Below, piece after piece: positions 1 to 64,000 of a DNA stretch of 64,000 nt. The stretch is from Candidatus Bathyarchaeota archaeon (GTDB lineage Archaea > Thermoproteota > CALKCG01 > B24 > DRYS01), in assembly GCA_018396535.1 (NCBI GenBank), contig JAGTQC010000005.1:94523-158522 (forward strand), given 5' to 3'. The notes below the pieces were generated by a model. It searched no databases, was not told where the DNA came from, and saw nothing but the letters and a program-made list of their open reading frames with translations. Position 1 is the first letter of the stretch. Each line of letters begins with the position of its first letter. The translations under genes were made by a program, and so were the position numbers.

Positions 1-981
1 TTATATCAAGGTGAATACCCGCTTAGCAGTGCTTTATCGAGGCCGCTTATAGCATCTAAGTGTGTGGATATAGCTTTAAGAGAGGGGGCGGATGCCATAG
101 CTCATGGATGTACAGGTAAGGGTAATGATCAACTAAGATTTGAGATCACGATAAAGTCTCTAGCACCAGATCTTAAAGTATTAGCACCAGTGAGGGAATG
201 GGGCTTTAATAGAGATTGGGAGGTAGAGTATGCGTTAAAGCATGGCATACCTATAAAACCTAAGAGGGAGAGATATAGCATAGATGTGAATCTATGGGGT
301 AGATCGATAGAGTGCGGTCCACTAGAAGATATATCCTCAGATCCACCTGAGGATGTATTCGAATGGACCAATCCGCCATGGAAGGCTCCAGATAAACCTG
401 AAGAAGTCTCTATAAAATTCGAGGATGGTATACCTAAAGCTATAAACGGAGAGGAGATGGATGGGGTTAAGCTGGTATCCTTCTTGAATAATCTAGCTGG
501 ATTGCATGGTATAGGACGTATAGACCATGTAGAGGATAGGACTACTGGTATAAAGACTCGTGAAGTATATGAAGCCCCCGCAGCTACATGTATACTTAAA
601 GCACATAAGGATCTTGAAAAACTAGTGTTAACTGGACGCGAATTAAGGTTTAAGGAGCAGGTCGATGTGGAGTGGTGTAGCCTTGTATATACTGGTTTAT
701 GGATGGATCCGCTTAGGGAAGCTTTAGATGCCTTCATAGATACGATCGAGAAGAGAGTTTGCGGTGAGATAACTCTCAGAATGTATAAAGGCTCCGTTAC
801 GATTGTATCGAGGAAGTCGGAGTATAGTCTATACGATGTAGATCTAGCAAGCTATAGTAGTAGCAGCCTATTCGATCAGAGGTGGGCTGAAGGATTCATA
901 ACATTATGGGGTCTACCTACAATCCTCGCTAATCGGGTTTCTCGAAAAAAGTTATCTATCAGATATGCTTATGGGGGGTGA
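1..981 (+). CDS. argG: Argininosuccinate synthase, 5'-truncated by the window edge
   Basis: This is the C-terminal part (about 326 codons of a usual 390-410) of argininosuccinate synthase. The enzyme joins citrulline and aspartate with ATP in the penultimate step of arginine synthesis in the cytoplasm. The frame is open from base 1, so the GTG start in the ORF track is internal. Family motifs are visible: SRPLIASK near the edge, then HGCTGKGNDQLRFE (substrate and nucleotide binding), and later a conserved APVREWGF-type segment. lysW follows after 6 bases, then lysZ and lysK. The cluster is therefore a combined arginine/lysine operon of the LysW-carrier type. Identification is secure; the missing N-terminal PP-loop lies outside the window. 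Confidence 0.95.
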   Translation, partial: LYQGEYPLSSALSRPLIASKCVDIALREGADAIAHGCTGKGNDQLRFEITIKSLAPDLKVLAPVREWGFNRDWEVEYALKHGIPIKPKRERYSIDVNLWGRSIECGPLEDISSDPPEDVFEWTNPPWKAPDKPEEVSIKFEDGIPKAINGEEMDGVKLVSFLNNLAGLHGIGRIDHVEDRTTGIKTREVYEAPAATCILKAHKDLEKLVLTGRELRFKEQVDVEWCSLVYTGLWMDPLREALDAFIDTIEKRVCGEITLRMYKGSVTIVSRKSEYSLYDVDLASYSSSSLFDQRWAEGFITLWGLPTILANRVSRKKLSIRYAYGG

Positions 982-987
982 GTAGGT

Positions 988-1161
988 ATGCAGATTAAAT
1001 GTCCTGAATGTGATGGTGATATACCGGTACCCGAAGATGTGGTTCCAGGAGAAATAGTTCCATGCCCAGATTGCGGATCTGAGTTTGAAGTGTATCTAGG
1101 TAGTGATGGAAGTATAGAGCTGAAACCTGTAGAGATAGAGGGTGAGGATTGGGGAGAATAA
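988..1161 (+). CDS. lysW: LysW amino-group carrier protein
   Basis: This 57-residue acidic protein is too short for the ORF track. It has two zinc-binding pairs, CPEC (residues 5-8) and CPDC (26-29), and ends in the LysW signature EDWGE. In this family the C-terminal glutamate gamma-carboxyl is ligated to the alpha-amino group of alpha-aminoadipate or glutamate, protecting and carrying the intermediate through lysine or arginine synthesis. The ATG start sits 6 bases after the argG stop. lysZ follows 21 bases downstream, so the gene is in the operon. Length, cysteine spacing and C-terminus all match, so confidence is high. Confidence 0.96.
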   Translation: MQIKCPECDGDIPVPEDVVPGEIVPCPDCGSEFEVYLGSDGSIELKPVEIEGEDWGE

Positions 1162-1182
1162 AGTCTAGGGAGTAGGAAAGGT

Positions 1183-1992
1183 TTGAGGATCGTATTGAAG
1201 ATAGGTGGAAGCCTATTAGCCGAAGGGGTTGAAGAAACAGAGCTAGCCTCAGATATAGAGAGGATAGCTTCAGAGCATAGCTTAGTTATAGTTCATGGAG
1301 GAGGAAGGGATGTAACTCATGTATGTGAGCGTATGGGTAAGAAGCCTATCTTCGTAACATCACCTGAAGGATTTAGGAGTAGATACACGGATCTAGAAAC
1401 TCTAGAGATATACGTTATGGTTATGGCTGGGAAGGTTAACAAAGAGCTTGTAGCATACCTTAGGAGCAGAGGATTGAATGCTATAGGTCTTTCAGGAGTG
1501 GATGGAGGGATATTGAAGGCTGAGAGGAAGAAGAAGCTTATCATAATCGATGAGAGAGGTCGTAAAAGAGTTATAGAAGGTGGGTATACTGGGAGGATAG
1601 TATCCGTCGATACTCGTATACTAGAGTATCTATTGAATCTAGGCTACATACCTGTAATCGCACCTATAGCTTTAGGGACTGAGGGCGAAATGCTCAACGT
1701 TGACGGAGATAGAGCTGCAGCTTATATCGCTGGCGCTATGAAAGCGGATAGGCTTATCCTAACGACGGATGTGGATGCTGTATACGTTAAAGGTAAGCCT
1801 ATCAGTAAGTTGAGTCTAGATGAAGCTAAGGCTGCGCTTAAGGATATAGGGCCGGGTATGATAACTAAGATCTACGCATCTATAGAAGCATTAGCGATGG
1901 GTGTAGGGAGAGTACATATATGCTCTGGTAAAGGCGATTCCCCACTCCTCAAAGCTTTAGAAGGATTAACAGGGACTGTTCTAGAACGGTAG
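1183..1992 (+). CDS. lysZ: [LysW]-aminoadipate/[LysW]-glutamate kinase
   Basis: A 269-residue amino-acid kinase of the ArgB/LysZ family. It phosphorylates the side-chain carboxyl of aminoadipate (lysine route) or glutamate (arginine route) while the substrate is attached to LysW. The N-terminal KIGGSLL (about residue 6) and the HGGGRDV loop (about 38) are the kinase nucleotide and substrate loops. A later LTTDVDAVY segment and a GPGMITKIYAS segment match the C-terminal ATP site. The start is TTG with a purine-rich GGAAAGG just upstream. Position between lysW and lysK supports LysZ over a free N-acetylglutamate kinase. Whether it serves lysine, arginine or both cannot be read from sequence. 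Confidence 0.93.
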   Translation: MRIVLKIGGSLLAEGVEETELASDIERIASEHSLVIVHGGGRDVTHVCERMGKKPIFVTSPEGFRSRYTDLETLEIYVMVMAGKVNKELVAYLRSRGLNAIGLSGVDGGILKAERKKKLIIIDERGRKRVIEGGYTGRIVSVDTRILEYLLNLGYIPVIAPIALGTEGEMLNVDGDRAAAYIAGAMKADRLILTTDVDAVYVKGKPISKLSLDEAKAALKDIGPGMITKIYASIEALAMGVGRVHICSGKGDSPLLKALEGLTGTVLER

Positions 1993-2021
1993 ATTACCTA
2001 GGCTTGGAGGATGTAGATGCT

Positions 2022-3155
2022 ATGGGAGACTATACTCGTAGGGAAGCTGTGGATCTCCTCTCCCGCATGATAAGCATATATTCACCCACTGGTTATGAAA
2101 GCGAGCTAGCTAATTTCATCCATAGCGTATTAACAAGTTACGGAGTGAATGCTAAGATCGACTCCATCGGTAACGTAGTATCTACCATAGGATGCGGTGA
2201 TCCTAGAATACTCTTATGCGGCCATATGGATACTATACCAGGCTATATACCTATCAGGACTAGGGGTACACGTATATATGGTAGAGGAGCTGTCGATGCT
2301 AAGGGGCCTCTAGCATCCATGATATCCTCCTTCATAATAGCATCCAGGTATAGCTTCAGCGGTACGATCATACTTGCATGCGTAGTAGATGAGGAAGGAG
2401 AGAGTAAAGGTATATCTAGGATTATAGATGATGGTATCTATGCAGATTACGCTATATTCGGCGAACCTAGCGGATCCTCCAGTATCACTATCGGTTACAA
2501 AGGTAGTATGCATGTAAAATTAACGGCTAAAAGCGTTGGTGGACATGCATCGGCTCCGTGGCTATACGATAACCCTCTAGAACTCATATTCGAAGCATAC
2601 AAGTCTATAAAGGAGAGGATCGAGGGTTTATCTATCTCTGATGATAGATTCTATAGGTATAGCGTGTCTTTAACGATGGTTAAGGGTGGTGTAGCAGCGA
2701 ACGTTATACCATCAGATTCAGAAGCCTACCTCGATGTAAGGCTTCCCCCAGGGGCTACTCCTCAATCCATCTTAGAGATCGTAAAGCAGGAAGCTCTAAA
2801 TACTGCTAGCAAATATAGGAGGAGTAGGCTAAAGGTGGAGGTATCAGATTTAACCCCTCCATACGAAGGAGAAGCCGATTCTACACTAGTGGAAGCCTTT
2901 CGTAAAGCTGTGAAATCCGAGCTAGGTGTTGAACCTAGGCTTATCAAGAAGAGTGGGACGAGCGATATGAATATATACGCTAATAGAACTGGAGCCATAT
3001 CTGTAGCGTACGGGCCTGGTAATCCTAGATTATCGCATAGGAATATCGAATGGATAGAGGTGGAGGATTACATACATTCGATAAGGATATTGCTTAGAGC
3101 TTTATCATATATAATGGGTATAGGTGTAGGTGATGTAGGAGATATTTTAACCTAA
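2022..3155 (+). CDS. lysK: [LysW]-lysine/[LysW]-ornithine hydrolase
   Basis: An M20-family metallohydrolase of about 377 residues, related to ArgE/DapE. It releases lysine or ornithine from LysW. Metal ligands are visible in order: CGHMDT (H, D), VDAKGPLASM (bridging D), VVDEEGE (catalytic and metal E), GEPSG, GTSDMN, and a C-terminal SHRN histidine. The ORF track begins at a TTG (2004). I prefer the ATG at 2022 because GGAGG lies about 11 bases before it and would be inside the longer version. The 3' end overlaps the convergent orc1/cdc6 by 4 bases. The LysW cluster context selects LysK over other M20 peptidases. Confidence 0.92.
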   Translation: MGDYTRREAVDLLSRMISIYSPTGYESELANFIHSVLTSYGVNAKIDSIGNVVSTIGCGDPRILLCGHMDTIPGYIPIRTRGTRIYGRGAVDAKGPLASMISSFIIASRYSFSGTIILACVVDEEGESKGISRIIDDGIYADYAIFGEPSGSSSITIGYKGSMHVKLTAKSVGGHASAPWLYDNPLELIFEAYKSIKERIEGLSISDDRFYRYSVSLTMVKGGVAANVIPSDSEAYLDVRLPPGATPQSILEIVKQEALNTASKYRRSRLKVEVSDLTPPYEGEADSTLVEAFRKAVKSELGVEPRLIKKSGTSDMNIYANRTGAISVAYGPGNPRLSHRNIEWIEVEDYIHSIRILLRALSYIMGIGVGDVGDILT

Positions 3156-4378
3156 AACATAGCTTTAAAGTTTCGTCTAGATAATTCATCCTCTATAGAT
3201 CTAGCTATAACCTCAGGTTGTACTGGTAGACCTATAAGCGTAGTCTTACCCCTATAGCCTACGCTAGAAGGCTTCACCTCTATTAATCCAGCGATGGATA
3301 GAGTCTTCATGTAGTTCCAAATCTGAGTATGCTTCTTAGGCTCTACACCGTATTCTTCACATACAACTCTATATGCTTCTTCTACCCTCCCAGTCGGGAA
3401 GTATGCCTCTTCAGGTGAAAACTGGGATATACGTGCTACAGCTAGTAGTAGGAGTAGCTCGTGATCTGCTAGATTCCTTATATTATCCCTGACAGGTATG
3501 ATACTGTATACTACGGATTGCTGGATTGCACGTATATGGATCGGTAGGACGATCCTAGAGCCTACACTATCAGCATACCTTCCAGCTTTAAGTAGGAGTT
3601 CGACAGCCCATCGTATATTACCAGATGATGAGCATATATCCGTTACGAGTCTTAAAGCTTCATCAGATATAGCTCCATATTTGAAAGCTAGATCTGCCCT
3701 ATACTTTACGATATCATATACCTCGCTCCTAGTATAGCTGTGTAGATCTAGAACATAGCCTTGGAGAGTTTCTAGTATAGGTGTACTTAGATTGTTACGT
3801 AGGGCTTCGATATCTCTCACGATGAGAATTAGGTGTACTCTCTGCTTAGATCCCATAGACATCTCGTATAATCTCGAAAGACTGATCAGAAGCTTCACAC
3901 CCTTCGATGTGAGTAGAGCCTCCACCTCATCTAGCGTTAATAGAAGATAGCAGTCGTTATCATCTAAAGCCTTCAATAAGAATGATAGTATCTCTTCGAA
4001 GGAGAAGCCTCTAGACGGTATATCCGGTATGATCCTCGATGCCACCGTAGTTAGGATCGTATGCGGGCTACCTCGAAATTCCTGAGCGTTAATATACACT
4101 GAATTGAGTCTTATACCCTTATCGATACATATCTTCTCGAGATCGCTGCAAAATTTACGTGCTAGCACAGTCTTACCTACACCAGTCGAACCTACGATAG
4201 TAACTTTAGAAGCCATGCTTCCAGGCTCACTTACTAACGAGCGGAATATCCTAGTTAGAATCCTGTATTCATGCTCCCTATGGGGTAGGCGTGGAGGTAT
4301 ATACGATAGATCTAGTGTATGCTCATTCTTGAATACGCTTCCTACTCTAAGACCTTCCCTGAGTATATCCTCGCTCAT
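3152..4378 (-). CDS. orc1/cdc6: Orc1/Cdc6 replication initiator
   Basis: A 408-residue AAA+ initiator that binds origins and loads MCM. Walker A is GSTGVGKT (residues 63-70). Walker B is LLLTLDEVEAL (about 145-155), followed by a sensor region. The last 100 residues have the winged-helix character of Cdc6 (for example an ARISQFSPEEAYFPTG helix-turn-helix region). Length is normal for the family. The stop overlaps that of lysK in the convergent orientation. rfcL and rfcS lie 1.2-3.4 kb downstream on the same strand, so this is a replication neighbourhood. The upstream intergenic stretch is AT-rich and could be an origin, described separately. The genome may encode other Orc1/Cdc6 paralogues outside this window. 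Confidence 0.93.
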   Translation of the reverse strand: MSEDILREGLRVGSVFKNEHTLDLSYIPPRLPHREHEYRILTRIFRSLVSEPGSMASKVTIVGSTGVGKTVLARKFCSDLEKICIDKGIRLNSVYINAQEFRGSPHTILTTVASRIIPDIPSRGFSFEEILSFLLKALDDNDCYLLLTLDEVEALLTSKGVKLLISLSRLYEMSMGSKQRVHLILIVRDIEALRNNLSTPILETLQGYVLDLHSYTRSEVYDIVKYRADLAFKYGAISDEALRLVTDICSSSGNIRWAVELLLKAGRYADSVGSRIVLPIHIRAIQQSVVYSIIPVRDNIRNLADHELLLLLAVARISQFSPEEAYFPTGRVEEAYRVVCEEYGVEPKKHTQIWNYMKTLSIAGLIEVKPSSVGYRGKTTLIGLPVQPEVIARSIEDELSRRNFKAMF

Positions 4379-4535
4379 AGATCATCGCTATATCTCGTAG
4401 TCGAAGCCTTTAAGCATAATAGGGCTAGATCGATGTAAAGTATATATTGCTAATCAAACTATTTTTTAATTTCTAAAGCTAAACGTTAACGCTTATAAAT
4501 CGATTTAAAATAGGATCGTATAGGTGTAACGGTTC
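4379..4535. promoter_or_regulatory. AT-rich intergenic region upstream of orc1/cdc6, candidate origin
   Basis: This 157-base gap separates the divergent orc1/cdc6 and YbjQ-like genes. It contains an AT-rich core around 4438-4515 with TATATAT, a run of T (CTATTTTTTAAT) and TTTAAAATA. Archaeal origins often lie beside orc1/cdc6 genes and contain an AT-rich unwinding element. I saw no repeated origin-recognition-box-like sequence, so origin function is inference from position and composition only. Promoters for both divergent genes must also be here. Confidence 0.35.
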
Positions 4536-4874
4536 ATGCAGAGTGATGTAATAACTGTTACAACTCAGTGGATCCCGGGGTACGAGGTTGAAGCAGTTTT
4601 AGGACTTGTATGGGGTATAAGCGTTAGAACTAGGGGTATGCTCGGTAGGTTTATCTCAGGTATAGAAGCGATCGTAGGTGGTAGAGGTTCAGCATACCTA
4701 GAGGAGCTGGATAAAGCTCGTATGGAGGCTCTAGAAGATTTGAAGAGAAGAGCTGCGAGTATGGGTGCTAACGCTGTATTATCGATAGATTTCGAAACTA
4801 CCGAGATACTAGAAGGTTTCATAGTTGTGACAGCTTACGGTACAGCCGTAAGGGTTAGAAGAGTATCGAGCTAG
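4536..4874 (+). CDS. YbjQ/UPF0145 family protein
   Basis: A 112-residue protein matching the YbjQ (UPF0145) family of putative heavy-metal-binding pentameric proteins. Recognisable features are an opening TVTTQWIPGYEVEAVLG strand pair, then GISVRTRGMLGRF, the helix with ARMEALEDLKRRA, GANAVLSIDFE, and a closing TAYGTAVRV strand. Length is typical. It is transcribed away from orc1/cdc6 and converges on the mfnB homologue with a 3-base gap. The biochemical role of the family is not established. Identification is by motif layout. Confidence 0.85.
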   Translation: MQSDVITVTTQWIPGYEVEAVLGLVWGISVRTRGMLGRFISGIEAIVGGRGSAYLEELDKARMEALEDLKRRAASMGANAVLSIDFETTEILEGFIVVTAYGTAVRVRRVSS

Positions 4875-4877
4875 TCT

Positions 4878-5600
4878 TCACATACTATTAAACCGTCTAA
4901 CCTTCTCTACGAGTATCGAGAGTTTAGTCTCATCTAGACGGCTCTTAACCCAATCGCCTACACTACATACAGCTCTACGTACTCCTACCACATCGAAGCC
5001 TAGCTTAAACACCCTATCTATATCATCTAGCTTCAACCCGCCTGCTAATGCTTTAATCAACCCTCTAGATGAAGCTTTATCAGCGAATGAGGTAAGATAA
5101 CTCGTATCCAAGTAGTCGAATACATTATTCCCACCCTTAGTCTTCACATCTATCATCACCCCGTCAGCACCGGCATCCGCTGCGATATCAACTATCTTCA
5201 TAGGCTCTAATGATCTTATCCTAGCGTAATCCGCATAGCCTACTAGAACTATCCTAGTATCAGAGGAAACCTCCCTCACAGCTATACATATCTCCCTAGC
5301 AAGTTTCAACCCATCTCTAACCCTCGATACACCGTATAAGCCTGCCTTAACATAATTTATACCTATAGTAGCCGCGCCACGGGCAGCTAACGAAGCCGTA
5401 CCGGGTAGATTAGGTAGATCACCTATAGTAGCACTAACCTCTATACCTCTAGGTACTATCATCCTAATATCCCTTATCACTCTAGGTATACTCGCACCTA
5501 GAGCCCCCTCCCTAGGATTCTTAACATCGATTATATCGACGCTATACCTGGAAGCGATCTTAGCCTCACGTCGATCTACTACGCTTACGAGGAGCTTCAA
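4878..5600 (-). CDS. mfnB: MfnB-like (5-formylfuran-3-yl)methyl phosphate synthase (UPF0264)
   Basis: A 240-residue TIM-barrel protein of the MfnB/UPF0264 family. In methanogens the enzyme converts two glyceraldehyde-3-phosphate molecules to 4-(hydroxymethyl)-2-furancarboxaldehyde phosphate, the first step of methanofuran synthesis. The family's functional residues are at the expected positions: D25 and K27 in DIIDVKNP, K85 in YVKAGLYG, and K155 in DVKTKGG. EGALGA and ALAGGL are further family motifs. The TTG start lies inside the 3' end of rfcL (35-base overlap) with GGGGTGG before it, so the two are probably co-transcribed and coupled. No other methanofuran gene is in the window, so the product's use in this organism is unknown. 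Confidence 0.85.
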   Translation of the reverse strand: MKLLVSVVDRREAKIASRYSVDIIDVKNPREGALGASIPRVIRDIRMIVPRGIEVSATIGDLPNLPGTASLAARGAATIGINYVKAGLYGVSRVRDGLKLAREICIAVREVSSDTRIVLVGYADYARIRSLEPMKIVDIAADAGADGVMIDVKTKGGNNVFDYLDTSYLTSFADKASSRGLIKALAGGLKLDDIDRVFKLGFDVVGVRRAVCSVGDWVKSRLDETKLSILVEKVRRFNSM

Positions 5601-6837
5601 TAGACGCCACCCCAGCCTTCCCTAATAGAAACTCTATCTCAGAGCTCGTTAGATCGTAGCTCTTCAAGAGTTTTACACCGTAATCTGGGTTACTCCTTAG
5701 GATGAATAATATGTATGGTATGATATCGGATAAAGCAGTCCTTCTAGATGTTAGGCATCTAGAAGCTATTTTAGAAGCTATAGAGTTCATAACCTCCCGT
5801 TCACTCTTGATCGATGATAAGAACTTTATCCTTTCAGGGAAATGGAATGGGGTCCACTTCGATTTAGTAGCCTCCTTAGCGACAGCCACCCCGCCGGTCA
5901 TAAGCTCTGTAACGAAGGATAGTAGCTCCCATCTCTGAAGAAGCTTAACCCTAGATCTAAATAGATCTGCTTTAGCTAGATTCTCCATAGCTATAGCTAA
6001 ATCCCTAGGATCTGTAAGCTGCGAGGGTGTATTCTCGTATATCCATTCAAACATCATATCTGGATCTACATCTATAAGCGATAATGCTCTTCTAGCAGTA
6101 GCTACAGTCTTAGCGTTAAATATCATAGATAATACATCGAATATCGGTTCTATACGATTCCTATATGGAAGCCATTTAACATCATCTATCGTTATCCTCC
6201 TCCTACCCTGGCTTACAGTTTGCAGATCGTTTATAGCAGATCTTAGATCACCCTCAGATCTTTTCGCTATGAATTCTAAAGCCTCCTTATCTACCTCTAT
6301 ACCCTCCCTCAAACATATCTCTCTAAGCTTCTTCACAACCTCCCACTGTTTAAGCCTCTTAAATTCTAGCATAAGGCATACCGATCTTAGGGGTGCAAGC
6401 TTAGGATCCCATGCATCGTTAGCTGTTAGAACTATAGGTTGACGAGTCTTCTCTAAAACCTCTACTATAGCCTTCACTCCCCCCTTATCCTCCTCACTCA
6501 TACCATCAACCTCATCTAACAATATGATACGTCTACTCATAGAACCCATAAGAGTACCCTGGGATGCTGCTACACCTACGATACGCTTTATTATAGACTC
6601 ACCCCTCTGATCGCTTGCATTCAATTCGACGAGATCGTATCCATATGTTCTAGCAGCAGCTTCTACTAGACTTGTTTTACCCACACCTGCTGGACCGTAT
6701 AGTAGAGTTGCCTTATACGTCGGCTTACCCTTAACCCAACTCTCCAGCCACTCGATAAACTTCTTCTTAGACTCTTCGTTACCTACAACCTCCTCTATCC
6801 TCTTCGGACGATACTTTATTATCCAAGGTATACTCAA
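5566..6837 (-). CDS. rfcL: Replication factor C large subunit
   Basis: A 423-residue clamp-loader large subunit, which with RfcS opens and loads PCNA. It opens with the clamp-loader box WIIKYRPKRIEEVVGN. Walker A is GPAGVGKTS (about 48-56) and Walker B is RIILLDEVDGM (about 104-113). Sensor 1 lies around LTANDAWDP. The C-terminal collar region is present, and the protein ends in a basic RKRSRST tail that resembles the PCNA-interacting extensions of archaeal RfcL but has no clear PIP box. The TTG start overlaps the rfcS stop by 4 bases (TTGA), indicating coupling. The 3' end overlaps the mfnB homologue. Confidence 0.95.
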   Translation of the reverse strand: MSIPWIIKYRPKRIEEVVGNEESKKKFIEWLESWVKGKPTYKATLLYGPAGVGKTSLVEAAARTYGYDLVELNASDQRGESIIKRIVGVAASQGTLMGSMSRRIILLDEVDGMSEEDKGGVKAIVEVLEKTRQPIVLTANDAWDPKLAPLRSVCLMLEFKRLKQWEVVKKLREICLREGIEVDKEALEFIAKRSEGDLRSAINDLQTVSQGRRRITIDDVKWLPYRNRIEPIFDVLSMIFNAKTVATARRALSLIDVDPDMMFEWIYENTPSQLTDPRDLAIAMENLAKADLFRSRVKLLQRWELLSFVTELMTGGVAVAKEATKSKWTPFHFPERIKFLSSIKSEREVMNSIASKIASRCLTSRRTALSDIIPYILFILRSNPDYGVKLLKSYDLTSSEIEFLLGKAGVASIEAPRKRSRST

Positions 6838-7811
6838 CCCGAACCCCTACCTACTAACGCTAACCTTGCTAGGAATGCTGATATCTGAACCTCTTCATCA
6901 GCTCCTTGAGCTATCCTAAAATCTATCTCACCTAGATAGTTTATAAGATCCACCTTCTGCTTCTCGCTTATACTAAGCTCGTATACGCTGGAGTGCATCC
7001 TCTTAACTATATCGCTACCCGCATACCCCCTCTGGTATAGAAGCATCCTGAGGAGCATTCTACTCTTAGTGAAATCCCCTTTAAGCGCATACTCCATCAT
7101 CTCGGCAACCTCCCTAGGATGCACCCATCCTACTACATCGTACACTACATCCGCTACTATAGGTTTACCTAAAGATGCAGAAGCTTGAAGAATATTAACA
7201 GCTTTCCTAAGATCACCCTCAGCCACCTCATATATAGCTTTCGCCCCATCCTCGGTGAGTTGAACCCTTTCAGCATTGCATATACGCTTAAGATACGCAT
7301 AGGTATCCTCGAAGGAGAGGGGTGTAAACCTGAATATAGCAGTCCTAGATTGTATAGGCTCTATTATCCTATTACTATAGTTGCAGCTCAGTATGAAGCG
7401 GCATGTATCGGTATACCTCTCCATAGTCCTCCTTAAAGCTTGCTGAGCATCAGCTGTAAGATTATCAGCTTCATCCAATACGAGTATCTTAAAAGGTACC
7501 TCTGTAAGCGTAGCTGATCTAGCAAAATTCTTAACTGTAGTCCTTATAACATCTATACCACGCTCATCTGAAGCGTTAAGCTCTAAGAAGTTCTCACGGT
7601 AATTCTCACCGAAAAGGTCGTGTGCCAAGCAGTGTGCAGCCGTCGTTTTACCAGTACCAGGTGGACCTGCAAAGAGACAGTGAGGCATAGTCTTCGTTTC
7701 CACAAACTTTTTAAGTCTCTCAACTATCTCCTTCTGGTTAACCATCTCATCGAGCGTCCTAGGCCTATACTTTTCAGCCCATAGCTCATACTCCTTAGCG
7801 TAGAGGCTCAT
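6834..7811 (-). CDS. rfcS: Replication factor C small subunit
   Basis: A clamp-loader small subunit of 325 residues from the ATG at 7811 (MSLYAKEYELWAEKYRP). The ORF track adds 24 hydrophobic and poorly family-like residues upstream that I exclude. Motifs are the RFC box YRPRTLDEMVNQ, Walker A GPPGTGKTT, Walker B ILVLDEADNLT and sensor-1 SCNYSNRII. The usual arginine-finger SRC reads SRT (QSRTAIF), with the arginine conserved. The C-terminal collar domain is present. It is the first gene of an rfcS-rfcL-mfnB set with 4-base and 35-base overlaps. Identification is secure. Confidence 0.95.
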   Translation of the reverse strand: MSLYAKEYELWAEKYRPRTLDEMVNQKEIVERLKKFVETKTMPHCLFAGPPGTGKTTAAHCLAHDLFGENYRENFLELNASDERGIDVIRTTVKNFARSATLTEVPFKILVLDEADNLTADAQQALRRTMERYTDTCRFILSCNYSNRIIEPIQSRTAIFRFTPLSFEDTYAYLKRICNAERVQLTEDGAKAIYEVAEGDLRKAVNILQASASLGKPIVADVVYDVVGWVHPREVAEMMEYALKGDFTKSRMLLRMLLYQRGYAGSDIVKRMHSSVYELSISEKQKVDLINYLGEIDFRIAQGADEEVQISAFLARLALVGRGSG

Positions 7812-7935
7812 AACCCGATTAAACAGATGAACGTTTAGAACGATATAAACTATTAACCGCCATGAAGTAAAAAACCGGTACAACCATACAATGTTTATTC
7901 GCGTATAGGTTTAAACTAGGCTAGTATACATGGAT

Positions 7936-9078
7936 CTACAGATTTTTCAAGAATGCTGTACTTATATATCCTCTTTTATGGAGGATAAAGATCGTAGCTA
8001 ACGATAGAGCAGCTGCGGTTATCGTGATAACAATTATCGATGGAAGATTATACTCGGATACCGTTACTCTAATCCTTTCCGTCTCATAGGTTAAGCCTTG
8101 AGATGAGTATCGAGCCCATATATACGCTACTCCTGTTCTAGTAGGTTTAAATCTATAGGAGAAGCTTCCATCTTCTTTAACAGTGATATCAGCTATAGGC
8201 TCCCCATTCACTATCAAAGTAACATTCTCCCCGCTTAATCCTACGTTATGGATGCGGAGGATTCCCTTCAATCCAACCTCACCCCCGATAGCTACATCCT
8301 GGCTATCCGCTTCTAGCTTAAACTCCGGTTTACCCCATAGAATCTCTATCGAATATACGCTAGGCGGATAGTATATATAAGACCAGTATTCATCCATATG
8401 CTTCGATACTATAGGTTTCAGATACATACTACCATTTAATAGGCATACGAATATACCATCCGCAAGATCGCGTGGTATAGATATATTAGATGCTTCGCTA
8501 CACCTCCCCCCTCCCCTAATCGTTAATAATATGGAATCGGATCTTATTATCGGATCCGATATCAGCGTGGAGTTTGTATATATCTTCAAAACATAGAGGC
8601 AACCTCTATCCCTATACCTATACTCATAATACGTTAAATCTGATATACCGAACGGATTCTTAACTATATGTAGCTCTACCCTATCTATAGACTCTAAGTT
8701 TCTAAACGTCCAGACAATTCTATGTCTTCCATCTACTCTTATAGGTTTACTCATTCCATCAGATGCATCCGGCACCGCTAGCTCTACCATCATCGTATAA
8801 TTCGAGGAGCCTTCTAGAGTTAATGTCATCCCATCCATAGGCGTTATGTACGAATAAACTGAAAGAATCCTTAGCAGATTATATGGATCTAAATCCATAA
8901 GCCTAACTCCTGAAACATACATACTCAAATAGCCTTCTTCTAGCTTAAAATCAACTTCTAAACTCCTAATAGATATCTTCGTAGGATACCCTAGGATATC
9001 TGTTAAGATACCATAATGCCGTGTACTACCGCGTATCCATGATGTAAGCCATAAAATCTCTGTTATACATCTATCCAT
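7936..9078 (-). CDS. Membrane-anchored surface protein with Ig-like domain, hypothetical
   Basis: A 380-residue protein of unknown function. The body is beta-rich. Residues of roughly 250-340 look like an Ig-like/CARDB-type repeat (VGLKGILRIHNVGLSGENVT, then DGSFSYRFKPTRTGVAYIWARY). A single hydrophobic helix (about residues 345-367, IIVITITAAALSLATIF) precedes a short basic tail, the layout of a C-terminally anchored extracellular protein. It has no signal peptide of its own. It overlaps the upstream gene by 16 bases, and that gene has a signal peptide but no anchor. The two may be one surface protein split by a frameshift, or two translationally coupled proteins. Confidence 0.6.
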   Translation of the reverse strand: MDRCITEILWLTSWIRGSTRHYGILTDILGYPTKISIRSLEVDFKLEEGYLSMYVSGVRLMDLDPYNLLRILSVYSYITPMDGMTLTLEGSSNYTMMVELAVPDASDGMSKPIRVDGRHRIVWTFRNLESIDRVELHIVKNPFGISDLTYYEYRYRDRGCLYVLKIYTNSTLISDPIIRSDSILLTIRGGGRCSEASNISIPRDLADGIFVCLLNGSMYLKPIVSKHMDEYWSYIYYPPSVYSIEILWGKPEFKLEADSQDVAIGGEVGLKGILRIHNVGLSGENVTLIVNGEPIADITVKEDGSFSYRFKPTRTGVAYIWARYSSQGLTYETERIRVTVSEYNLPSIIVITITAAALSLATIFILHKRGYISTAFLKNL

Positions 9079-9992
9079 TCCCCATAGAATTCGAAGCAGC
9101 CTGAAATACTGGTGACACCGTTTTCCGATCTACAATTGATCCACCCGGTATTAATCCATGCACACCTCAACTCAGATGCCTTATCTATAGCATAGAAGTA
9201 TAGATCGAGTATACTGCTCAAGATCGGATACCGTAAACTCTTTAGAATAAAATCTAGTATAGGGATATCTAGATCTGATTCGAGAAACTTTCTAAGCCCT
9301 TTCAAACTACCTGAAACCTCAGATGATAGATGGAGGGTGCACCCCTCAGATCCTATACCATAGTCTTTAAGCTGTGTTTTAAGTGAAAGCATCCTCTCTG
9401 AAGATATGCTTACGATAGCTTCATACAGATCGATCATGGTAGGTATAATCTTTATGAACCCTTCTACTATAGCTCTATCTAACCCGATAAGGGTATAGCT
9501 TAACGATACGGTTGTATTGAAGTATATTTCGAAGAAACGTGTGATCTTCACATACCTACCCGTACCTTTAGATGTGATGTTTAATCCATCACCCCTCAGT
9601 AGATCTATACTAAGTAGGAGTCTAAGCTCATCCCTACCCCCTTCAATCCTACATTCTAGATCGAGTGTATGGTTTATAGCCGGTATGAAATCTCTAGCAA
9701 ATACTAGTAAAGCATCGATCATAAATCTATAGCAGCTATCCTCAGCTTCGCTTCTAATCGAAAACATTAATCTATCAAATCCATCTATACTAGATCGATT
9801 ACCTTCAGCTCTAATCTTGACGCCTATCGATCCATCTGGATAGAATCTAAATGCTAGATCACCTACAAGCTCTATCGAATAACTTGGTAAACCCGATATG
9901 TAGCAGCTGGATGGCGATAGGTATGCGGAGTTAACATACACTAGTATTAACGATATAAGTATAAGTCTAGGTATACCTTCAACTATATTCAT
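9063..9992 (-). CDS. Secreted protein with signal peptide, hypothetical
   Basis: A 309-residue protein with an N-terminal hydrophobic segment (about residues 8-24, PRLILISLILVYVNSAYL) that looks like a Sec signal peptide. The remainder alternates strands and amphipathic helices, with cysteines at CYISG, CRIEGG, CTLHL and two close to the C-terminus (CAW, NCRSE). It has no transmembrane anchor. I do not recognise a family. The stop codon lies 16 bases inside the next gene, which carries an Ig-like domain and an anchor. The junction includes GGGG, so a slippage or sequencing error is possible. Confidence 0.55.
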   Translation of the reverse strand: MNIVEGIPRLILISLILVYVNSAYLSPSSCYISGLPSYSIELVGDLAFRFYPDGSIGVKIRAEGNRSSIDGFDRLMFSIRSEAEDSCYRFMIDALLVFARDFIPAINHTLDLECRIEGGRDELRLLLSIDLLRGDGLNITSKGTGRYVKITRFFEIYFNTTVSLSYTLIGLDRAIVEGFIKIIPTMIDLYEAIVSISSERMLSLKTQLKDYGIGSEGCTLHLSSEVSGSLKGLRKFLESDLDIPILDFILKSLRYPILSSILDLYFYAIDKASELRCAWINTGWINCRSENGVTSISGCFEFYGEWIDV

Positions 9993-10112
9993 AGATACGT
10001 GTTAATACTCGTTAAGCAGCTTCTATCTTAAGCTTATAGCACTATTCGACTACTAGAAGAAATCATCGAGGCAGAGTATAGTATGCTAGGAGGGTTAAAA
10101 TTCTTTATAGAG

Positions 10113-12404
10113 CTACATCACATCTACATGACTAAAGAATATCCTTCTAGAATCTAGAATTCTAGCTGTTCCAACTATTTCAAATTTTCCTGTTAACCTT
10201 ATATCCTCAGAGGAGCTACCCACCATTACGGTATATACGCCAGGCTCTACCGTTAGCTTCATACGGCGATCGTAGAAAGCTAACTGCTCAGCCCAGAGCT
10301 TGAATCTAACAGTTTTAACCTCCCCTACATTCACTGGTATCCTCTTGAATCCCTTAAGCTCCTTAACAGGTCTAGATACGGATGGGGTATCCTTACGTAT
10401 ATACAGTTGTACAACCTCCTCTCCTAAACGTGTACCAGTATTCTCTATCCTAAGCTTCACTTCTACATAGCCGTTAGGCTGTATCCTAGATGGTGATATC
10501 TCTAGGTCTCTATAGCTAAAGCTAGTATAGCTTAAGCCGTGGCCGAACGGGTATAAGGGTTTAGCATCCATAGAGATATAGCTTCTGAACGATGACGGTC
10601 TCCTAGAATAGTAGACTGGTATCTGCCCAGTCTCCTTAGGTATAGATATCGGGAGTCTACCAGCCGGGTTGTAGTATCCGAAGAGTATATCCGCTATAGC
10701 GTTTCCCCCTTCCTCTCCTGGGAACCATGCTTCGATTATAGCTTGACACTTATCGACTATACGATCGAGTATAAGTGGTCTACCGTTAACCAATACTAGT
10801 ATGATAGGCTTACCTACGCTATGTAGTGCTTCTACAAATTCCTCCTGTACACCTGGAAGCCTTAGATCCACCCTATCATTCCCCTCACCGGATAAGCCTG
10901 AACCGAATAATCCAGATGTTTCACCTAGTACAGCTACCACTACATCGGATTTCTCAGCTATAGCTATAGCTTCATCAAACCCCTCCTTAGATGTACTCGA
11001 TACATCGCAGCCCATAGCATAGTATACGCTACATGAGGAGGGTACTCTACTCTTTATCCCATCTAGTACGCTCACTATCCTTACAGCATCTACCGCTGTA
11101 CGTACATGCACAGTGTAACTATAATCTCCTAGGAGGCATCTAGTCGAAGCCGCATTCGGACCTACCACTGCTATAGACCTGATATCTCTAGGTATCGGTA
11201 GTATACCATCGTTTTTAAGTAGGATTATAGATTCCCTCGCCACTTGGAGAGCTAGGCTTCTATCCTCCTCAGTATCGAATAGAGATGGAGCTCTATCCAC
11301 ATCTACATATGGATCTTCGAATAAGCCTAGAAGGAACTTTACCCTTAAAACCCTGGCTACAGCTATATCCACCAACTCCTCAGATACGAGCCCCTCACGT
11401 ACAGCTTGCAGTAGTGGATCCCCATAACATAGTCTATCTGGAAGCTCAACATCTATACCAGCTTCTAATGCCTGTATAGCTGCATCCCTCTCATCATAGG
11501 CTACAAGGTGGAAAGTCTTCAGCATTCTTATAGCTCCGTAATCGGATACGACGTATCCCTGAAACCCCCATTCACCTCTAAGTATATCTGTAAGTAGTTC
11601 ACGTGAAGCTGCACATGGTATACCATCTATATCATGGTATGCATTCATAAGCGATAATGCTCCAGCACATTTCACAGCAGCTTCGAAGGGGAACATGAAT
11701 ACCTCCCTTAATTCTCTAGGAGAAACATGTACTGGAGCTAGGTTCCTACCCCCCTCAGGAACACCGTGGGCTACGAAGTGTTTAGGTGTAGCTACAACCC
11801 CATACCTGATATCAGAGCCTTGTAGACCGCGTATGTAGGCTACACCTATAGATGCAGCTAGGTATGGATCCTCACCATAAGTCTCCTCAGTCCTACCCCA
11901 CCTAGGATCTCTCGCTATATCTAACACTGGTGCTAAACCTTGATGCGCTCCCACAGCCCTCATTTGTCTACGTATAACTTCAGCTACTCTCTCTACGAGT
12001 TGCGGATTCCAAGTACTAGCTAGGTTTATAGCCTGCGGGAAGCTGGTAGCGTTGAAAGCCATGAATCCTGCTAGACACTCCTCATGTACTATAGCTGGTA
12101 TACCTAGTCTAGTCTCTTCTCTTAGAAACCTCTGTATAGCATTCGCTACTTCAGCCGCCTCCCTAGGTGTTAAACCTATCCTACTACCTGAGACCCTAGT
12201 TATCTGTCCTACACCATGCTTGAGGAGCTCCCTAGCCTTCTCTACAGAAAACTTTCTCCCATCGAGTAGCTTAGAAACATCTACCGACGATAGCTGAGCT
12301 ATCTTCTCCTCAAGAGTCATCCTGGAGAGTAGATCCTTAACCCTATACTCTATAGGTAGATTCGGATCGAGGTATGGAGGTTTAGATGACTGTTGAGAAG
12401 ACAT
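10113..12404 (-). CDS. GH3 family beta-glucosidase/beta-xylosidase
   Basis: A 763-residue glycoside hydrolase family 3 enzyme. The N-terminal TIM barrel contains the KHFVAHG substrate loop and GYVVSDYGAIRML, whose aspartate is the expected nucleophile. The following alpha/beta sandwich contains SGEGNDRVDL, which carries the GEGxDR segment typical of GH3. A C-terminal fibronectin-III-like domain starts near LEISPSRIQPNGYVEVKLRIENTG. There is no signal peptide, so hydrolysis of imported oligosaccharides in the cytoplasm is likely. Exact specificity (glucoside, xyloside or other) cannot be set from sequence. The gene is separate from the GH42 and GH29 genes further on but suggests the same glycan-using lifestyle. 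Confidence 0.93.
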   Translation of the reverse strand: MSSQQSSKPPYLDPNLPIEYRVKDLLSRMTLEEKIAQLSSVDVSKLLDGRKFSVEKARELLKHGVGQITRVSGSRIGLTPREAAEVANAIQRFLREETRLGIPAIVHEECLAGFMAFNATSFPQAINLASTWNPQLVERVAEVIRRQMRAVGAHQGLAPVLDIARDPRWGRTEETYGEDPYLAASIGVAYIRGLQGSDIRYGVVATPKHFVAHGVPEGGRNLAPVHVSPRELREVFMFPFEAAVKCAGALSLMNAYHDIDGIPCAASRELLTDILRGEWGFQGYVVSDYGAIRMLKTFHLVAYDERDAAIQALEAGIDVELPDRLCYGDPLLQAVREGLVSEELVDIAVARVLRVKFLLGLFEDPYVDVDRAPSLFDTEEDRSLALQVARESIILLKNDGILPIPRDIRSIAVVGPNAASTRCLLGDYSYTVHVRTAVDAVRIVSVLDGIKSRVPSSCSVYYAMGCDVSSTSKEGFDEAIAIAEKSDVVVAVLGETSGLFGSGLSGEGNDRVDLRLPGVQEEFVEALHSVGKPIILVLVNGRPLILDRIVDKCQAIIEAWFPGEEGGNAIADILFGYYNPAGRLPISIPKETGQIPVYYSRRPSSFRSYISMDAKPLYPFGHGLSYTSFSYRDLEISPSRIQPNGYVEVKLRIENTGTRLGEEVVQLYIRKDTPSVSRPVKELKGFKRIPVNVGEVKTVRFKLWAEQLAFYDRRMKLTVEPGVYTVMVGSSSEDIRLTGKFEIVGTARILDSRRIFFSHVDVM

Positions 12405-12477
12405 TACGTTAAGATATCCGTTTAACAGTATATATAAGTCTAAGTCTAGTTATAGCTATCTACTGTATGATTATGAG

Positions 12478-12810
12478 ATGAGCTGTATAAAGGATAGTCT
12501 AGAAGTTGATGATCAAAGATACACGATGATGTATATCGAGCTAGAGAACTCCATACTAGTAGTGTTTAGTGAAGGTAATCCTAGACTCGGAACCCTAGCT
12601 GCTGCTACCGATATCGGTCTATCATCTATAATCCTCGGAGGTAGGAGTATACTTCTAGCTAAATCTCTTGCATTACTCCTCTTCCAAAGGTTTAGGATAC
12701 CAGTAATACTCTCCCTATACGTATCTGAAGGGGTTAATGAGAAGAGGATCCTCGATGTATTCCTAAAACTTCTAGATAGAGTTAGTAGGAGACGAGCTCA
12801 GATAGTGTAG
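12478..12810 (+). CDS. Small protein, possible PAC3/PAC4-like proteasome assembly chaperone
   Basis: A 110-residue protein with a predicted beta-strand start, a central SIILGGRSILLAKSLALLLFQRF segment (strand, turn, helix) and a closing VILSLYVSEG strand, then an amphipathic C-terminal helix. This layout and size resemble PAC3/PAC4-type proteasome assembly chaperones, but I recognise this only loosely. The start ATG has no clear ribosome site, consistent with a leaderless message. The 3' end overlaps the convergent HD-domain gene by 29 bases. A PAC2-family protein at 15976-16602 gives slight context support. Treat the function as unproven. Confidence 0.5.
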   Translation: MSCIKDSLEVDDQRYTMMYIELENSILVVFSEGNPRLGTLAAATDIGLSSIILGGRSILLAKSLALLLFQRFRIPVILSLYVSEGVNEKRILDVFLKLLDRVSRRRAQIV

Positions 12811-14053
12811 GGCTTCCTAGAACCTTCCTCGATGCCTCAGCTACCCTATCCCTAAACTCCCTGTATGTATATACTCTAACTATGTTCATAAACGATTTGA
12901 GTACAGAGACTAATTGTGAAGCTTCAGCTAACCTATACCTACTCACCCTCCCATCTAATTCTACTTTAAATACAGGTATCTGGTAGGCTTCGACATCCAT
13001 AGCGTATGCATACGGTACTGATGGAAGTGAGGGTGCATCTATAAATACCATAGATTGATCTACACCTGCTGTAGATGCTATCTCAGACTCAATCCTCATC
13101 CTAACAGACTCCTTAGCTAGGAGGGAAACTAGAAGCCTATCCTCTATGAAGTATAAGCGTTCGTACGCACACTTTAGAAGTCTTCGTGAAGCTATATCTT
13201 TGATAAACTTAGATGAATCCTTATTCTCTAGTAGTATCGACCACATCGTATAGTCATCTAAAGCTATATACTCCTCCACACTACTAAAGAATGGTATCCC
13301 CATATCCTCCGCAGCTAGCTCTATAGCTTTACCTAGCATTATCTGAACAGCTCTAGATACCTTATGGTAATATATAGTCCTAAACGATTGGATACGAGCT
13401 ATTAGAAATGATTCAAGAGTGGGTAGCGCTGTATAATCCACAGCTAGCTCTCCATCGATAATACCGAAGGTATATATCAACCTATAGATATCTATGGATC
13501 CATATCCAGCACCCGTATGGTAGGAGTCTCTTACTAGAAAGTCGAGTTTATCCGCATCTACCGCTCCATGTATAATCTGATTCATATAAGCCGGCATCTT
13601 TCTACATCTACCTACAGCGAGTAAGCCTATCTCTTCTGGGTTAAACCCGTAATTCTCTACAACATCTGCTATAGAAGTCTCCTTCACGATCTCTACAGTC
13701 ATATCCTCATGGGTTTTACCTAGAAACTTGTATAGTAGTGGTTCGAATACATGGGAGAATGGACCGTGACCTACATCATGTAGTAAGCCTGCTAATCTAA
13801 GTTTAACTATATCCTCCTCTGAGAGTTGTATAGGTAGATTCTGAGCGGCCAAACCAGCAAGATACATAACTCCTAGTGAATGTTCAAACCTAGTATGATT
13901 CGCAGCTGGGTATACATACTCCGCTCCACATAGCTGTTTTATACGTCTAAGTCTCTGAACAGCATCCTGATCTATGATATCCCTCTCAAACTCTGTTACC
14001 CTTACATACCCGTATATGGGGTCTTTAATGAATCCCCAGTACTTACTATACAA
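12782..14053 (-). CDS. HD-domain phosphohydrolase (dNTPase/SAMHD1-like)
   Basis: A 423-residue HD-superfamily metal-dependent phosphohydrolase. The HD ligands are visible in order: H in HTRFEHSLGVMYLAG, the HD pair in LLHDVGHGPFSH, and D in VDADKLDFLVRDSYHTG. The last of these is the conserved dGTPase/SAMHD1-type motif. The N-terminus KDPIYGYVRVTEFE is typical of archaeal COG1078 members. Related enzymes hydrolyse dNTPs to nucleosides plus triphosphate or act on other nucleotides. The tail overlaps the convergent small gene by 29 bases. A dTMP-kinase-like gene is divergently transcribed 69 bases away, so a nucleotide-pool role is plausible. Confidence 0.9.
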   Translation of the reverse strand: MYSKYWGFIKDPIYGYVRVTEFERDIIDQDAVQRLRRIKQLCGAEYVYPAANHTRFEHSLGVMYLAGLAAQNLPIQLSEEDIVKLRLAGLLHDVGHGPFSHVFEPLLYKFLGKTHEDMTVEIVKETSIADVVENYGFNPEEIGLLAVGRCRKMPAYMNQIIHGAVDADKLDFLVRDSYHTGAGYGSIDIYRLIYTFGIIDGELAVDYTALPTLESFLIARIQSFRTIYYHKVSRAVQIMLGKAIELAAEDMGIPFFSSVEEYIALDDYTMWSILLENKDSSKFIKDIASRRLLKCAYERLYFIEDRLLVSLLAKESVRMRIESEIASTAGVDQSMVFIDAPSLPSVPYAYAMDVEAYQIPVFKVELDGRVSRYRLAEASQLVSVLKSFMNIVRVYTYREFRDRVAEASRKVLGSPTLSELVSY

Positions 14054-14122
14054 GATCTAGACACCCTAACCCTATATATCTAGACGTTAGGTAAGTCATA
14101 TAAATGGGTTAAGGTGTAGGTT

Positions 14123-14980
14123 GTGAACGTAGATGCAGCTATACTTAACGATGTACTATCAAACTTAGAGCAGATAGTATCGAAGTATGAGTATTTTACA
14201 AGCGATGTAGCTGCTGAACTTAAGAGTATTTGTAGAGGCCTACATCCAGTAGTGGTTAGACGTATATATGTATCGGTTAGAGGGTTACTTACACCGAAAC
14301 CGAAGGTTTATAATGGTTTATTCATAGCCGTATCTGGTATCGATAAATCTGGTAAAGAGACGCAATGCTTTAATCCAAATCATCTAGAGGGTGTAGTATC
14401 GGTTAAAGACCTACTTAAAAACTATGGTTACCGTGTATACGCTGTAAGTTTACCAAGCTATAATACCGTTTTAGGCTCGCTTGTTGGAGCATACATAGGG
14501 AGGAGTGATACTAGGTATAGGATAGTATTGACTGGGAGGATAGATGATGATTTAGCTTGGATTTTGTGGAGCTTAGATAGGGGACAGTATGCTGAAAGAG
14601 TTTCGAAGATACTTCTAGATGGAGGCTCCGCTATACTAGCTAAGAGATGGACTGAGAGCAATCTTGCATATCAGGCTGCTAAAGGTATAGATCCGTCTAG
14701 GATACTACTCTTCGAGAGGAATATACCTCAACCGAGTTTAACTATAGTGATAGATATACCTGTAGAGGAGGTTCTACGTAGGGTTAAAGATCCAGATCTA
14801 TACGAGCGGAGTAGTAGATATCTAGATATGGTTCGTAAGATGTATTTCAAGCTGATAGAGGATGGATTAATAAGATCTACTATCATAGTTAACGGTCTAG
14901 GTAAGCCGGAGGATGTTAATCGAAGATTAATAGCGGTAATACGCCATGCTATACCTAGGAGACGAGTACAGGAGGGTTGA
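14123..14980 (+). CDS. Thymidylate kinase-like protein with N-terminal extension
   Basis: A 285-residue P-loop kinase related to dTMP kinases. About 65 helical N-terminal residues precede the core. The P-loop reads VSGIDKSGKETQ, matching the family GxDxxGKxTQ with KS and E substitutions. A VYAVSLPSYNTVLG segment and a DDDLAWILWSLDR segment correspond to substrate and DR-type regions. KRWTESNLAYQAAKGI (compare the usual RYxxSxxAYQ) is the thymidylate-binding motif. The LID region is near VLRRVKDPDLYERS. The start is GTG. The extension and the altered P-loop are unusual and might mean a changed substrate or reduced activity. Confidence 0.8.
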   Translation: MNVDAAILNDVLSNLEQIVSKYEYFTSDVAAELKSICRGLHPVVVRRIYVSVRGLLTPKPKVYNGLFIAVSGIDKSGKETQCFNPNHLEGVVSVKDLLKNYGYRVYAVSLPSYNTVLGSLVGAYIGRSDTRYRIVLTGRIDDDLAWILWSLDRGQYAERVSKILLDGGSAILAKRWTESNLAYQAAKGIDPSRILLFERNIPQPSLTIVIDIPVEEVLRRVKDPDLYERSSRYLDMVRKMYFKLIEDGLIRSTIIVNGLGKPEDVNRRLIAVIRHAIPRRRVQEG

Positions 14981-15385
14981 GCTTGCTTAAAGCTTCGATA
15001 ACCTCTCGTATACTATTCATCCTAAATAACAAATTTAATGAGTATGATAGCTTATGCATTTATATATGAATCAATTCTTGAATAATAGTCTCTTAATTAA
15101 CTGTTTCATCTTCTCCTACTTTCTAGGCTTCTTCATCGAATCTGATAGTCTAAAGCCTAGAATAGTGGGAAGGTAGAGTAAAGAAGCGAAGGTAGTGTAG
15201 GGAAACAATATCTATGAACGCGACTATGGATCTTGGAAAGGATGTAGTTATGAAAATCGAAGGGAAGGGATGGGGGTACCTCACCCATAAGGATTGGCTA
15301 TGATTAGAATGTTATGGAAGCTTTAATAGAATTGAGGATTAGGAAACCCTTATATCCTCCTTAGATCACCTCTTCGTAGGGAGGT
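14981..15385. other. 405-base gap between the dTMP-kinase-like gene and eL44
   Basis: I find no convincing gene here. The stretch holds an AT-rich part (15005-15110), a perfect 10-base inverted repeat (listed separately), and a short open frame at about 15212-15301 starting ATGAACGCGACT, encoding only 29 residues with no recognisable family. A TTATAT element near 15350, about 30 bases before the eL44 start, is a plausible TATA box for that gene. A small RNA or decayed gene remains possible. Confidence 0.5.
15121..15162. repeat. 10-base perfect inverted repeat (stem-loop)
   Basis: TTCTAGGCTT at 15121-15130 is exactly complementary to AAGCCTAGAA at 15153-15162, with a 22-base loop. It sits 140 bases past the end of the dTMP-kinase-like gene and has no T-run after it. 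Its role is unclear: a transcript-end structure, part of a small RNA, or chance. Confidence 0.45.
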
Positions 15386-15664
15386 ATGAAAGTACCCACC
15401 TCTATAAACACCTACTGCCCTAAATGTAGAGCGAAGACTGAGCATAAGGTATCGATATATAGACGTGGTAAGGAGAGCTCTCTCAGAAAGGGTGCTAGGC
15501 ATCATGAATGGCAACTGCATGGGTATGGTGGACAGAAATTCCCTGAGCAGAGGAAGCATGCTAAAACTACTAAGAAACAGGTTATACTATTAAGTTGTGT
15601 TAAATGTGGTTATACTCTTCATCGTTTAGGTGTAAGACTTAGTAAGCTAGAGGTTAAACATTAG
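15386..15664 (+). CDS. rpl44e: Large ribosomal subunit protein eL44 (L44e)
   Basis: A 92-residue zinc-binding ribosomal protein. The start KVPTSINTYCPKCRAKTEHKV carries the first CxxC and the conserved EH. A basic middle (RRGKESSLRKGARHHEWQLHGYGG) includes the usual GYGGQKFPEQRK segment. A second CxxC lies in SCVKCGYTLHR. Length is normal. The start follows GGAGGT almost directly and a TATA-like TTATAT about 30 bases upstream, so the transcript may be nearly leaderless. Only a small Lrp-type gene follows; the usual eS27 partner is not adjacent. Confidence 0.95.
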   Translation: MKVPTSINTYCPKCRAKTEHKVSIYRRGKESSLRKGARHHEWQLHGYGGQKFPEQRKHAKTTKKQVILLSCVKCGYTLHRLGVRLSKLEVKH

Positions 15665-15671
15665 GTAGCAT

Positions 15672-15705
15672 AAAGATTAATTAGTTTCGAGAATTACTAA
15701 TCTTT
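15672..15705. promoter_or_regulatory. Inverted repeat ahead of the Lrp-type gene (terminator or operator)
   Basis: AAAGATTA (15672-15679) pairs with TAATCTTT (15698-15705), an 8-base palindrome with an 18-base centre, between the eL44 stop and the Lrp-type start. It is followed by TTTT. It could end the eL44 transcript or be an operator for autoregulation by the Lrp-type protein. Neither can be decided from sequence. Confidence 0.35.
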
Positions 15706-15710
15706 TAGCT

Positions 15711-15964
15711 ATGCCGAAAGCATTCGTCCTCATAAATGCTGAGATAGGGTATGAGAGTGAAGTATTGAAATCTTTGAAGAAGATAGAGAATGTGAAGGAA
15801 GCATATATGGTGTATGGTATATATGATATAATCGTTAGGGTAGAAAGGGGTTGTTAAACCCCCTATAAGCCGATAGTATGGAGAAGCTTAAGGAGATAGT
15901 TACGTGGAAGATAAGGAGATTAGAGCATGTTCAGAGTACTCTAACGATGATAGTCATAGAGTAG
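15711..15964 (+). CDS. Stand-alone Lrp/AsnC RAM-domain protein, interrupted by a candidate 23-nt intron
   Basis: Two frames together encode a 76-residue stand-alone ligand-binding (RAM) domain of the Lrp/AsnC family, without a DNA-binding domain. Exon 1 is 15711-15845 (45 codons, MPKAFVLINAEIG through YDIIVRVE). Exon 2 is 15869-15964 (ADSMEKLKEIVTWKIRRLEHVQ through TMIVIE). Read continuously, exon 1 runs into a TAA three codons past the junction. Removing 23 bases restores the normal family sequence RVE-ADSMEKL with no lost or added residue. The 23 bases fold into a bulge-helix-bulge (separate entry). Both exons show well-conserved family sequence, so this does not look like an old pseudogene. 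Alternatives are a recent insertion or a sequencing error. Stand-alone RAM proteins form oligomers and are thought to sense amino acids or partner with full-length Lrp proteins. Confidence 0.85.
15846..15868 (+). other. Candidate bulge-helix-bulge pre-mRNA intron, 23 nt
   Basis: The fold as RNA: exon bases 15840-15843 (GUAG) pair with intron bases 15863-15866 (CUAU) as a 4-bp central helix (one G-U). The 5' bulge is AAA (15844-15846). The intron helix is GGGGUU (15847-15852) with AACCCC (15857-15862) around a GUUA loop. The 3' bulge is AAG (15867-15869). A short outer helix is 15838-15839 (GG) with 15870-15871 (CC). Cutting each 3-base bulge between its second and third base, the usual archaeal splicing-endonuclease positions, removes exactly 15846-15868. 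This is the same 23 bases required by the protein frame. The weak point is the 2-bp outer helix. Confidence 0.78.
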
Positions 15965-15975
15965 ACGTAGAATCT

Positions 15976-16602
15976 CTAGATACCATGTAGTCTAATCTTA
16001 AACGCTGAGAGGATAAGTCTTAGAAGTGTAGAGGATACTACAGGTATACTAGATTCATCTACGAACGATGCTATCAGACCTACAGCATCGATTTTTTTAA
16101 TCCTAGCTAAGCCTACTATCAACCCTGAAAGACCTTCAACTCTACTTCTAGAGATAGTCTTAACATTGTATCCCTTGAATATGTCTAGGAGATTTCTCCT
16201 AGAAGCGAATGCTAGTATATCCTCGCTACTCGATTTAATCCCATCCAACGCTACTACGAGTCTGCATCTATATCTACGTGTATAGTCTAGTATAAGACCT
16301 GCTATCTCATAGTATGGTTCTGGGCTGACCGGGCTAGGTTGAACCCTAGCTTCAACTAGTATAATCCTAGGATCTGAATCCGATATATAGTACCATTCAT
16401 AGCTGTTCAGTTTAGCTAAACCTAGCTCATCTATATCTGTATAATCTGGATTATAGGGAGTATACATGTGAGCGAATAACGCTCCTCCAGCTATAGACCT
16501 CATTTTCCTAAGAGTTAAATATCCAACCTCCCCCACCCCTACCAATAGTATAGATGGTTCGATACCTTCTTCACGGATGATTCTTAAACTCGTCTTCAAC
16601 AT
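15976..16602 (-). CDS. PAC2-family protein (proteasome assembly chaperone-like)
   Basis: A 208-residue protein of the archaeal PAC2/PbaB-like family. An early SILLVGVGEVGYLTLRKM stretch corresponds to the glycine-rich opening strand-helix. The central VVALDGIKSSSEDILAFASRR segment and EGLSGLIVGLARIKKIDAVGLIASF are typical of the family, whose G-L-x-G-L motif is near residue 160. Archaeal PAC2 homologues bind proteasome alpha-subunit C-termini, some as assembly chaperones and some with unclear roles. No proteasome gene is in the window. It lies convergently 11 bases from the intron-containing Lrp-type gene. The family assignment is good; the function is less certain. Confidence 0.8.
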   Translation of the reverse strand: MLKTSLRIIREEGIEPSILLVGVGEVGYLTLRKMRSIAGGALFAHMYTPYNPDYTDIDELGLAKLNSYEWYYISDSDPRIILVEARVQPSPVSPEPYYEIAGLILDYTRRYRCRLVVALDGIKSSSEDILAFASRRNLLDIFKGYNVKTISRSRVEGLSGLIVGLARIKKIDAVGLIASFVDESSIPVVSSTLLRLILSAFKIRLHGI

Positions 16603-16769
16603 GGCTTGATAGTTACGAGTAGTATCTAATAATGTGATATAAATTTAACCTGTTTCTCATGGAGTATACGATCTATATCCATCGCATAGTGTTGCAGTAT
16701 GATACGTACAATTCTATTCGATTATATTTATTAGCTGAACAGGCTTAGCATCCTTATGGGTGTTATGCA

Positions 16770-18776
16770 TTGGTATTCATCTTTGGTGTAGACTATTATC
16801 CTGAGCATTGGCCTAGGAGTAGATGGGATATCGATGCCGAGCTTATGTCTGAGTTATGCTTTAACACCGTACGTCTAGCAGAGTTTTCTTGGAGTAGGAT
16901 AGAGCCTAGGGATGGTGTATATGATTTCGGATGGTTAGATGAAGCTATCGATATACTAGCTAAGAAGGGTATAAGGGTTATACTAGGTACTCCTACCGCA
17001 GCTCCTCCACCATGGCTTATAAGAAAGTATCCAGATATCCTACGTATAGATCCTAACGGTATTAGAGCTCCCGCTGGGACTAGGAGGAATTACTGTCCGA
17101 ATAATCCAAACTATATAATGCATACTAAGAGGATAGTCGAGAGGATGGCTTCGCACTATAAGGATAACCCTCATATCATCGGCTGGCAGATAGATAATGA
17201 ATTCGGGATAGATCCATGCTACTGTGATAACTGTATAGAAGCTTTTAGAAGCTGGTTGAGGGAGAAGTATCGGGATATAGATTTACTGAATAAGTTTTGG
17301 GGCTCCATATTTTGGAGTCAGGAGTATAGGGATTGGGGTGAGATACAGCCACCTAAGCCTCCTTTGGATATGCAGAATCCTAGTCTATGCCTTGATTGGC
17401 ATAGATTCATGAATGATTCATGGGTGAGCTACCAGAAAATACAGGTGAATATTATCCGTAGGATCGCACCCCATCATATAGTCACGCATAATCTTATGGG
17501 GTTGTATAAGGAGCTCGACTACTTTAAACTAGCTGAACCGCTGGATGTAGTCTCGTTCGATTACTATCCTAAGCGTAGTCTAACCGTAGACTATGCGAGG
17601 GGGGCTATGGCTCACGATGTTATGCGTAGTTTAAAGAAGAAGGGTTACTGGGTTATGGAGCTTCAAAGTGGAGCTATAAAAGCTCCTATGGCTCCTATAC
17701 CTAAACCTGGTGAGATAAGGCTTTGGACTTTCCAATCGGTGGCAAGGGGGGCTGATGGAATACTATACTTTAGATGGAGATCTTGTAGGTTTGGAGCTGA
17801 AGAGTATTGGCACGGTATCTTAGATCATGATGGTATTCCTAGAAGGAGGTTCTCAGAGGTTAAGAAGGTATCGGAGGATCTTAGGAAGGTGGCTCCGTAT
17901 ATAGAGGGCACGATAGTTAAGCCTGAGATAGCCTTCACCCTAGTCTACGATAGCATCTGGGCTTGGGATCTAGAATTAACTTATGGTGGAAGAAATTATT
18001 ATGGTCTAGGCTCATGGGATCCAGCTCTGGATGTATATAGAGCGTTATACTCTAGGAATCTACCAGTGGATTTTGTCAACCCATATAGAGATGATCTATC
18101 TAGGTATAGGATCGTCTTCGCACCCCCACTCATCCTTATGGATAAGCATATAGAGGATCGTTTAAGAAGCTATGTCAGTGATGGGGGTATACTAGTAGCG
18201 GTACCTAGAACCGGGGTGAAGGATTGGAATAACGTTATAGTCGATTCTACACTACCAGGTGGTTTATCTGATGTATTCGGTATAAATCTGGAGGAGTATA
18301 CTGGTCTACCAGATGAGAGTAGAGTATACGTAGAGATGGATGAAGCTATCTTCGGTAAGAAGGTGGTGGGATCGGGTAGGTGCTGGGCTGAGATGTTAGC
18401 ATCTAGGGGAGCTGATATTATCGCATACTATAGATCCGGTATATATGATGGAAGGCCTGCTATAGCTATGAATAGGTATGGTAGAGGTATCGCCATATAT
18501 ATCGGATCGTTTCTAGATACGAGTAGCTATATACCGCTGATAGATTGGTTGATTAGGATAGCTGATGTTAAGCCTATTCTACACCCGCTAGATGGGGTTG
18601 AAGCTATCGAGAGGATAGGTTCTGAAGGTAGGGTTGTATTCGTGTTAAACTATAATGAAAACTCGGTTAGCATACATCTAGAGGAGGAGTATCTAGATAT
18701 TTTAGCCGGAGGAAGTGTTCGTGGAGATATAGGGGTCGACGGGTTGGATGTTAAGATACTTAGATCATCGAGTTAA
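16770..18776 (+). CDS. GH42 beta-galactosidase
   Basis: A 668-residue family-42 glycoside hydrolase. The N-terminal barrel begins DYYPEHWPRSRWDID. The acid/base glutamate is in GWQIDNEFGID, and the nucleophile glutamate is in YWVMELQSGA. The family's structural zinc cysteines are visible (NYCPNN and the cluster PCYCDNC). The middle domain is a class-I-amidotransferase-like trimerisation fold, followed by a small beta domain (VFVLNYNENSVSIHL). The start is TTG. There is no signal peptide, so the enzyme should act on imported galactosides. It converges on the GH29 gene 14 bases away, which suggests a shared glycan-use locus though on opposite strands. Confidence 0.93.
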   Translation: MVFIFGVDYYPEHWPRSRWDIDAELMSELCFNTVRLAEFSWSRIEPRDGVYDFGWLDEAIDILAKKGIRVILGTPTAAPPPWLIRKYPDILRIDPNGIRAPAGTRRNYCPNNPNYIMHTKRIVERMASHYKDNPHIIGWQIDNEFGIDPCYCDNCIEAFRSWLREKYRDIDLLNKFWGSIFWSQEYRDWGEIQPPKPPLDMQNPSLCLDWHRFMNDSWVSYQKIQVNIIRRIAPHHIVTHNLMGLYKELDYFKLAEPLDVVSFDYYPKRSLTVDYARGAMAHDVMRSLKKKGYWVMELQSGAIKAPMAPIPKPGEIRLWTFQSVARGADGILYFRWRSCRFGAEEYWHGILDHDGIPRRRFSEVKKVSEDLRKVAPYIEGTIVKPEIAFTLVYDSIWAWDLELTYGGRNYYGLGSWDPALDVYRALYSRNLPVDFVNPYRDDLSRYRIVFAPPLILMDKHIEDRLRSYVSDGGILVAVPRTGVKDWNNVIVDSTLPGGLSDVFGINLEEYTGLPDESRVYVEMDEAIFGKKVVGSGRCWAEMLASRGADIIAYYRSGIYDGRPAIAMNRYGRGIAIYIGSFLDTSSYIPLIDWLIRIADVKPILHPLDGVEAIERIGSEGRVVFVLNYNENSVSIHLEEEYLDILAGGSVRGDIGVDGLDVKILRSSS

Positions 18777-18790
18777 ACCCAACCCCTCAT

Positions 18791-20056
18791 CTATACATAC
18801 TCCTCTACCACTATGACTGTATCTATAGGATCTAAAGGTTTCTCAGGTACCTCTACTACCAGATCTTTTCCATCCCATCTATAGGTTAATCCTCCATTAT
18901 CTTGAGCTGCTAGTAGGTATACCTCTCTAGGTTCAATCCTCCCCTCTACATCGAATATTCTAAGCTCCCTATCCCAGGGCCATCCGAATACATGTATATA
19001 GAGTTTACCATATCTATATGTACACCTATACGGCGCATCGCTAGGTATATCGAAGGGTGCTGCTCCAGCACCGTAGATGCTTTCTCCATTCTTCCTAAGC
19101 CATCTACCTACCTCGAGTAGTATATCTACTGATGGTTTCGGTATCTCCCCTTCAGCAGTAGGCCCTACGTTGAGTAGTAGATTTCCACCCTTACCTACGA
19201 CTTCTACAAGTATTTGTATAACTCTACCTGGAGACTTCCAGTTATGATCGTAGCTTTTATAACCCCATGTATCGTTAAGGGTCATAGGTACCTCCCAATC
19301 ATCATCTATCTTTCTATCTGGTATCTGGTTATCGCCCATCGATATATAGTCAGCTAAACCTCTAGAAGGTATGGTAGGTCTACCTATCCTACCACCTATA
19401 CGTCCGCTTATGATAGTCTCTGGAGATATTCTGCGAACTAGATCTCTAAGCTCGCGTGCAAGCTCAGGTATGGGGGTAGTTATATCGAACCATAATACTG
19501 CTACAGGCTTATATTTCGTTAGAAGTTCTTCGACTTGCGGCTCCACATACTCCCTGAAGTATCTTGTAAAATTTTGCTTCGATATATCGTAATCCCAATC
19601 GTTACCCATACCATCTGGATGATGCCAATCCAGCGTCTGAGAGTAGTAGAATCCAAGCTTCATACCCTCCATCCTACAAGCTTCTGCAAGCTCTTTAAGA
19701 GGATCTCTTCTAAACGGGGTTGCCTTAACGATATTATAGTCAGTATACCTTGTATCGAACATACAGAACCCATCATGATGTTTAGCCGTTATAACGATAT
19801 ACTTCATACCTGCATCCCTAGCTATATGAACCCATTCTCTAGCGTTGAACTTGGTAGGGTTGAATCTCTCTGCAAGCTTCTCATACTCTCTCACAGGTAT
19901 CCTAGCATTATACATTATCCATTCACCTATACCAGATATACACCTACCCCTCCACACACCAGCAGGTATAGCGTATAAACCCCAGTGTATGAACATACCG
20001 AATCTAGCTTCACGCCACCAAGCCATACGTCTATCCCTTTCGCATATATGCTCCAT
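18791..20056 (-). CDS. GH29 alpha-L-fucosidase
   Basis: A family-29 alpha-L-fucosidase of 421 residues from the ATG at 20056; the track starts four codons earlier at 20068. Motifs in order are RFGMFIHWGLYAIPAG, ITAKHHDGFCMFDT, YYSQTLDWHHPDG and AVLWFDITT. The last contains the aspartate nucleophile (usually xLWFDG). GNLLLNVGPTAEGEIP closes the barrel. A C-terminal beta domain follows (YGKLYIHVFGWPWDREL). There is no signal peptide. With GH42 next door this fits degradation of fucosylated galactosides. The upstream 120 bases are shared with the divergent CaCA exchanger. Confidence 0.92.
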   Translation of the reverse strand: MEHICERDRRMAWWREARFGMFIHWGLYAIPAGVWRGRCISGIGEWIMYNARIPVREYEKLAERFNPTKFNAREWVHIARDAGMKYIVITAKHHDGFCMFDTRYTDYNIVKATPFRRDPLKELAEACRMEGMKLGFYYSQTLDWHHPDGMGNDWDYDISKQNFTRYFREYVEPQVEELLTKYKPVAVLWFDITTPIPELARELRDLVRRISPETIISGRIGGRIGRPTIPSRGLADYISMGDNQIPDRKIDDDWEVPMTLNDTWGYKSYDHNWKSPGRVIQILVEVVGKGGNLLLNVGPTAEGEIPKPSVDILLEVGRWLRKNGESIYGAGAAPFDIPSDAPYRCTYRYGKLYIHVFGWPWDRELRIFDVEGRIEPREVYLLAAQDNGGLTYRWDGKDLVVEVPEKPLDPIDTVIVVEEYV

Positions 20057-20177
20057 TATAACCACCACTGATAGCTAGCGTAATGTAATCTTCATAAGAT
20101 TTTCGAGATAGCTGAGTCTATATGGGATAATATTTATATAATACACCCATGTTACTACTGTTTTTCCTCAGCTAGGT

Positions 20178-21155
20178 TTGTGGGATTTAATATACGGGTT
20201 TACATGCATACTTGGAGGCATAACCCTCCTATACATGAGCTCGGGTAGGGTCGTCGGATATGCGTCTAGGCTAGCATACATTCTAAACCTGAGTAAGATA
20301 TACCTCGGAATGGGTATCATTGCCTTCATAACAGCTCTACCAGAGTTGATAACCTCTGTAGTAGCAGCTACATACGGTGCCTCACCCCATATGGCGTTAG
20401 GTGATGTGGTTGGCTCAAACATATACAATGTACTAGTTGTTATAGGTGTATGTGGGCTAGCTAAGAAGAGATTAAACGTGGATCGCTATGCTTTAAGAAA
20501 GGAAGCTTCGATTATGCTAATCCTATCCACCACCCTTACTCTACTACTCCTCCTAACGCGTAGGTTAACCTCATGGATATCATCCATATTCCTACTAGTA
20601 TACCCAATCTACCTGTACCGCTCTATAAGATCTATAAATAGGAATGAACTACTAGCTAATGGAGGCTGTAGACATGGTAAACATAGATGTGAAGCTATCG
20701 GCTATCTAGCTATGATGATAGCTTATGGTTTAATCCTTGTAACCGGTGCATACATACTAGTATACGGTGCTATGGTTATAACAGATACCTTAAGGTTAAG
20801 TCACCTATACGTTGGTATGAATATACTATCATTAGGATGTACAATTCCAGAAATAGCTGTCTCTATAACCGCAACGTTTAAGGATGAATACGATATAGCC
20901 TTCGGAAATGTTATAGGAGATAATATAATAACAATAACATTAGTGCTAGGTATAATAGGTTTAATAGCTCAACCAGAAGTTACTCTAAGAGATATAATAT
21001 TCACTATGCCATTCATGATATTTGTAATAATTTTAGTCTTAATCATAAATGAATACTTTAAAAACATTGAGAAAATACCTGGATTAGCTATAATAGCACT
21101 AACCATAGCATTATACATTCTAGAAACAATATTCTTTCATACATCTATCTTGTAG
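20178..21155 (+). CDS. CaCA-family sodium/calcium exchanger-like membrane protein
   Basis: A 325-residue multi-pass membrane protein of the Ca2+/cation antiporter family. Two inverted alpha-repeats are visible. The first is FITALPELITSVVAATYGASP with GDVVGSNIYNVLVVIG. The second is SLGCTIPEIAVSITATFKDEYDIAFGNVIGDNIITITLVLG. The second has GDN where GSN is usual, keeping the acidic PE motif. About ten hydrophobic helices flank a loop near residue 165-175. The start is TTG. The substrate (Ca2+ or another cation) cannot be told. It borders the decayed Mg2+-ATPase on its 3' side. Confidence 0.88.
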   Translation: MWDLIYGFTCILGGITLLYMSSGRVVGYASRLAYILNLSKIYLGMGIIAFITALPELITSVVAATYGASPHMALGDVVGSNIYNVLVVIGVCGLAKKRLNVDRYALRKEASIMLILSTTLTLLLLLTRRLTSWISSIFLLVYPIYLYRSIRSINRNELLANGGCRHGKHRCEAIGYLAMMIAYGLILVTGAYILVYGAMVITDTLRLSHLYVGMNILSLGCTIPEIAVSITATFKDEYDIAFGNVIGDNIITITLVLGIIGLIAQPEVTLRDIIFTMPFMIFVIILVLIINEYFKNIEKIPGLAIIALTIALYILETIFFHTSIL

Positions 21156-21173
21156 TATATACGTTACATCATT

Positions 21174-21650
21174 GAGATAACGAACGTTGCAAATGAATCT
21201 ACAGATATATTTCTCTTACAGAACGATTTACGTGTACTTTACGATGAGGTTTTAGAAGGTAGAAAAACATTAGGTAATACCGTGAATGTATTATGATGAG
21301 TGTAAGCTCAAACTTCGGTAACAAGTTCAGTGTTGCCGAGCTTCACTATTCCTACTTATGCTTCCGGTACAGATACTGCTTAATAGCATACCCTATGGCT
21401 TCTCCTAGCCGACAATACCTATAGATGAAGTTGACTATAAAGCCTAATAAAGTAGGATATAAAATTCATTAAACTGTTCATGATTTATCTCAGACCAGTC
21501 AGTTCTCTACCCAGCTCTATAACATTCTTATAATGCTTTTCATTTCCCACTCTTCTAAACAGCTATTCTAGACATCTGGTTTATCGAATTCTCGCTTCAC
21601 AAACCATCTTAATCTTTGCTATTAGAACAAACAAGACGCCGATAACATTA
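21174..21650 (+). pseudogene. Decayed C-terminal part of a Mg2+-transporting P-type ATPase (MgtA/MgtB type)
   Basis: This is a broken fragment recognisable only across frames. In order I read NVANESTDIFLLQNDLRVL and LEGRKTLGNTVN (ends at TGA near 21296), then MSVSSNFGNKFSVAEL in another frame, then LFLLMLPVQILLNSIPYG and PIDEVDYKA in a third. Later come KFIKLFMIYLRPVSS, and ILASQTILIFAIRTNK. These follow the order of the C-terminal membrane domain of MgtA-type ATPases (ADIxLLxxDL, EGRxxxGN, SSNFGN, LPxQILL, QTLVIFxIRT). At least three frameshifts and several stops are present, and the P-type catalytic domains are absent. It is clearly non-functional. Confidence 0.82.
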
Positions 21651-22149
21651 GCTGAAGCTACTAAAAGCTGGCTCCACAAAAGATATAGCTATCGTTTAAA
21701 ACAAACACCTATTCCGCCTAAGATGATCGGAATATACCTTACAAAAACTATGAGACTCATCCAAAATGTTATCGCTACTATCTTTCTAAACTCAGAAGAT
21801 GAAATATCGATCGACTCTTTCTAGAAGATCTGTAGAGAAGCATAGAATACCCGCCTAACCACTACCAAATAATTCACGTTTTATAAGGAAGATAAAGTTA
21901 ATGCTATACCTTACAGAGCCTAAGAATATTATGGGAAGCATGAAGCTTAGCTTATTTTAAAATATGTAGACATCTACCAAAACAAATTGTAGAGAATGTG
22001 AAGAACAAGAATATCTTCCATCAAAATCAAACTCTAAAATAAGGAAGAAATACTTCAAGCTAGACGTAGTTAAAGAATTCTACTTGTTTTTCTTAGGCAT
22101 CTCTAATATACATAGATGTTATTCATAGTTTACTAAACCCTCTAAATAG
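21651..22149. other. 499-base AT-rich stretch without an intact gene
   Basis: This lies between two pseudogenes. The only coding-like piece is a plus-strand frame near 21990-22128 (CRECEEQEYLPSK, then KYFKLDVVKEFYLFFLG), which has a CxxC but no start and no family I recognise. Base composition is more AT-rich than the flanks. It is probably decayed mobile or transferred DNA. I see no terminal repeats or target-site duplication. Confidence 0.5.
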
Positions 22150-22665
22150 CTATAGTATTGGTGTTAATTTCACTTCCACCCCCTCTTCATCTGTATGAAG
22201 CTCAGCATTTAGTAGTGGTGTTTTCGGTTTTACTCCTTGGAGAAAGATTGCTCCGTATATCTCCCTGACGATTAAATGCGTGTCGGCTTTAAAGTCAGCA
22301 ATCTTGAGGTTACGCCTTAAAGCATCCTCATGAACAAAATGAGGCGGAAGGATAATGGCGCATCCTCCCTGGCTGTTACCATGTCTAGGAAACGAAACCT
22401 TCCAGTAACGTAGCCAACCACGTCTCCCTCCTCAAACTTTGGAAAAGCGTATTCAAGTGTGGCTATATCACCGCTTATGTCAATGACCCTCAGCGCTAAT
22501 CCTATCCTTTAAGATCCTCCTCTCTTCAGACCTCTCCCTTATGAGTAAGCGCTTCGTGAAAGATAGAATCCTATCTCTATTCGTGTAAAGCACAGCATAA
22601 CCATAACGCGGACACGAAACTAAGCCAAACCGAATCCACGTACCACATTTAGAGTAAAACTCCAT
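22150..22665 (-). pseudogene. Decayed zinc-ribbon protein gene with two frameshifts
   Basis: Three pieces on the minus strand form one former protein of about 170 residues. The first starts MEFYSKCGTWIRFGL and continues SCPRYGYAVLYTNR (22480-22665). The second is LALRVIDISGDIATLEYAF through GRFRFLDM. The third runs GGCAIILPPHFVHEDALRRN to VEVKLTPIL and stops at 22150. The N-terminus looks like a zinc ribbon that has lost one cysteine of each pair to tyrosine (YSKCG, PRYG). Codon use (GCC, GAC, CTC) differs from neighbours. The family is unknown to me. The ORF track shows only the first piece. Confidence 0.7.
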
Positions 22666-22707
22666 ACCCAGCTACTCAGAACAAAATTATTCGTAAAGGG
22701 TCGAACC

Positions 22708-22932
22708 CTAAAATTTCATTATTTCATCTGAAAATTGCTTAAGATTTATTTTTAACTTTTCATAGTATTCTCTACCTTTCTCGGTTATTTCCCATATTTC
22801 CAGAGAGGTATCCTTTCCTATATATCCTTCATTTATCAGCTTCCATCTTCCCCACCTTATATGGTTCACGCATCTATTTTCTTTGACCGAGAGCAACATT
22901 TCAAGATCCTTTAGCTTAAGCTTATTTTTCAT
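22708..22932 (-). CDS. Small winged-helix protein (Mrr N-terminal-like)
   Basis: A 74-residue protein with an intact frame inside the decayed region. The segment NHIRWGRWKLINEGYIGKD followed by LEIWEITEKGREYYEKL has the recognition-helix and wing pattern of the winged-helix domain found at the N-terminus of Mrr-type restriction enzymes and in stand-alone archaeal regulators. No nuclease domain is attached or adjacent. It may be a surviving regulator of a former integrated element or a truncated gene. Whether it is expressed cannot be told. Confidence 0.55.
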   Translation of the reverse strand: MKNKLKLKDLEMLLSVKENRCVNHIRWGRWKLINEGYIGKDTSLEIWEITEKGREYYEKLKINLKQFSDEIMKF

Positions 22933-22997
22933 CTTCTTAAAACACCTATTATCATAGACTTGGTAACGTTAATGATATTTTACCCAGATCTATTTAA

Positions 22998-23120
22998 TCA
23001 GTTTCCTTCTCTCTTGTACACCAGATGAGAGCATACTTTTAGATTGGCAAGTATTAGTCCAGGCAGCTCTTCGTTAAAGATATTTGAGCTTGCTTTCTTC
23101 AGAATCGAGATAATATCTTT
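22998..23120 (-). pseudogene. Gene fragment of unknown type
   Basis: A coding-like minus-strand segment without a start reads KDIISILKKASSNIFNEELP followed by GLILANLKVCSHLVYKREGN and a stop. It has good amino-acid character but no recognisable family. An in-frame stop lies immediately upstream. It lies between the winged-helix gene and the integrase remnant. Confidence 0.4.
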
Positions 23121-23141
23121 CTAAATTCGCATATCAAGCTC

Positions 23142-23336
23142 TTAGGAAATTGAATATGTAGCCTTGGCCCTGGCGGTGGAGAGGTCGAATGGAACATGCC
23201 TAAATATTGCGCATAGGTTAGTAGCGTACTTTAGAACTCTAGCCCTAGAAAGGCCTAGGCTCTTCAAGTAGTCTATGAAGAACATTAATATTCCACCATA
23301 GGGCAACTGGCTCAGCTTAGACCTATCGGTTTCAAG
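23142..23336 (-). pseudogene. Remnant of a tyrosine-recombinase (integrase) N-terminal domain
   Basis: The minus-strand frame reads GGILMFFIDYLKSLGLSRAR and VLKYATNLCAIFRHVPFDLSTARAKAT, then a stop. This matches the SAM-like core-binding N-terminal domain of archaeal tyrosine recombinases (FLxYLKxxGLSxxRVxKYxxxL). The catalytic domain is absent, so it is a remnant. It lies about 100 bases beyond the 3' end of the tRNA-Thr, the usual place for an integrase of an element inserted in a tRNA gene. The identification rests on motif pattern only. Confidence 0.6.
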
Positions 23337-23431
23337 CCCCCCTCAACATTACGTATATCCGCATTCACACTAAACTCTGTACTCGAAGACTTGAAAAAGG
23401 AGGCTATGTAGGACTCCAGAATTAGGGGTGA

Positions 23432-23508
23432 TGGAGCCTCGGGCGGGATTCGAACCCGCGACCCGCAGCTTACGAGGCTGCTGCTCTACCAGGCTGAGCT
23501 ACCGAGGC
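23432..23508 (-). tRNA. tRNA-Thr (anticodon CGT), CCA encoded
   Basis: A full cloverleaf can be drawn on the minus strand. The acceptor is GCCTCGG/CCGAGGC, the D stem GCTC/GAGC, the anticodon stem GCAGC/GCTGC with loop CTCGTAA, and the T stem GCGGG/CCCGC with loop TTCGAAT. The anticodon CGT reads ACG (threonine). The discriminator is U, as expected for archaeal tRNA-Thr, and CCA is encoded. There is no intron. Decayed integrase sequence lies on its 3' side. Confidence 0.95.
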
Positions 23509-23907
23509 TCTATACTTTACTTCTATTTTTCGGAAATTTATTCTTTAACCCTAGCTGTGTATGAGAGTCTTGATACCGGTTCTCTATACTCTCCTTCTAT
23601 CTATAGGTATATCTACCGGTTTTCTTTTGAAGCTGGATTGTATTATGCAGTTAACTACTTCTTACTCTTTCTACAGCTTCCACCATATCTTCCATGAGGA
23701 TTCTTTGAATTCTATCCTATTATATCTAGATCCTGATCTACCCCGTTTCTCAGTAGATGAGAGTACATGTTCTCTAGAGTATCTACTTCGGAATATCCTA
23801 TCTCGATTTCTCCATTCTATTAGTCTAGGATTATCCTACTCCCAGCTAGAGTTATCTTGATCGTCGTAGGGTTATCCACTAGACCTGTCTGTACCACCAT
23901 CTAAATA
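23509..23907. other. 399-base gap, no intact gene
   Basis: This lies upstream of the tRNA-Thr. The two plus-strand ORFs in the track are pyrimidine-rich and do not look like proteins. A minus-strand piece (MEDMVEAVERVRSS, near 23660-23700) is too short to interpret. The stretch may contain the unrecognisable rest of the Gfo/Idh/MocA pseudogene that enters from 23908. Confidence 0.45.
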
Positions 23908-24282
23908 CTATTCTCGATTAATACTACTGTTTACTAAATCCTCTACTTCTTCAGCTTTATGTAGTACTAATGGTAAATATTATGATATAGTTTGATTCAT
24001 TAATACGTTTCGCATAATATATGCTTTCCATGTTTGTAAGTTTCTAAATCTATATCTCTATGGGTGTGGTGAGGTGTACATATGCATATTACACCGTGAT
24101 TGCTTAGATTGAGTATATCGTTATAGTCTACGAACCATTTTGCATTATTCCTCTCTCTTTCACTCCTAGCTAACTCTTATTTTATCACATACATCTACGA
24201 GTTTAGCATTCTCCACCCTATTTATACCATCCATATGTGTACGTCCTATGCATCTAAGCTCTACTATACTAAATCCTATCAT
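23908..24282 (-). pseudogene. Decayed Gfo/Idh/MocA oxidoreductase, N-terminal part
   Basis: Minus-strand pieces give the Rossmann N-terminus of a sugar dehydrogenase-type oxidoreductase. CIGRTHMDGINRVENAKLVDVCDK reads in one frame. After a frameshift come AKWFVDYNDILNLS, HGVICICTPHHTHRD and YKHGKHILCE. Another frameshift leads to PLVLHKAEEVEDLV. These correspond to the family's GxIGRxH, VCD, VxxxTPxxxH and GKHVLCEKP landmarks in order. The NAD-binding glycine motif is also damaged. Frameshifts and stops make it non-functional. It is downstream of the archease/PGI operon and not part of it. Confidence 0.8.
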
Positions 24283-24391
24283 AGCTATGATAGGCCTCGA
24301 TTATTCATGGATATAGGAGGTATAGTTTGGTAATACATAATCTGAATGAAGCTTGAATTCTATAGTGTTAGAGTAGGGTTGGTTAACTATT

Positions 24392-24826
24392 TTATAGATC
24401 TAGTATAAACCGTGCTTTCACACCTTCTTCATCTTTATAAACCTTCATCTGATGGTATGTTACAGCTTTGATACTAGTCTTAGATATATGTCTTCTAGGA
24501 TCGTATACTTCACCTAAGATACGTGCTCTAAGCTTATACATATCATCCTCCATACCTATATACTCTACATCTATTTTAGAAGCTAGGAATCCATCTATAT
24601 CAACCATTATTAATAGCTTCTCAAGCCAATCGTATAATAATGCTTCTAGATCCTCCCCCTCAGCTTCGATTATCCTCTCATCCCTAGGCTCGATTAGACT
24701 AGTATCAGTTATAACTTCGTAGAGAGCTAAACCTGCATTCTCGTAGCATTCTTCATAGCTTCCACCATAAGCTTCTATATAGGCATCGGCTGAATGCTCT
24801 AGGAATCTAAACCCTCCCATACCCAT
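24392..24826 (-). CDS. Archease
   Basis: A 144-residue archease, the calcium-binding small protein that promotes RtcB RNA-ligase turnover and alters tRNA methyltransferase specificity. The N-terminus GFRFLEHSADAYIEAYG carries the conserved HSAD (usually HTAD), with Asp ligands. The acidic middle (EGEDLEALLYDWLEKLL) and the closing KAVTYHQMKV..ARFILDL with the C-terminal aspartate are family landmarks. It lies 4 bases after the PGI/PMI gene, so it is probably co-transcribed with it. No rtcB is in the window. Confidence 0.94.
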   Translation of the reverse strand: MGMGGFRFLEHSADAYIEAYGGSYEECYENAGLALYEVITDTSLIEPRDERIIEAEGEDLEALLYDWLEKLLIMVDIDGFLASKIDVEYIGMEDDMYKLRARILGEVYDPRRHISKTSIKAVTYHQMKVYKDEEGVKARFILDL

Positions 24827-24830
24827 CCCT

Positions 24831-25907
24831 TCATCTACTCATCAACATTCTAAGCTTCTCCTTGAATTTAAGCCTTGCATCTACTTCTTCTTTAAGTCTA
24901 CCTATGATAGCTATATCTCCGGGATCAACTCCTCTTAACTCAGCTAGGTATAGAGAAGTCATATCTCCTACATATACTAGGCTAGCTATACAAGCTAGCC
25001 TAGATGAACCGCTACCCCAAACCTCTATTAAATCCGATACCCTATCATGTAGAAGATTCTTAGTAACTTCCATCCTAATCCTAGCCTCCTCGGATTCTAG
25101 TATAGATCTTAGAAGTATAACAGCTATGTTACTAGGCCTGAATCCGTTATCCTGGTAGGCTACTATCTCGTTATGGTGGAGTTCAGGTATACTAGCATCG
25201 ACTGCGTAGACTTTACTATTCTCGTTAAACTGGGTTCTCCATCTGAAAGCTACGGAGCTTATAGACTCCCATCCATATATGATCGGTAGCTTATAAAGTA
25301 CTCTATACGCTATATGTTTAGCTATATTACCCTCCTCTACCGTTACTGATGGTGCTAGCCTACTTCTAAGCATTTCTAAAGCTTTCAGAGTATCTTGAAG
25401 CTCATCTTTAAACCTACCTGAATCTAGTATGTTAGCTTCTAGAAAAGCTAGGGTTGAGGATAGCATAACGCCTAGAGCTGCTCTAGGCTGGTATCCTCTA
25501 GGTACCTTTATATGCGGTACACCTAGATTATAGCATAGCTCTTCTAGTAAGCCTCCAGAACTTAAGCCTACTATCCTAGCTCCAAGCTTGAAGGATCTGT
25601 AAGCTATACTTAAAGCCTCCTCTGTATCACCTGAATAGCTTAAGACGAGTACTAGTATATTCTTATCGATGAAGTTTGGAGGATTGTATCCTCTAATCGT
25701 GTAGACTGGTATACGACACCATTCTCTAAGCCAATCTGAGGCTAAGCCTCCTACGATAGCTGATCCACCCATACCTGCGAATACTATACCACTCGGCCTC
25801 CATCCATCGAGGTAGCTTGATGCATCGATCTTGAAGCCTATATCCGCCCCCATCTTATACTGATCTACAGATTCCAGTATCGCTTTGAATACAGGGTTTA
25901 GATCCAT
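24831..25907 (-). CDS. Bifunctional phosphoglucose/phosphomannose isomerase
   Basis: A 358-residue sugar isomerase (SIS) of the archaeal PGI/PMI type, interconverting glucose-6-P, mannose-6-P and fructose-6-P. GIVFAGMGGSAIVGG is the N-terminal SIS phosphate loop. VLSYSGDTEEALS carries the S-G-D-T substrate motif. AYRVLYKLPIIYG and the later NENSKVYA..PELHHNEIVAY, with catalytic Glu and His, are typical. Length is close to the usual 320-350. The archease gene follows closely. The upstream 150 bases are shared with the divergent glycosyltransferase. Confidence 0.93.
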   Translation of the reverse strand: MDLNPVFKAILESVDQYKMGADIGFKIDASSYLDGWRPSGIVFAGMGGSAIVGGLASDWLREWCRIPVYTIRGYNPPNFIDKNILVLVLSYSGDTEEALSIAYRSFKLGARIVGLSSGGLLEELCYNLGVPHIKVPRGYQPRAALGVMLSSTLAFLEANILDSGRFKDELQDTLKALEMLRSRLAPSVTVEEGNIAKHIAYRVLYKLPIIYGWESISSVAFRWRTQFNENSKVYAVDASIPELHHNEIVAYQDNGFRPSNIAVILLRSILESEEARIRMEVTKNLLHDRVSDLIEVWGSGSSRLACIASLVYVGDMTSLYLAELRGVDPGDIAIIGRLKEEVDARLKFKEKLRMLMSR

Positions 25908-26058
25908 ACCTCTGCAACCCCTACTCTATCTTGGATATTTAGCGTAATACCTTATCGAAGAATATAAACCTCTGTAGGAGCTGGGGTTTTGATAGAGTTA
26001 ATTAGGAGTGTTAGCTATATCGGTGAGGTTAGTTTAAATATAGCTGGAGGTTTGGTAG

Positions 26059-27075
26059 ATGGGTTTCGAGATAGGCTTAATATATGCTACGATCCTATCT
26101 CTAGCATCATCGTTCTTAGCGACTCTTATAGCTACACCTAGGATAGCTGAATTCAATAAGCGTCGTGGTATAGTCGGTGTCGACTACCATAAGCCTGGTA
26201 GGCCTGAGATACCTGAGATGGGTGGTTTATCCATGCTTATAGGTCTATCTATATCTAGTATGGTAATCCTAGTCCTCTATCCATCAAGCTTCTGGTATAC
26301 CTTAAGCTTCATACTCACTGTGCTATCGGTTGGCTGTGTAGGAGTAGTGGATGATCTCTTAGGTTTAGGTGCTAGGGTTAAGCCATTATTAACGTTTATA
26401 GCAGGTTTAGTACCGGTTCTCCTTAATATACCTGCATACCCGAAGATCTATGAGGGATACCTATCCGTACCATTCGGTAGGATTAGGATAACGATACTAT
26501 ACAATCTACTCCTACCTATAGGTATAGCTGTATCCTCTAATACTATGAATATGTGTGATCCTGTTAACGGTGTTATGGCTGGTTCATCGATAATCATATC
26601 GTTAACCCTACTCTTAGCTTCACTATTCACTGATAGATTTTATGCTTCACCCTATATAGCATCCATACTAGGATGTGCTCTAGCCTTCTACATCTATAAC
26701 AGGTATCCGGCTAGGGTGTTCCCAGGGGATACTGGTACCCTATCGCTGGGTGCTGCTATAGCTTATGCATCCGTTATAGGAAGGCTAGAGTTTATAGCTT
26801 TAATAGCTATGCTTACACAGATACTTAACGCTCTATTCACCTTGATAAGCTTAGGGGGTTTGATCGAGAGGAGGAGTATAAGCGAGAGACCTGTACGTGT
26901 ACTCGATGATGGGCGTATAGTAGCTAGCGTTAACCCTCAGGCTCCCATAACCTTAACTAGGATGTTCACAGCTTCTAGACCTATGAGTGAGAGGGAGGTA
27001 GCCTACTCCTTCTTCATACTTACAAGCTTCTCATGTATACTAGCTTTGATTACTATACCTTTGATACCTAGGTGA
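26059..27075 (+). CDS. Family-4 glycosyltransferase: UDP-GlcNAc:polyprenyl-phosphate GlcNAc-1-P transferase type
   Basis: A 338-residue polytopic membrane enzyme of the MraY/WecA/Alg7 superfamily, likely starting assembly of dolichyl-linked glycans for protein N-glycosylation. It opens with a hydrophobic helix and the cytoplasmic motif VDYHKPGRPEIPEMGG (KPxxPxxGG). GVVDDLLGLG is the DDxxG catalytic motif. MCDPVNGVMAG is the NxxDxxNG-like loop, and FPGDTGTLSLGAA completes the active site. GGAGG lies shortly before the ATG. A small two-helix membrane protein follows 6 bases downstream. The exact sugar donor is inferred. Confidence 0.9.
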   Translation: MGFEIGLIYATILSLASSFLATLIATPRIAEFNKRRGIVGVDYHKPGRPEIPEMGGLSMLIGLSISSMVILVLYPSSFWYTLSFILTVLSVGCVGVVDDLLGLGARVKPLLTFIAGLVPVLLNIPAYPKIYEGYLSVPFGRIRITILYNLLLPIGIAVSSNTMNMCDPVNGVMAGSSIIISLTLLLASLFTDRFYASPYIASILGCALAFYIYNRYPARVFPGDTGTLSLGAAIAYASVIGRLEFIALIAMLTQILNALFTLISLGGLIERRSISERPVRVLDDGRIVASVNPQAPITLTRMFTASRPMSEREVAYSFFILTSFSCILALITIPLIPR

Positions 27076-27081
27076 TTAGCT

Positions 27082-27333
27082 ATGGTTAGGTTAGGATTCT
27101 TCCTGAATATACTATTCGCTTGGCTCCTCCTAATAGTACTATCATACCTAACTATCAATGTAATAGCATCGATAACTATCCCAGATGGATATATATTCAA
27201 GCTTATCGAAGCTATAGTTAAAGCTCTATCGGTAGCTATACTCCTAGCTCTATGGCTTTATACGTGGAGGAGGATTTCTAAGCTATACTTCGAGAAGCTT
27301 CTGAAGGGTAGGGTATCGGTATCCAGCTTCTAG
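27082..27333 (+). CDS. Small two-helix membrane protein, unknown
   Basis: An 83-residue protein with two predicted transmembrane helices (about residues 5-27, and 45-62) and a basic C-terminus (TWRRISKLYFEKLLKGR). I recognise no family. It begins 6 bases after the glycosyltransferase stop and is probably co-transcribed with it, so it might be a partner of the polyprenyl-glycan machinery. This is inference from position only. Confidence 0.6.
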   Translation: MVRLGFFLNILFAWLLLIVLSYLTINVIASITIPDGYIFKLIEAIVKALSVAILLALWLYTWRRISKLYFEKLLKGRVSVSSF

Positions 27334-27386
27334 CGATATAGTTATAAGCATCGATTTCATCCTCTACCAGTACCAGTGTATAGGTT

Positions 27387-27854
27387 ATGCCTAGCTGGGG
27401 ATACTCTCTTAAATCTCTGAATCTAGATCCTGAGAGGACTGCTATAGCTTCGCTTAGAGATGTAGATATGAGTATGAAGAAGGCTGTAGAGGTATGCTCA
27501 TCGATAAAGGGTTTAACTCTAGAGGAGGCTAGGAGGCTTTTAAGAGATGTTATAGCTTTGAAGAAGCCTATACCTTATAGACGGTACTTTAAGAAAGGAT
27601 CGCATAAACGTCAACTTCAGGAGTGGCATAGTGGTGGATACCCTGTTAAAGTATGTCGCTATCTACTTAAACTACTGGATTCTGTAGAAGCTAATGCTGA
27701 GCATAAGGGTCTCGATACTAGTAGACTTGTTATAGTTCACGCTGCTGTTCATAAGGGTAGGAGGATACCTAGATATATGCCTAGAGCCTTCGGTAGAGCT
27801 ACTAGATGGGGTAGGCAATTGGTGCATGTAGAGATAGCTGTTCGTGAATTATAG
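27387..27854 (+). CDS. rpl22: Large ribosomal subunit protein uL22
   Basis: A 155-residue archaeal-type uL22. Landmarks are the N-terminal WGYSLKSLNLDPERTAIASLRD, then MSMKKAVEVCSSIKGLTLEEAR, and PIPYRRYFKKGSHKR. The C-terminal segment KGRRIPRYMPRAFGRATRWG forms the extended loop that lines the exit tunnel. In most archaea this gene sits in the S10 operon between uS19 and uS3. Here its neighbours are a membrane-protein gene and a coiled-coil gene. Length is normal and the frame intact, so this is the functional gene unless a second copy exists elsewhere. Confidence 0.95.
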   Translation: MPSWGYSLKSLNLDPERTAIASLRDVDMSMKKAVEVCSSIKGLTLEEARRLLRDVIALKKPIPYRRYFKKGSHKRQLQEWHSGGYPVKVCRYLLKLLDSVEANAEHKGLDTSRLVIVHAAVHKGRRIPRYMPRAFGRATRWGRQLVHVEIAVREL

Positions 27855-27971
27855 AGTGTTCTCCGAGTATCTATCAGAAGATCCTAGTCTATGCTGCCGG
27901 GTTTAACATATACCGGTTCTCAAAGCTTTAAACACTGCTTTCAACGCTACCCTATCTAGAGGTATCGGATT

Positions 27972-28517
27972 ATGCAGTCTGAGAAGGGTGGTTATATATT
28001 CGAGGATCTAGGCTGTACGGTATCTGATGAAGAGTCTGAGCAGGCTGAGAGGGAGCTTAAACTACTCTTATTCGAGAAGGGTCTACTCGAAGATATCCTA
28101 TCTAGTATACAGGATGCTGGATCGATAGATCCATCGGATAGGGAGAGGATCTATAGGAAGTATGATGATCAGCTTAGATCTATAGAGGAGCGTATAGGTA
28201 GATGTAGACTCGTAGTTAAGCTTAGGAAGCTTGAACTCGGTAGGATGAAGCTTCTCGATATGCTGAGAGATAGGCTTGAGAATTTAGATAGGGAGATTAT
28301 GGAGATCCGCTCAACTCTAGGTAAGCAGAGGAGGGAGTCTAGAACTAAACCTGAGGTTGTGGAATCTAAGCAGGCTAGGAGTCGTGTAGCCGAGGCTAGG
28401 GGGGTTAAGCAGGTAGAGGTGGTAGAGGATTTGGGGGAGAGGGATGAGCTTCAGAAGCTTCAAGAAGATATAATGGCTACCTTAGAGAAGCTTGAACAGT
28501 TGGATCTCGAGCTTTAG
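27972..28517 (+). CDS. Coiled-coil protein, unknown
   Basis: A 181-residue, highly charged protein dominated by predicted coiled coil (roughly residues 18-115 and 150-181), rich in E, R, K and L with heptad-like spacing (for example KLELGRMKLLDMLRDRLENL). A short, less helical N-terminus (GGYIFEDLGCTVSDEE) precedes it. I could not match it to a family. The layout recalls archaeal cell-division or ESCRT-associated coiled-coil proteins, but no ESCRT-III or Vps4 gene is nearby and I do not claim the link. It converges on the thioredoxin gene 5 bases away. Confidence 0.65.
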   Translation: MQSEKGGYIFEDLGCTVSDEESEQAERELKLLLFEKGLLEDILSSIQDAGSIDPSDRERIYRKYDDQLRSIEERIGRCRLVVKLRKLELGRMKLLDMLRDRLENLDREIMEIRSTLGKQRRESRTKPEVVESKQARSRVAEARGVKQVEVVEDLGERDELQKLQEDIMATLEKLEQLDLEL

Positions 28518-28522
28518 CAACG

Positions 28523-28864
28523 TTATCCTCCTAGATGCTTCTCGATAACCCTCCTCAACCTATCCTTCGATAGTAGCCCTTCTATACGTTCTACGAGTAC
28601 TCTATCCTTGAATACTATTATCGTAGGGATAGCTGTTATACTATAGGTTACCGCTAGGATCCTACCGAGGGGTTTATCTACGTTAACCTTACCGAACGAT
28701 ACTCTCCCACTATACTCTGAAGCTAAATCCTCTATGATAGGTGCTAGTAGCCTACATGGCATACACCATTCAGCCCAGAAATCTATGACTACCACACCAT
28801 CCCTTCCTATAAACCTCCTATACTCTTCTAGAGATTCTTCACCTAGCTCACGTATAGGCTCCAT
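28523..28864 (-). CDS. Thioredoxin
   Basis: A 113-residue thioredoxin from the ATG at 28864, which follows a strong GGGGGG-type site. The ORF track extends ten codons into the upstream kinase gene. The redox centre is WAEWCMPCR (CMPC, unusual middle residues). The cis-proline loop is SITAIPTIIVFK. The fold order DFWAEWC, FGKVNVDK, IPTI, ERIEGLL is complete. It lies just after the glycerate kinase gene in the same direction, so it is probably co-transcribed. It should act as a cytoplasmic disulfide reductase or exchange partner. Confidence 0.93.
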   Translation of the reverse strand: MEPIRELGEESLEEYRRFIGRDGVVVIDFWAEWCMPCRLLAPIIEDLASEYSGRVSFGKVNVDKPLGRILAVTYSITAIPTIIVFKDRVLVERIEGLLSKDRLRRVIEKHLGG

Positions 28865-28874
28865 ACCATCCCCC

Positions 28875-30254
28875 CTATACCGCAACCATAACAATTACAT
28901 CGTTTACATTCGTTCCTGTAGGTCCTGTGAATATACAATCCCCAAGCTTAGAGAAGAAGCTATAGCTATCATTCCTATCTAGATACTCCTCAGGCTTCAA
29001 TCCTAGTGTTAAAGCCCTATCGTATGTATAGCCATCGGCTACAGCTCCAGCTGCATCTGTAAGTCCATCCACTCCATCAGTCCCCATGGAGGCTATGGCA
29101 ACTCCTCTAAACCCTCTAATCTTAATCGATGCTGCTAGAGTTAACTCCTGATTCCTACCTCCAACCCCATCACCTTTAACAGTAACCGTTGTCTCACCTC
29201 CAGCTAGTATAACGGTAGGTTTGGGTGTAGGCTTACTCTTCAAAACTACACCCTTCAATACGCCTGCTAGCGTATATCCTACATACCTAGCCTCCCCCTC
29301 TATGTATGATGAGAGGTTTACGACGTTGTAACCCATACCCCTAGCATGCTTCTCCATCTCTTCCAAAGCTATAGAGTTACCGGCTATTATGAAGTTGTAG
29401 GTTTTCTCGAATATACGATCTCCTGGTTTAGGTGTCTCGGATATCATACCTGCACATCCGGCTTCTATTATCTTCCTCACGCTATCTGGTATAGAATCCC
29501 ATACCCTATATCTCTGGAGTATGCTTCTAGCATAATCGTATGTAGTCGTATCTGGGGCTGTCGGTCCTGAAGCTATGGTATCGAGCCTATCACCTACTAC
29601 ATCCGATACTATGAGGGATATGATCGTAGCTGGGTAGGCTGCAGCTGCTAATCTACCACCCTTAACCTGTGATAGATGCTTCCTAACAGCGTTTATATCC
29701 TCTATAGGTGCACCGCATTTAAGCAGAATCGATGTAAGCTTCTGTAGATCTTCTAGCGATACTCCTTCGATAGGTTTAGTCATTAGAGCAGATCCTCCAC
29801 CAGATAGGAGGCAGAAGATTAGGGTATCCTCACCTACTCCTTTAAGCATATCGAGCATAGCTGAGACTCCTCTAACACCACCCTCATCAGGTATGGGATG
29901 ACCTGCTTCGTTGAGTTTAATCCTCCTAACCTTGTATAGTCTAGATGTTCCTCTAGGTATATTAACTACTCCGCTATCTATATGTTCACCAAGTATCTCT
30001 TCTAAAGCTTCAGCCATAGCTCCTGAAGCTTTCCCACCACCTACGACTAGTATCCTACTATACTTCTTTAGATCGTATTCTACACCCATCACGTATAGCT
30101 TATCCCTAGAGATGCTTACACTTCTCTTAACAGCTATCCTAGGATCAGATGCTTCCAAAGCCTTATCTAGTAGTCTTAGTATAGCTTCTCTAGCAGCTCT
30201 ATCCTCATCGTATACAGCGTTACCTAATATTCTTTCAGGAGATCTAATCCTCAT
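28875..30254 (-). CDS. Glycerate 2-kinase (MOFRL family)
   Basis: A 459-residue glycerate kinase of the GckA/MOFRL class, producing 2-phosphoglycerate from glycerate, the exit of the non-phosphorylating or branched Entner-Doudoroff route in archaea. Motifs are ILVVGGGKASGAMAEAL, the lipoprotein-like LLSGGGSALM loop, NAVRKHLSQVKGGRLA and SDVVGDRLDTIASGP. The C-terminal MOFRL domain has ILAGGETTVTVKGDGVGGRNQELTLA and MGTDGVDGLTDAAGA. Length is standard. Thioredoxin follows. Confidence 0.94.
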   Translation of the reverse strand: MRIRSPERILGNAVYDEDRAAREAILRLLDKALEASDPRIAVKRSVSISRDKLYVMGVEYDLKKYSRILVVGGGKASGAMAEALEEILGEHIDSGVVNIPRGTSRLYKVRRIKLNEAGHPIPDEGGVRGVSAMLDMLKGVGEDTLIFCLLSGGGSALMTKPIEGVSLEDLQKLTSILLKCGAPIEDINAVRKHLSQVKGGRLAAAAYPATIISLIVSDVVGDRLDTIASGPTAPDTTTYDYARSILQRYRVWDSIPDSVRKIIEAGCAGMISETPKPGDRIFEKTYNFIIAGNSIALEEMEKHARGMGYNVVNLSSYIEGEARYVGYTLAGVLKGVVLKSKPTPKPTVILAGGETTVTVKGDGVGGRNQELTLAASIKIRGFRGVAIASMGTDGVDGLTDAAGAVADGYTYDRALTLGLKPEEYLDRNDSYSFFSKLGDCIFTGPTGTNVNDVIVMVAV

Positions 30255-30339
30255 ATCCTACCAGGGTTAGGATAGGTTGGAGCGAAGTTCTTAAATCTAT
30301 CCTCGCATAGACTATTCTAGGTTTGGAGAGCTGATCGAT

Positions 30340-30879
30340 TTGGGTATTCCATACCTATTCGAAAGGAGGGGTAACGTCAGCCTTATAGTAGGATTACTCG
30401 TATCTGTAACTATAGGAACCCTGGCTTTGATAATAGCTGAGGATATAGCGGATATAGGTATAGCGTTAGGCGCATTCCTAGGCGGGTTGATAGCTGGTAG
30501 ATTCACTGTTAAACCATTGAACGGAGGATCTAGGGGTGCAGCTGTAGGTGTGCTAAGCCTTCTACTATACTACTTCTTCATAGTACCTGCACTCTATATG
30601 GCTAGACTTATAACTATACCTGAGGTGGAGCCTTCTACGCTGGAATTGATAGTTGCATGGATAGTAACTATACTAGAGCTTGTAGGTGTAGGATTCGTAG
30701 GCGGGGTTGCCGGCTACTATACTACTATAGGTGTTAAACCAGCTATGAAGCCTACTCCGGAAGCTAAACCTACTATACCAAGCTTATCTAGATGTCCTAG
30801 ATGCGGTGCATCCCTACCAGTCGATGCTATATACTGTCCACAATGCGGTTTTAAGGTTAGGGAGGTTAGACCCGTCTAA
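30340..30879 (+). CDS. Membrane protein with C-terminal zinc ribbon, unknown
   Basis: A 179-residue protein with about four hydrophobic helices, including a glycine-rich pair (GIALGAFLGGLIAGRF), then a flexible linker rich in P, K and T. A C-terminal zinc ribbon reads CPRCGASLPVDAIYCPQCGF. The organisation (hydrophobic region plus cytoplasmic zinc ribbon) is common among archaeal uncharacterised proteins. I assign no function. Its 3' end overlaps the convergent nadC by 14 bases. The start is TTG. Confidence 0.65.
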   Translation: MGIPYLFERRGNVSLIVGLLVSVTIGTLALIIAEDIADIGIALGAFLGGLIAGRFTVKPLNGGSRGAAVGVLSLLLYYFFIVPALYMARLITIPEVEPSTLELIVAWIVTILELVGVGFVGGVAGYYTTIGVKPAMKPTPEAKPTIPSLSRCPRCGASLPVDAIYCPQCGFKVREVRPV

Positions 30880-31723
30880 TATCTAAGCTTAGATCTATAG
30901 CTTTAACAGAATGTGTTAACCTACCCAGCGATACTATATCGATACCCTTAGATACGTATTCGACTATATTCTCCTCATCTATACCTCCAGATACCTCTAT
31001 CAAAACCCTTCTCCTCAACCCCCTCTCCTCTAGTAGCTTCACAGCTTCCTCCACCATGCTAACCGTGAAGTTATCTAGCATAACTATATCAGCTCCAGCT
31101 TCAGCAGCTTCTACAGCCTCCTCGATACTAGATACTTCTACCTCGATCTTATATGCGAAGCTAGCTCTAGCTTTAGCCTTCGCTACAGCTTCTCTAACAG
31201 ATCCTACTAGAGCTACATGATTATCCTTTATCAGTATCATATCCTCGAGTCTAAGCCTATGTGTATCTCCTCCACCAACCTCTACAGCTTTCTTATCGAA
31301 GTATCTAAGACCGGGTGGTATCTTACGTGTAGCAGCTATCTTAACATCTAACCCTGCTTCTCTAACCTTATCTACGAGTCTACGTGTAGCTGTAGCTATA
31401 CCACACATACGTGAGAGTAGGTTGAGTAGAGTCCTCTCGATAGCTAGTATAGTTCTAGCATCACCCCTAACCTTGAATATTGTATCTCCTCTCCTAAACC
31501 TCTCTCCATCAGCTATGCTATACTCTACTCTCAACCCAACTATCTCAGATAGTATACACGCCTCCCATAAACCTGCTGCTACCCCATCCTCCTTAGCTAC
31601 GATAACCCCCTCCGCTTCTACATCCTCATCTACCAGGATAGCTGTAGTTACATCCGTTAATCCTAGATCCTCTTCTAGAAACTCTAGTAGCATATCGGCT
31701 ACTACCTGTTTAGGAAGCCACAT
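30866..31723 (-). CDS. nadC: Nicotinate-nucleotide pyrophosphorylase (quinolinate phosphoribosyltransferase)
   Basis: A 285-residue NadC, converting quinolinate and PRPP to nicotinate mononucleotide, CO2 and pyrophosphate. Visible motifs are TERxxLN-type ERTLLNLLSRMCGIAT, AATRKIPPGLRYFDKKAV, GGGDTHRLRLEDMILIKDNH and the barrel end VSGGIDEENIVEY, SLGRLTHSV. Length is normal. nadX (aspartate dehydrogenase) is also in the window at 57.7 kb, but nadA is not seen. It overlaps the membrane/zinc-ribbon gene by 14 bases at the 3' end. Confidence 0.95.
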   Translation of the reverse strand: MWLPKQVVADMLLEFLEEDLGLTDVTTAILVDEDVEAEGVIVAKEDGVAAGLWEACILSEIVGLRVEYSIADGERFRRGDTIFKVRGDARTILAIERTLLNLLSRMCGIATATRRLVDKVREAGLDVKIAATRKIPPGLRYFDKKAVEVGGGDTHRLRLEDMILIKDNHVALVGSVREAVAKAKARASFAYKIEVEVSSIEEAVEAAEAGADIVMLDNFTVSMVEEAVKLLEERGLRRRVLIEVSGGIDEENIVEYVSKGIDIVSLGRLTHSVKAIDLSLDIRRV

Positions 31724-31778
31724 ACTAGATCAATCGTAAATCTTAAACACTCTCCTAGATAACCTTGTATATGTCTAG

Positions 31779-32474
31779 ATGTATGGTGGGAGGGTGGCTC
31801 TAGCTTTCTCAGGTGGTAAGGATAGCGTTTATACAGCATGGCTCCTATCATCTCAAGGATTCGATCTAATACTATTCACTATCCAGCCTGAAAGCGATGG
31901 ATCATGGATATTCCACTATCCTAACTCAGCTTACACATGGATGCAATCTGAAGCTCTAGGTCTGCCATGGATTAAGCGTAGGAGTGTTGTAGGGGAGAGG
32001 GAGGAGCTGGAGTCTCTGAGAGGCGTAGTAGATGAAGCTATAAGGATCTGGGATATCGGAGCTCTTGCTTCAGGAGTCGTTTATAGCTGGTATCAGATGA
32101 GGATATTCCAGCTTATCTCAGATGAGTTTGGGTTGAAGCTTTATACACCGTTGTGGGGGAAGGATCCGTTGAAGCTTCTACTCGAGGAGATCGAATCCGG
32201 TATGGAGATAATAGTTACCAGCGTAGCTGCGGAGGGTTTGGGTGAGGATTGGCTCGGTGTTAAGCTTGACTATGATTCTATAGATAAGTTGAGGATGCTT
32301 AGCCTCAGGTATGGTTTAAGCCCTATAGGTGAGGGGGGTGAGATGGAGACTTTCGTAGTAGATGCGCCATTCTTCAAGTATAGGATCCATATAAAGCGTT
32401 CTAGAAGGGTGTGGAGGGGTGTGAGCGGATACCTAGATATAGAGGAGGCTACGCTGCATCCTAAGCTTCTCTGA
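31779..32474 (+). CDS. dph6: Diphthine--ammonia ligase (Dph6-type PP-loop ATP pyrophosphatase)
   Basis: A 231-residue PP-loop enzyme of the MJ0570/Dph6 family that amidates diphthine on elongation factor 2. The N-terminal AFSGGKDSVYTAW is the PP-loop. GALASGVVYSWYQMRIFQL, YTPLWGKDPLKLL and EGGEMETFVVDAPFF are family signatures. Length is typical. The start is TTG or ATG close to 31779. The 3' end overlaps the convergent amidohydrolase gene by 14 bases. Confidence 0.92.
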   Translation: MYGGRVALAFSGGKDSVYTAWLLSSQGFDLILFTIQPESDGSWIFHYPNSAYTWMQSEALGLPWIKRRSVVGEREELESLRGVVDEAIRIWDIGALASGVVYSWYQMRIFQLISDEFGLKLYTPLWGKDPLKLLLEEIESGMEIIVTSVAAEGLGEDWLGVKLDYDSIDKLRMLSLRYGLSPIGEGGEMETFVVDAPFFKYRIHIKRSRRVWRGVSGYLDIEEATLHPKLL

Positions 32475-33795
32475 ATACTCTTATAGCATCAGCTACCCTC
32501 TCGTATACCTCTTCTTCATCTATATTCACGATACGGTTATACCAGACTACCGGCTCCCCATCTACTATCGTAGAGTGTACATCGCTACCGCTACAAGCGT
32601 AGACTATATTCGATATGAGACCCTCAGCTCCGTGTATAGGTTGTAGTCTAGGCTTTCTAAGATCTATGATAGCTATATCCGCACGTGCTCCGATGCCTAT
32701 GTAGCCAGCTTTATCTATACCTAGCGCTCTATATCCTTGGATAGTAGCTGCCTCCAATACCCTCCATGCTGGTAGAGTTGTAGGATCCCACCTATACCAT
32801 TTATGTATCAGAGCAGTGGCCTTCATAGTCTCGAACATATCTAGGCTATTATTACTCGCAGCCCCGTCTGTTCCAAGCCCTACTACTACACCTTTCCCTA
32901 TCATATCTGGTATAGGTGCTACCCCACCGACTGCTAGCTTTAGATTGGATATAGGGCAGTGGGCTACCTTAACTCTACGTGAAGCTATAATCTCTATCTC
33001 TCTAGGTGAGAGCCATACACAATGTGCCGCTATAACTCTATCTGTTAGGAATCCTAGGGAATCTAGGTATTCGATCTCTCTCCTACCATACATCTTCTCA
33101 AACCTACTCTGCTCCCCCCTCGTCTCCGCTAAATGTATATGAACTAGCAGATTCTCCCTCTCAGATCTATCCCTAACCCACATCAAGGTATCATCTGAGC
33201 ATGTATAGGGTGCATGAGGTCCTAGAGCAGCTTTAACCCTATCATCTCCTAGACTCTTCACGTAATCTATAAATCTCTCAGCAGATCTACGACTATAGAT
33301 CCTTAGTTTTAGATCTGATCGCCTATCCTCTGGATCGAAGGTATCTATAATACCTACAGAAGCTACTATCCTCATACCTACTTTTAGAGCAGCTTTCACA
33401 GACTCCTCTGGATGATAGTACATATCTAGGAAGCATGTGGTTCCGCTCCTAGCCATCTCCATACATGCTAGTAGTGCTCCTAGATAGCATAGATCAGCTG
33501 TAAGCTTCCTCTCAGCAGGCCATATCCTTGTTCTAAGCCACTCTTCTAGAGGCATATCTTCAGCATAGCTTCTAAGTAGAGTCATAGCTGCATGTGTATG
33601 TAGATTAACTAAGCCTGGTATAGCAGCCTTCCATCCCCCCTGTAGGGTATAATCTGCTTCTGGTATACTACCGGTAGATACATCCGCTATGATGCCATCC
33701 TCTATGTAGATCGAGTAGCCTTTAAGTATCCTTCTAGAATCATCCTGGGTAACTATCCAATCTAGATTCTTTAAAGCTATGGTAGGCTTCCCCAT
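32461..33795 (-). CDS. Amidohydrolase, 5'-methylthioadenosine/S-adenosylhomocysteine deaminase-like
   Basis: A 444-residue amidohydrolase of the MtaD/SsnA group. Metal and catalytic residues are visible in order: LVNLHTHAAMTLLR (HxH), LVHIHLAETRGE (His and Glu), IAAHCVWLS (His) and VGLGTDGAASNNSLDMF (Asp). A flanking small beta domain starts and ends the protein (DWIVTQDDSRRILKG, DIAIIDLRKPRLQP). Members deaminate S-adenosylhomocysteine, methylthioadenosine or related adenosine compounds. Other cytosine- or guanine-type substrates cannot be excluded. Confidence 0.88.
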   Translation of the reverse strand: MGKPTIALKNLDWIVTQDDSRRILKGYSIYIEDGIIADVSTGSIPEADYTLQGGWKAAIPGLVNLHTHAAMTLLRSYAEDMPLEEWLRTRIWPAERKLTADLCYLGALLACMEMARSGTTCFLDMYYHPEESVKAALKVGMRIVASVGIIDTFDPEDRRSDLKLRIYSRRSAERFIDYVKSLGDDRVKAALGPHAPYTCSDDTLMWVRDRSERENLLVHIHLAETRGEQSRFEKMYGRREIEYLDSLGFLTDRVIAAHCVWLSPREIEIIASRRVKVAHCPISNLKLAVGGVAPIPDMIGKGVVVGLGTDGAASNNSLDMFETMKATALIHKWYRWDPTTLPAWRVLEAATIQGYRALGIDKAGYIGIGARADIAIIDLRKPRLQPIHGAEGLISNIVYACSGSDVHSTIVDGEPVVWYNRIVNIDEEEVYERVADAIRVFREA

Positions 33796-33856
33796 AACCG
33801 ATATATCTAGAATATTTATCCAGCCATTAAAAACATTGTGAAGCTATCTATCCATC

Positions 33857-36631
33857 CTAATCCCAGTATGGCCTAGTCCTGATATACATACGTTCAGCTT
33901 CAGCTATCGCTTTATAAAACTCGTCTTCGCTTAGATATAGATTCCTAAGTATCCTTCTAGCTGTAGCAGGACCTATACCTATACCAGCTAGGGCTGCTAT
34001 AGCCCTCCTCCCATGCACCTTAACTAGATCTGCTATACTAGTATACCTCTTATACACTTCTACATTCCTCTCGCTTAACCTTCCATCTATAGCCATCCTA
34101 GCTATCGCTAATGCTTGGAAGTCGTCTGGTTTAACTACAGCTATCCTCCTAGATCCGCATCTAGGACATACTACTGGATCGCTTATATCTGATACCTTGA
34201 ATATATCCTCCCAATCCGCTCCACCTATACAGACAAGTTTAACTCTAGTAGATTCTATCCTCGCTTTCACTATATCGGTAAGGCTTTTTAAACTAGTATC
34301 TATATTAGGATATACTTCACGGTATATTCTAGACATAGGTGATAGACCGCTAGCAGATGCTATCCTCATCCTTAGATAACCCTTAGATAGCTTATCAAGG
34401 AAATCTCTACATACATCTACATCCACTACATCTCTTAAAACCTCTCTCACAGCCTCCCTATAGACGGGTGTATCCATATATACTTCTACAAGCCTTCTAG
34501 CTACTGATAGACTGTACTCCGCATCCTTCTCGATTATACCGAATCTACGTGCTACACACCACAACCTCCATAGAAAATATCTCCTATACGGTAGTATCTC
34601 CCTCATGATATTATCTACATCATCCGGTTTCAAATCTGATAGTATATCTGCTACTATAGAGCTATCGAGTCTACGACTTCTAGAGTAGAATATGATCTTA
34701 TATGCATCCTTTACATAATCCACTACCGCGCTTATCCTAGCAGATATCAGAGCTGAGAGTATAGAAGCTAGAGCTTCCATACCCCTATCTCCTATGTGAG
34801 CGTGTAGGACTACACATCTCCCACCATCGTCTACCTCCATCCACTCTAATACTACATCCCTATCTGATGGTATATCAAACCCTCTATCCATCTGCTCCCT
34901 CACATAATCCTCCATAGCCTTAGCAGCATATCGATCCAACCTATATTTCGATAGGATTCTCGATGGGCTTCTACCAGAAGCTAGAGCTTCAGCTATACGT
35001 CTCTTAATTCTACCCACCTCCTGAGCAACCTCTAACGGTACTGGTATAATCTCGCCCTCCCAGACTGGTATAGCTTCTAGAGCGTAGGCATCCTCCTCTA
35101 CATTCACTATACGTCTATCCCTATCTATACTCAGTATACGCCAAATCCTACCTCCGAGGATGAATAGAGAATCAGGTTTACAATACTGTTCTACAAAATC
35201 TTCATCTAGTAGACCTACGCGTCTCCCCCTCCTTTCGAATACTTCAAACCTAGATACATCGATTATAGTCGATAGATTCTCGAAATAATATTTATACGAT
35301 CTACTAGTAGGCATCAGTATGGAATCCCTAACTCTAACCAGCCCTATACGTTCCAGTAACCCTAATATCTCCTTCAATTCTTCTAGAGTTAGATCGTTGT
35401 ATAGGATGCATCCTCTAACTATCTCTAGGATATCAGATATAGATGCCCTCCCCCTCTCCAATAATATACCTACAATCTGATGAGCTGCGACATCTAATGC
35501 TCCGTAGAGTTCTGGCTCATACTCGTATGTAGCTGATGAAGCCCTCCTAGCTATAACACATGATTCTATAAGGTCATCGAGGTTGTATGCTACTATAGCA
35601 CCGCGGCTTTCGACACCGATTCTATGACCGCTCCTACCGATCCTATGTATAAACTTTATGGTTTGTCTAGGTGAACCGTAGTGTATAACATAGTCTACGC
35701 TACCTACATCTATACCTAACTCTAGACTCGAAGTACATATCAGTGTCTTCAATACCCCAGTCTTAAATCCTTCCTCAAACTTCTCCCTCAAATCTCTAGA
35801 TAGACTGCTATGGTGTACCTCTACGGGTAGGCTTGGATCAAATAGCCTAAGTTTGAAACATAGAGTTTCAGCTTGCTGTCTCGTATTAGTGAATATGAGT
35901 ATCGATTTATGTTCACCGATAAGCTTCGATAATAGTCTACCAGTATCCTCCCAATTACCTGAGTATAATACTTGGATCGAGTACCCTCTACTACTCCTAG
36001 ATTCGACTATCTTAACCTCTTCTCCATTAGAAAGAAGCTTAGCTACGTATCCTGGATTATGTATAGTAGCTGATAACCCTATCCTCTGAATACTTCTACC
36101 AGCTATACGTTTAAGCCTCTCTAGTGAAAGGAAGAGCTGGACTCCACGTTTATCATATGCGAATTCATGTATCTCATCTATAATAACCCATTTAACACTA
36201 TTAAGATGGCTTCTAAAACCTCTGTGTACGAGTAGTACTTGTAGAGTTTCAGGAGTCGTTATAAGTATGTGTGGTGGTTCTAAAACCTGTTTTAACCTTA
36301 TTTCAGCTGGTGTATCGCTATGCCTTACATCTAGGTTTAACCCGATCTTCTCTGCAAGCGTCTTCATCCTACGGAATATATCCCTATTTAAAGCTCTCAG
36401 AGGCGTGATGTATAGAGCTAGAACACCTCTCATATCCCTATACTTTGAAGCCATATACATTACGGGTATTAGAGCTGCCTCAGTCTTCCCCGATCCGGTT
36501 GGAGCTATTATTAGTGTATGATATCCATCGATTATGTATGGTATAGCAAGTTTCTGAATCTCTGTAAATTCTTCATAACCCTCATCCCTCAGTATCTTCC
36601 TATATTCCTCGCTTAAACCGTATTCATCCAT
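33857..36631 (-). CDS. Archaeal Lhr-type ATP-dependent helicase
   Basis: A 924-residue superfamily-2 helicase of the Lhr family. Helicase motifs are APTGSGKTEA (I), TPLRALNRD (Ia), TTPETL, DEIH in IIDEIHEF (II), GLSATI (III), and SLELGIDVGSVDYVIHYG and HRIGRSGHR (V, VI). The winged-helix and Lhr-core beta-barrel domains follow. The C-terminal part contains a zinc-ribbon-like VCPRCGSRRIAVVKP (about residue 825). A helix-hairpin-like AIAALAGIGIGPATARRILRNL (about 885-905) follows it. Archaeal Lhr proteins unwind DNA and RNA-DNA hybrids and act in repair. The gene is monocistronic by position. Many ORF-track entries here are shadows. Confidence 0.93.
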   Translation of the reverse strand: MDEYGLSEEYRKILRDEGYEEFTEIQKLAIPYIIDGYHTLIIAPTGSGKTEAALIPVMYMASKYRDMRGVLALYITPLRALNRDIFRRMKTLAEKIGLNLDVRHSDTPAEIRLKQVLEPPHILITTPETLQVLLVHRGFRSHLNSVKWVIIDEIHEFAYDKRGVQLFLSLERLKRIAGRSIQRIGLSATIHNPGYVAKLLSNGEEVKIVESRSSRGYSIQVLYSGNWEDTGRLLSKLIGEHKSILIFTNTRQQAETLCFKLRLFDPSLPVEVHHSSLSRDLREKFEEGFKTGVLKTLICTSSLELGIDVGSVDYVIHYGSPRQTIKFIHRIGRSGHRIGVESRGAIVAYNLDDLIESCVIARRASSATYEYEPELYGALDVAAHQIVGILLERGRASISDILEIVRGCILYNDLTLEELKEILGLLERIGLVRVRDSILMPTSRSYKYYFENLSTIIDVSRFEVFERRGRRVGLLDEDFVEQYCKPDSLFILGGRIWRILSIDRDRRIVNVEEDAYALEAIPVWEGEIIPVPLEVAQEVGRIKRRIAEALASGRSPSRILSKYRLDRYAAKAMEDYVREQMDRGFDIPSDRDVVLEWMEVDDGGRCVVLHAHIGDRGMEALASILSALISARISAVVDYVKDAYKIIFYSRSRRLDSSIVADILSDLKPDDVDNIMREILPYRRYFLWRLWCVARRFGIIEKDAEYSLSVARRLVEVYMDTPVYREAVREVLRDVVDVDVCRDFLDKLSKGYLRMRIASASGLSPMSRIYREVYPNIDTSLKSLTDIVKARIESTRVKLVCIGGADWEDIFKVSDISDPVVCPRCGSRRIAVVKPDDFQALAIARMAIDGRLSERNVEVYKRYTSIADLVKVHGRRAIAALAGIGIGPATARRILRNLYLSEDEFYKAIAEAERMYIRTRPYWD

Positions 36632-36727
36632 ACTCTAATCCTAGAGATGTTAGTATTAGGAGGGTTTATAGTAAGCTTTATTTAAGGTTATAGCTCCGTC
36701 ATCTTAGTAGGGGAGGGTTCGGGAGGG

Positions 36728-37312
36728 TTGGAGGTAGGAGAGGTTAAATTCCCATTTAATGAAGCATTCAGGTTTACTATAGAGAGTATAAGGAAGAGGT
36801 TTACGAGAGCCTTAATAACAGCGTTATCTGTTATACTAAGCGTAGCATTCTACGGAGCTACACGATCTATGGGTGTAATCTACGCAGCACTACTACCAGG
36901 CTCTGCTACGATACAAGTTTATCAGATAGTTATGGCTGTCATAGCCTTAGTCGTATGTACTGTAGGTATACTGAACTCTATGCTTATGGCTGTCGCTGAG
37001 AGGACTAAGGAGATAGGGACTATGAAGTGTCTAGGTGCTATGGATTCACATATCCTAACGATCTTCCTTCTAGAAGCTGCTCTAATAGGCTTACTCGGAG
37101 GTTTAATAGGTGGTGTTGCAGGCCTCATCGTAGGTATAGCATCGACTTGGGGTCAAGTCGCAGGTATAGGTCCCCTACCTATATTGAACCTGGTATTAAC
37201 TCTAGTTGAATCACTTGGTATATCTATACTACTATCGATAGGGGCTACGCTATATCCTGCATACTATGCGGCTAAGCTTAACCCAGCTGAAGCTCTAAGA
37301 TTCGAGGTCTAG
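36728..37312 (+). CDS. FtsX-like permease domain protein, short form
   Basis: A 194-residue membrane protein with four hydrophobic segments. The core NSMLMAVAERTKEIGTMKCLGAMDSHI followed by LLEAALIGLLGGLIGGVAG is the diagnostic FtsX/MacB permease motif, and LYPAYYAAKLNPAEALR is its C-terminal end. The large extracellular MacB domain is missing or reduced to a few residues between the first two helices, making it about half the usual size. No ABC ATPase gene is adjacent, so its partner is unknown. The start is TTG after GGGAGGG. Confidence 0.8.
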   Translation: MEVGEVKFPFNEAFRFTIESIRKRFTRALITALSVILSVAFYGATRSMGVIYAALLPGSATIQVYQIVMAVIALVVCTVGILNSMLMAVAERTKEIGTMKCLGAMDSHILTIFLLEAALIGLLGGLIGGVAGLIVGIASTWGQVAGIGPLPILNLVLTLVESLGISILLSIGATLYPAYYAAKLNPAEALRFEV

Positions 37313-37448
37313 CTTAGACAGTAAGACTTATTAAACCTATCCCCAGCTCTATTTTGAGATTCCTGGATTGATGCTAGATACCGTTATATCTAGCATCTAC
37401 AGGTATGTGGGATGTTGTATAGGAAGGGGGTTTGGAGGTGGATCTAGA

Positions 37449-38726
37449 TTGAAACCTATGAATATAGCTGAGAAGATCCTTGCTAGAGCTTCTGGTAGGA
37501 GTTATGTAGAGCCTGGGGAGATAGTGGATGCTGTGGTCGATAGAGTTATGTTCCATGATCTAACCGGGCCTATGACGTTAAAGGTGTTCGAGGAGATGGG
37601 TGGAGGCTTAGTATGGGATCCAGATCGTGTAGTAGTGGTATTCGATCATATAGTTCCAGCTTGTAGTATAACTGCTGCTGAGAATCATGTTAAGCTTAGA
37701 AGGTTCGTAGAGAATCAGGGTATAAAGCATTTTTACGATGTGGGGCGTGGAGGTATATGCCACCAGGTTATGGTGGAGAAGGGTCACGTACTTCCAGGTG
37801 AACTAGTAATCGGTGCAGATTCGCATACATGTATGTATGGGGCTCTCGGAGCGTTTGCTACAGGAGTAGGTGCTACCGATATGGCTGCTACGCTACTCAC
37901 AGGTAGGATATGGCTTAGAGTACCTGAAACAATTATCGTTAAGTATACTGGGAGGATGCCTGAATACCTATCTGGTAAGGATCTCATATTATACACGATA
38001 AGTGTGATAGGTGCTGATGGTGCGAACTATAAGGCTGTAGTATACTCTGGTGATGTAGTGAGCCATCTATCTATGGATGATCGGCTTACTATGAGTAATA
38101 TGGCTGTCGAGATGGGTGCTAAGACAGGTATATTCGAACCAGATGATGTAACCTTAACCTACTTGAAGGGTAGAGCTAGCAGTGGTTTCGCTTTGATGAG
38201 GAGCGATGAGGGAGCTAGCTATAGTGAGGAGTATGAGTTCGATGTATCCGGTATGGAACCTCAGGTTGCATGCCCATATAGAGTTGATAATGTTAAACCT
38301 GTATCAGAAGTCGAAGGTATACATGTTGATCAAGCTTTTATAGGTTCCTGTACGAATGGTAGGCTTTCAGATTTGAGGATAGCGGCTAGGATATTGAAGG
38401 GGCGTAGAGTTGATAAGGGTACGAGACTTATAGTTATACCTGCATCTCAGGATGTATACCGTGAAGCTTTAAGAGAGGGGTTAATAGATGTGTTGTTGGA
38501 AGCTGGAGCTATGATCTGTAATCCTACTTGCGGTCCCTGTATAGGTGTACATCTAGGAGTATTAGCTCCAGGCGAGGTTTGTATAGCTTCGATTAATAGG
38601 AATTTCATAGGGAGGATGGGTAGTCGTGAATCTAAAGTCTATCTAGCATCTCCAGCAACAGTCGCAGCTTCATCTATCGAAGGTAAGATAACAGATCCTA
38701 GAAGATATCTGGGAGGTGCTGTGTGA
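37449..38726 (+). CDS. leuC: 3-isopropylmalate dehydratase large subunit (LeuC/aconitase family)
   Basis: The large subunit, 425 residues from the TTG at 37449, chosen because GGAGGTG lies 8 bases before it. The ORF track starts 27 codons earlier in sequence unlike the family. Iron-sulfur cysteines are in IGSCTNGRLSD and CNPTCGPCIG. VIGADSHTCMYGALGAFATGVG and NMAVEMGAKTGIFEPD are standard aconitase-family motifs. It heads a leuC-leuD-leuB-leuA operon with 4-base overlaps. Archaeal enzymes of this size may also act on homocitrate for lysine synthesis, so dual use is possible. Confidence 0.92.
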   Translation: MKPMNIAEKILARASGRSYVEPGEIVDAVVDRVMFHDLTGPMTLKVFEEMGGGLVWDPDRVVVVFDHIVPACSITAAENHVKLRRFVENQGIKHFYDVGRGGICHQVMVEKGHVLPGELVIGADSHTCMYGALGAFATGVGATDMAATLLTGRIWLRVPETIIVKYTGRMPEYLSGKDLILYTISVIGADGANYKAVVYSGDVVSHLSMDDRLTMSNMAVEMGAKTGIFEPDDVTLTYLKGRASSGFALMRSDEGASYSEEYEFDVSGMEPQVACPYRVDNVKPVSEVEGIHVDQAFIGSCTNGRLSDLRIAARILKGRRVDKGTRLIVIPASQDVYREALREGLIDVLLEAGAMICNPTCGPCIGVHLGVLAPGEVCIASINRNFIGRMGSRESKVYLASPATVAASSIEGKITDPRRYLGGAV

Positions 38727-39220
38727 TGATAATCGATGGCGTAGTAGTTAAAGTCGGGGATCATATAGATACCGATGTTATAATACCTGGTAGATATCTA
38801 GGTATAACAGATCCCGTAGAGCTTAGTAAGCATGTATTAGAAGGTTTAGATCCTAACTTTCCGACTAGGCTTAAACCTGGTGTTATCCTCGTAGCTGGTA
38901 GGAATTTCGGCTGTGGTTCGAGTAGAGAGGAGGCGCCTGTAGCTTTGAAAGCTGCTGGTGTTAGATGTATCGTAGCAGAATCTTTCGCTAGGATATTCTA
39001 TAGGAATGCTATAAACATAGGTCTACCTATAGTTGAATGTACTGGTATTCAGAGTTACGTAAAGGATGGAGATAGGATAACAGTAGATCTATCTTCAGGT
39101 ATTATAGAAGCTTCAGGCTATATATTCAGGTTTAAACCTCTCCCAGGATTCATACTAGAGATACTTAGGGATGGAGGTTTAACAAACCATATACGTAAGC
39201 TTAGGGGGCTTACCGTTTGA
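38723..39220 (+). CDS. leuD: 3-isopropylmalate dehydratase small subunit
   Basis: A 165-residue swivel-domain subunit pairing with LeuC. The opening KVGDHIDTDVIIPGRYL and the GRNFGCGSSREEAPVALKAAGV motif are characteristic, as is FARIFYRNAINIGLP. The GTG start lies inside the last codons of leuC (overlap GTGTGATG region) with GGGAGGTG before it. It overlaps the next gene by 4 bases. It is probably translated in coupling with leuC. Confidence 0.94.
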   Translation: MMIIDGVVVKVGDHIDTDVIIPGRYLGITDPVELSKHVLEGLDPNFPTRLKPGVILVAGRNFGCGSSREEAPVALKAAGVRCIVAESFARIFYRNAINIGLPIVECTGIQSYVKDGDRITVDLSSGIIEASGYIFRFKPLPGFILEILRDGGLTNHIRKLRGLTV

Positions 39221-40248
39221 AGTTTAAGATAGCTTTAATCCCAGGTGATGGTATAGGTCCCGAACAGCTCTCCGTATCTATGAATATACTCTACAAGCTA
39301 CCGAAGCTATATGGTTTAGACGTAGAGTATATAGAGGTTGAAGCTGGAGATGGATGTAAAGCTAAGAGAGGTATAGCTCTACCCGATGATACTTTAAACA
39401 TCCTGAAGGAGTCTCATGCATGTCTTAAAGGCCCTGTAGGCGAGACCGCGGCAGAGGTTATCGTACGTTTAAGACAGCTCTTCGATCTATACGCTAACGT
39501 GAGACCTATAAAATCCTATCCGATACCTATCCCTCCACTTAGGAGCGATGTCGATTTCGTGATAGTAAGAGAGAATACAGAGGATGTGTATCGAGGTTTA
39601 GAGTTTAAACTTACACCGGATATAGCTATATGTTTAAGGATCATATCTAGAAGAGCTTGTGAGAGAATAGTTAGGTATGGATTCGATCTAGCTATGACTA
39701 GGAGGAAAAAGGTTACGGTAGTACATAAATCGAACGTTATGAAGATTTCAGATGGTTTATTCGCAGAGATTTCTAGGAGTATAGCTAGAGAGTATCCGTC
39801 CGTATCTCTAGAGGAGATGTATGTGGATGCAGCTGCATACCATATAATAATGGATCCTAGGAGGTTTGATGTCATAGTTACGACGAATATGTTCGGGGAT
39901 ATATTATCGGATGAAGCAGCCGCTCTTATAGGAAGTCTAGGTTTAGCCCCCTCTGCTAATATAGGTGAGAATTTCGCTCTATTCGAACCTGTACACGGCT
40001 GTGCACCAGATATAGCTGGTAAAGGTATAGCTAACCCTTGCAGTCTTATACTCTCTGCATCTATGATGTTCATATGGCTTGGCAGAAGGTATAATGTAGA
40101 GGCTTCTATAGAAGCTGGTATAGATCTAGAGAAGGCTGTATTCAATGCTTTAAGTGAAGGATATGCTACACCAGATATCGGTGGGAGATATAGTAGTAGA
40201 GAGGTAGCTGAAGCTATAGCTTCTAAGCTTAAGGGGTATGAGTATTGA
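39217..40248 (+). CDS. leuB: 3-isopropylmalate dehydrogenase (beta-decarboxylating dehydrogenase)
   Basis: A 343-residue NAD(P)-dependent beta-decarboxylating dehydrogenase. Motifs are IPGDGIGPE, RQLFDLYANVRPIKS, VIVRENTEDVYRGLE (substrate-specificity helix) and VTVVHKSNVMKISDGLF. MFGDILSDEAAALIGSLGLAPSANIG and EPVHGCAPDIAGKGIANP carry the metal aspartates and NAD loop. The NTED motif is shared with isocitrate and homoisocitrate dehydrogenases and with crenarchaeal LeuB, so substrate choice rests on the operon. Position between leuD and leuA favours isopropylmalate. It overlaps both neighbours by 4 bases. Confidence 0.88.
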   Translation: MKFKIALIPGDGIGPEQLSVSMNILYKLPKLYGLDVEYIEVEAGDGCKAKRGIALPDDTLNILKESHACLKGPVGETAAEVIVRLRQLFDLYANVRPIKSYPIPIPPLRSDVDFVIVRENTEDVYRGLEFKLTPDIAICLRIISRRACERIVRYGFDLAMTRRKKVTVVHKSNVMKISDGLFAEISRSIAREYPSVSLEEMYVDAAAYHIIMDPRRFDVIVTTNMFGDILSDEAAALIGSLGLAPSANIGENFALFEPVHGCAPDIAGKGIANPCSLILSASMMFIWLGRRYNVEASIEAGIDLEKAVFNALSEGYATPDIGGRYSSREVAEAIASKLKGYEY

Positions 40249-41750
40249 GTAGTAACCGAGTACTTATATTCGATACGACGCTTAGGGATGGGGAGCAGAC
40301 CCCTGGTGTAGCTCTAACACCTGATGATAAGCTCACTATAGCTAAACAACTTGATAGACTTGGTGTAGATATTATAGAAGCTGGCTTCCCTATAACATCT
40401 AAGGGTGAGATCGAAGCTATCAAGCGTATAGCAGCTGAAGGTTTATCAGCTAAGTTATGTGTCCTAGCTAGATGCTCTAGAGAGGATATAGATGCTGCTC
40501 TAAATTGCGACGTAGACTATATACATCTATTTATAGCTACCTCGGATCTCCATCTAAAATATAAGCTTAAGCTTACTAGGGAGGAAGCGTTGAATAAAGC
40601 TATCGAGTCTATCGAGTATGCGAAATCGCATGGATTATACATAGAGTTTTCAGCTGAGGATGCGACTAGAACTGATCTAGACTACCTTGTATCCTTCTAT
40701 AAGAGTATAGCAGAAGTTGGTGTAGATAAAGTGAATATACCCGATACAGTAGGTGTAGCTACACCTAGTAGTATAACCCGTATAGTATCTAGCGTAGGTA
40801 GTGCCGTCGGTAGCATACCTATAAGCATACATTGCCATAACGATTTTGGTTTAGCTGTTGCTAATAGTATAGCTGCTGTAGAAGCTGGTGCTAGACAGGT
40901 TCATGTAACTGTTAACGGTCTAGGTGAGAGAGCTGGAAATGCTGCATTAGAAGAAGTAGCGGTAGCATTAAAAATACTATACGGATACGATATAGGAGTG
41001 AAGCTTCCCCTTATATACGAGACTAGTAGACTTGTATCTAGGATTACAGGCGTCTACGTTCAACCGAATAAAGCTATAGTAGGAGATAATGCATTCACAC
41101 ATGAATCTGGGATACATACACACGGCATACTCTCTCATCCACTAACCTACGAACCTATACCGCCAGAACTGGTAGGTAGACGTAGAAGACTAGTAGCAGG
41201 TAAACATGCAGGTAGACATGGTATTATGAAAATGCTCGAGGAAATGGGTATCAAAGTCTCTGATGACGAGCTTAAAACTATAGTAGAGAAGGTTAAGGAT
41301 CTAGGAGATAAAGGTAAGAAGGTTACAGATGCTGATCTACTAGCTATAGCTAGATCTATAACTGGCAGAGTTAAGTCTGAGGAGAGGCGTGTTAAGCTAG
41401 TAGAACTAGCTGTAGTAACAGGATCTAGAGTTATACCTACAGCTTCTGTTAAACTAGAAGTTGATGGTAAGACATATGTAGCTGCTGAAACAGGTGTAGG
41501 TCCAGTCGATGCTGCTCTTAAAACTATAGAGAAGATACTATCCCCGACAGTTAAAGCTAGGCTTAAGACCTTTAGGCTTGAAGCTATAACCGGCGGGTCA
41601 GATGCGCTAGCAGAAGTTATGATAGTGGTAGAGGATGATAGAGGTAACACGGTATCGGCTAGAGCAGCTCATGAAGATATAGTTATGGCTAGTGTAGAAG
41701 CCATGATAGAGGGTATAAATAGGCTTATATCTATTAGGAGGGAATACTGA
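40245..41750 (+). CDS. leuA: 2-isopropylmalate synthase
   Basis: A 501-residue acyltransferase of the isopropylmalate/citramalate/homocitrate synthase family. The catalytic barrel has FDTTLRDGEQTPGV, VNIPDTVGVATP, SIHCHNDFGLAVANS (metal histidines), NGLGERAGNAALEE and ESGIHTHG. After the linker a LeuA-type regulatory domain (about residues 380-500; TASVKLEVDGKTYVAAETG, then GRGNTVSARAAHEDI-like strands) is present. This supports isopropylmalate or citramalate synthase rather than archaeal homocitrate synthase, which carries a RAM-type domain. Leucine feedback is therefore likely. The TTG start overlaps leuB by 4 bases. Confidence 0.9.
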   Translation: MSSNRVLIFDTTLRDGEQTPGVALTPDDKLTIAKQLDRLGVDIIEAGFPITSKGEIEAIKRIAAEGLSAKLCVLARCSREDIDAALNCDVDYIHLFIATSDLHLKYKLKLTREEALNKAIESIEYAKSHGLYIEFSAEDATRTDLDYLVSFYKSIAEVGVDKVNIPDTVGVATPSSITRIVSSVGSAVGSIPISIHCHNDFGLAVANSIAAVEAGARQVHVTVNGLGERAGNAALEEVAVALKILYGYDIGVKLPLIYETSRLVSRITGVYVQPNKAIVGDNAFTHESGIHTHGILSHPLTYEPIPPELVGRRRRLVAGKHAGRHGIMKMLEEMGIKVSDDELKTIVEKVKDLGDKGKKVTDADLLAIARSITGRVKSEERRVKLVELAVVTGSRVIPTASVKLEVDGKTYVAAETGVGPVDAALKTIEKILSPTVKARLKTFRLEAITGGSDALAEVMIVVEDDRGNTVSARAAHEDIVMASVEAMIEGINRLISIRREY

Positions 41751-41751
41751 G

Positions 41752-42405
41752 ATTATACAGTTAATTCTTCTAGCTTTAAACTCTTTTATAATAGGTTTCT
41801 CAGGGGCTTTAGTTCCAGGCCCACTATTCGCGGTTACGGTCTCAGAGTCTGTAAGGCTTAAGAGAAACGTAGGTTTTCATATAGTTCTAGGCCATGTATT
41901 CGCCGAACTCGTACTTATCGCTATCATAGTTCCAGGTTTATCATATATTCTAGAAAGGATGGAGGTTAAAATAGCTCTAGGTATAATCGGAGGAGGCTTC
42001 CTACTCTTTACGGCCTACGGACTCATAAACTACTCTATGAAAGGCGCTGGTGGACAAATCGTATCTAACACTATATCGACTAGTAGGAATCTACCAGCAC
42101 TCGGCTTCTTAACAAGCTTCTCAAATCCATACTTCACTATATGGTGGGTTTCGATAGGTGGCCTACTTGTAGCTGAATCGTTAACGTTAGCAGGCTATAT
42201 AGGTCTGGCAGTCTTCCTTGTATCGCACTGGTGTTCAGATCTATCCTGGTATATCCTCGTCTCTATCCTATCGTATAAGGGTAGTTTAAAGTTCGGTTCT
42301 AAACTAGTGAAAGTGGTTATGTATGGATGCGGGTTATTCATAGCTATCCTCGCAGCATACTATATCATAGATGCGGTATCAGTATTATCGCATATATTAA
42401 CATAG
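41752..42405 (+). CDS. LysE/RhtB-type amino-acid exporter, non-canonical start codon
   Basis: A membrane exporter of the LysE family, 217 residues if started at the ATT at 41752. The ORF track begins at an internal ATG (41959) and loses the most conserved part. Upstream in the same frame I read IQLILLALNSFIIGFSGALV and PGPLFAVTVSESV, the family N-terminus (SGALxPGPxxAVTxxES), then GFHIVLGHVFAELVLIA. No ATG, GTG or TTG occurs between the upstream in-frame stop (TAA at 41713) and 41959. TTAGGAGGG (GGAGG at 41737-41741) precedes the ATT by 10 bases, and the leuA stop is one base before it. An AUU or AUA start, possibly by reinitiation, is the simplest reading. Co-transcription with leuCDBA suggests export of amino acids. 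Confidence 0.82.
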   Translation: MIQLILLALNSFIIGFSGALVPGPLFAVTVSESVRLKRNVGFHIVLGHVFAELVLIAIIVPGLSYILERMEVKIALGIIGGGFLLFTAYGLINYSMKGAGGQIVSNTISTSRNLPALGFLTSFSNPYFTIWWVSIGGLLVAESLTLAGYIGLAVFLVSHWCSDLSWYILVSILSYKGSLKFGSKLVKVVMYGCGLFIAILAAYYIIDAVSVLSHILT

Positions 42406-42411
42406 AGTTTA

Positions 42412-43881
42412 CTAACTATTCAATCCCATACATTTAAGCCAAGGCTTGATTACTTCAATAGATGCTCCTAACTTAGAGAGGAATTCTATGAATTTTCTAT
42501 GGATATCTACAGCTACATCCATCTCTTCAGATAGTACATTCACACTCTGTCTAGGATCTGCTCTAAGATCATAGAGTTCAGTATCTACCCTACCAAATGG
42601 TTTAAGAACTCTCGGCTCCCCATCCACTATAAACGTTATCTCCGCTTCCTCTACACATACACCCTCTCTAGGTGCGAGTATAAGAGACCATCTATCAGTC
42701 GTTATAGTAACTCTAAGACCTGCACGTACACCCTTAATCAGCGAGGGTGTAGATACGGCTATGTCTCTGATAACCCGTCTCTCCCCTCTAACTATAGGTA
42801 GAAGAGATTCGCCTTGAATATCCATGTAGCTCTTACCTTCTATACCTGCAAGCTCTAGTATGGTAGCTGTTATATCTGGGGTCTGGACTAGAGCATCTAT
42901 CTTTACACCACCATCTAATCCAAGCTTATCCGCAAATCTTATCACTAACGGTATATGCGCTACCTCCTCGTAGAGTGGAGCTAAACCATGGTATCCACCC
43001 ATTATTATGGATTTCCCTATAAGGTTATGCTCACCTAGATAGAATCCATGATCACTCGTAAATATGATGGTAGTATCATCGAGTAATCCAAGCTCATCGA
43101 TCTTATCCAATAGAAACCCAACCCATCTATCGACTAAGGTAGCTTCACCAGCATACATAGCTCTGATGTGAGTAAGCTCTTTATCTGTAAGATAACCACA
43201 CGGACCGTATGCAGGATATATAACCTCCTCCCCATCGTAACCAGGATCGTACATATCTACATACCATCTAGGAGGGTCCCAAGGCTCATGTGGATCGAAG
43301 AAATCTACGTATAGAAAGAATCTCCTATTATAATTCTCTTCAAGCCATCGTACAGCCTCCAAAGCTGTCTTAGCAGGTATCCAATCCTCCTCATACCTCC
43401 TACCATAATTATTCCTAATATGCTGTATGGTAGTCTCGACACTCCTCAGCTTCCACGGGCTACATGGAAGCTTCACATCTAGCGGGCTCGTCTTATAACG
43501 ATCGTTCTCCTGTCCTCTAATCCAGATCCACCCGTCGAACCCTCGATCAAAATTATATCCATCCTTAAGTATATGCGGTGTATCCGCTATCATCATACAC
43601 GTATAGCCAGCTTTCCTTAAGATTATAGGGAGGGTTACCCAATCCCTAGGTAGAGGAGCCCAATCAAAATAAGTAAACGTATACCTACCTGTAAACAGAT
43701 CAGCTCTATTAGGTACCGTAGGAAACGATGCATGGTAAGCTCTAGTAAACTCTATCGAATCTGAGGAAAACCTCTCGACCCTATCCAGATTAGCTACTAC
43801 CCCATCTTTAACTTGGAATCTTCTATGAAGCAGATCGTATCTAAATGTATCTGACACTATTAGTATTATGTTGCTCTGCAA
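42412..43881 (-). CDS. Sulfatase-like hydrolase with Thr in place of catalytic Cys/Ser
   Basis: A 489-residue alkaline-phosphatase-superfamily enzyme with a sulfatase-type fold. The opening ILIVSDTFRYDLL has the metal aspartates. The catalytic segment is PTVPNRADLFTGR. In sulfatases this is C/S-x-P-x-R and the first residue matures to formylglycine; here it is Thr. TTIIFTSDHGFYLGEHNLIGK provides the other metal ligands (D, H). FVDFFDPHEPWDPP is another family landmark. Without Cys or Ser, formylglycine cannot form, so a phosphodi- or monoesterase activity using Thr is more likely than sulfate-ester hydrolysis. No signal peptide is seen. Confidence 0.85.
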   Translation of the reverse strand: MQSNIILIVSDTFRYDLLHRRFQVKDGVVANLDRVERFSSDSIEFTRAYHASFPTVPNRADLFTGRYTFTYFDWAPLPRDWVTLPIILRKAGYTCMMIADTPHILKDGYNFDRGFDGWIWIRGQENDRYKTSPLDVKLPCSPWKLRSVETTIQHIRNNYGRRYEEDWIPAKTALEAVRWLEENYNRRFFLYVDFFDPHEPWDPPRWYVDMYDPGYDGEEVIYPAYGPCGYLTDKELTHIRAMYAGEATLVDRWVGFLLDKIDELGLLDDTTIIFTSDHGFYLGEHNLIGKSIIMGGYHGLAPLYEEVAHIPLVIRFADKLGLDGGVKIDALVQTPDITATILELAGIEGKSYMDIQGESLLPIVRGERRVIRDIAVSTPSLIKGVRAGLRVTITTDRWSLILAPREGVCVEEAEITFIVDGEPRVLKPFGRVDTELYDLRADPRQSVNVLSEEMDVAVDIHRKFIEFLSKLGASIEVIKPWLKCMGLNS

Positions 43882-43929
43882 GGCTAGATGAAGTTAATAG
43901 AAACTGATACTACTTAAAGTTTTAATTCA

Positions 43930-44709
43930 TTATCTAATGCAATAAGAGTGGTATAGTTTAGCTATACTTTCTAAGATCTTCTTTAAATCATGATATTGGC
44001 ATATTTCATTCAAATAGCTAGCCATATTACTTAACTCTTCGATACAGTTCATCTTTGGATACATATTTGCCATCGATAGAATGATAGATACCAATATAAT
44101 AGCAATACTGATATCATCCATAGAATCAGAGAACCATATTATCCTAGTCGCTTTACTTAACTGATCATTTAGATACGTCTCTATATCTTCCAATCTCTCA
44201 ATCCTGCTAATATCCAAAAGTATCTTCCGCAGCTCTTCAGATAGAATCCACTGTTTATCATAGAGCTTTAATTCTTTTAGACATCTACCGCATAATCCCA
44301 TAATGCATTCAAAAACCCTAAAGCTACATAGCTTACATCTAGAAGCGAGAAGAGCTACACGATACCCTCTAGATGCGTAAACTATAGCCTTATCTAAATC
44401 TTTAATACGCTGTATAGTTAATCCCCCATCGTATGTAAAGGTTAAAGCTATACTTCCATCGTCTACTCTACCTATCTTAAGCGTAGGACTACAGATTGTT
44501 CTTTCGATACGTAGTGTTCGTATGAGTTTACAAATAGTATTGAAATCCAGTTCGTATATACCTTCTATAGGTGGATATCTAACCATATATCCTTCATCCG
44601 ATATACATGGCTGTATCGTAATATCTTTTCTATCAGTAGACTGTATAATGGATTTAAGCTTGTCTAAATACCTACCGCTACATCCATACTCTAGCTCTAT
44701 ATACGTCAT
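43930..44709 (-). CDS. Unknown protein with a cysteine cluster
   Basis: A 259-residue protein I do not recognise. Near the middle (about residues 123-141) it has CKLCSFRVFECIMGLCGRC, a CxxC-x6-C-x4-CxxC arrangement suggesting zinc or an iron-sulfur cluster. The N-terminal third is mixed alpha/beta. The C-terminal third is helical with a hydrophobic stretch (IAIILVSIILSMANM) and more cysteines. It lies between the sulfatase-like and TatD genes and is divergent from TatD. Base composition is somewhat more AT-rich than in flanking genes. Confidence 0.6.
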   Translation of the reverse strand: MTYIELEYGCSGRYLDKLKSIIQSTDRKDITIQPCISDEGYMVRYPPIEGIYELDFNTICKLIRTLRIERTICSPTLKIGRVDDGSIALTFTYDGGLTIQRIKDLDKAIVYASRGYRVALLASRCKLCSFRVFECIMGLCGRCLKELKLYDKQWILSEELRKILLDISRIERLEDIETYLNDQLSKATRIIWFSDSMDDISIAIILVSIILSMANMYPKMNCIEELSNMASYLNEICQYHDLKKILESIAKLYHSYCIR

Positions 44710-44833
44710 ATCTCTACTTTTCTAACCCTCCATCCTATAGGTCTAAGATTTAAAGTTTAATAGGTAATCTATCGTTTCAAGATGTCGATATAGAAACTAC
44801 GATAATATATTGCCAATGGTTGGTGATAGATGA

Positions 44834-45586
44834 TTGAGTATACGGGTCATAGATGCCCACTCCCATTTAGATGAGATAACAGATATACATGGAGCCATAG
44901 CTAAAGCTAAATCCTCAAATATTATAGCGATAGTAGCCGTAGGTACATGTAAAGAGTCTAATATCAAGATAGCCAGGTTCTCAGAGGTATATAGAGGCTA
45001 TGTTTACCATACCGTCGGTATACATCCATGGAATATAGAATCCCTAGATCTCGAAGAAGAATTCGAATTTCTAAAATCGTATTCACGTAACTGCGTAGGT
45101 ATAGGGGAGGTGGGTTTAGATTACCGGATAAAGACTGATAGAGATCTTCAGAAGAAGGTATTTAGCGAAGTGCTTAGTATAGCTGAAAGTAGGAAGCTTC
45201 CCGTTATAATTCATGCTAGGGCTGCATGGAGCGATGCATATAGGATGGTCAGGGAGGTAGGTATCGAGAAAGCAATATTCCACTGGTTTAGCGGCTCTGA
45301 TTCCGTTCTTAAGAAGATAGTTAGAGATGGATATCTAATCTCAGCTACACCAGCTGCATCGTATAGTCTAACCCATATAAAAGCTATCAAGCTTACTCCG
45401 ATAGAGTCTATAATAGTCGAATCGGATTCCCCGGTATCCTACCGTGGTATAGTATCTGATCCATCATGGGCTGTGAAAAGTCTTGAAGCCGTTGCTAAAA
45501 TTAAAGGTATTCGTGTTGAAGATCTAGCTGATAGAATATTGGAAAATACGTGTAGAATTTACGGAGTGAAGGTTTATAATCGTTAA
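44834..45586 (+). CDS. TatD-family metal-dependent hydrolase
   Basis: A 250-residue TIM-barrel hydrolase of the TatD family (DNA exonuclease/deoxyribonuclease-type). Metal ligands are IDAHSHLDE (HxH), GIGEVGLDY (Glu), VIIHARAAW (His), AIFHWFSG (His) and IVESDSP (Asp). The start is TTG with GGTGAT about 8 bases upstream. A QueT-type transporter follows 42 bases downstream and may be co-transcribed. The exact substrate is not determinable. Confidence 0.88.
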   Translation: MSIRVIDAHSHLDEITDIHGAIAKAKSSNIIAIVAVGTCKESNIKIARFSEVYRGYVYHTVGIHPWNIESLDLEEEFEFLKSYSRNCVGIGEVGLDYRIKTDRDLQKKVFSEVLSIAESRKLPVIIHARAAWSDAYRMVREVGIEKAIFHWFSGSDSVLKKIVRDGYLISATPAASYSLTHIKAIKLTPIESIIVESDSPVSYRGIVSDPSWAVKSLEAVAKIKGIRVEDLADRILENTCRIYGVKVYNR

Positions 45587-45628
45587 ATTTAAAGTAGCTT
45601 CCATCTTGATGATGAAGGTTGGATTTAC

Positions 45629-46129
45629 ATGGGCTACACGAGGAAGATAAGCTTCATAGCGTTAATATCATCCCTATACGCTATGTTAACGATAATCCCC
45701 GGATACCTATCATTTGGTCCTATCCAATTCAGAGTATCAGATATGCTTATACCATTATCAGCTATCTACGGATACCCGGCTTGTATAGCTGTAACTATCG
45801 GATGCATAGTTGCTAACGCATACTATTTCGTAGGCTGGATAGATGTTATCGCAGGGCCTATAGCTAACCTTATATCCTCTATCCTAATATACCATATGAG
45901 AAAACACCTTTTAATCGCTACCATCATATCAAGCTTCATTATAGGCTTTACAGTAGGTAGTTATCTATGGCTATTCTTTCCTCCTCAAGATCTAGGTATA
46001 TCGCTCCACCCATCTATACTCATAGGTCTAAGTGTATCTGCTAGTAGTCTAATAACGGTATCAGGTTTAGGATATATACTAGTAAAATCGATATCTAAGA
46101 TTCTACCTGAAAACTTGAAGAGACTATGA
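45629..46129 (+). CDS. QueT-family transporter (ECF substrate-binding component-like)
   Basis: A 166-residue membrane protein with five to six hydrophobic helices. The segment SFGPIQFRVSDMLIPLSAIYGYPA is the QueT signature (usually GxIQFRxSEAL). CIVANAYYFVGWIDVIAGPIANL completes the N-terminal half. QueT proteins are thought to import queuosine precursors such as preQ0/preQ1. In archaea such import could feed archaeosine synthesis. ECF ATPase genes are not adjacent. TatD is just upstream. Confidence 0.82.
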   Translation: MGYTRKISFIALISSLYAMLTIIPGYLSFGPIQFRVSDMLIPLSAIYGYPACIAVTIGCIVANAYYFVGWIDVIAGPIANLISSILIYHMRKHLLIATIISSFIIGFTVGSYLWLFFPPQDLGISLHPSILIGLSVSASSLITVSGLGYILVKSISKILPENLKRL

Positions 46130-46175
46130 GTGGATAATAGACGTTATCTAGCCGTATATCTAAAATTAAACGATA

Positions 46176-47165
46176 TTATACCTTAATACCTATTAGGTTC
46201 TCTAACTCCTTGAGTCTCCTACCCCTCTCCTCCACATACCTTTCTGCATCCCTCCTATACACAGGCTTACTCTTCGCTATCTCCTCATCTAGGACTTCAG
46301 GTATCCTAGTTATAGCTTCGAATACTCGCCCCGTAAAATATCGTGTAGTAATGTTTCTCCTTTTCAATTCTAAATCTATAATCTCATCGTTTAATCCCGC
46401 TAAATATCCCCCGTTAGATGCGTATGTAAACCCCCAATCCGAGCCAAAGCATGGTATATACTCCCTGGCTACTATGACATATTTGAAAACTGATTTTATA
46501 GTTGCAACTATATTGTAAAAGTGTACCTGGAATATATACTTGGAGAATGTAGGCGATTCGGATTGAACAGATAGTATACCATCCTTTGAAAGCTTTGAGG
46601 AAATCATTTTAAACGATTCATAGGTATATAATCCAGCAGATATTAGAGATACAGGATCTGTTAAATCCATTATTATAACATCGAAAGGCTCCCCACTCCA
46701 GTCCTCTATGAATCTATACGCATCCATATATACGAGTTTTACCCGTGGATCATTGAATGTGCCTCGAGAAATTTCATCTAGGTATCTCCGGCAGATATCG
46801 ACAACCATCTTATCTATATCTACTAGGTAGACTTCAACTACACTATTATACTTTAAAACCTCTCTGAGAACCCCTCCATCACCTCCTCCGAGGATAGCTA
46901 TTCTTCGAGGATTTGGATGGGCTAACATAGCTGGATGAGTTAATATCTCGTGGTATATATGCTCATCTAGTGTCGATAACTGTGGTTTTCCATCGAGTAT
47001 CAGAACTTTCCCGAATGCCGGGTGCTCGTATACTTCTACAAGCTGATACTCAGTTCTCTCTACGCATAGCGTTTTAGTGAAGGAATATGCGTGGATATAA
47101 TTCGGAGCTAGCTGCTCGATAGAGATCCTTCCTAGAATCAGGAAGTCTTGAGTAAGCATACTCAT
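46176..47165 (-). CDS. speE: Spermidine synthase-like aminopropyltransferase
   Basis: A 329-residue aminopropyltransferase. Motifs include the N-terminal beta domain FGKVLILDGKPQLSTLDEHIYHE (substrate glutamine and histidine). The decarboxylated-AdoMet site is RRIAILGGGDGGVLREVLKY, and VIIMDLTDPVSLISAGLYT carries the catalytic Asp. The length exceeds a basic SpeE by about 30 residues at the N-terminus and by a helical, basic C-terminus. The amine substrate (putrescine, agmatine or longer) cannot be determined. The speD-type gene lies 46 bases upstream on the same strand, so both are likely co-expressed. Confidence 0.92.
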   Translation of the reverse strand: MSMLTQDFLILGRISIEQLAPNYIHAYSFTKTLCVERTEYQLVEVYEHPAFGKVLILDGKPQLSTLDEHIYHEILTHPAMLAHPNPRRIAILGGGDGGVLREVLKYNSVVEVYLVDIDKMVVDICRRYLDEISRGTFNDPRVKLVYMDAYRFIEDWSGEPFDVIIMDLTDPVSLISAGLYTYESFKMISSKLSKDGILSVQSESPTFSKYIFQVHFYNIVATIKSVFKYVIVAREYIPCFGSDWGFTYASNGGYLAGLNDEIIDLELKRRNITTRYFTGRVFEAITRIPEVLDEEIAKSKPVYRRDAERYVEERGRRLKELENLIGIKV

Positions 47166-47211
47166 AAATTTTCCATGGCAGATGTATATAAGATTTGATC
47201 TTAGGTATAGG

Positions 47212-47655
47212 TTAACCAGAGTGGCTACTCGGTATGATAGGCTCGCGTATAACTATGTTATCGGTTGTATCTCTACTCTTCCTCGGTACAGTTATGACTC
47301 CTCTTTTAAGTTCAGTAACTTTCACCCTCTCTGGTTTAAGCTTCTCGTATACTACATTGTAAGCTTTCCATGGATCCTTGCTACCGCATACAAATACGTC
47401 TAAAGCTGCATATCCGTATTCAGGCCATGTATGAATAGCTAGGTGGGATTCGCCGACTATTACAAGTGATGTTACTCCAGGTATGAAATTGTGGGTTTTA
47501 GATGCTACTATGGTAAGCTCAGCTTTTCTAGCTGCTTCGATTAGTAGCTCCTCCATTAGCTGTGGGTCGCTTAGATATCTTCTATCACATCCATACATCT
47601 CTGCTACTATATGCCTACCTAGAGTTAGTCTAGTCCCCCTCATAGCCTTCTGCAT
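47212..47655 (-). CDS. speD: Pyruvoyl-dependent decarboxylase of the SpeD family (AdoMetDC or ArgDC)
   Basis: A 147-residue proenzyme that self-cleaves to form a pyruvoyl group. The cleavage site is GES-HLAIHTWPEYGYAALDVFVCG (E69-S70), with catalytic His and Cys as in class 1B AdoMet decarboxylases. A C-terminal extension of about 25 residues (VPRKSRDTTDNIVIREP and on) makes it longer than the usual 110-125. Some crenarchaea use a longer SpeD paralogue as arginine decarboxylase, so either activity is possible. Proximity to speE favours AdoMetDC; the length leaves ArgDC open. Confidence 0.88.
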   Translation of the reverse strand: MQKAMRGTRLTLGRHIVAEMYGCDRRYLSDPQLMEELLIEAARKAELTIVASKTHNFIPGVTSLVIVGESHLAIHTWPEYGYAALDVFVCGSKDPWKAYNVVYEKLKPERVKVTELKRGVITVPRKSRDTTDNIVIREPIIPSSHSG

Positions 47656-47718
47656 ATTTAGATTTGCCTCTAAGATAAATTTTACTCGTAAAGCTAGAAA
47701 AGCCTGGATAAAACTTAA

Positions 47719-47782
47719 TTTGGCTTAATAATCTTTAGTAGAAGCAGAATTAAAATTCCTAATAAAGGTTTGTTTGGCTTAA
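47719..47782. repeat. Two copies of TTTGGCTTAA between pyrB and speD
   Basis: The 10-mer TTTGGCTTAA occurs at 47719-47728 and 47773-47782, 54 bases apart, in the 143-base gap between pyrB (stop at 47799) and speD (start at 47655). On the transcribed strand it reads TTAAGCCAAA. It could be a regulatory repeat for speD or chance in AT-rich sequence. Confidence 0.35.
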
Positions 47783-47798
47783 AATCGTTTATCTAGCT

Positions 47799-48743
47799 TT
47801 ATTTACCAGATAAAGCTCCTAAGACTAAAGATATTATCGACATACGCGTTAATAAGCCGTAATATACCTGCTTAAAGTAGACTGCGTTAGGCGTAGAATC
47901 TACTTCTATAGCTATCTCATCAACCCTAGGTAGTGGATGCATTATTATAGCATCCTTCTTCATCTTTGATAGAGTATCGATAGTAACCCTATATGAACCC
48001 TTAACCTTTAGATATTCGCTTTCATCAACAAACCTCTCCTTCTGAATCCTTGTGACGTAAAGTACATCAAGCTCCGGTAGTACTTGATCTATACTCTCTA
48101 GTTCCTGTACTTCTATCCTACCACTTATATGTCTCAAAACCTCCCTCCTCATTCTTAGAAGCTCAGGTGATACCAGGTATAATTTGACATCGTAGTTGGA
48201 TAAAGCATATGCTAAGCTATGAGTTGTACGTCCATACTTCAAGTCTCCTAGGATACCTATCCTAAGACCATCGATACGTTTCTTACACCTCCTTATTGTA
48301 TAAAGGTCGAGCATAGCTTGTGTTGGATGCTCTTCAGCTCCAGATCCACCGTTAATCACCGGTATATCCGCTACTTCTGCTGCAAGTTTAGCAGCCCCCT
48401 CTTTAGGATGTCTTAGTACTATTAGATCGGCGTAATTCTGTACGACTCTTATAGTATCTGTCAGTGTTTCCCCCTTTTCGATGGATGCTCTCGTAGGCTC
48501 ACCCATATCGAGTGTTAAGCCTCCAAGCTTCTTCATAGCTGCTTCAAAGCTAAGTCTAGTTCTAGTAGATGGTTCAAAGAAAAGTATAGCCATAGTCTTA
48601 CCTGATAGAAGACCTCTATATGCATCCATATTCCTCTCTACCTCATCTGCTACATCCATTATGTAATCTAGTTCTTCTCGATTGAAATCCAGTATGGATA
48701 GAACATCTCTACCTACGAAATCCTTAGGGGATACCATTCCCAT
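47799..48743 (-). CDS. pyrB: Aspartate carbamoyltransferase catalytic subunit
   Basis: A 314-residue PyrB, joining carbamoyl phosphate and aspartate in pyrimidine synthesis. Motifs are FFEPSTRTRLSFEAAMKKLGG (carbamoyl phosphate), VLRHPKEGAA, INGGSGAEEHPTQAMLDLYTI and HPLPRVDEI. Length is normal for a catalytic chain. The regulatory subunit pyrI, usually adjacent in archaea, is absent on both sides. The start may be the first or the third codon (MGM). No other pyr gene is in the window. Confidence 0.95.
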   Translation of the reverse strand: MGMVSPKDFVGRDVLSILDFNREELDYIMDVADEVERNMDAYRGLLSGKTMAILFFEPSTRTRLSFEAAMKKLGGLTLDMGEPTRASIEKGETLTDTIRVVQNYADLIVLRHPKEGAAKLAAEVADIPVINGGSGAEEHPTQAMLDLYTIRRCKKRIDGLRIGILGDLKYGRTTHSLAYALSNYDVKLYLVSPELLRMRREVLRHISGRIEVQELESIDQVLPELDVLYVTRIQKERFVDESEYLKVKGSYRVTIDTLSKMKKDAIIMHPLPRVDEIAIEVDSTPNAVYFKQVYYGLLTRMSIISLVLGALSGK

Positions 48744-48855
48744 AAAAGTTTAACTCAGGTAAGGTTTGATTTAACTTTATCGTAGTCTTAAATCACTATA
48801 TCAAAATCGTAGTGTCTTTACTAGCTGCTTCGCTAGAGTGGAGGTAGAGGAAATA

Positions 48856-49647
48856 TTGAGCTTCCATACCATAGTACTCGTTAAGCATGTCCCAGATATA
48901 GAGAAAGTTAGATTCGATGTAGAGACTGGTAGGATTGATAGAAGCTCTGCTCCAGGGGAGATAAATCCATTCGATCTTAATGCTGTAGAGGTTGCAGTAC
49001 GGTTGAAAGAGAAGCTTGGGGGTATGGTAACAGCTCTATGTATGGGTCCTCCTCAAGCAGAATCATCTCTTAGAGATGCTATAGCTAGAGGTGTAGATAG
49101 AGCTGTATTATTGACTGATTCTCGTTTTGCCGGTGCGGATACGTTAGCTACATCCTATACGCTTGCATCAGCGATAAGGAAGATAGGTAGGTTTAATCTC
49201 GTAGTTTGTGGAGAGAAGACTGTTGATGGTGATACAGGTCAGGTCGGGCCTGAGGTAGCTGAGCATCTAGGCATACCCCATGTAGCTTATGTATGTGAGG
49301 TTAGAGAAGTTTATGATAACCGTCTAGTAGTCGTATCCGATATGGGTGATAAATTCCTCGTAGAGGTTATGCTTCCAGCTCTTATAACGGTAACTAGAGA
49401 TGTCTGTTCTCCAAGACTCCCGACCTTGAGGGATATATTGAGAGCTCGGAGATCTAGGATAGAAGTATGGGATGCTGATGCATTATCAGGGTTTATAGAT
49501 ATCTCTAGGATAGGGCTTAAAGGCTCGCGTACGAATGTTTTCAGGATAGTTATACCATCAGAATATCATAGGCGTGGCGTCATATTGAGGGGTAGCGATT
49601 CTGTTAGTAAGCTTGTAGAAGCCTTACGTATGGAGGGGTTGATATAG
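48856..49647 (+). CDS. etfB: Electron transfer flavoprotein beta subunit
   Basis: A 263-residue EtfB from the TTG at 48856 (MSFHTIVLVKHVPDIEKVRFD), preceded by GGAGGT and GAGG. The ORF track starts six codons earlier at GTG. NPFDLNAVEVAVRLKEKLGG, LCMGPPQAESSLRDAIARGVDRAVLLTD and VVCGEKTVDGDTGQVGPEVAEHLGIPHV are family motifs for AMP/FAD binding. etfA follows after 5 bases and a GlcD-type flavoprotein after that. The order etfB-etfA-glcD is that of electron-confurcating lactate dehydrogenase operons. Confidence 0.93.
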   Translation: MSFHTIVLVKHVPDIEKVRFDVETGRIDRSSAPGEINPFDLNAVEVAVRLKEKLGGMVTALCMGPPQAESSLRDAIARGVDRAVLLTDSRFAGADTLATSYTLASAIRKIGRFNLVVCGEKTVDGDTGQVGPEVAEHLGIPHVAYVCEVREVYDNRLVVVSDMGDKFLVEVMLPALITVTRDVCSPRLPTLRDILRARRSRIEVWDADALSGFIDISRIGLKGSRTNVFRIVIPSEYHRRGVILRGSDSVSKLVEALRMEGLI

Positions 49648-49652
49648 AAGGT

Positions 49653-50639
49653 ATGTTTTCTAATGGTGTACTAGTATATTCTGAATACGATGAAGGAGCT
49701 ATACATCCTGTTGCGTTTGAACTCTTAGGTAAATCACGTGAGATAGCTGATAGGTTGGGTGTCGAAGTTTGGGGGGTTATAGTCGGCTATAGGATTGGAG
49801 ATGATAAAGCTCGAGAGTTGATATACTATGGTGCTGATAGGGTTTTCATATATGATCATCCTAGGCTCGAGTATTTCGATCCAGTACTATATAGGGATGT
49901 ATTGGTCGATCTAGTAGAGAGGGTTAACCCCTCAGTCTTCCTCTTCGGAGCGACGCCTCTAGGTAGGAGTTTAGCTCCTAGAGTAGCTGCAGCGATAGGT
50001 GCAGGTTTAACTGCTGATTGTATAGATATTCAGGTAGATGAGAATGGGGATATAATCCAGGTTAGACCAGCTTTCACAGGAAATATACTAGCTTATATAA
50101 AGACTACTAGTCGTCCAGTTATGTCTACGGTTAGGTATAGGGTTATGAAGATGCCTAATCGTGATACTAGTAGGGTTGGTGAGATTATAAGGTTAGCATA
50201 TAGTTTGGGGAGAGACTCAGGGATTAGGGTACTAGGTAGGATATCTAGGAGGAGTGTGGATCTGGGTAGAGCGGATATAGTGGTAGCTGGAGGTAGGGGG
50301 TTTAGGAAGAAGGAGGATCTAAAAATGTTGGAGGATTTAGCTAACCTTCTCGGTGGTGTTGTAGGAGTTAGTAGGCCTCTAGTAGATGAGGGTTGGATGC
50401 CTCGTGAACGTCAAGTAGGGTTTAGCGGTAATACCGTTAAGCCTAGACTCTATATGGCTTTCGGCATATCTGGTTCTCCACAGCATATAGCGGGTATGAG
50501 AGGTTCTGAAGTGGTAGTAGCTGTTAATATAGATCCTTCAGCACCTATATTCAAGATAGCAGATTACGGTATAATCGGTGATCTATACGAAGTTATACCT
50601 AAACTTATAGAGGAGTTAAATAGGATTAAACGTGGATGA
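49653..50639 (+). CDS. etfA: Electron transfer flavoprotein alpha subunit
   Basis: A 328-residue EtfA. The C-terminal FAD domain has IVVAGGRGFRKKEDLKMLEDLANLLGGVVGVSRPLVDEGWMPRERQVGFSG. This is followed by KPRLYMAFGISGSPQHIAGM and VAVNIDPSAPIFKIADYGIIGD. It is the FAD-bearing subunit that pairs with EtfB. There is no extra ferredoxin-like N-terminus, unlike some bifurcating EtfA proteins. It lies between etfB (5-base gap) and the glcD-type gene (3-base gap), so the three are a transcription unit. Confidence 0.94.
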   Translation: MFSNGVLVYSEYDEGAIHPVAFELLGKSREIADRLGVEVWGVIVGYRIGDDKARELIYYGADRVFIYDHPRLEYFDPVLYRDVLVDLVERVNPSVFLFGATPLGRSLAPRVAAAIGAGLTADCIDIQVDENGDIIQVRPAFTGNILAYIKTTSRPVMSTVRYRVMKMPNRDTSRVGEIIRLAYSLGRDSGIRVLGRISRRSVDLGRADIVVAGGRGFRKKEDLKMLEDLANLLGGVVGVSRPLVDEGWMPRERQVGFSGNTVKPRLYMAFGISGSPQHIAGMRGSEVVVAVNIDPSAPIFKIADYGIIGDLYEVIPKLIEELNRIKRG

Positions 50640-50642
50640 GGT

Positions 50643-52031
50643 ATGCGTTCATCGATAGATAGGTTCATAGTAGAAGAGCTTTCATCTATAGTAGGTGAGG
50701 AGAATATCGTATTCGGTCTAGATAGGGTTGAAAGCTATCTTCTAGATGAGACACCCCCGCCTATAAGACCAGAGCCGTGTAGAGATATCGTAGTAGTTAA
50801 ACCAGCATCTACAGAGGAGGTTTCAGCTATACTTAAGCTAGCCTCTGATAGGATGATACCCGTCTTCCCTAGAGGTGGTGGTACAGGTCTTGTTGGTGGA
50901 TGCATACCTACTCGTAGTGGTATAGTACTATGTCTAGAACGGATGAATAGGATAGAGATCGATATAGATAATATGATAGCTGAAGTAGAAGCAGGTGCTA
51001 CACTCCACGATCTAATCGAAGCTGCAGATAAGGCTGATCTATTCTTCCCCCCTCATCCTGGTGATGAGTATGCTCAGATAGGTGGTTTAATAGCTTGCAA
51101 TGCTGGTGGAGCTAGAGCTGTAAGAACTGGTGTTATGCGTAACTATGTTAGAGGTATAGAAGCCGTACTACCTACAGGTGATGTATTAAAGCTTGGAGGT
51201 AAGCTTCTCAAGAATAATACCGGCTATGATATAATGCAGCTCATAGTAGGTAGTGAAGGTACCCTAGCTGTGATAACCAAAGCTTTCATAAGATTGTATC
51301 CTAAGCTTCCATTCTCTATAACGATGGTTGTTCCATTCGATAGTAGATCTAAAGCTTTGAAAACCGTACCTGCGATAATGAAATCTGGTATAACACCCCT
51401 AGCTTTAGAGTATGTAGAGAGGATACCGGTAGAGCTTTCAGCATCTAGACTAGGTTTAGAATGGCCGTGTAGGGATGGTGAAGCCTTCCTTATAATAATA
51501 CTTGCAGAACAGGATGAGGATTATCTATACAGGTTATGCGAGAAACTCCTAGATATATGCTTAGAATTCGGTAGTTTCGAACCTATAGTAGCTGAGAGAC
51601 GTGATGAACAGGATAGGATACTTAAGATTAGGAGTGAGATCTATACAGCTTTGAAACCAGGTATGGTAGATATACTAGATGTAACCGTTCCACCAGCATC
51701 GATAGGATTACTGATGGATAGGGTGGAGGAGATAGCTAGAAGTTATGGTACATATCTACCAGCTTATGGTCATGCAGGTGATGGAAATATACATGTACAT
51801 ATAATGCGTGAGGAGGGTTGGGATACGAGGATATACGATGATATTAGGGATAGGATATATAGTGTAGCTTTAGAACTTGGAGGAGTTATAACCGGGGAGC
51901 ATGGTATAGGATTCGTTAGGAAGAGTAGCCTCCTACGCTTCTCCAATCCTGTATACATAGATTTGATAAGGAGGATTAAACAAATCTTCGATCCGAATAA
52001 TATATTGAACCCGGATAAGCTACTACCCTAG
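50643..52031 (+). CDS. FAD-linked D-2-hydroxyacid (lactate/glycolate) dehydrogenase, GlcD family
   Basis: A 462-residue FAD-binding PCMH/GlcD-type dehydrogenase. FAD contacts are visible in FPRGGGTGLVGGCIPTRSG, HPGDEYAQIGGLIACNAGGARAVRTG, LKNNTGYDIMQLIVGSEGTLAVIT and the C-terminal PAYGHAGDGNIHVHI and TGEHGIGFVRK, closing with FDPNNILNPDKLLP. With EtfBA directly upstream it most resembles the LctD component of EtfBA-linked lactate dehydrogenase. The substrate could be D-lactate, glycolate or another 2-hydroxyacid. Confidence 0.92.
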   Translation: MRSSIDRFIVEELSSIVGEENIVFGLDRVESYLLDETPPPIRPEPCRDIVVVKPASTEEVSAILKLASDRMIPVFPRGGGTGLVGGCIPTRSGIVLCLERMNRIEIDIDNMIAEVEAGATLHDLIEAADKADLFFPPHPGDEYAQIGGLIACNAGGARAVRTGVMRNYVRGIEAVLPTGDVLKLGGKLLKNNTGYDIMQLIVGSEGTLAVITKAFIRLYPKLPFSITMVVPFDSRSKALKTVPAIMKSGITPLALEYVERIPVELSASRLGLEWPCRDGEAFLIIILAEQDEDYLYRLCEKLLDICLEFGSFEPIVAERRDEQDRILKIRSEIYTALKPGMVDILDVTVPPASIGLLMDRVEEIARSYGTYLPAYGHAGDGNIHVHIMREEGWDTRIYDDIRDRIYSVALELGGVITGEHGIGFVRKSSLLRFSNPVYIDLIRRIKQIFDPNNILNPDKLLP

Positions 52032-52033
52032 GA

Positions 52034-53182
52034 TTAGTATGGTGGATGGAATATTGTTGCAGCTATATATCTAACACCTCCATCACAGTAGATTTTATCA
52101 TCCTTATCGTTGAAATAGTATACTGTAAGTATCCTTCCATCTGGTAGCTCTGTAGATCTTGGATATCCTAGATCGCTACTCCCTCCATCATCTCTGATAA
52201 TTATCTCAGGACCCCATGTAGCTCCGCCATCATAGCTTATCCTAGCTCTAATACCGTATGGTGGTGCTCTATACCCGTATACGCATAGCAGTCCTCCCCC
52301 CCTAAGCGGTGTTAGCGATGCAGGTGCACCCCACCTATTAACCCTAGATAGGAATCTCCAGGTTAAGCCCCCATCCTCTGAGATATAGAGCTCCGTCCAT
52401 TGAAACCTCCAATCAGGCCAGAGTACTCTTAAAGCTACAGCTATCCTCCCATCATCCAGTATAGCTGGGTATGGGCATATACGAGGTATATCAGGGTTCA
52501 ACGATAGTATATATGATAGGAACCTCCAGCTTACAGCTCCATCCGTACTAACTAGAACCATAGGTCTACCCTCAGGCTCAACCATCCTATAACCCTTCAT
52601 AGTCTCATCATATCTAATACCCTGTACGAATAGCATTATATCCCCATCGTAGGATATATAGGATGGTCTAGCATGTATTGTATCGAATAGCTGATCCCAT
52701 AGTATATACGGCCCCTCCCAAGTATAGCCCTTATCTCTAGTAACGAAGTATGCTGTAGGACCAATCTCCCTACCTAACGGCGGCTCTACAGCTATACCGC
52801 TCAACCCATCCCCTATATCTATAGGTTTAGGTTTAGGTAGAGGTTCTCCATCAGTCATATAGTACTGTATCCTCGCTCTTAAACATGCCTTACTCTCTAC
52901 CACGACCCTTAGAGATTCCTCAAGCCATGTATATCCTCCATCCATACTTCGAATTACTACAAACTGTCCTCCATCATACTGTATCCTCCTATGCCTAACA
53001 TCCTCTACAGAACTATACCTACACTTATTACGTACAAAACCAGCTAGTACCTCACCTCCACCGAAATTCCATAACCCACAGTTAAACGGCCAGCCTGCAT
53101 ACTCATCATCCCTACGGTAGACTACTATATTCTCATACTCTTCGAGTCTACATACCTTCATACAATCCGATCCCCCATCCAT
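52034..53182 (-). CDS. Sialidase-like BNR/Asp-box protein
   Basis: A 382-residue six-bladed beta-propeller of the sialidase superfamily. At least five Asp-box-type repeats are visible: SMDGGYTWLEE, TRDKGYTWEGP, STDGAVSWRF, SEDGGLTWRF and SYDGGATWGP. It has no signal peptide. Sugar specificity is unknown; many archaeal and bacterial members act on sugars other than sialic acid. It lies 9 bases after a sugar isomerase/epimerase on the same strand, so both probably form a carbohydrate operon. The first codon may be the ATG at residue 8 rather than residue 1. Confidence 0.83.
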   Translation of the reverse strand: MDGGSDCMKVCRLEEYENIVVYRRDDEYAGWPFNCGLWNFGGGEVLAGFVRNKCRYSSVEDVRHRRIQYDGGQFVVIRSMDGGYTWLEESLRVVVESKACLRARIQYYMTDGEPLPKPKPIDIGDGLSGIAVEPPLGREIGPTAYFVTRDKGYTWEGPYILWDQLFDTIHARPSYISYDGDIMLFVQGIRYDETMKGYRMVEPEGRPMVLVSTDGAVSWRFLSYILSLNPDIPRICPYPAILDDGRIAVALRVLWPDWRFQWTELYISEDGGLTWRFLSRVNRWGAPASLTPLRGGGLLCVYGYRAPPYGIRARISYDGGATWGPEIIIRDDGGSSDLGYPRSTELPDGRILTVYYFNDKDDKIYCDGGVRYIAATIFHPPY

Positions 53183-53191
53183 ATTGGTAGG

Positions 53192-53953
53192 CTAGGATAT
53201 GATACGTCTAAGATTATCTATACACTTCCTTACACAATCTAGCGGTGGGTATGGGTAGCTCTCCTGCTCGATTATAAACCATTCTGTTCCACCGATTTCG
53301 ATACATAGATCTATAAACTCCCTCCACCTCATATCACCCTCACCTATAACAACTCTATCACTCATCCTCGAATACTCCTTTAGATGTACTGTTACAGCTC
53401 TCCTAGGATACCTCTTAACTATATCGAATACCTCATCTACAGTAAGACCTGCACGCATAGCATTACCCGTATCCAGCTGCATAATAACATCTGATCTAGT
53501 ATTCTTGAAGAATATATCCCAGGGTACCTCCCCATCCAAAGGTTTAAACTCTACGGTATGATTATGGTAACCTATACGTATACCGTAGCGTTCAAGCTTA
53601 CCAGCTAGATCGTTGAATAACCTAGCTGCCTCCACCCATCTATCCCTAGACCCCCTCATATACTCTGGTAGACTAGGAACTATGATGAATCTATTACCTA
53701 ACCTAAGATTAAACTCGACTGTATTATCGAAACAGATTCCTAGAAGCGCATCGATACCGGTATGCGAGCCAGCTACCTCCAACCCATACTCATCTAGCAT
53801 CCCCTTAAGCTCATCAGCATCATATCCATAGTATCCTGCAAACTCGACACCCTCATACCCCATATCAGCTACAGCTTTTAAACACCCTCTTAGATCACGT
53901 CTACAATCCTCCCTTATCGAGTAGAGTTGTAGAGCTATACGAATACCACCCAC
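53192..53953 (-). CDS. Sugar phosphate isomerase/epimerase (xylose isomerase-like TIM barrel)
   Basis: A 253-residue AP-endonuclease-2-type TIM barrel of the IolE/sugar isomerase group. I take the GTG at 53953 (VGGIRIALQLYSIRED) because the 33 residues before it in the track have no family character. Motifs are YEGVEFAGYYG, VAGSHTGI, YHNHTVEF, IMQLDTGNAMRAG, VTVHLKEY and EWFIIEQESYPY. These give the expected Glu/His/Asp metal ligands. It is upstream of the sialidase-like gene in the same unit. The substrate is unknown. Confidence 0.85.
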   Translation of the reverse strand: MGGIRIALQLYSIREDCRRDLRGCLKAVADMGYEGVEFAGYYGYDADELKGMLDEYGLEVAGSHTGIDALLGICFDNTVEFNLRLGNRFIIVPSLPEYMRGSRDRWVEAARLFNDLAGKLERYGIRIGYHNHTVEFKPLDGEVPWDIFFKNTRSDVIMQLDTGNAMRAGLTVDEVFDIVKRYPRRAVTVHLKEYSRMSDRVVIGEGDMRWREFIDLCIEIGGTEWFIIEQESYPYPPLDCVRKCIDNLRRIIS

Positions 53954-54118
53954 AGCAAACCGCCTCGATAATCGATCAACCGAGATAGAATATAAATGAG
54001 TTACCCCCCTTCTAGAATATAGGTTCAAGGATAATAGCCCTACCAGGATCACCGATTAATCACAGCTGATAAAGTTAAATAAAGGCCTAGATAGAAGTCT
54101 AATTTCTAGGTGATCTAT

Positions 54119-54340
54119 TTGGTCGAGTACGAACTTCAATTAGCACCAATACATAGGCTTATAAAGAAAGCTGGAGCTATGCGTGTAAGCGAGAGTGCAG
54201 CTGAAGAGTTAAGAAGAGTTCTAGAGGATATAGGTATGAGGATAGGGCGTGAAGCAGCTAAATTCGCATCCCACGCGGGTAGAAAGACTATTAGAGCTGA
54301 GGATATAAGGCTAGCCGTTAGCAGTATCCTGAGGATGTAG
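54119..54340 (+). CDS. Archaeal histone-fold protein
   Basis: A small histone of 73 residues from the TTG at 54119, just after AGGTGATC, a good ribosome site. The track's GTG at 54110 lies within that site. The fold is complete: LAPIHRLIKKAGAMRVSESAAEELRRVLEDIGMRIGREAAKFASHAGRKTIRAEDIRLAVSSIL. The R-T-x-D pattern (RKTIRAEDI) is characteristic. It is one histone fold, so the protein should form dimers that wrap DNA. Presence of a histone points away from Sulfolobales. It is divergent from the sugar isomerase. Confidence 0.95.
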   Translation: MVEYELQLAPIHRLIKKAGAMRVSESAAEELRRVLEDIGMRIGREAAKFASHAGRKTIRAEDIRLAVSSILRM

Positions 54341-54509
54341 TCTTTTTAAAATCTAGACGTTAAATATACGCTATGTTTCCTATGATAAGCTTTATCCTAC
54401 CCCATCCTTAAACCACCCACCTTCTCGGATAACGTTTATATCCTAGGCTTATTCATCTCTTACCTTGCTTAGAATATAATATAGCGTATAATTTGGGGTG
54501 GTATGTATC

Positions 54510-56153
54510 ATGTCTGAGCGTAGGGTTGTAAGAGCTCCGGTATTGATACTTAAGGAGGGTACGACTCGTCAAAGAGGTAGGGAGGCTCAGCGTCAGAATA
54601 TCCTAGCGGTTAGGATAGTAGCGGAGATGCTGAAATCGACTCTAGGACCTAGGGGTATGGATAAGATGCTCGTAGATAGTATCGGTGATATAACGATAAC
54701 TAACGATGGAGCTACCATAATGGATGAGATAGAAGCTGAACATCCAGCTATCAAGCTCCTAGTTAACGTAGCTAAGACCCAGGATAAGGAGGTTGGTGAT
54801 GGAACCACTACAGTAGTTGTACTAACCGGTGCTCTAGTAAAGAAGGCTGAGGAGCTTCTAGATAGGGATATACATCCATCCATCATATGCTCAGGCTTCA
54901 GGAAGGCTGAAGCTAAAGCTCAGGAAGTCCTACAGAGGATAGCTAAACCTGTAGATCTAAGCGATAAGACTACGCTCATCAATATAGCATCAACAGCTAT
55001 GAGGAGTAAGAGTGTAGAGTATCTTAGAGATTATCTAGCATCGATAGCCGTCGATGCAGTCTTAAGGATAGTAGAGGATAGGGATGGTAAGAAGTATGCA
55101 GATCTAGATAATATACAGGTGATAAAGAAGCCTGGTAAAAGTATAGCTGAGACGCAGCTTATCAATGGTTTAATAATAGATAAGGAGGTTGTACATCCAA
55201 GTATGCCTAAACGTATAGAGAATGCTAGGATAGCGTTACTAAACTGCCCCTTAGAGATAGAGAAGACGGAGTTTAGTGCTGAGATAAGGATTAGGGATCC
55301 ATCGCAGATGAAGGCTTTCCTAGATGAGGAGGCTAGGATGCTTAAGGATATGGTTGATAAGATTGCTGCTACAGGTGCTAACGTAGTATTCTGTCAGAAG
55401 GGTATAGATGATATGGCTCAATACTTCCTAGCTAAGAAGGGTATACTAGCAGTAAGAAGGGTTAAGAAGTCTGATATGGATAAGCTTTCGAGAGCTACAG
55501 GAGCAAGAATAGTAACAAACATAGAAGATCTAAGAACAGAGGATCTAGGAACAGCAGAACTAGTAGAAGAGAGGAAGATAGGAGAGGATAGGATGGTATT
55601 CGTAGAAGGTTGTAGGGATCCGAAGGCTGTAGCTATACTCGTAAGAGGAGGATTCGAGAGAGCTGTAGATGAAGCTGAGCGATCACTACACGATGCTCTA
55701 TCAGTCGTAGCAGATATAGTTAAAGATCCGAGGATAGTATACGGTGGTGGTGCAGTAGAAGCGGAGATAGCTAAGGAGATACGTAGATTCGCTACGCAGA
55801 TAGGTGGTAGAGAACAGCTTGCAGTACAAGCATTCGCAGAAGCTATAGAGATGATACCTCAAGCTCTAGCTGAGAATGCAGGTCTAGACCCCATAGATAT
55901 ACTAGTAGAGCTTAGAGCTAAGCATGAAGAACCTGAAGGCTATAAGTATGGTGTAGACGTATTCTCTGGTAAAGTAGCGGATATGAGCGTACTAAACGTT
56001 ATAGAGCCAGTCATAGTTAAGAGTAAAGCAATCTCAGCAGCTGTAGAAGCAGCTATAACGATACTAAGGATAGATGATGTAGTAGTAGCTAGTAAGCCTC
56101 TAGAAAAGGAGAAGGGTAAGGAGAAGGAGACTCCACCATCAGAATTCGATTAA
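54510..56153 (+). CDS. Thermosome subunit (group II chaperonin)
   Basis: A 547-residue thermosome subunit from the ATG at 54510 ([23 protein letters not shown]), preceded by GGGGTGG; the track adds four codons. ATPase motifs are [27 protein letters not shown] and [24 protein letters not shown], and [13 protein letters not shown]-type [10 protein letters not shown] is also present. The C-terminus ([15 protein letters not shown]) is charged and lacks a glycine-methionine tail. Other subunits are expected elsewhere. A T-run lies about 10-20 bases after the stop and may end transcription. Confidence 0.96.
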
Positions 56154-56217
56154 CCCTGTAAAGAAAATTTTTTATCTAATCCCCCATCTAACCTATCTCC
56201 TTAGCTCGAATATGTAT

Positions 56218-56292
56218 GCTCCGGTGGTGTAGCCCGGCCAAGCATAGGAGGCTCTCACCCTCCTGACGCGGGTTCAAATCCCGCCCGGAGCA
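56218..56292 (+). tRNA. tRNA-Glu (anticodon CTC)
   Basis: A cloverleaf: acceptor GCTCCGG/CCGGAGC, a tRNA-Glu-like D arm (GTGTAGCCCGGCCAAGCAT), anticodon stem GGAGG/CCTCC with loop CTCTCAC, and T stem GCGGG/CCCGC with loop TTCAAAT. The anticodon is CTC. The discriminator is A and no CCA is encoded, unlike the tRNA-Thr in this window. There is no intron. An AT-rich TTTTTTATCT about 45 bases upstream may be the TATA box. Confidence 0.96.
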
Positions 56293-56359
56293 TTATCCAA
56301 CCCTAATAGGTTTCAGAGGGGAAGATTTTAATCCACCAGTAGCTAGCGATGGCTTAATC

Positions 56360-56980
56360 ATGAAGTTTATAGTAGTATCCGGTACTCCTGGTGTAGGTAA
56401 ATCTACGATCTCATCTAGGTTAGCTGAGAAGATGCGTTTCGATCTCATAGATCTTAATAGATGGCTTATATCTGAGGGTTTAATCATAGGATTCGATGAA
56501 TATCGTAGAACGAGTATAGTCGATCTAGAATCGGCTAGGATTAGATTCTCCGAGTTTAAACCTACACGTAATACGATAGTAGAGGGTCATCTAGCCCACC
56601 TAGTAGTACCGGTAGATTCTGTAAGCCTAGTTTTCATAATTAGATGCCACCCGATCGTATTAGCTAAGAGGCTAGCTAGCCTAGGCTATAGCGTAGATAA
56701 GATTCTAGAGAATATCGAAGCAGAGCTACTAGGTGTATGCTTAGAGGAGGCTATCGATGCATACGGATCGGATATAGTATACGAGGTAGATAACTCCTAT
56801 AGATGCTTAGATTCAGTTGTGGATGAGATGGTATGCATAATATCTAGTAGAGGTGGAGGATCAGCTTCAGAACGTATAGACTGGTTCTCCAGGTTATCGA
56901 GTGAAGGAATCCTAGATAGAGTACTTATAGCTGTAGAATCTAGAAGCCTAGATCCTATAAGCAGCATCATAGATTCATAA
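56360..56980 (+). CDS. AK6/Fap7-type adenylate kinase-like NTPase
   Basis: A 206-residue P-loop kinase of the AK6/Fap7 family. In archaea and eukaryotes these enzymes take part in small-subunit ribosome maturation as well as nucleotide phosphotransfer. The P-loop is VVSGTPGVGKSTISSRLAE. DLIDLNRWLISEG and TIVEGHLAHLVVPVD are family signatures, and VFIIRCHPIVLAKRLASLGYSVDKILENIEAE is the LID/NMP region. The C-terminus is about 25 residues longer than typical. A zinc-ribbon gene and an Sm gene follow in the same direction, an RNA/translation-related context. Confidence 0.9.
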   Translation: MKFIVVSGTPGVGKSTISSRLAEKMRFDLIDLNRWLISEGLIIGFDEYRRTSIVDLESARIRFSEFKPTRNTIVEGHLAHLVVPVDSVSLVFIIRCHPIVLAKRLASLGYSVDKILENIEAELLGVCLEEAIDAYGSDIVYEVDNSYRCLDSVVDEMVCIISSRGGGSASERIDWFSRLSSEGILDRVLIAVESRSLDPISSIIDS

Positions 56981-57022
56981 GGGTATAGCTTAAATGATCG
57001 TTTATCATGTATCCTATTATGG

Positions 57023-57232
57023 ATGGTATCGAATCGGAGGAGAGGTTTCATAATAGTTAGATGCCCATACTGTAGTAATCTATCCATAGCTAAGATCAGC
57101 TATAGGAGTAGGAGCTGCAGCTTCTGTGGTAGAAGGTTTACCATATCCCAGGCTACGATAGTTAAGTATGCGGATGATGCTAGGATGGCTTCTGAGATAG
57201 TTAGATCTCTTAAGAAACGTTTAAGGGTCTAG
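57023..57232 (+). CDS. Small zinc-ribbon protein (DUF1922-like)
   Basis: A 69-residue protein with a zinc ribbon: FIIVRCPYCSNLSIAKISYRSRSCSFCGRRF, two CxxC knuckles about 17 residues apart, followed by a helical tail (ADDARMASEIVRSLKKRL). This arrangement matches the archaeal DUF1922 family. Function is unknown. It sits between the AK6-type kinase and the Sm-like gene, 30 bases before the latter. Confidence 0.8.
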   Translation: MVSNRRRGFIIVRCPYCSNLSIAKISYRSRSCSFCGRRFTISQATIVKYADDARMASEIVRSLKKRLRV

Positions 57233-57262
57233 ATAACCCTAGATTTCTAAGAGGTTTAGGTT

Positions 57263-57685
57263 ATGAGCCTAGCTTCGAGAAGGTTTGTAGAAGAGTTATC
57301 GAAGCTTATAGGTAGAGGTATAACAGTCGTAACTATCGAAGGTAGAAGCTTCTCAGGTAGGCTAGAAGGGTTCACGGTAGAAGGATTCGATGTATGCCTA
57401 TCAGATGCTAGATCATCCGATGGAAGCCTATATCCCAAGCTATTCGTAAGGGGTGGGCAGATAGCCTACATGTACAGTTCTGAGAAGCCTCTAGAACTTA
57501 AAGCATTAGCTGAGAGACTTGAAAGGGTATTCCCCAAGATGGTTAAATACTATGAGGATCAAGGTGTTATAATAGTTATGAATAAGGTTAAGGTAACAGA
57601 GCAGGGTGTAGTCGAGGGATCCGGACCTATAGCTGAGAGAGCTCAGAAGGTTTATGAAGAGTTTATGAAGGAAGCTGCAAGTTAA
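57263..57685 (+). CDS. Sm-like archaeal protein with C-terminal domain (SmAP3 type)
   Basis: A 140-residue Sm-like protein. The N-terminal 75 residues are an Sm fold: helix RRFVEELSKLIG, Sm1 strands ITVVTIEGRSFSGRLEGFTVEGFDVCLSDA and Sm2-like FVRGGQIAYMYSSE. The C-terminal 65 residues (LERVFPKMVKYYEDQGVIIVMNKVKVTEQGVVEG) form a second alpha/beta domain, as in the crenarchaeal SmAP3 group. Sm-like proteins form rings that bind RNA. It converges on nadX with a 2-base gap. Confidence 0.88.
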   Translation: MSLASRRFVEELSKLIGRGITVVTIEGRSFSGRLEGFTVEGFDVCLSDARSSDGSLYPKLFVRGGQIAYMYSSEKPLELKALAERLERVFPKMVKYYEDQGVIIVMNKVKVTEQGVVEGSGPIAERAQKVYEEFMKEAAS

Positions 57686-57687
57686 TC

Positions 57688-58515
57688 TCAACCTATCTTT
57701 ATAGGATCGACTATAGACTTTAGTAGAGCTAGAGCGGATAGAGCAGCTATCATACTAGTCTTAGGATTCAGCGGAAACTGTACATTCCTAGTTTCTATAC
57801 GAAACTCCCCAAACTCACCCTCCACATACAGCTCATGGATATTCCTATCTACACCAGGATCTATATAGATCTTTACAGAAGTCCTATCAGCTCCTATACC
57901 TGCTAAAGCTATGGTGGAAGCTATATTCACAGATCTAGGTAGTAGTCTACATGCATCCCTAGCCGATCCATCGAATATAAGCGTAGGCTCCCTAACACTC
58001 TCAGGATCTATAGACATCTTCTCAACATACTCATCACCTATAAACGATCTAGGAGGCTTCCTAGTAGTTAACACAACCCTACGTATACCTCCGATACAGG
58101 CAGCTCTAATACCATCCACACCTACCACAGCCCCAGATGGTATATACACTCTCCTACCCATCCTAGAAGCCTCCTCCCTAATCCTAGATAGAAGATCCTC
58201 ATCGACTAGGGCACCTACACTCATTATCATCAAATCCTTACCAGATCTAAGTATAGGAATAGCATACATCCTCACAGCATCCTGGCTTGCAGCTTCGATT
58301 ACCAAATCTAGATCCTCAGATAGAAGCTCATCGAAGCTCCTAGCTATCCTAGGCTTACATCTAAGATCTGAAACCAAGGCTTCACACCTATCGATATTAC
58401 GATCGTAGACCACCCTAACCTCAACCCTAGGTACAACCCCGGAATCTATAGATCTAGCTATAAAGCCGCCTATAGCTCCACAACCTATGATACCTACTAC
58501 TAGATTCCTCACCAA
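57688..58515 (-). CDS. nadX: L-aspartate dehydrogenase
   Basis: A 275-residue NAD(P)-dependent aspartate dehydrogenase that makes iminoaspartate for NAD synthesis, replacing NadB. The Rossmann start is VVGIIGCGAIGGFIARSI. The region LVIEAASQDAVRMYAIPILRSGKDLMIMSVGALVD is characteristic, followed by YIPSGAVVGVDGI with the catalytic part. The C-terminal domain carries LPRSVNIASTIALAGIGADRTSVKI and the conserved N-x-K-T pattern (NPKTSMIAALSAL). nadC is 26 kb away. Confidence 0.92.
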   Translation of the reverse strand: MVRNLVVGIIGCGAIGGFIARSIDSGVVPRVEVRVVYDRNIDRCEALVSDLRCKPRIARSFDELLSEDLDLVIEAASQDAVRMYAIPILRSGKDLMIMSVGALVDEDLLSRIREEASRMGRRVYIPSGAVVGVDGIRAACIGGIRRVVLTTRKPPRSFIGDEYVEKMSIDPESVREPTLIFDGSARDACRLLPRSVNIASTIALAGIGADRTSVKIYIDPGVDRNIHELYVEGEFGEFRIETRNVQFPLNPKTSMIAALSALALLKSIVDPIKIG

Positions 58516-58588
58516 AGTCTAAAAGCTAGAGAATTAGTAGGATTCAAACATTTAAAGTTATCCTAGGATAAACCCTACTCTAGAAGAG

Positions 58589-59734
58589 CTATAGGATAGG
58601 CTTATTCCTCCTATACCTTCTACTCATCCTTATGAATGCTTGGAAATTCTCAACATCCATCTCGTACGGTATATCACCCTCAGAGCTTAGTATAAACCCT
58701 CCACCCGGGCTCCCTATCCTAAGCCTATCTAGTAGATGCTCCCTAAGCTCATCTATACTCATAAAACCTATATGCTTACTAAGCCCACCCTGAAGGCATA
58801 GCTTATCCCCATACTTCTCCTTCAACTCCTTTAGATCCATATTATCGGATGGACCTATAGGATTCAATACATCTAAACCAGCTTTAACTAGGAGTGGCAC
58901 TATAGCGTTTATATTACCATGACTATGCATATTAACGAATGCACCATACCTATGAGCTAGATCTATAGCCCTCCTATGCCAAGGATATATAAGCTCCTCG
59001 TAAAGCTTAGGATTCATAAACATACCCTTATTATAGCCTAGATCCTCAGGCCATCCTATCATCATAACCCCACGCTCCAATAGATTCTTCTCAGCTCTAA
59101 GATTCCACTCACCTATCTTATCTAGAAGCTTCTTGTAGAAATCCCTATTCATATACATATCCCTCAAGGTAACAGCTAGAGGACCCCTTAGAAAATACCA
59201 GACACCGGAGAAGAATCCGTTAATCCCAGCAGATGGGAAAAACCCCCTATCCACCACGTATCTAACAGCCTTCTCAACACCCCTATACCTCTCAGGATCA
59301 TCCGGATCAGGTAGCTCAAGCTTATCCAGATCATCCTCACACTCCACAGGATACTTTATATACTCCCTAGCCCAAACCCTCTTAGCAGTACCCATACGCC
59401 ATCTAGCACCAGTCTCCCACTCCACTACATAGCTATCAGGACCAGCTTCTAAAACCCTAGTAACCCTAAACCCACCGCCACCAACACCTATAAAGAAGTT
59501 ATCCATATACTCAGCTACACGTATAGCCCTCTCTAAATGCCTAAACTCCGGCTCACCAGCCGTAATCTCGTACGCAGCCCTCCTAGCCTCAGCCTCCACC
59601 TGTCTAACACCCTCCTCCACCACCGGGAAGAATTTAGCTCTAGCCATCTCGTTAGTAAACCCTATAGTTTGAGGAGTTATAGGAGGATCCTCGTGAAGAA
59701 TAGCTGATAATACACATTCAAACCTATTAACCAA
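58589..59734 (-). CDS. Uroporphyrinogen decarboxylase-like protein
   Basis: A 381-residue TIM barrel of the URO-D superfamily (COG0407). The order INGFFSGVWYFLRGPLAVTLRDMYMNRDFYKKLLDKI, MFMNPKLYEELIYPWHRRAIDLAHRYGAFVNMHSHGN and LDVLNPIGPSDNMDLKELKEKYGDKLCLQGG, then GGGFILSSEGDIPYEMDVENFQAF, is typical. The heme-synthesis UroD normally begins with other motifs and carries R-Q-A-G-R, which is missing here. It is therefore more likely a corrinoid/methyltransferase-type or other member of unknown substrate. It stands alone. Confidence 0.82.
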   Translation of the reverse strand: MVNRFECVLSAILHEDPPITPQTIGFTNEMARAKFFPVVEEGVRQVEAEARRAAYEITAGEPEFRHLERAIRVAEYMDNFFIGVGGGGFRVTRVLEAGPDSYVVEWETGARWRMGTAKRVWAREYIKYPVECEDDLDKLELPDPDDPERYRGVEKAVRYVVDRGFFPSAGINGFFSGVWYFLRGPLAVTLRDMYMNRDFYKKLLDKIGEWNLRAEKNLLERGVMMIGWPEDLGYNKGMFMNPKLYEELIYPWHRRAIDLAHRYGAFVNMHSHGNINAIVPLLVKAGLDVLNPIGPSDNMDLKELKEKYGDKLCLQGGLSKHIGFMSIDELREHLLDRLRIGSPGGGFILSSEGDIPYEMDVENFQAFIRMSRRYRRNKPIL

Positions 59735-59807
59735 TACCGAACACCCTCCAACCTAGAAACTCCATAGACAAATATAGAGATATATAAACTTCAGGTATCA
59801 CGCTAGT

Positions 59808-60164
59808 CTATAGAAGCTTAATCCAGTACTCAGCAGCATCACCCAATACTACGCTACTCCTAGCATACTCAAACTCCTCAGGTGTATAAGCTAGTATCTC
59901 GAACGAATGAGTATCAGGTGCAAGCTTTCTAAGCATAGCTCCTCTAACATGGATAGGTACACCCCTAAACCTAGGTGAGACAACTATAAGATCTATATCA
60001 CTATCCTCTACCCAATCCCCTCTAGCATAGCTTCCGAAAAGGTATACCTCAGCATAGCCAAGCTCCCTAACGATATTCTCGAGGAATATCTTCAAAGCTC
60101 TACACACATCCTCAGGTAGACCCCTCAAATATAGATCCGGCAATCCTGATAACCTCCTCAGCAA
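59808..60164 (-). CDS. MNT-type nucleotidyltransferase (antitoxin-like)
   Basis: A minimal nucleotidyltransferase of up to 118 residues. The motif VYLFGSYARGDWVEDSDIDLIVVSP is the GSxxRG...DxD catalytic signature. The annotated TTG or ATG start lies 53 bases inside the HEPN gene. A later start (TTG at YLRGLPEDV) would still leave all catalytic residues. With the HEPN gene it forms an MNT/HEPN pair, where the MNT partner typically modifies and silences the HEPN RNase. Confidence 0.85.
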   Translation of the reverse strand: MLRRLSGLPDLYLRGLPEDVCRALKIFLENIVRELGYAEVYLFGSYARGDWVEDSDIDLIVVSPRFRGVPIHVRGAMLRKLAPDTHSFEILAYTPEEFEYARSSVVLGDAAEYWIKLL

Positions 60165-60534
60165 CTTCTAAAGCCCTCCTAGCCTGCTCCTCAGAGATAC
60201 TCTCAGAAGGTACTTCAAGCCCAGCGTTAGGATACCTAGCGATAGTATAATACTGCGATACCTCCGGCAGCCTCTCCACTATCCAACCATCTAGAGATAG
60301 TACATTCGATAACCCTCTATATAAAGCAACTAGATCATGCCCCCTACGCGGTCTAACTCTTAAAACACCTATATACACAGCTTTGAAAGCTTTCTCACAT
60401 GCTTGCTGAGACATGAAGGTCGATAAAGCCCAATCCCTATCCCTTAAAGCTCTCCTAGCCCTCTCTAGATCAGCCCTAGCTTCCCTAAACCAGTTTACAG
60501 CCTCCCCCCTAACCATAAAACCCCTAGATATCAT
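60112..60534 (-). CDS. HEPN-domain protein (toxin-like)
   Basis: A 140-residue helical HEPN protein. FREARADLERARRALRDRDWALSTFMSQQACEKAFKAVYIG is the usual HEPN helix pair. The RNase-type R-x4-6-H motif is present as RPRRGHDLVALY. It is directly upstream of and overlapping the MNT gene, the order commonly seen for HEPN/MNT pairs. It may act as an RNase toxin or as a nucleotide-modification partner. The start may be internal (MVRGEAVNW). Confidence 0.85.
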   Translation of the reverse strand: MISRGFMVRGEAVNWFREARADLERARRALRDRDWALSTFMSQQACEKAFKAVYIGVLRVRPRRGHDLVALYRGLSNVLSLDGWIVERLPEVSQYYTIARYPNAGLEVPSESISEEQARRALEVAEEVIRIAGSIFEGST

Positions 60535-60673
60535 AATCCATAGGATCGAGATAACCTTTACCTCGAAGTAAGGTGTAGCCAGCTATTATGGATAGCAGAT
60601 ATCCAGGATAACCATCCACTCTGAACCACATATACTGAAGACTGATATAGCCTTACATCGTTATCAACTACAC

Positions 60674-62626
60674 ATGGCTAAGCCTAGTAGAGCTGTCTTG
60701 ATAGGTTTAGATGCACCTATAGCTGGTAGGGTCTACGATTATGCTAAACGTGGTCTACTACCATACCTGAAGAAGCTTATCGATGATGGTGTTTACGCTG
60801 AGAACTATCTTGTCCCGTATCCTACAGTAACCCCTGAGAATTGGACTACCATAGCGACCGGTGCTCGTATAGGTACTCATGGTGTAACAGGCTTCTGGAT
60901 ACATATACCCGGTGACGATATATATAGTGTTAGATCTGCTTGGAATACTAGCCTATGTAGAGCAGAGTATCTATGGGATACAGCTGAGAGGTTTGGTTTA
61001 AAAAGTATAATCATAAACTGGCCCTGCAGCTATCCGGCAACGGTTAGATACAGCTATCAGCTTTGGGGTACAGGTCTCGCTCCTAACGAGTGGAGGACTG
61101 ATAGGGAGAGGGGTATACTATATGTCGCAGATCTAGCTGACGGTCAGCTATTCTCAACAGAGGACTTACCTTTTGCTTCCAGGATATATTTGAGGAAGGC
61201 TTCTGGTTGGATAGGTTTAGATCAGGGTATGGATGCTCTGGAAGCAGAGCTTAAGCTAAGCTATAGTGTATGTAGGAAGGCTGGTGAGGATGGTGAGAGA
61301 CATGCGAAGATTAGATCCCCGGATAGATGGTTCATGCTAGTATTGAATACCTCCGGGTTAGGATATGATAGAATCCTCATCGCTAAATCTAAGAGTATAG
61401 GAGATGTGTTTACAGAGTTATCCCCTGAATGTTGGAGCCCTACGATAGTAGATGAATTCCAAACTGATGATGGTGTTAGAAAGGGAGCGTTTAGATTTAA
61501 GCTTCTAGAGTTGAGTAGGGATGGATCTAGGGTACGCCTACTCGTTACACCTATATGTAACGTAGAAGGCTACTCGTATCCTCCAGATCTATCAGCTGAA
61601 TTCAGTAAGGTAAACCCGCTAGCCCCTCCAAGCCATATATTCTTCGATGGGTTAGGCTGGGGTTGGTATGATATAGATACATATCTCGAACTGATCGAGA
61701 TGGAGCATAGATGCCTAGCAGATGCAGCGGTATACCTTATGAAGAGTAGGGATTGGAACCTACTATTCATGCATATGCATGCACCAGATTGGATGTACCA
61801 CTACGCTATACCTATAGAGAAGTGGGATCCATCGAGCAGGTTCTACGAGGGAGAGGAGAAGGCTAAGCTATACGAGAAGGTGGAGCTCGAGACGTATAGG
61901 ATTATAGATAGAGCTATAGGTAGGATAGCGGAGGCTGCTGGGAGTGATTCACTTATAGTAGTAGTCTCAGATCACGGAGCTAGAGCTAGAGGCTACGAAT
62001 TCTCACCGATCGAAGCCTTAGCTGAAGCTGGTTTACTCGTATTCAAGGAAACCGGGAGCGGTAGGATTATAGATATAGAGAATTCTCTAGCTATACCAGC
62101 TCACGGCCCATGGATATACATAAACCTTAAGGGTATATATAGGCATGGTGTAGTAGATCCATCGAGATACGAGGAGATACAGGATAGGATAATCGATGCT
62201 CTATACAGCTATACAGATCCAGAGACAGGTAGGAAGCCTATAGCTCTAGCGGTTAAGAAGAGGGATGCAGCACTCCTAGGCTTATACGGTGATAGGATAG
62301 GAGATGTGGTATACGCTGTTAGGGATGATTATGGCGAGCATCATGGACAGCTACCTACATGCGAATACGGTTTAGGATCGCTTAAAGGCTTACTGATAAT
62401 ATCCGGTCCAGGAGTTAAGAAGGGTATGGTTCTGAAGAGGATAGTCTACGCTGTGGATATAGCTCCGACTATATGCTACCTCCTAGGAATACCACCACCA
62501 AGAGATACCGAAGGCTCCATAATCTACCAGATACTAGATGAGCATCCCCATCAGGGGTGTGATTCTAGAGATATAAGCCGTTCCGGTAGAGCTTCAACCC
62601 TTGGATCCTATCAAATCGAGAGTTGA
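60674..62626 (+). CDS. Alkaline-phosphatase-superfamily phosphodiesterase/nucleotide pyrophosphatase-like
   Basis: A 650-residue member of the type I phosphodiesterase/nucleotide pyrophosphatase family. The opening AVLIGLDAPIAGRVYDYAKRGLLPYLKKLIDDG is characteristic. PYPTVTPENWTTIATG contains the Thr nucleophile region, and GTHGVTGFW follows. SDSLIVVVSDHGARAR and GEHHGQLPTCE..ISGPGVKKG carry metal Asp/His residues. There is no signal peptide. Several archaeal members hydrolyse phosphonate or phosphodiester substrates, but this one's substrate is unknown. An ICMT-like membrane protein follows 49 bases downstream. Confidence 0.87.
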   Translation: MAKPSRAVLIGLDAPIAGRVYDYAKRGLLPYLKKLIDDGVYAENYLVPYPTVTPENWTTIATGARIGTHGVTGFWIHIPGDDIYSVRSAWNTSLCRAEYLWDTAERFGLKSIIINWPCSYPATVRYSYQLWGTGLAPNEWRTDRERGILYVADLADGQLFSTEDLPFASRIYLRKASGWIGLDQGMDALEAELKLSYSVCRKAGEDGERHAKIRSPDRWFMLVLNTSGLGYDRILIAKSKSIGDVFTELSPECWSPTIVDEFQTDDGVRKGAFRFKLLELSRDGSRVRLLVTPICNVEGYSYPPDLSAEFSKVNPLAPPSHIFFDGLGWGWYDIDTYLELIEMEHRCLADAAVYLMKSRDWNLLFMHMHAPDWMYHYAIPIEKWDPSSRFYEGEEKAKLYEKVELETYRIIDRAIGRIAEAAGSDSLIVVVSDHGARARGYEFSPIEALAEAGLLVFKETGSGRIIDIENSLAIPAHGPWIYINLKGIYRHGVVDPSRYEEIQDRIIDALYSYTDPETGRKPIALAVKKRDAALLGLYGDRIGDVVYAVRDDYGEHHGQLPTCEYGLGSLKGLLIISGPGVKKGMVLKRIVYAVDIAPTICYLLGIPPPRDTEGSIIYQILDEHPHQGCDSRDISRSGRASTLGSYQIES

Positions 62627-62675
62627 ACGAGAATAAGCAATATATACAGCGAACTAAAGATTTCATTATAGAGGG

Positions 62676-63494
62676 TTGCCTAGTAGAAGTGGAGGGTTCA
62701 GATCCAGGCTTACCGCGTTGATAGCATCCTGGCTTCTATCCCTACCCACCATATCCTCCACATTCTGGCTTCCTATGTGGATAGCATTATCGATAATATT
62801 CCCCACCATATTCAACTATTTTCCAGAATCACCAGCTCCGATTAGGATAGATTGGATACCGCAATGGGTTTTCCGTATACTATACATACCATGGATACCC
62901 TTCATGATAATCCCAGGTTTAGAATGGCTTACAGAATACCTTCTACTACCATGGCTATGGACTAATACACCGCTCATGATGATCATAGCATCTGTAAGGC
63001 CTATATTAGCGATAGGAGGCTTCACATTCTTCATCGGAAGCTTAACCCAGCTACTAGTCTATAAGCGTAGAGGGGTTAAACTAGTAACCTCAGGATTCTA
63101 CGGTATAGTACGTCATCCACAGTATCTAGGGATATTCATATGGACATTTGGACATATACTCTACGCGCTCCCCCTATTCCTAAGACCAGCAGATCTTATA
63201 GCATGGATAACCCTCGTATACACATACATACTACTAGCTAGAAGCGAGGAGGCTGATCTGATGAAGATACTCGGTATAGAGTATGCTAGGTATAGGGAAT
63301 CTACACCATTCATAATACCATACACACCAGCTAGGATATCTAAACCCATATCCATGCTAATCGAACGCTATACACCTAAAGCTAGATGGGCTAGGATAAC
63401 CCTAAAAATCATGATATACTTATCGGTTATAGCTACCATAGCATACCTATCATATGGTAGAACATACTGCTTCAAGGATAAACCCCCAATCTAA
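62676..63494 (+). CDS. ICMT/PEMT-like membrane methyltransferase
   Basis: A 272-residue membrane protein with about six hydrophobic helices. Its C-terminal half has LVTSGFYGIVRHPQYLGIFIWTFG followed by ARSEEADLMKILGIEYARYRESTPFIIP. This is the isoprenylcysteine carboxyl-methyltransferase/phospholipid methyltransferase signature (GxYxxVRHPxYxG, then EE..L...G..Y..Y). The start is TTG. The natural acceptor in archaea is unknown (lipid or protein). It follows the phosphodiesterase-like gene in the same direction. Confidence 0.85.
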   Translation: MPSRSGGFRSRLTALIASWLLSLPTISSTFWLPMWIALSIIFPTIFNYFPESPAPIRIDWIPQWVFRILYIPWIPFMIIPGLEWLTEYLLLPWLWTNTPLMMIIASVRPILAIGGFTFFIGSLTQLLVYKRRGVKLVTSGFYGIVRHPQYLGIFIWTFGHILYALPLFLRPADLIAWITLVYTYILLARSEEADLMKILGIEYARYRESTPFIIPYTPARISKPISMLIERYTPKARWARITLKIMIYLSVIATIAYLSYGRTYCFKDKPPI

Positions 63495-63568
63495 CCCTAC
63501 TAGATAAACCGAAATTTTTAATAAGAGATTAGTTAACCTCTATCTACTCAGGGTAGGGGAGGATAATC

Positions 63569-64000
63569 GTGAACCCGCGTAGTATAATCCTATCCTCGAT
63601 ACTATTATCTGTAATAATCGCCGTATCCATTATCACAGTATTATCCATAAACTCTACGCCTCTCTACGCTCAGATAGATATTGATTATATTACGCCTATG
63701 ATGGCTGCTTTGGATATCGATGAGCTTAAGCGTTATATCGATGATCTTGTAGGTTTTGGTTCACGTTTTACAGGTTATCCTGGATGCTATGCTGCTGCAG
63801 ATTATATAGAAGCGAAGTTTAGGGAGTTTGGTTTACAAGATGTAGCTAGGCATAGCTTTAAGGTAACTATACCATTAGATGAAGGTGCATATATAGAGAC
63901 ATCTATAGGTGAGAAGCTTAGGGTATACCCGTTATATCCTAACCGTGTATGTCCACCACAAACTCCTCCAGGAGGGTTGAAAGGAAAGCTAGTCTACGTA
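63569..64000 (+). CDS. M28-family peptidase (aminopeptidase), 3'-truncated by the window edge
   Basis: The first 144 codons of a secreted or membrane-anchored metallopeptidase-like protein; the ORF track omits it because no stop is reached. The GTG start follows GGGGAGG. Residues about 5-33 are a hydrophobic segment (ILSSILLSVIIAVSIITVLS), probably a signal peptide or anchor. The following DIDELKRYIDDLVGFGSRFTGYPG and AADYIEAKFREFGL match the N-terminal lid region of M28 peptidases (LxxxxSRxxGxPGxxxAxxYIxxxF). The catalytic domain lies beyond base 64000. Confidence 0.8.
   Translation, partial: MNPRSIILSSILLSVIIAVSIITVLSINSTPLYAQIDIDYITPMMAALDIDELKRYIDDLVGFGSRFTGYPGCYAAADYIEAKFREFGLQDVARHSFKVTIPLDEGAYIETSIGEKLRVYPLYPNRVCPPQTPPGGLKGKLVYV

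Follow-up and report, generated by a model that had tools for sequence, protein, structure and literature searches.

The interrupted RAM-domain gene

The window, by which we mean the whole 64,000-nt stretch of DNA that was analyzed, is part of an archaeal genome of 1.41 Mb in 14 contigs. Starting at position 15711 is an ORF of 48 codons that ends at a TAA (15855-15857). The Pfam profile PF01037 matches the gene in two halves that lie in separate frames, one at 15729-15845 (profile positions 2-41) and the other at 15866-15961 (profile positions 41-72), and the two half-matches meet at profile position 41. When nucleotides 15846-15868 are removed, the reading frame continues as MPKAFVLINAEIGYESEVLKSLKKIENVKEAYMVYGIYDIIVRVEADSMEKLKEIVTWKIRRLEHVQSTLTMIVIE and then TAG, giving a protein of 76 residues that scores 58.8 bits against PF01037, compared with 25.9 bits for exon 1 alone. 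The sequence-only reading had claimed that deletion of these 23 nt joins two halves of a RAM domain, and the frame is indeed restored exactly. The coordinates of the gene, its parts and its upstream neighbor are given in Table 1.

Table 1. Features of the interrupted RAM-domain gene and its upstream neighbor, in window coordinates. Slashes within bulges mark the predicted cleavage points.
Feature	Position	Strand	Basis
Ribosomal protein L44e gene, upstream neighbor	15386..15664	+	PF00935; synteny in other site A genomes
Exon 1 of stand-alone RAM gene, codons 1-45	15711..15845	+	PF01037 half-match; orthologues
Outer helix 5' side GG, paired with CC 15870-15871	15838..15839	+	Fold; relatives
Central helix (4 bp) 5' side GUAG, exonic	15840..15843	+	GUAG/CUAU in family f1, GUGG/CCAC in family f2
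5' bulge AA/A, predicted cleavage after 15845	15844..15846	+	BHB geometry
Putative 23-nt BHB intron (site A), AGGGGTTGTTAAACCCCCTATAA	15846..15868	+	Removal gives 76-aa protein; single BHB solution; six genomes
Inner stem 5' arm GGGGUU	15847..15852	+	Fold
In-frame TAA, unspliced mRNA would give 48-aa product	15855..15857	+	Same offset in 6/6 site A genomes
Inner stem 3' arm AACCCC	15857..15862	+	Fold; loop is GUUA
Central helix 3' side CUAU, intronic	15863..15866	+	Pairs with GUAG
3' bulge AA/G, predicted cleavage after 15868	15867..15869	+	BHB geometry
Exon 2, codons 46-76 plus TAG	15869..15964	+	Pfam half-match, other frame; purifying selection

The predicted product of splicing is a stand-alone RAM (Lrp/AsnC ligand-binding) protein, in which PF01037 extends over residues 7-76 and a Pfam search of the 76 aa found no HTH or other DNA-binding domain. 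Its closest solved structure is 2zbc (E 4e-22, 80.6 bits, residues 1-76). This protein (83 aa) and those of entries 2cvi and 2e1a are stand-alone RAM proteins of known structure, to which the spliced product can be aligned from end to end; they serve here as protein relatives only. The window's genome has more than ten further RAM-domain matches, none of them interrupted by a stop codon, and the intron is seen in this RAM gene only.

Structure of the 23-nt insert

The junctions of the insert lie within two 3-nt bulges on opposite strands with a 4-bp helix between them, the arrangement of a bulge-helix-bulge (BHB) motif. The canonical cuts in bulges AAA and AAG, the 4-bp helix and the 6-bp intron stem described in the sequence-only reading were all found as stated, and RNAfold recovers the bulge together with the central helix and the inner stem. 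A further claim, that protein and fold evidence agree to the base, was upheld in part: the frame-restoring cut does coincide with the BHB, but the protein evidence alone leaves three placements of the 23-nt deletion that are equivalent by sequence (15844-66, 15845-67 and 15846-68). The last of these was chosen because only that placement satisfies the BHB cleavage rule. Across 19 orthologous introns, exactly one BHB solution was found for each.

In this window, a 4-bp helix together with an inner stem of 6 bp or more occurs, at a fixed length of 23 nt, at a rate of 3.9e-5 per position, or 7.8e-6 per position when an outer helix of 2 bp or more is also demanded, which makes a chance BHB at the junction improbable. 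The folding energy is unremarkable (z = -1.5), and the evidence lies not in this but in the coincidence of the BHB with the frame-restoring junction and in its conservation across genomes. Counting against the BHB-intron reading is a short outer helix, of 2-3 bp at this position (site A) and a single base pair at site B, one of two further sites described below. At 23 nt, and at 21-39 nt over all sites, the inserts fall inside the 16-44 bp range of known archaeal mRNA introns (PMC2738675). A group I or group II intron was rejected, as 23 nt is far too short for either ribozyme core. A scan of the whole window for BHB motifs that restore a frame gave 86 raw candidates on the forward strand and 71 on the reverse, those listed being mostly joins between neighboring genes or antisense frames, and no second intron stood out on its own merits. 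The two tRNA genes found within the window were both reported as lacking an intron.

Conservation of the insert at site A

The gene is present in six of the seven genomes examined from the order to which the window's genome belongs, and all six carry an insert at the identical site, with lengths of 23, 23, 22, 22, 21 and 21 nt in two families. The L44e gene lies directly upstream in four of the relatives (G001, G002, G004 and G006), as it does in the window. One of the insert-bearing contigs, from a member of the same genus, is public as JANXEK010000001.1 and labelled Bathyarchaeota SKYB62. The central helix, GUAG/CUAU in one family (f1) and GUGG/CCAC in the other (f2), shows an apparent compensatory change, and pair 4 of the inner stem varies as G-C, U-A or C-G among the site A genomes. 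Double changes are clear at the third pair of the central helix and at this inner pair, among few independent sequences. A formal covariation analysis of the six closely related rows gave a positive but weak score, reached by 37 of 500 shuffles, the rows being few and MAFFT gaps falling inside the stem.

Purifying selection acts strongly on the two exons, in each of which dN is much lower than dS. For exon 2, dN was 0.014 and dS 0.34 between the window's genome (G000) and G001, and dN was 0 and dS 0.36 between G002 and G005. Alignment with orthologues had been proposed in the sequence-only reading as a check on the insert, and this comparison places it at the same position in six genomes.

Inserts at two further sites of the same gene

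Two further BHB introns are predicted at other codons of the same gene in family f11, which belongs to a Caldarchaeales-type order that also includes Caldarchaeaceae and Calditenuaceae. Site B follows codon 12 in six genomes of genus g12, where the inserts are 25 or 27 nt long (GAGAU/ACCCC...CUCAAA/AGG, slashes as in Table 1) and the central helix is UGAG/CUCA or CGAG/CUCG. Site C follows codon 60 in eight genomes, seven of them in genera g76, g90 and g103 and the eighth being G145, with inserts (GAGGAU/AGCG...CCUCAG/ACGG) of 29-39 nt where measured. Splicing at site B or C would restore proteins of 77-79 aa. The RAM gene of genus g40, also in family f11, is without an intron. Outside both intron-bearing groups, orthologues in the phylum sample were uninterrupted among the matches listed, which reached E ~1e-25, a depth at which genomes with a match strongly split by an intron could escape, and in 30 more genomes that were rechecked.

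In a protein tree, the carriers of each site fall to one side of a branch. Because sites A, B and C lie many codons apart, the RAM gene appears to have gained BHB introns in at least three separate insertions, after codons 12, 45 and 60.

Splicing enzymes and the cbf5 intron

The window's genome has two paralogues of the splicing endonuclease EndA, one with the catalytic triad and the other without its His, and the lack of this residue in one paralogue indicates the alpha/beta heterotetramer type. Enzymes of this type cut relaxed BHB motifs outside tRNA (PMC6379350). A gene for the RtcB ligase is also present, and the host encodes both an endonuclease of one of the types (alpha/beta or epsilon) capable of cutting a BHB outside tRNA and a ligase to join the exons. 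As a positive control, the cbf5 gene of the same genome (contig C1, around 62,660-63,350, outside the window) was found to carry a 34-nt BHB intron inside the codon for the catalytic Asp, which is the published position (PMC2738675). The same cbf5 intron was resolved in the other six members of the order and in nine genomes beyond it. The site A intron is distinct from this one, since its host is the RAM gene and cbf5 has its own, separate intron.

We consider it very probable that 15846-15868 is a genuine archaeal pre-mRNA intron of the BHB class, spliced by EndA and RtcB. A BHB intron was also the interpretation of the sequence-only reading, and it is strengthened by the conservation in six genomes, the apparent compensatory helix change, purifying selection, matching enzymes and the genome's own cbf5 intron. 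In the mechanism envisaged, the transcript would fold so that the four exon 1 bases just before the bulge form a helix with the 3' portion of the intron, leaving two 3-nt bulges, each of which would be cut after its second base by the two-gene alpha/beta endonuclease. RtcB would then join the exons to give an mRNA for the 76-residue stand-alone RAM-domain protein. Unspliced mRNA would yield only a fragment of 48 residues, as had been claimed earlier, via the in-frame stop within the intron.

Stop codons within the introns

A stop codon in the frame of exon 1 is present in 20 of 20 RAM introns at the three sites, including those with lengths that are multiples of three, and among site C introns the type and position of the stop vary. 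By resampling, the expected frequency of such a stop is 0.04-0.36 per intron, and for three independent insertions the joint expectation, using the largest value for each site, is about 0.02 (0.23 x 0.36 x 0.23). The excess of intronic stops over three independent insertions is suggestive. In cbf5, all four of the multiple-of-three introns resolved have a stop, and several other cbf5 introns lack one. The simplest reading is that the intronic stop would protect against translation of unspliced message.

The intron may instead be regulatory, with inefficient or conditional splicing acting together with the stop to lower expression of the gene, perhaps as feedback on an amino-acid-sensing RAM protein. 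A switch of this sort was suggested in the sequence-only reading, and for it the stop found in each RAM intron is the sole hint. A negative regulatory role has been proposed for the cbf5 intron (PMC2738675), and the presence of the stop in every RAM intron, against the expectation for each and its absence from several cbf5 introns, points the same way. However, only three independent insertions are involved, the excess is modest, and the stop may simply guard against an aberrant protein, making a regulatory role rather unlikely on present evidence. Similarly tentative is the broader idea that the RAM gene is a recurrent target of BHB introns (at least three insertions) in which selected stops might let splicing gate an amino-acid-responsive regulator.

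Alternative explanations for the insert

Elements of programmed translational bypassing also consist of a short hairpin gap that encloses a stop codon. The insert, with its hairpin and internal stop, resembles such an element, and the ribosome could in principle jump the hairpin while the RNA remains unspliced, as in phage T4 gene 60. Against this, the take-off and landing codons differ (GAA vs GCC), and the conserved bulge size, 4-bp helix and cut positions are not needed for bypassing. The same geometry is, moreover, common to the three RAM sites and the cbf5 gene of the same genome, and splicing of cbf5 is established in relatives (PMC2738675). Bypassing is for these reasons highly improbable. 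We give just as little credence to a decayed pseudogene with a small insertion. A stop interrupts the reading frame, with a frameshift in addition in four out of six site A genomes, but the insertion occupies one base position across two families, dN is far below dS in exon 2 as well as exon 1, the spliced protein retains full domain similarity, and the BHB is preserved even though the length of the insert varies. A sequencing or assembly error, for which it could be said only that the assemblies are draft and metagenome-like, is refuted by the finding of inserts that differ in sequence and length, and that lie in synteny with rpl44e, in six separate genomes including that of JANXEK010000001.1, and its likelihood is negligible.

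Comparison with known archaeal introns

The established case of an archaeal mRNA intron is that of cbf5 (archaeal dyskerin) (PMC2738675; PMC7714728), and a study from 2020 described it as the only additional BHB intron then reported in archaeal mRNA (PMC7714728). This agrees with the earlier statement that archaeal mRNA introns are few, with cbf5 the best established. It had also been suggested that none is known in an Lrp-type regulator, and our search of the open-access literature found no BHB intron in an Lrp/AsnC-type gene. Like the putative RAM introns, the cbf5 introns of Desulfurococcales and Sulfolobales are short (16-44 bp), lie in coding sequence and have a 4-bp central helix; they have been attributed to heterotetrameric EndA, some keep the frame, and possible negative regulation has been proposed (PMC2738675). 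They occupy one position, whereas those of the RAM gene occupy three, in different lineages. Archaeal pre-tRNA introns share the BHB geometry and the presumed enzymes (EndA and RtcB), but the host of the RAM intron is an mRNA without a tRNA body, in which the frame must be restored. Another BHB in mRNA that is processed by EndA is that of HVO_1309 in Haloferax volcanii (PMC7714728), although it lies in the 5' UTR and the RAM intron in coding sequence.

On the sequence evidence, a known kind of intron, the cbf5 type, has a new host in the RAM gene, where, surprisingly, it occupies three positions. Among archaeal protein genes, essentially only cbf5 had established introns before, and the addition of another gene, interrupted at three codons in different lineages, would point to repeated gain of mRNA introns in Archaea. 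The RAM introns would offer a natural series for studying how such introns arise, and their intronic stops make the control of expression by splicing a testable question. Genes of this kind are overlooked by gene callers, which would here call a stub of 48 aa.

The origin of the cbf5 intron was assigned to Desulfurococcales and Sulfolobales (PMC2738675), and we find cbf5 introns throughout the order of the window's genome and in several other families of Thermoproteota, well past those two groups. The cbf5 introns of G006 and G004 are 16 nt long, with a 4-bp central helix, an inner stem of 1 bp and an outer helix of 8 bp, and are relaxed hBH-type motifs, while that of G003, at 76 nt, is above the published range of 16-44 bp.
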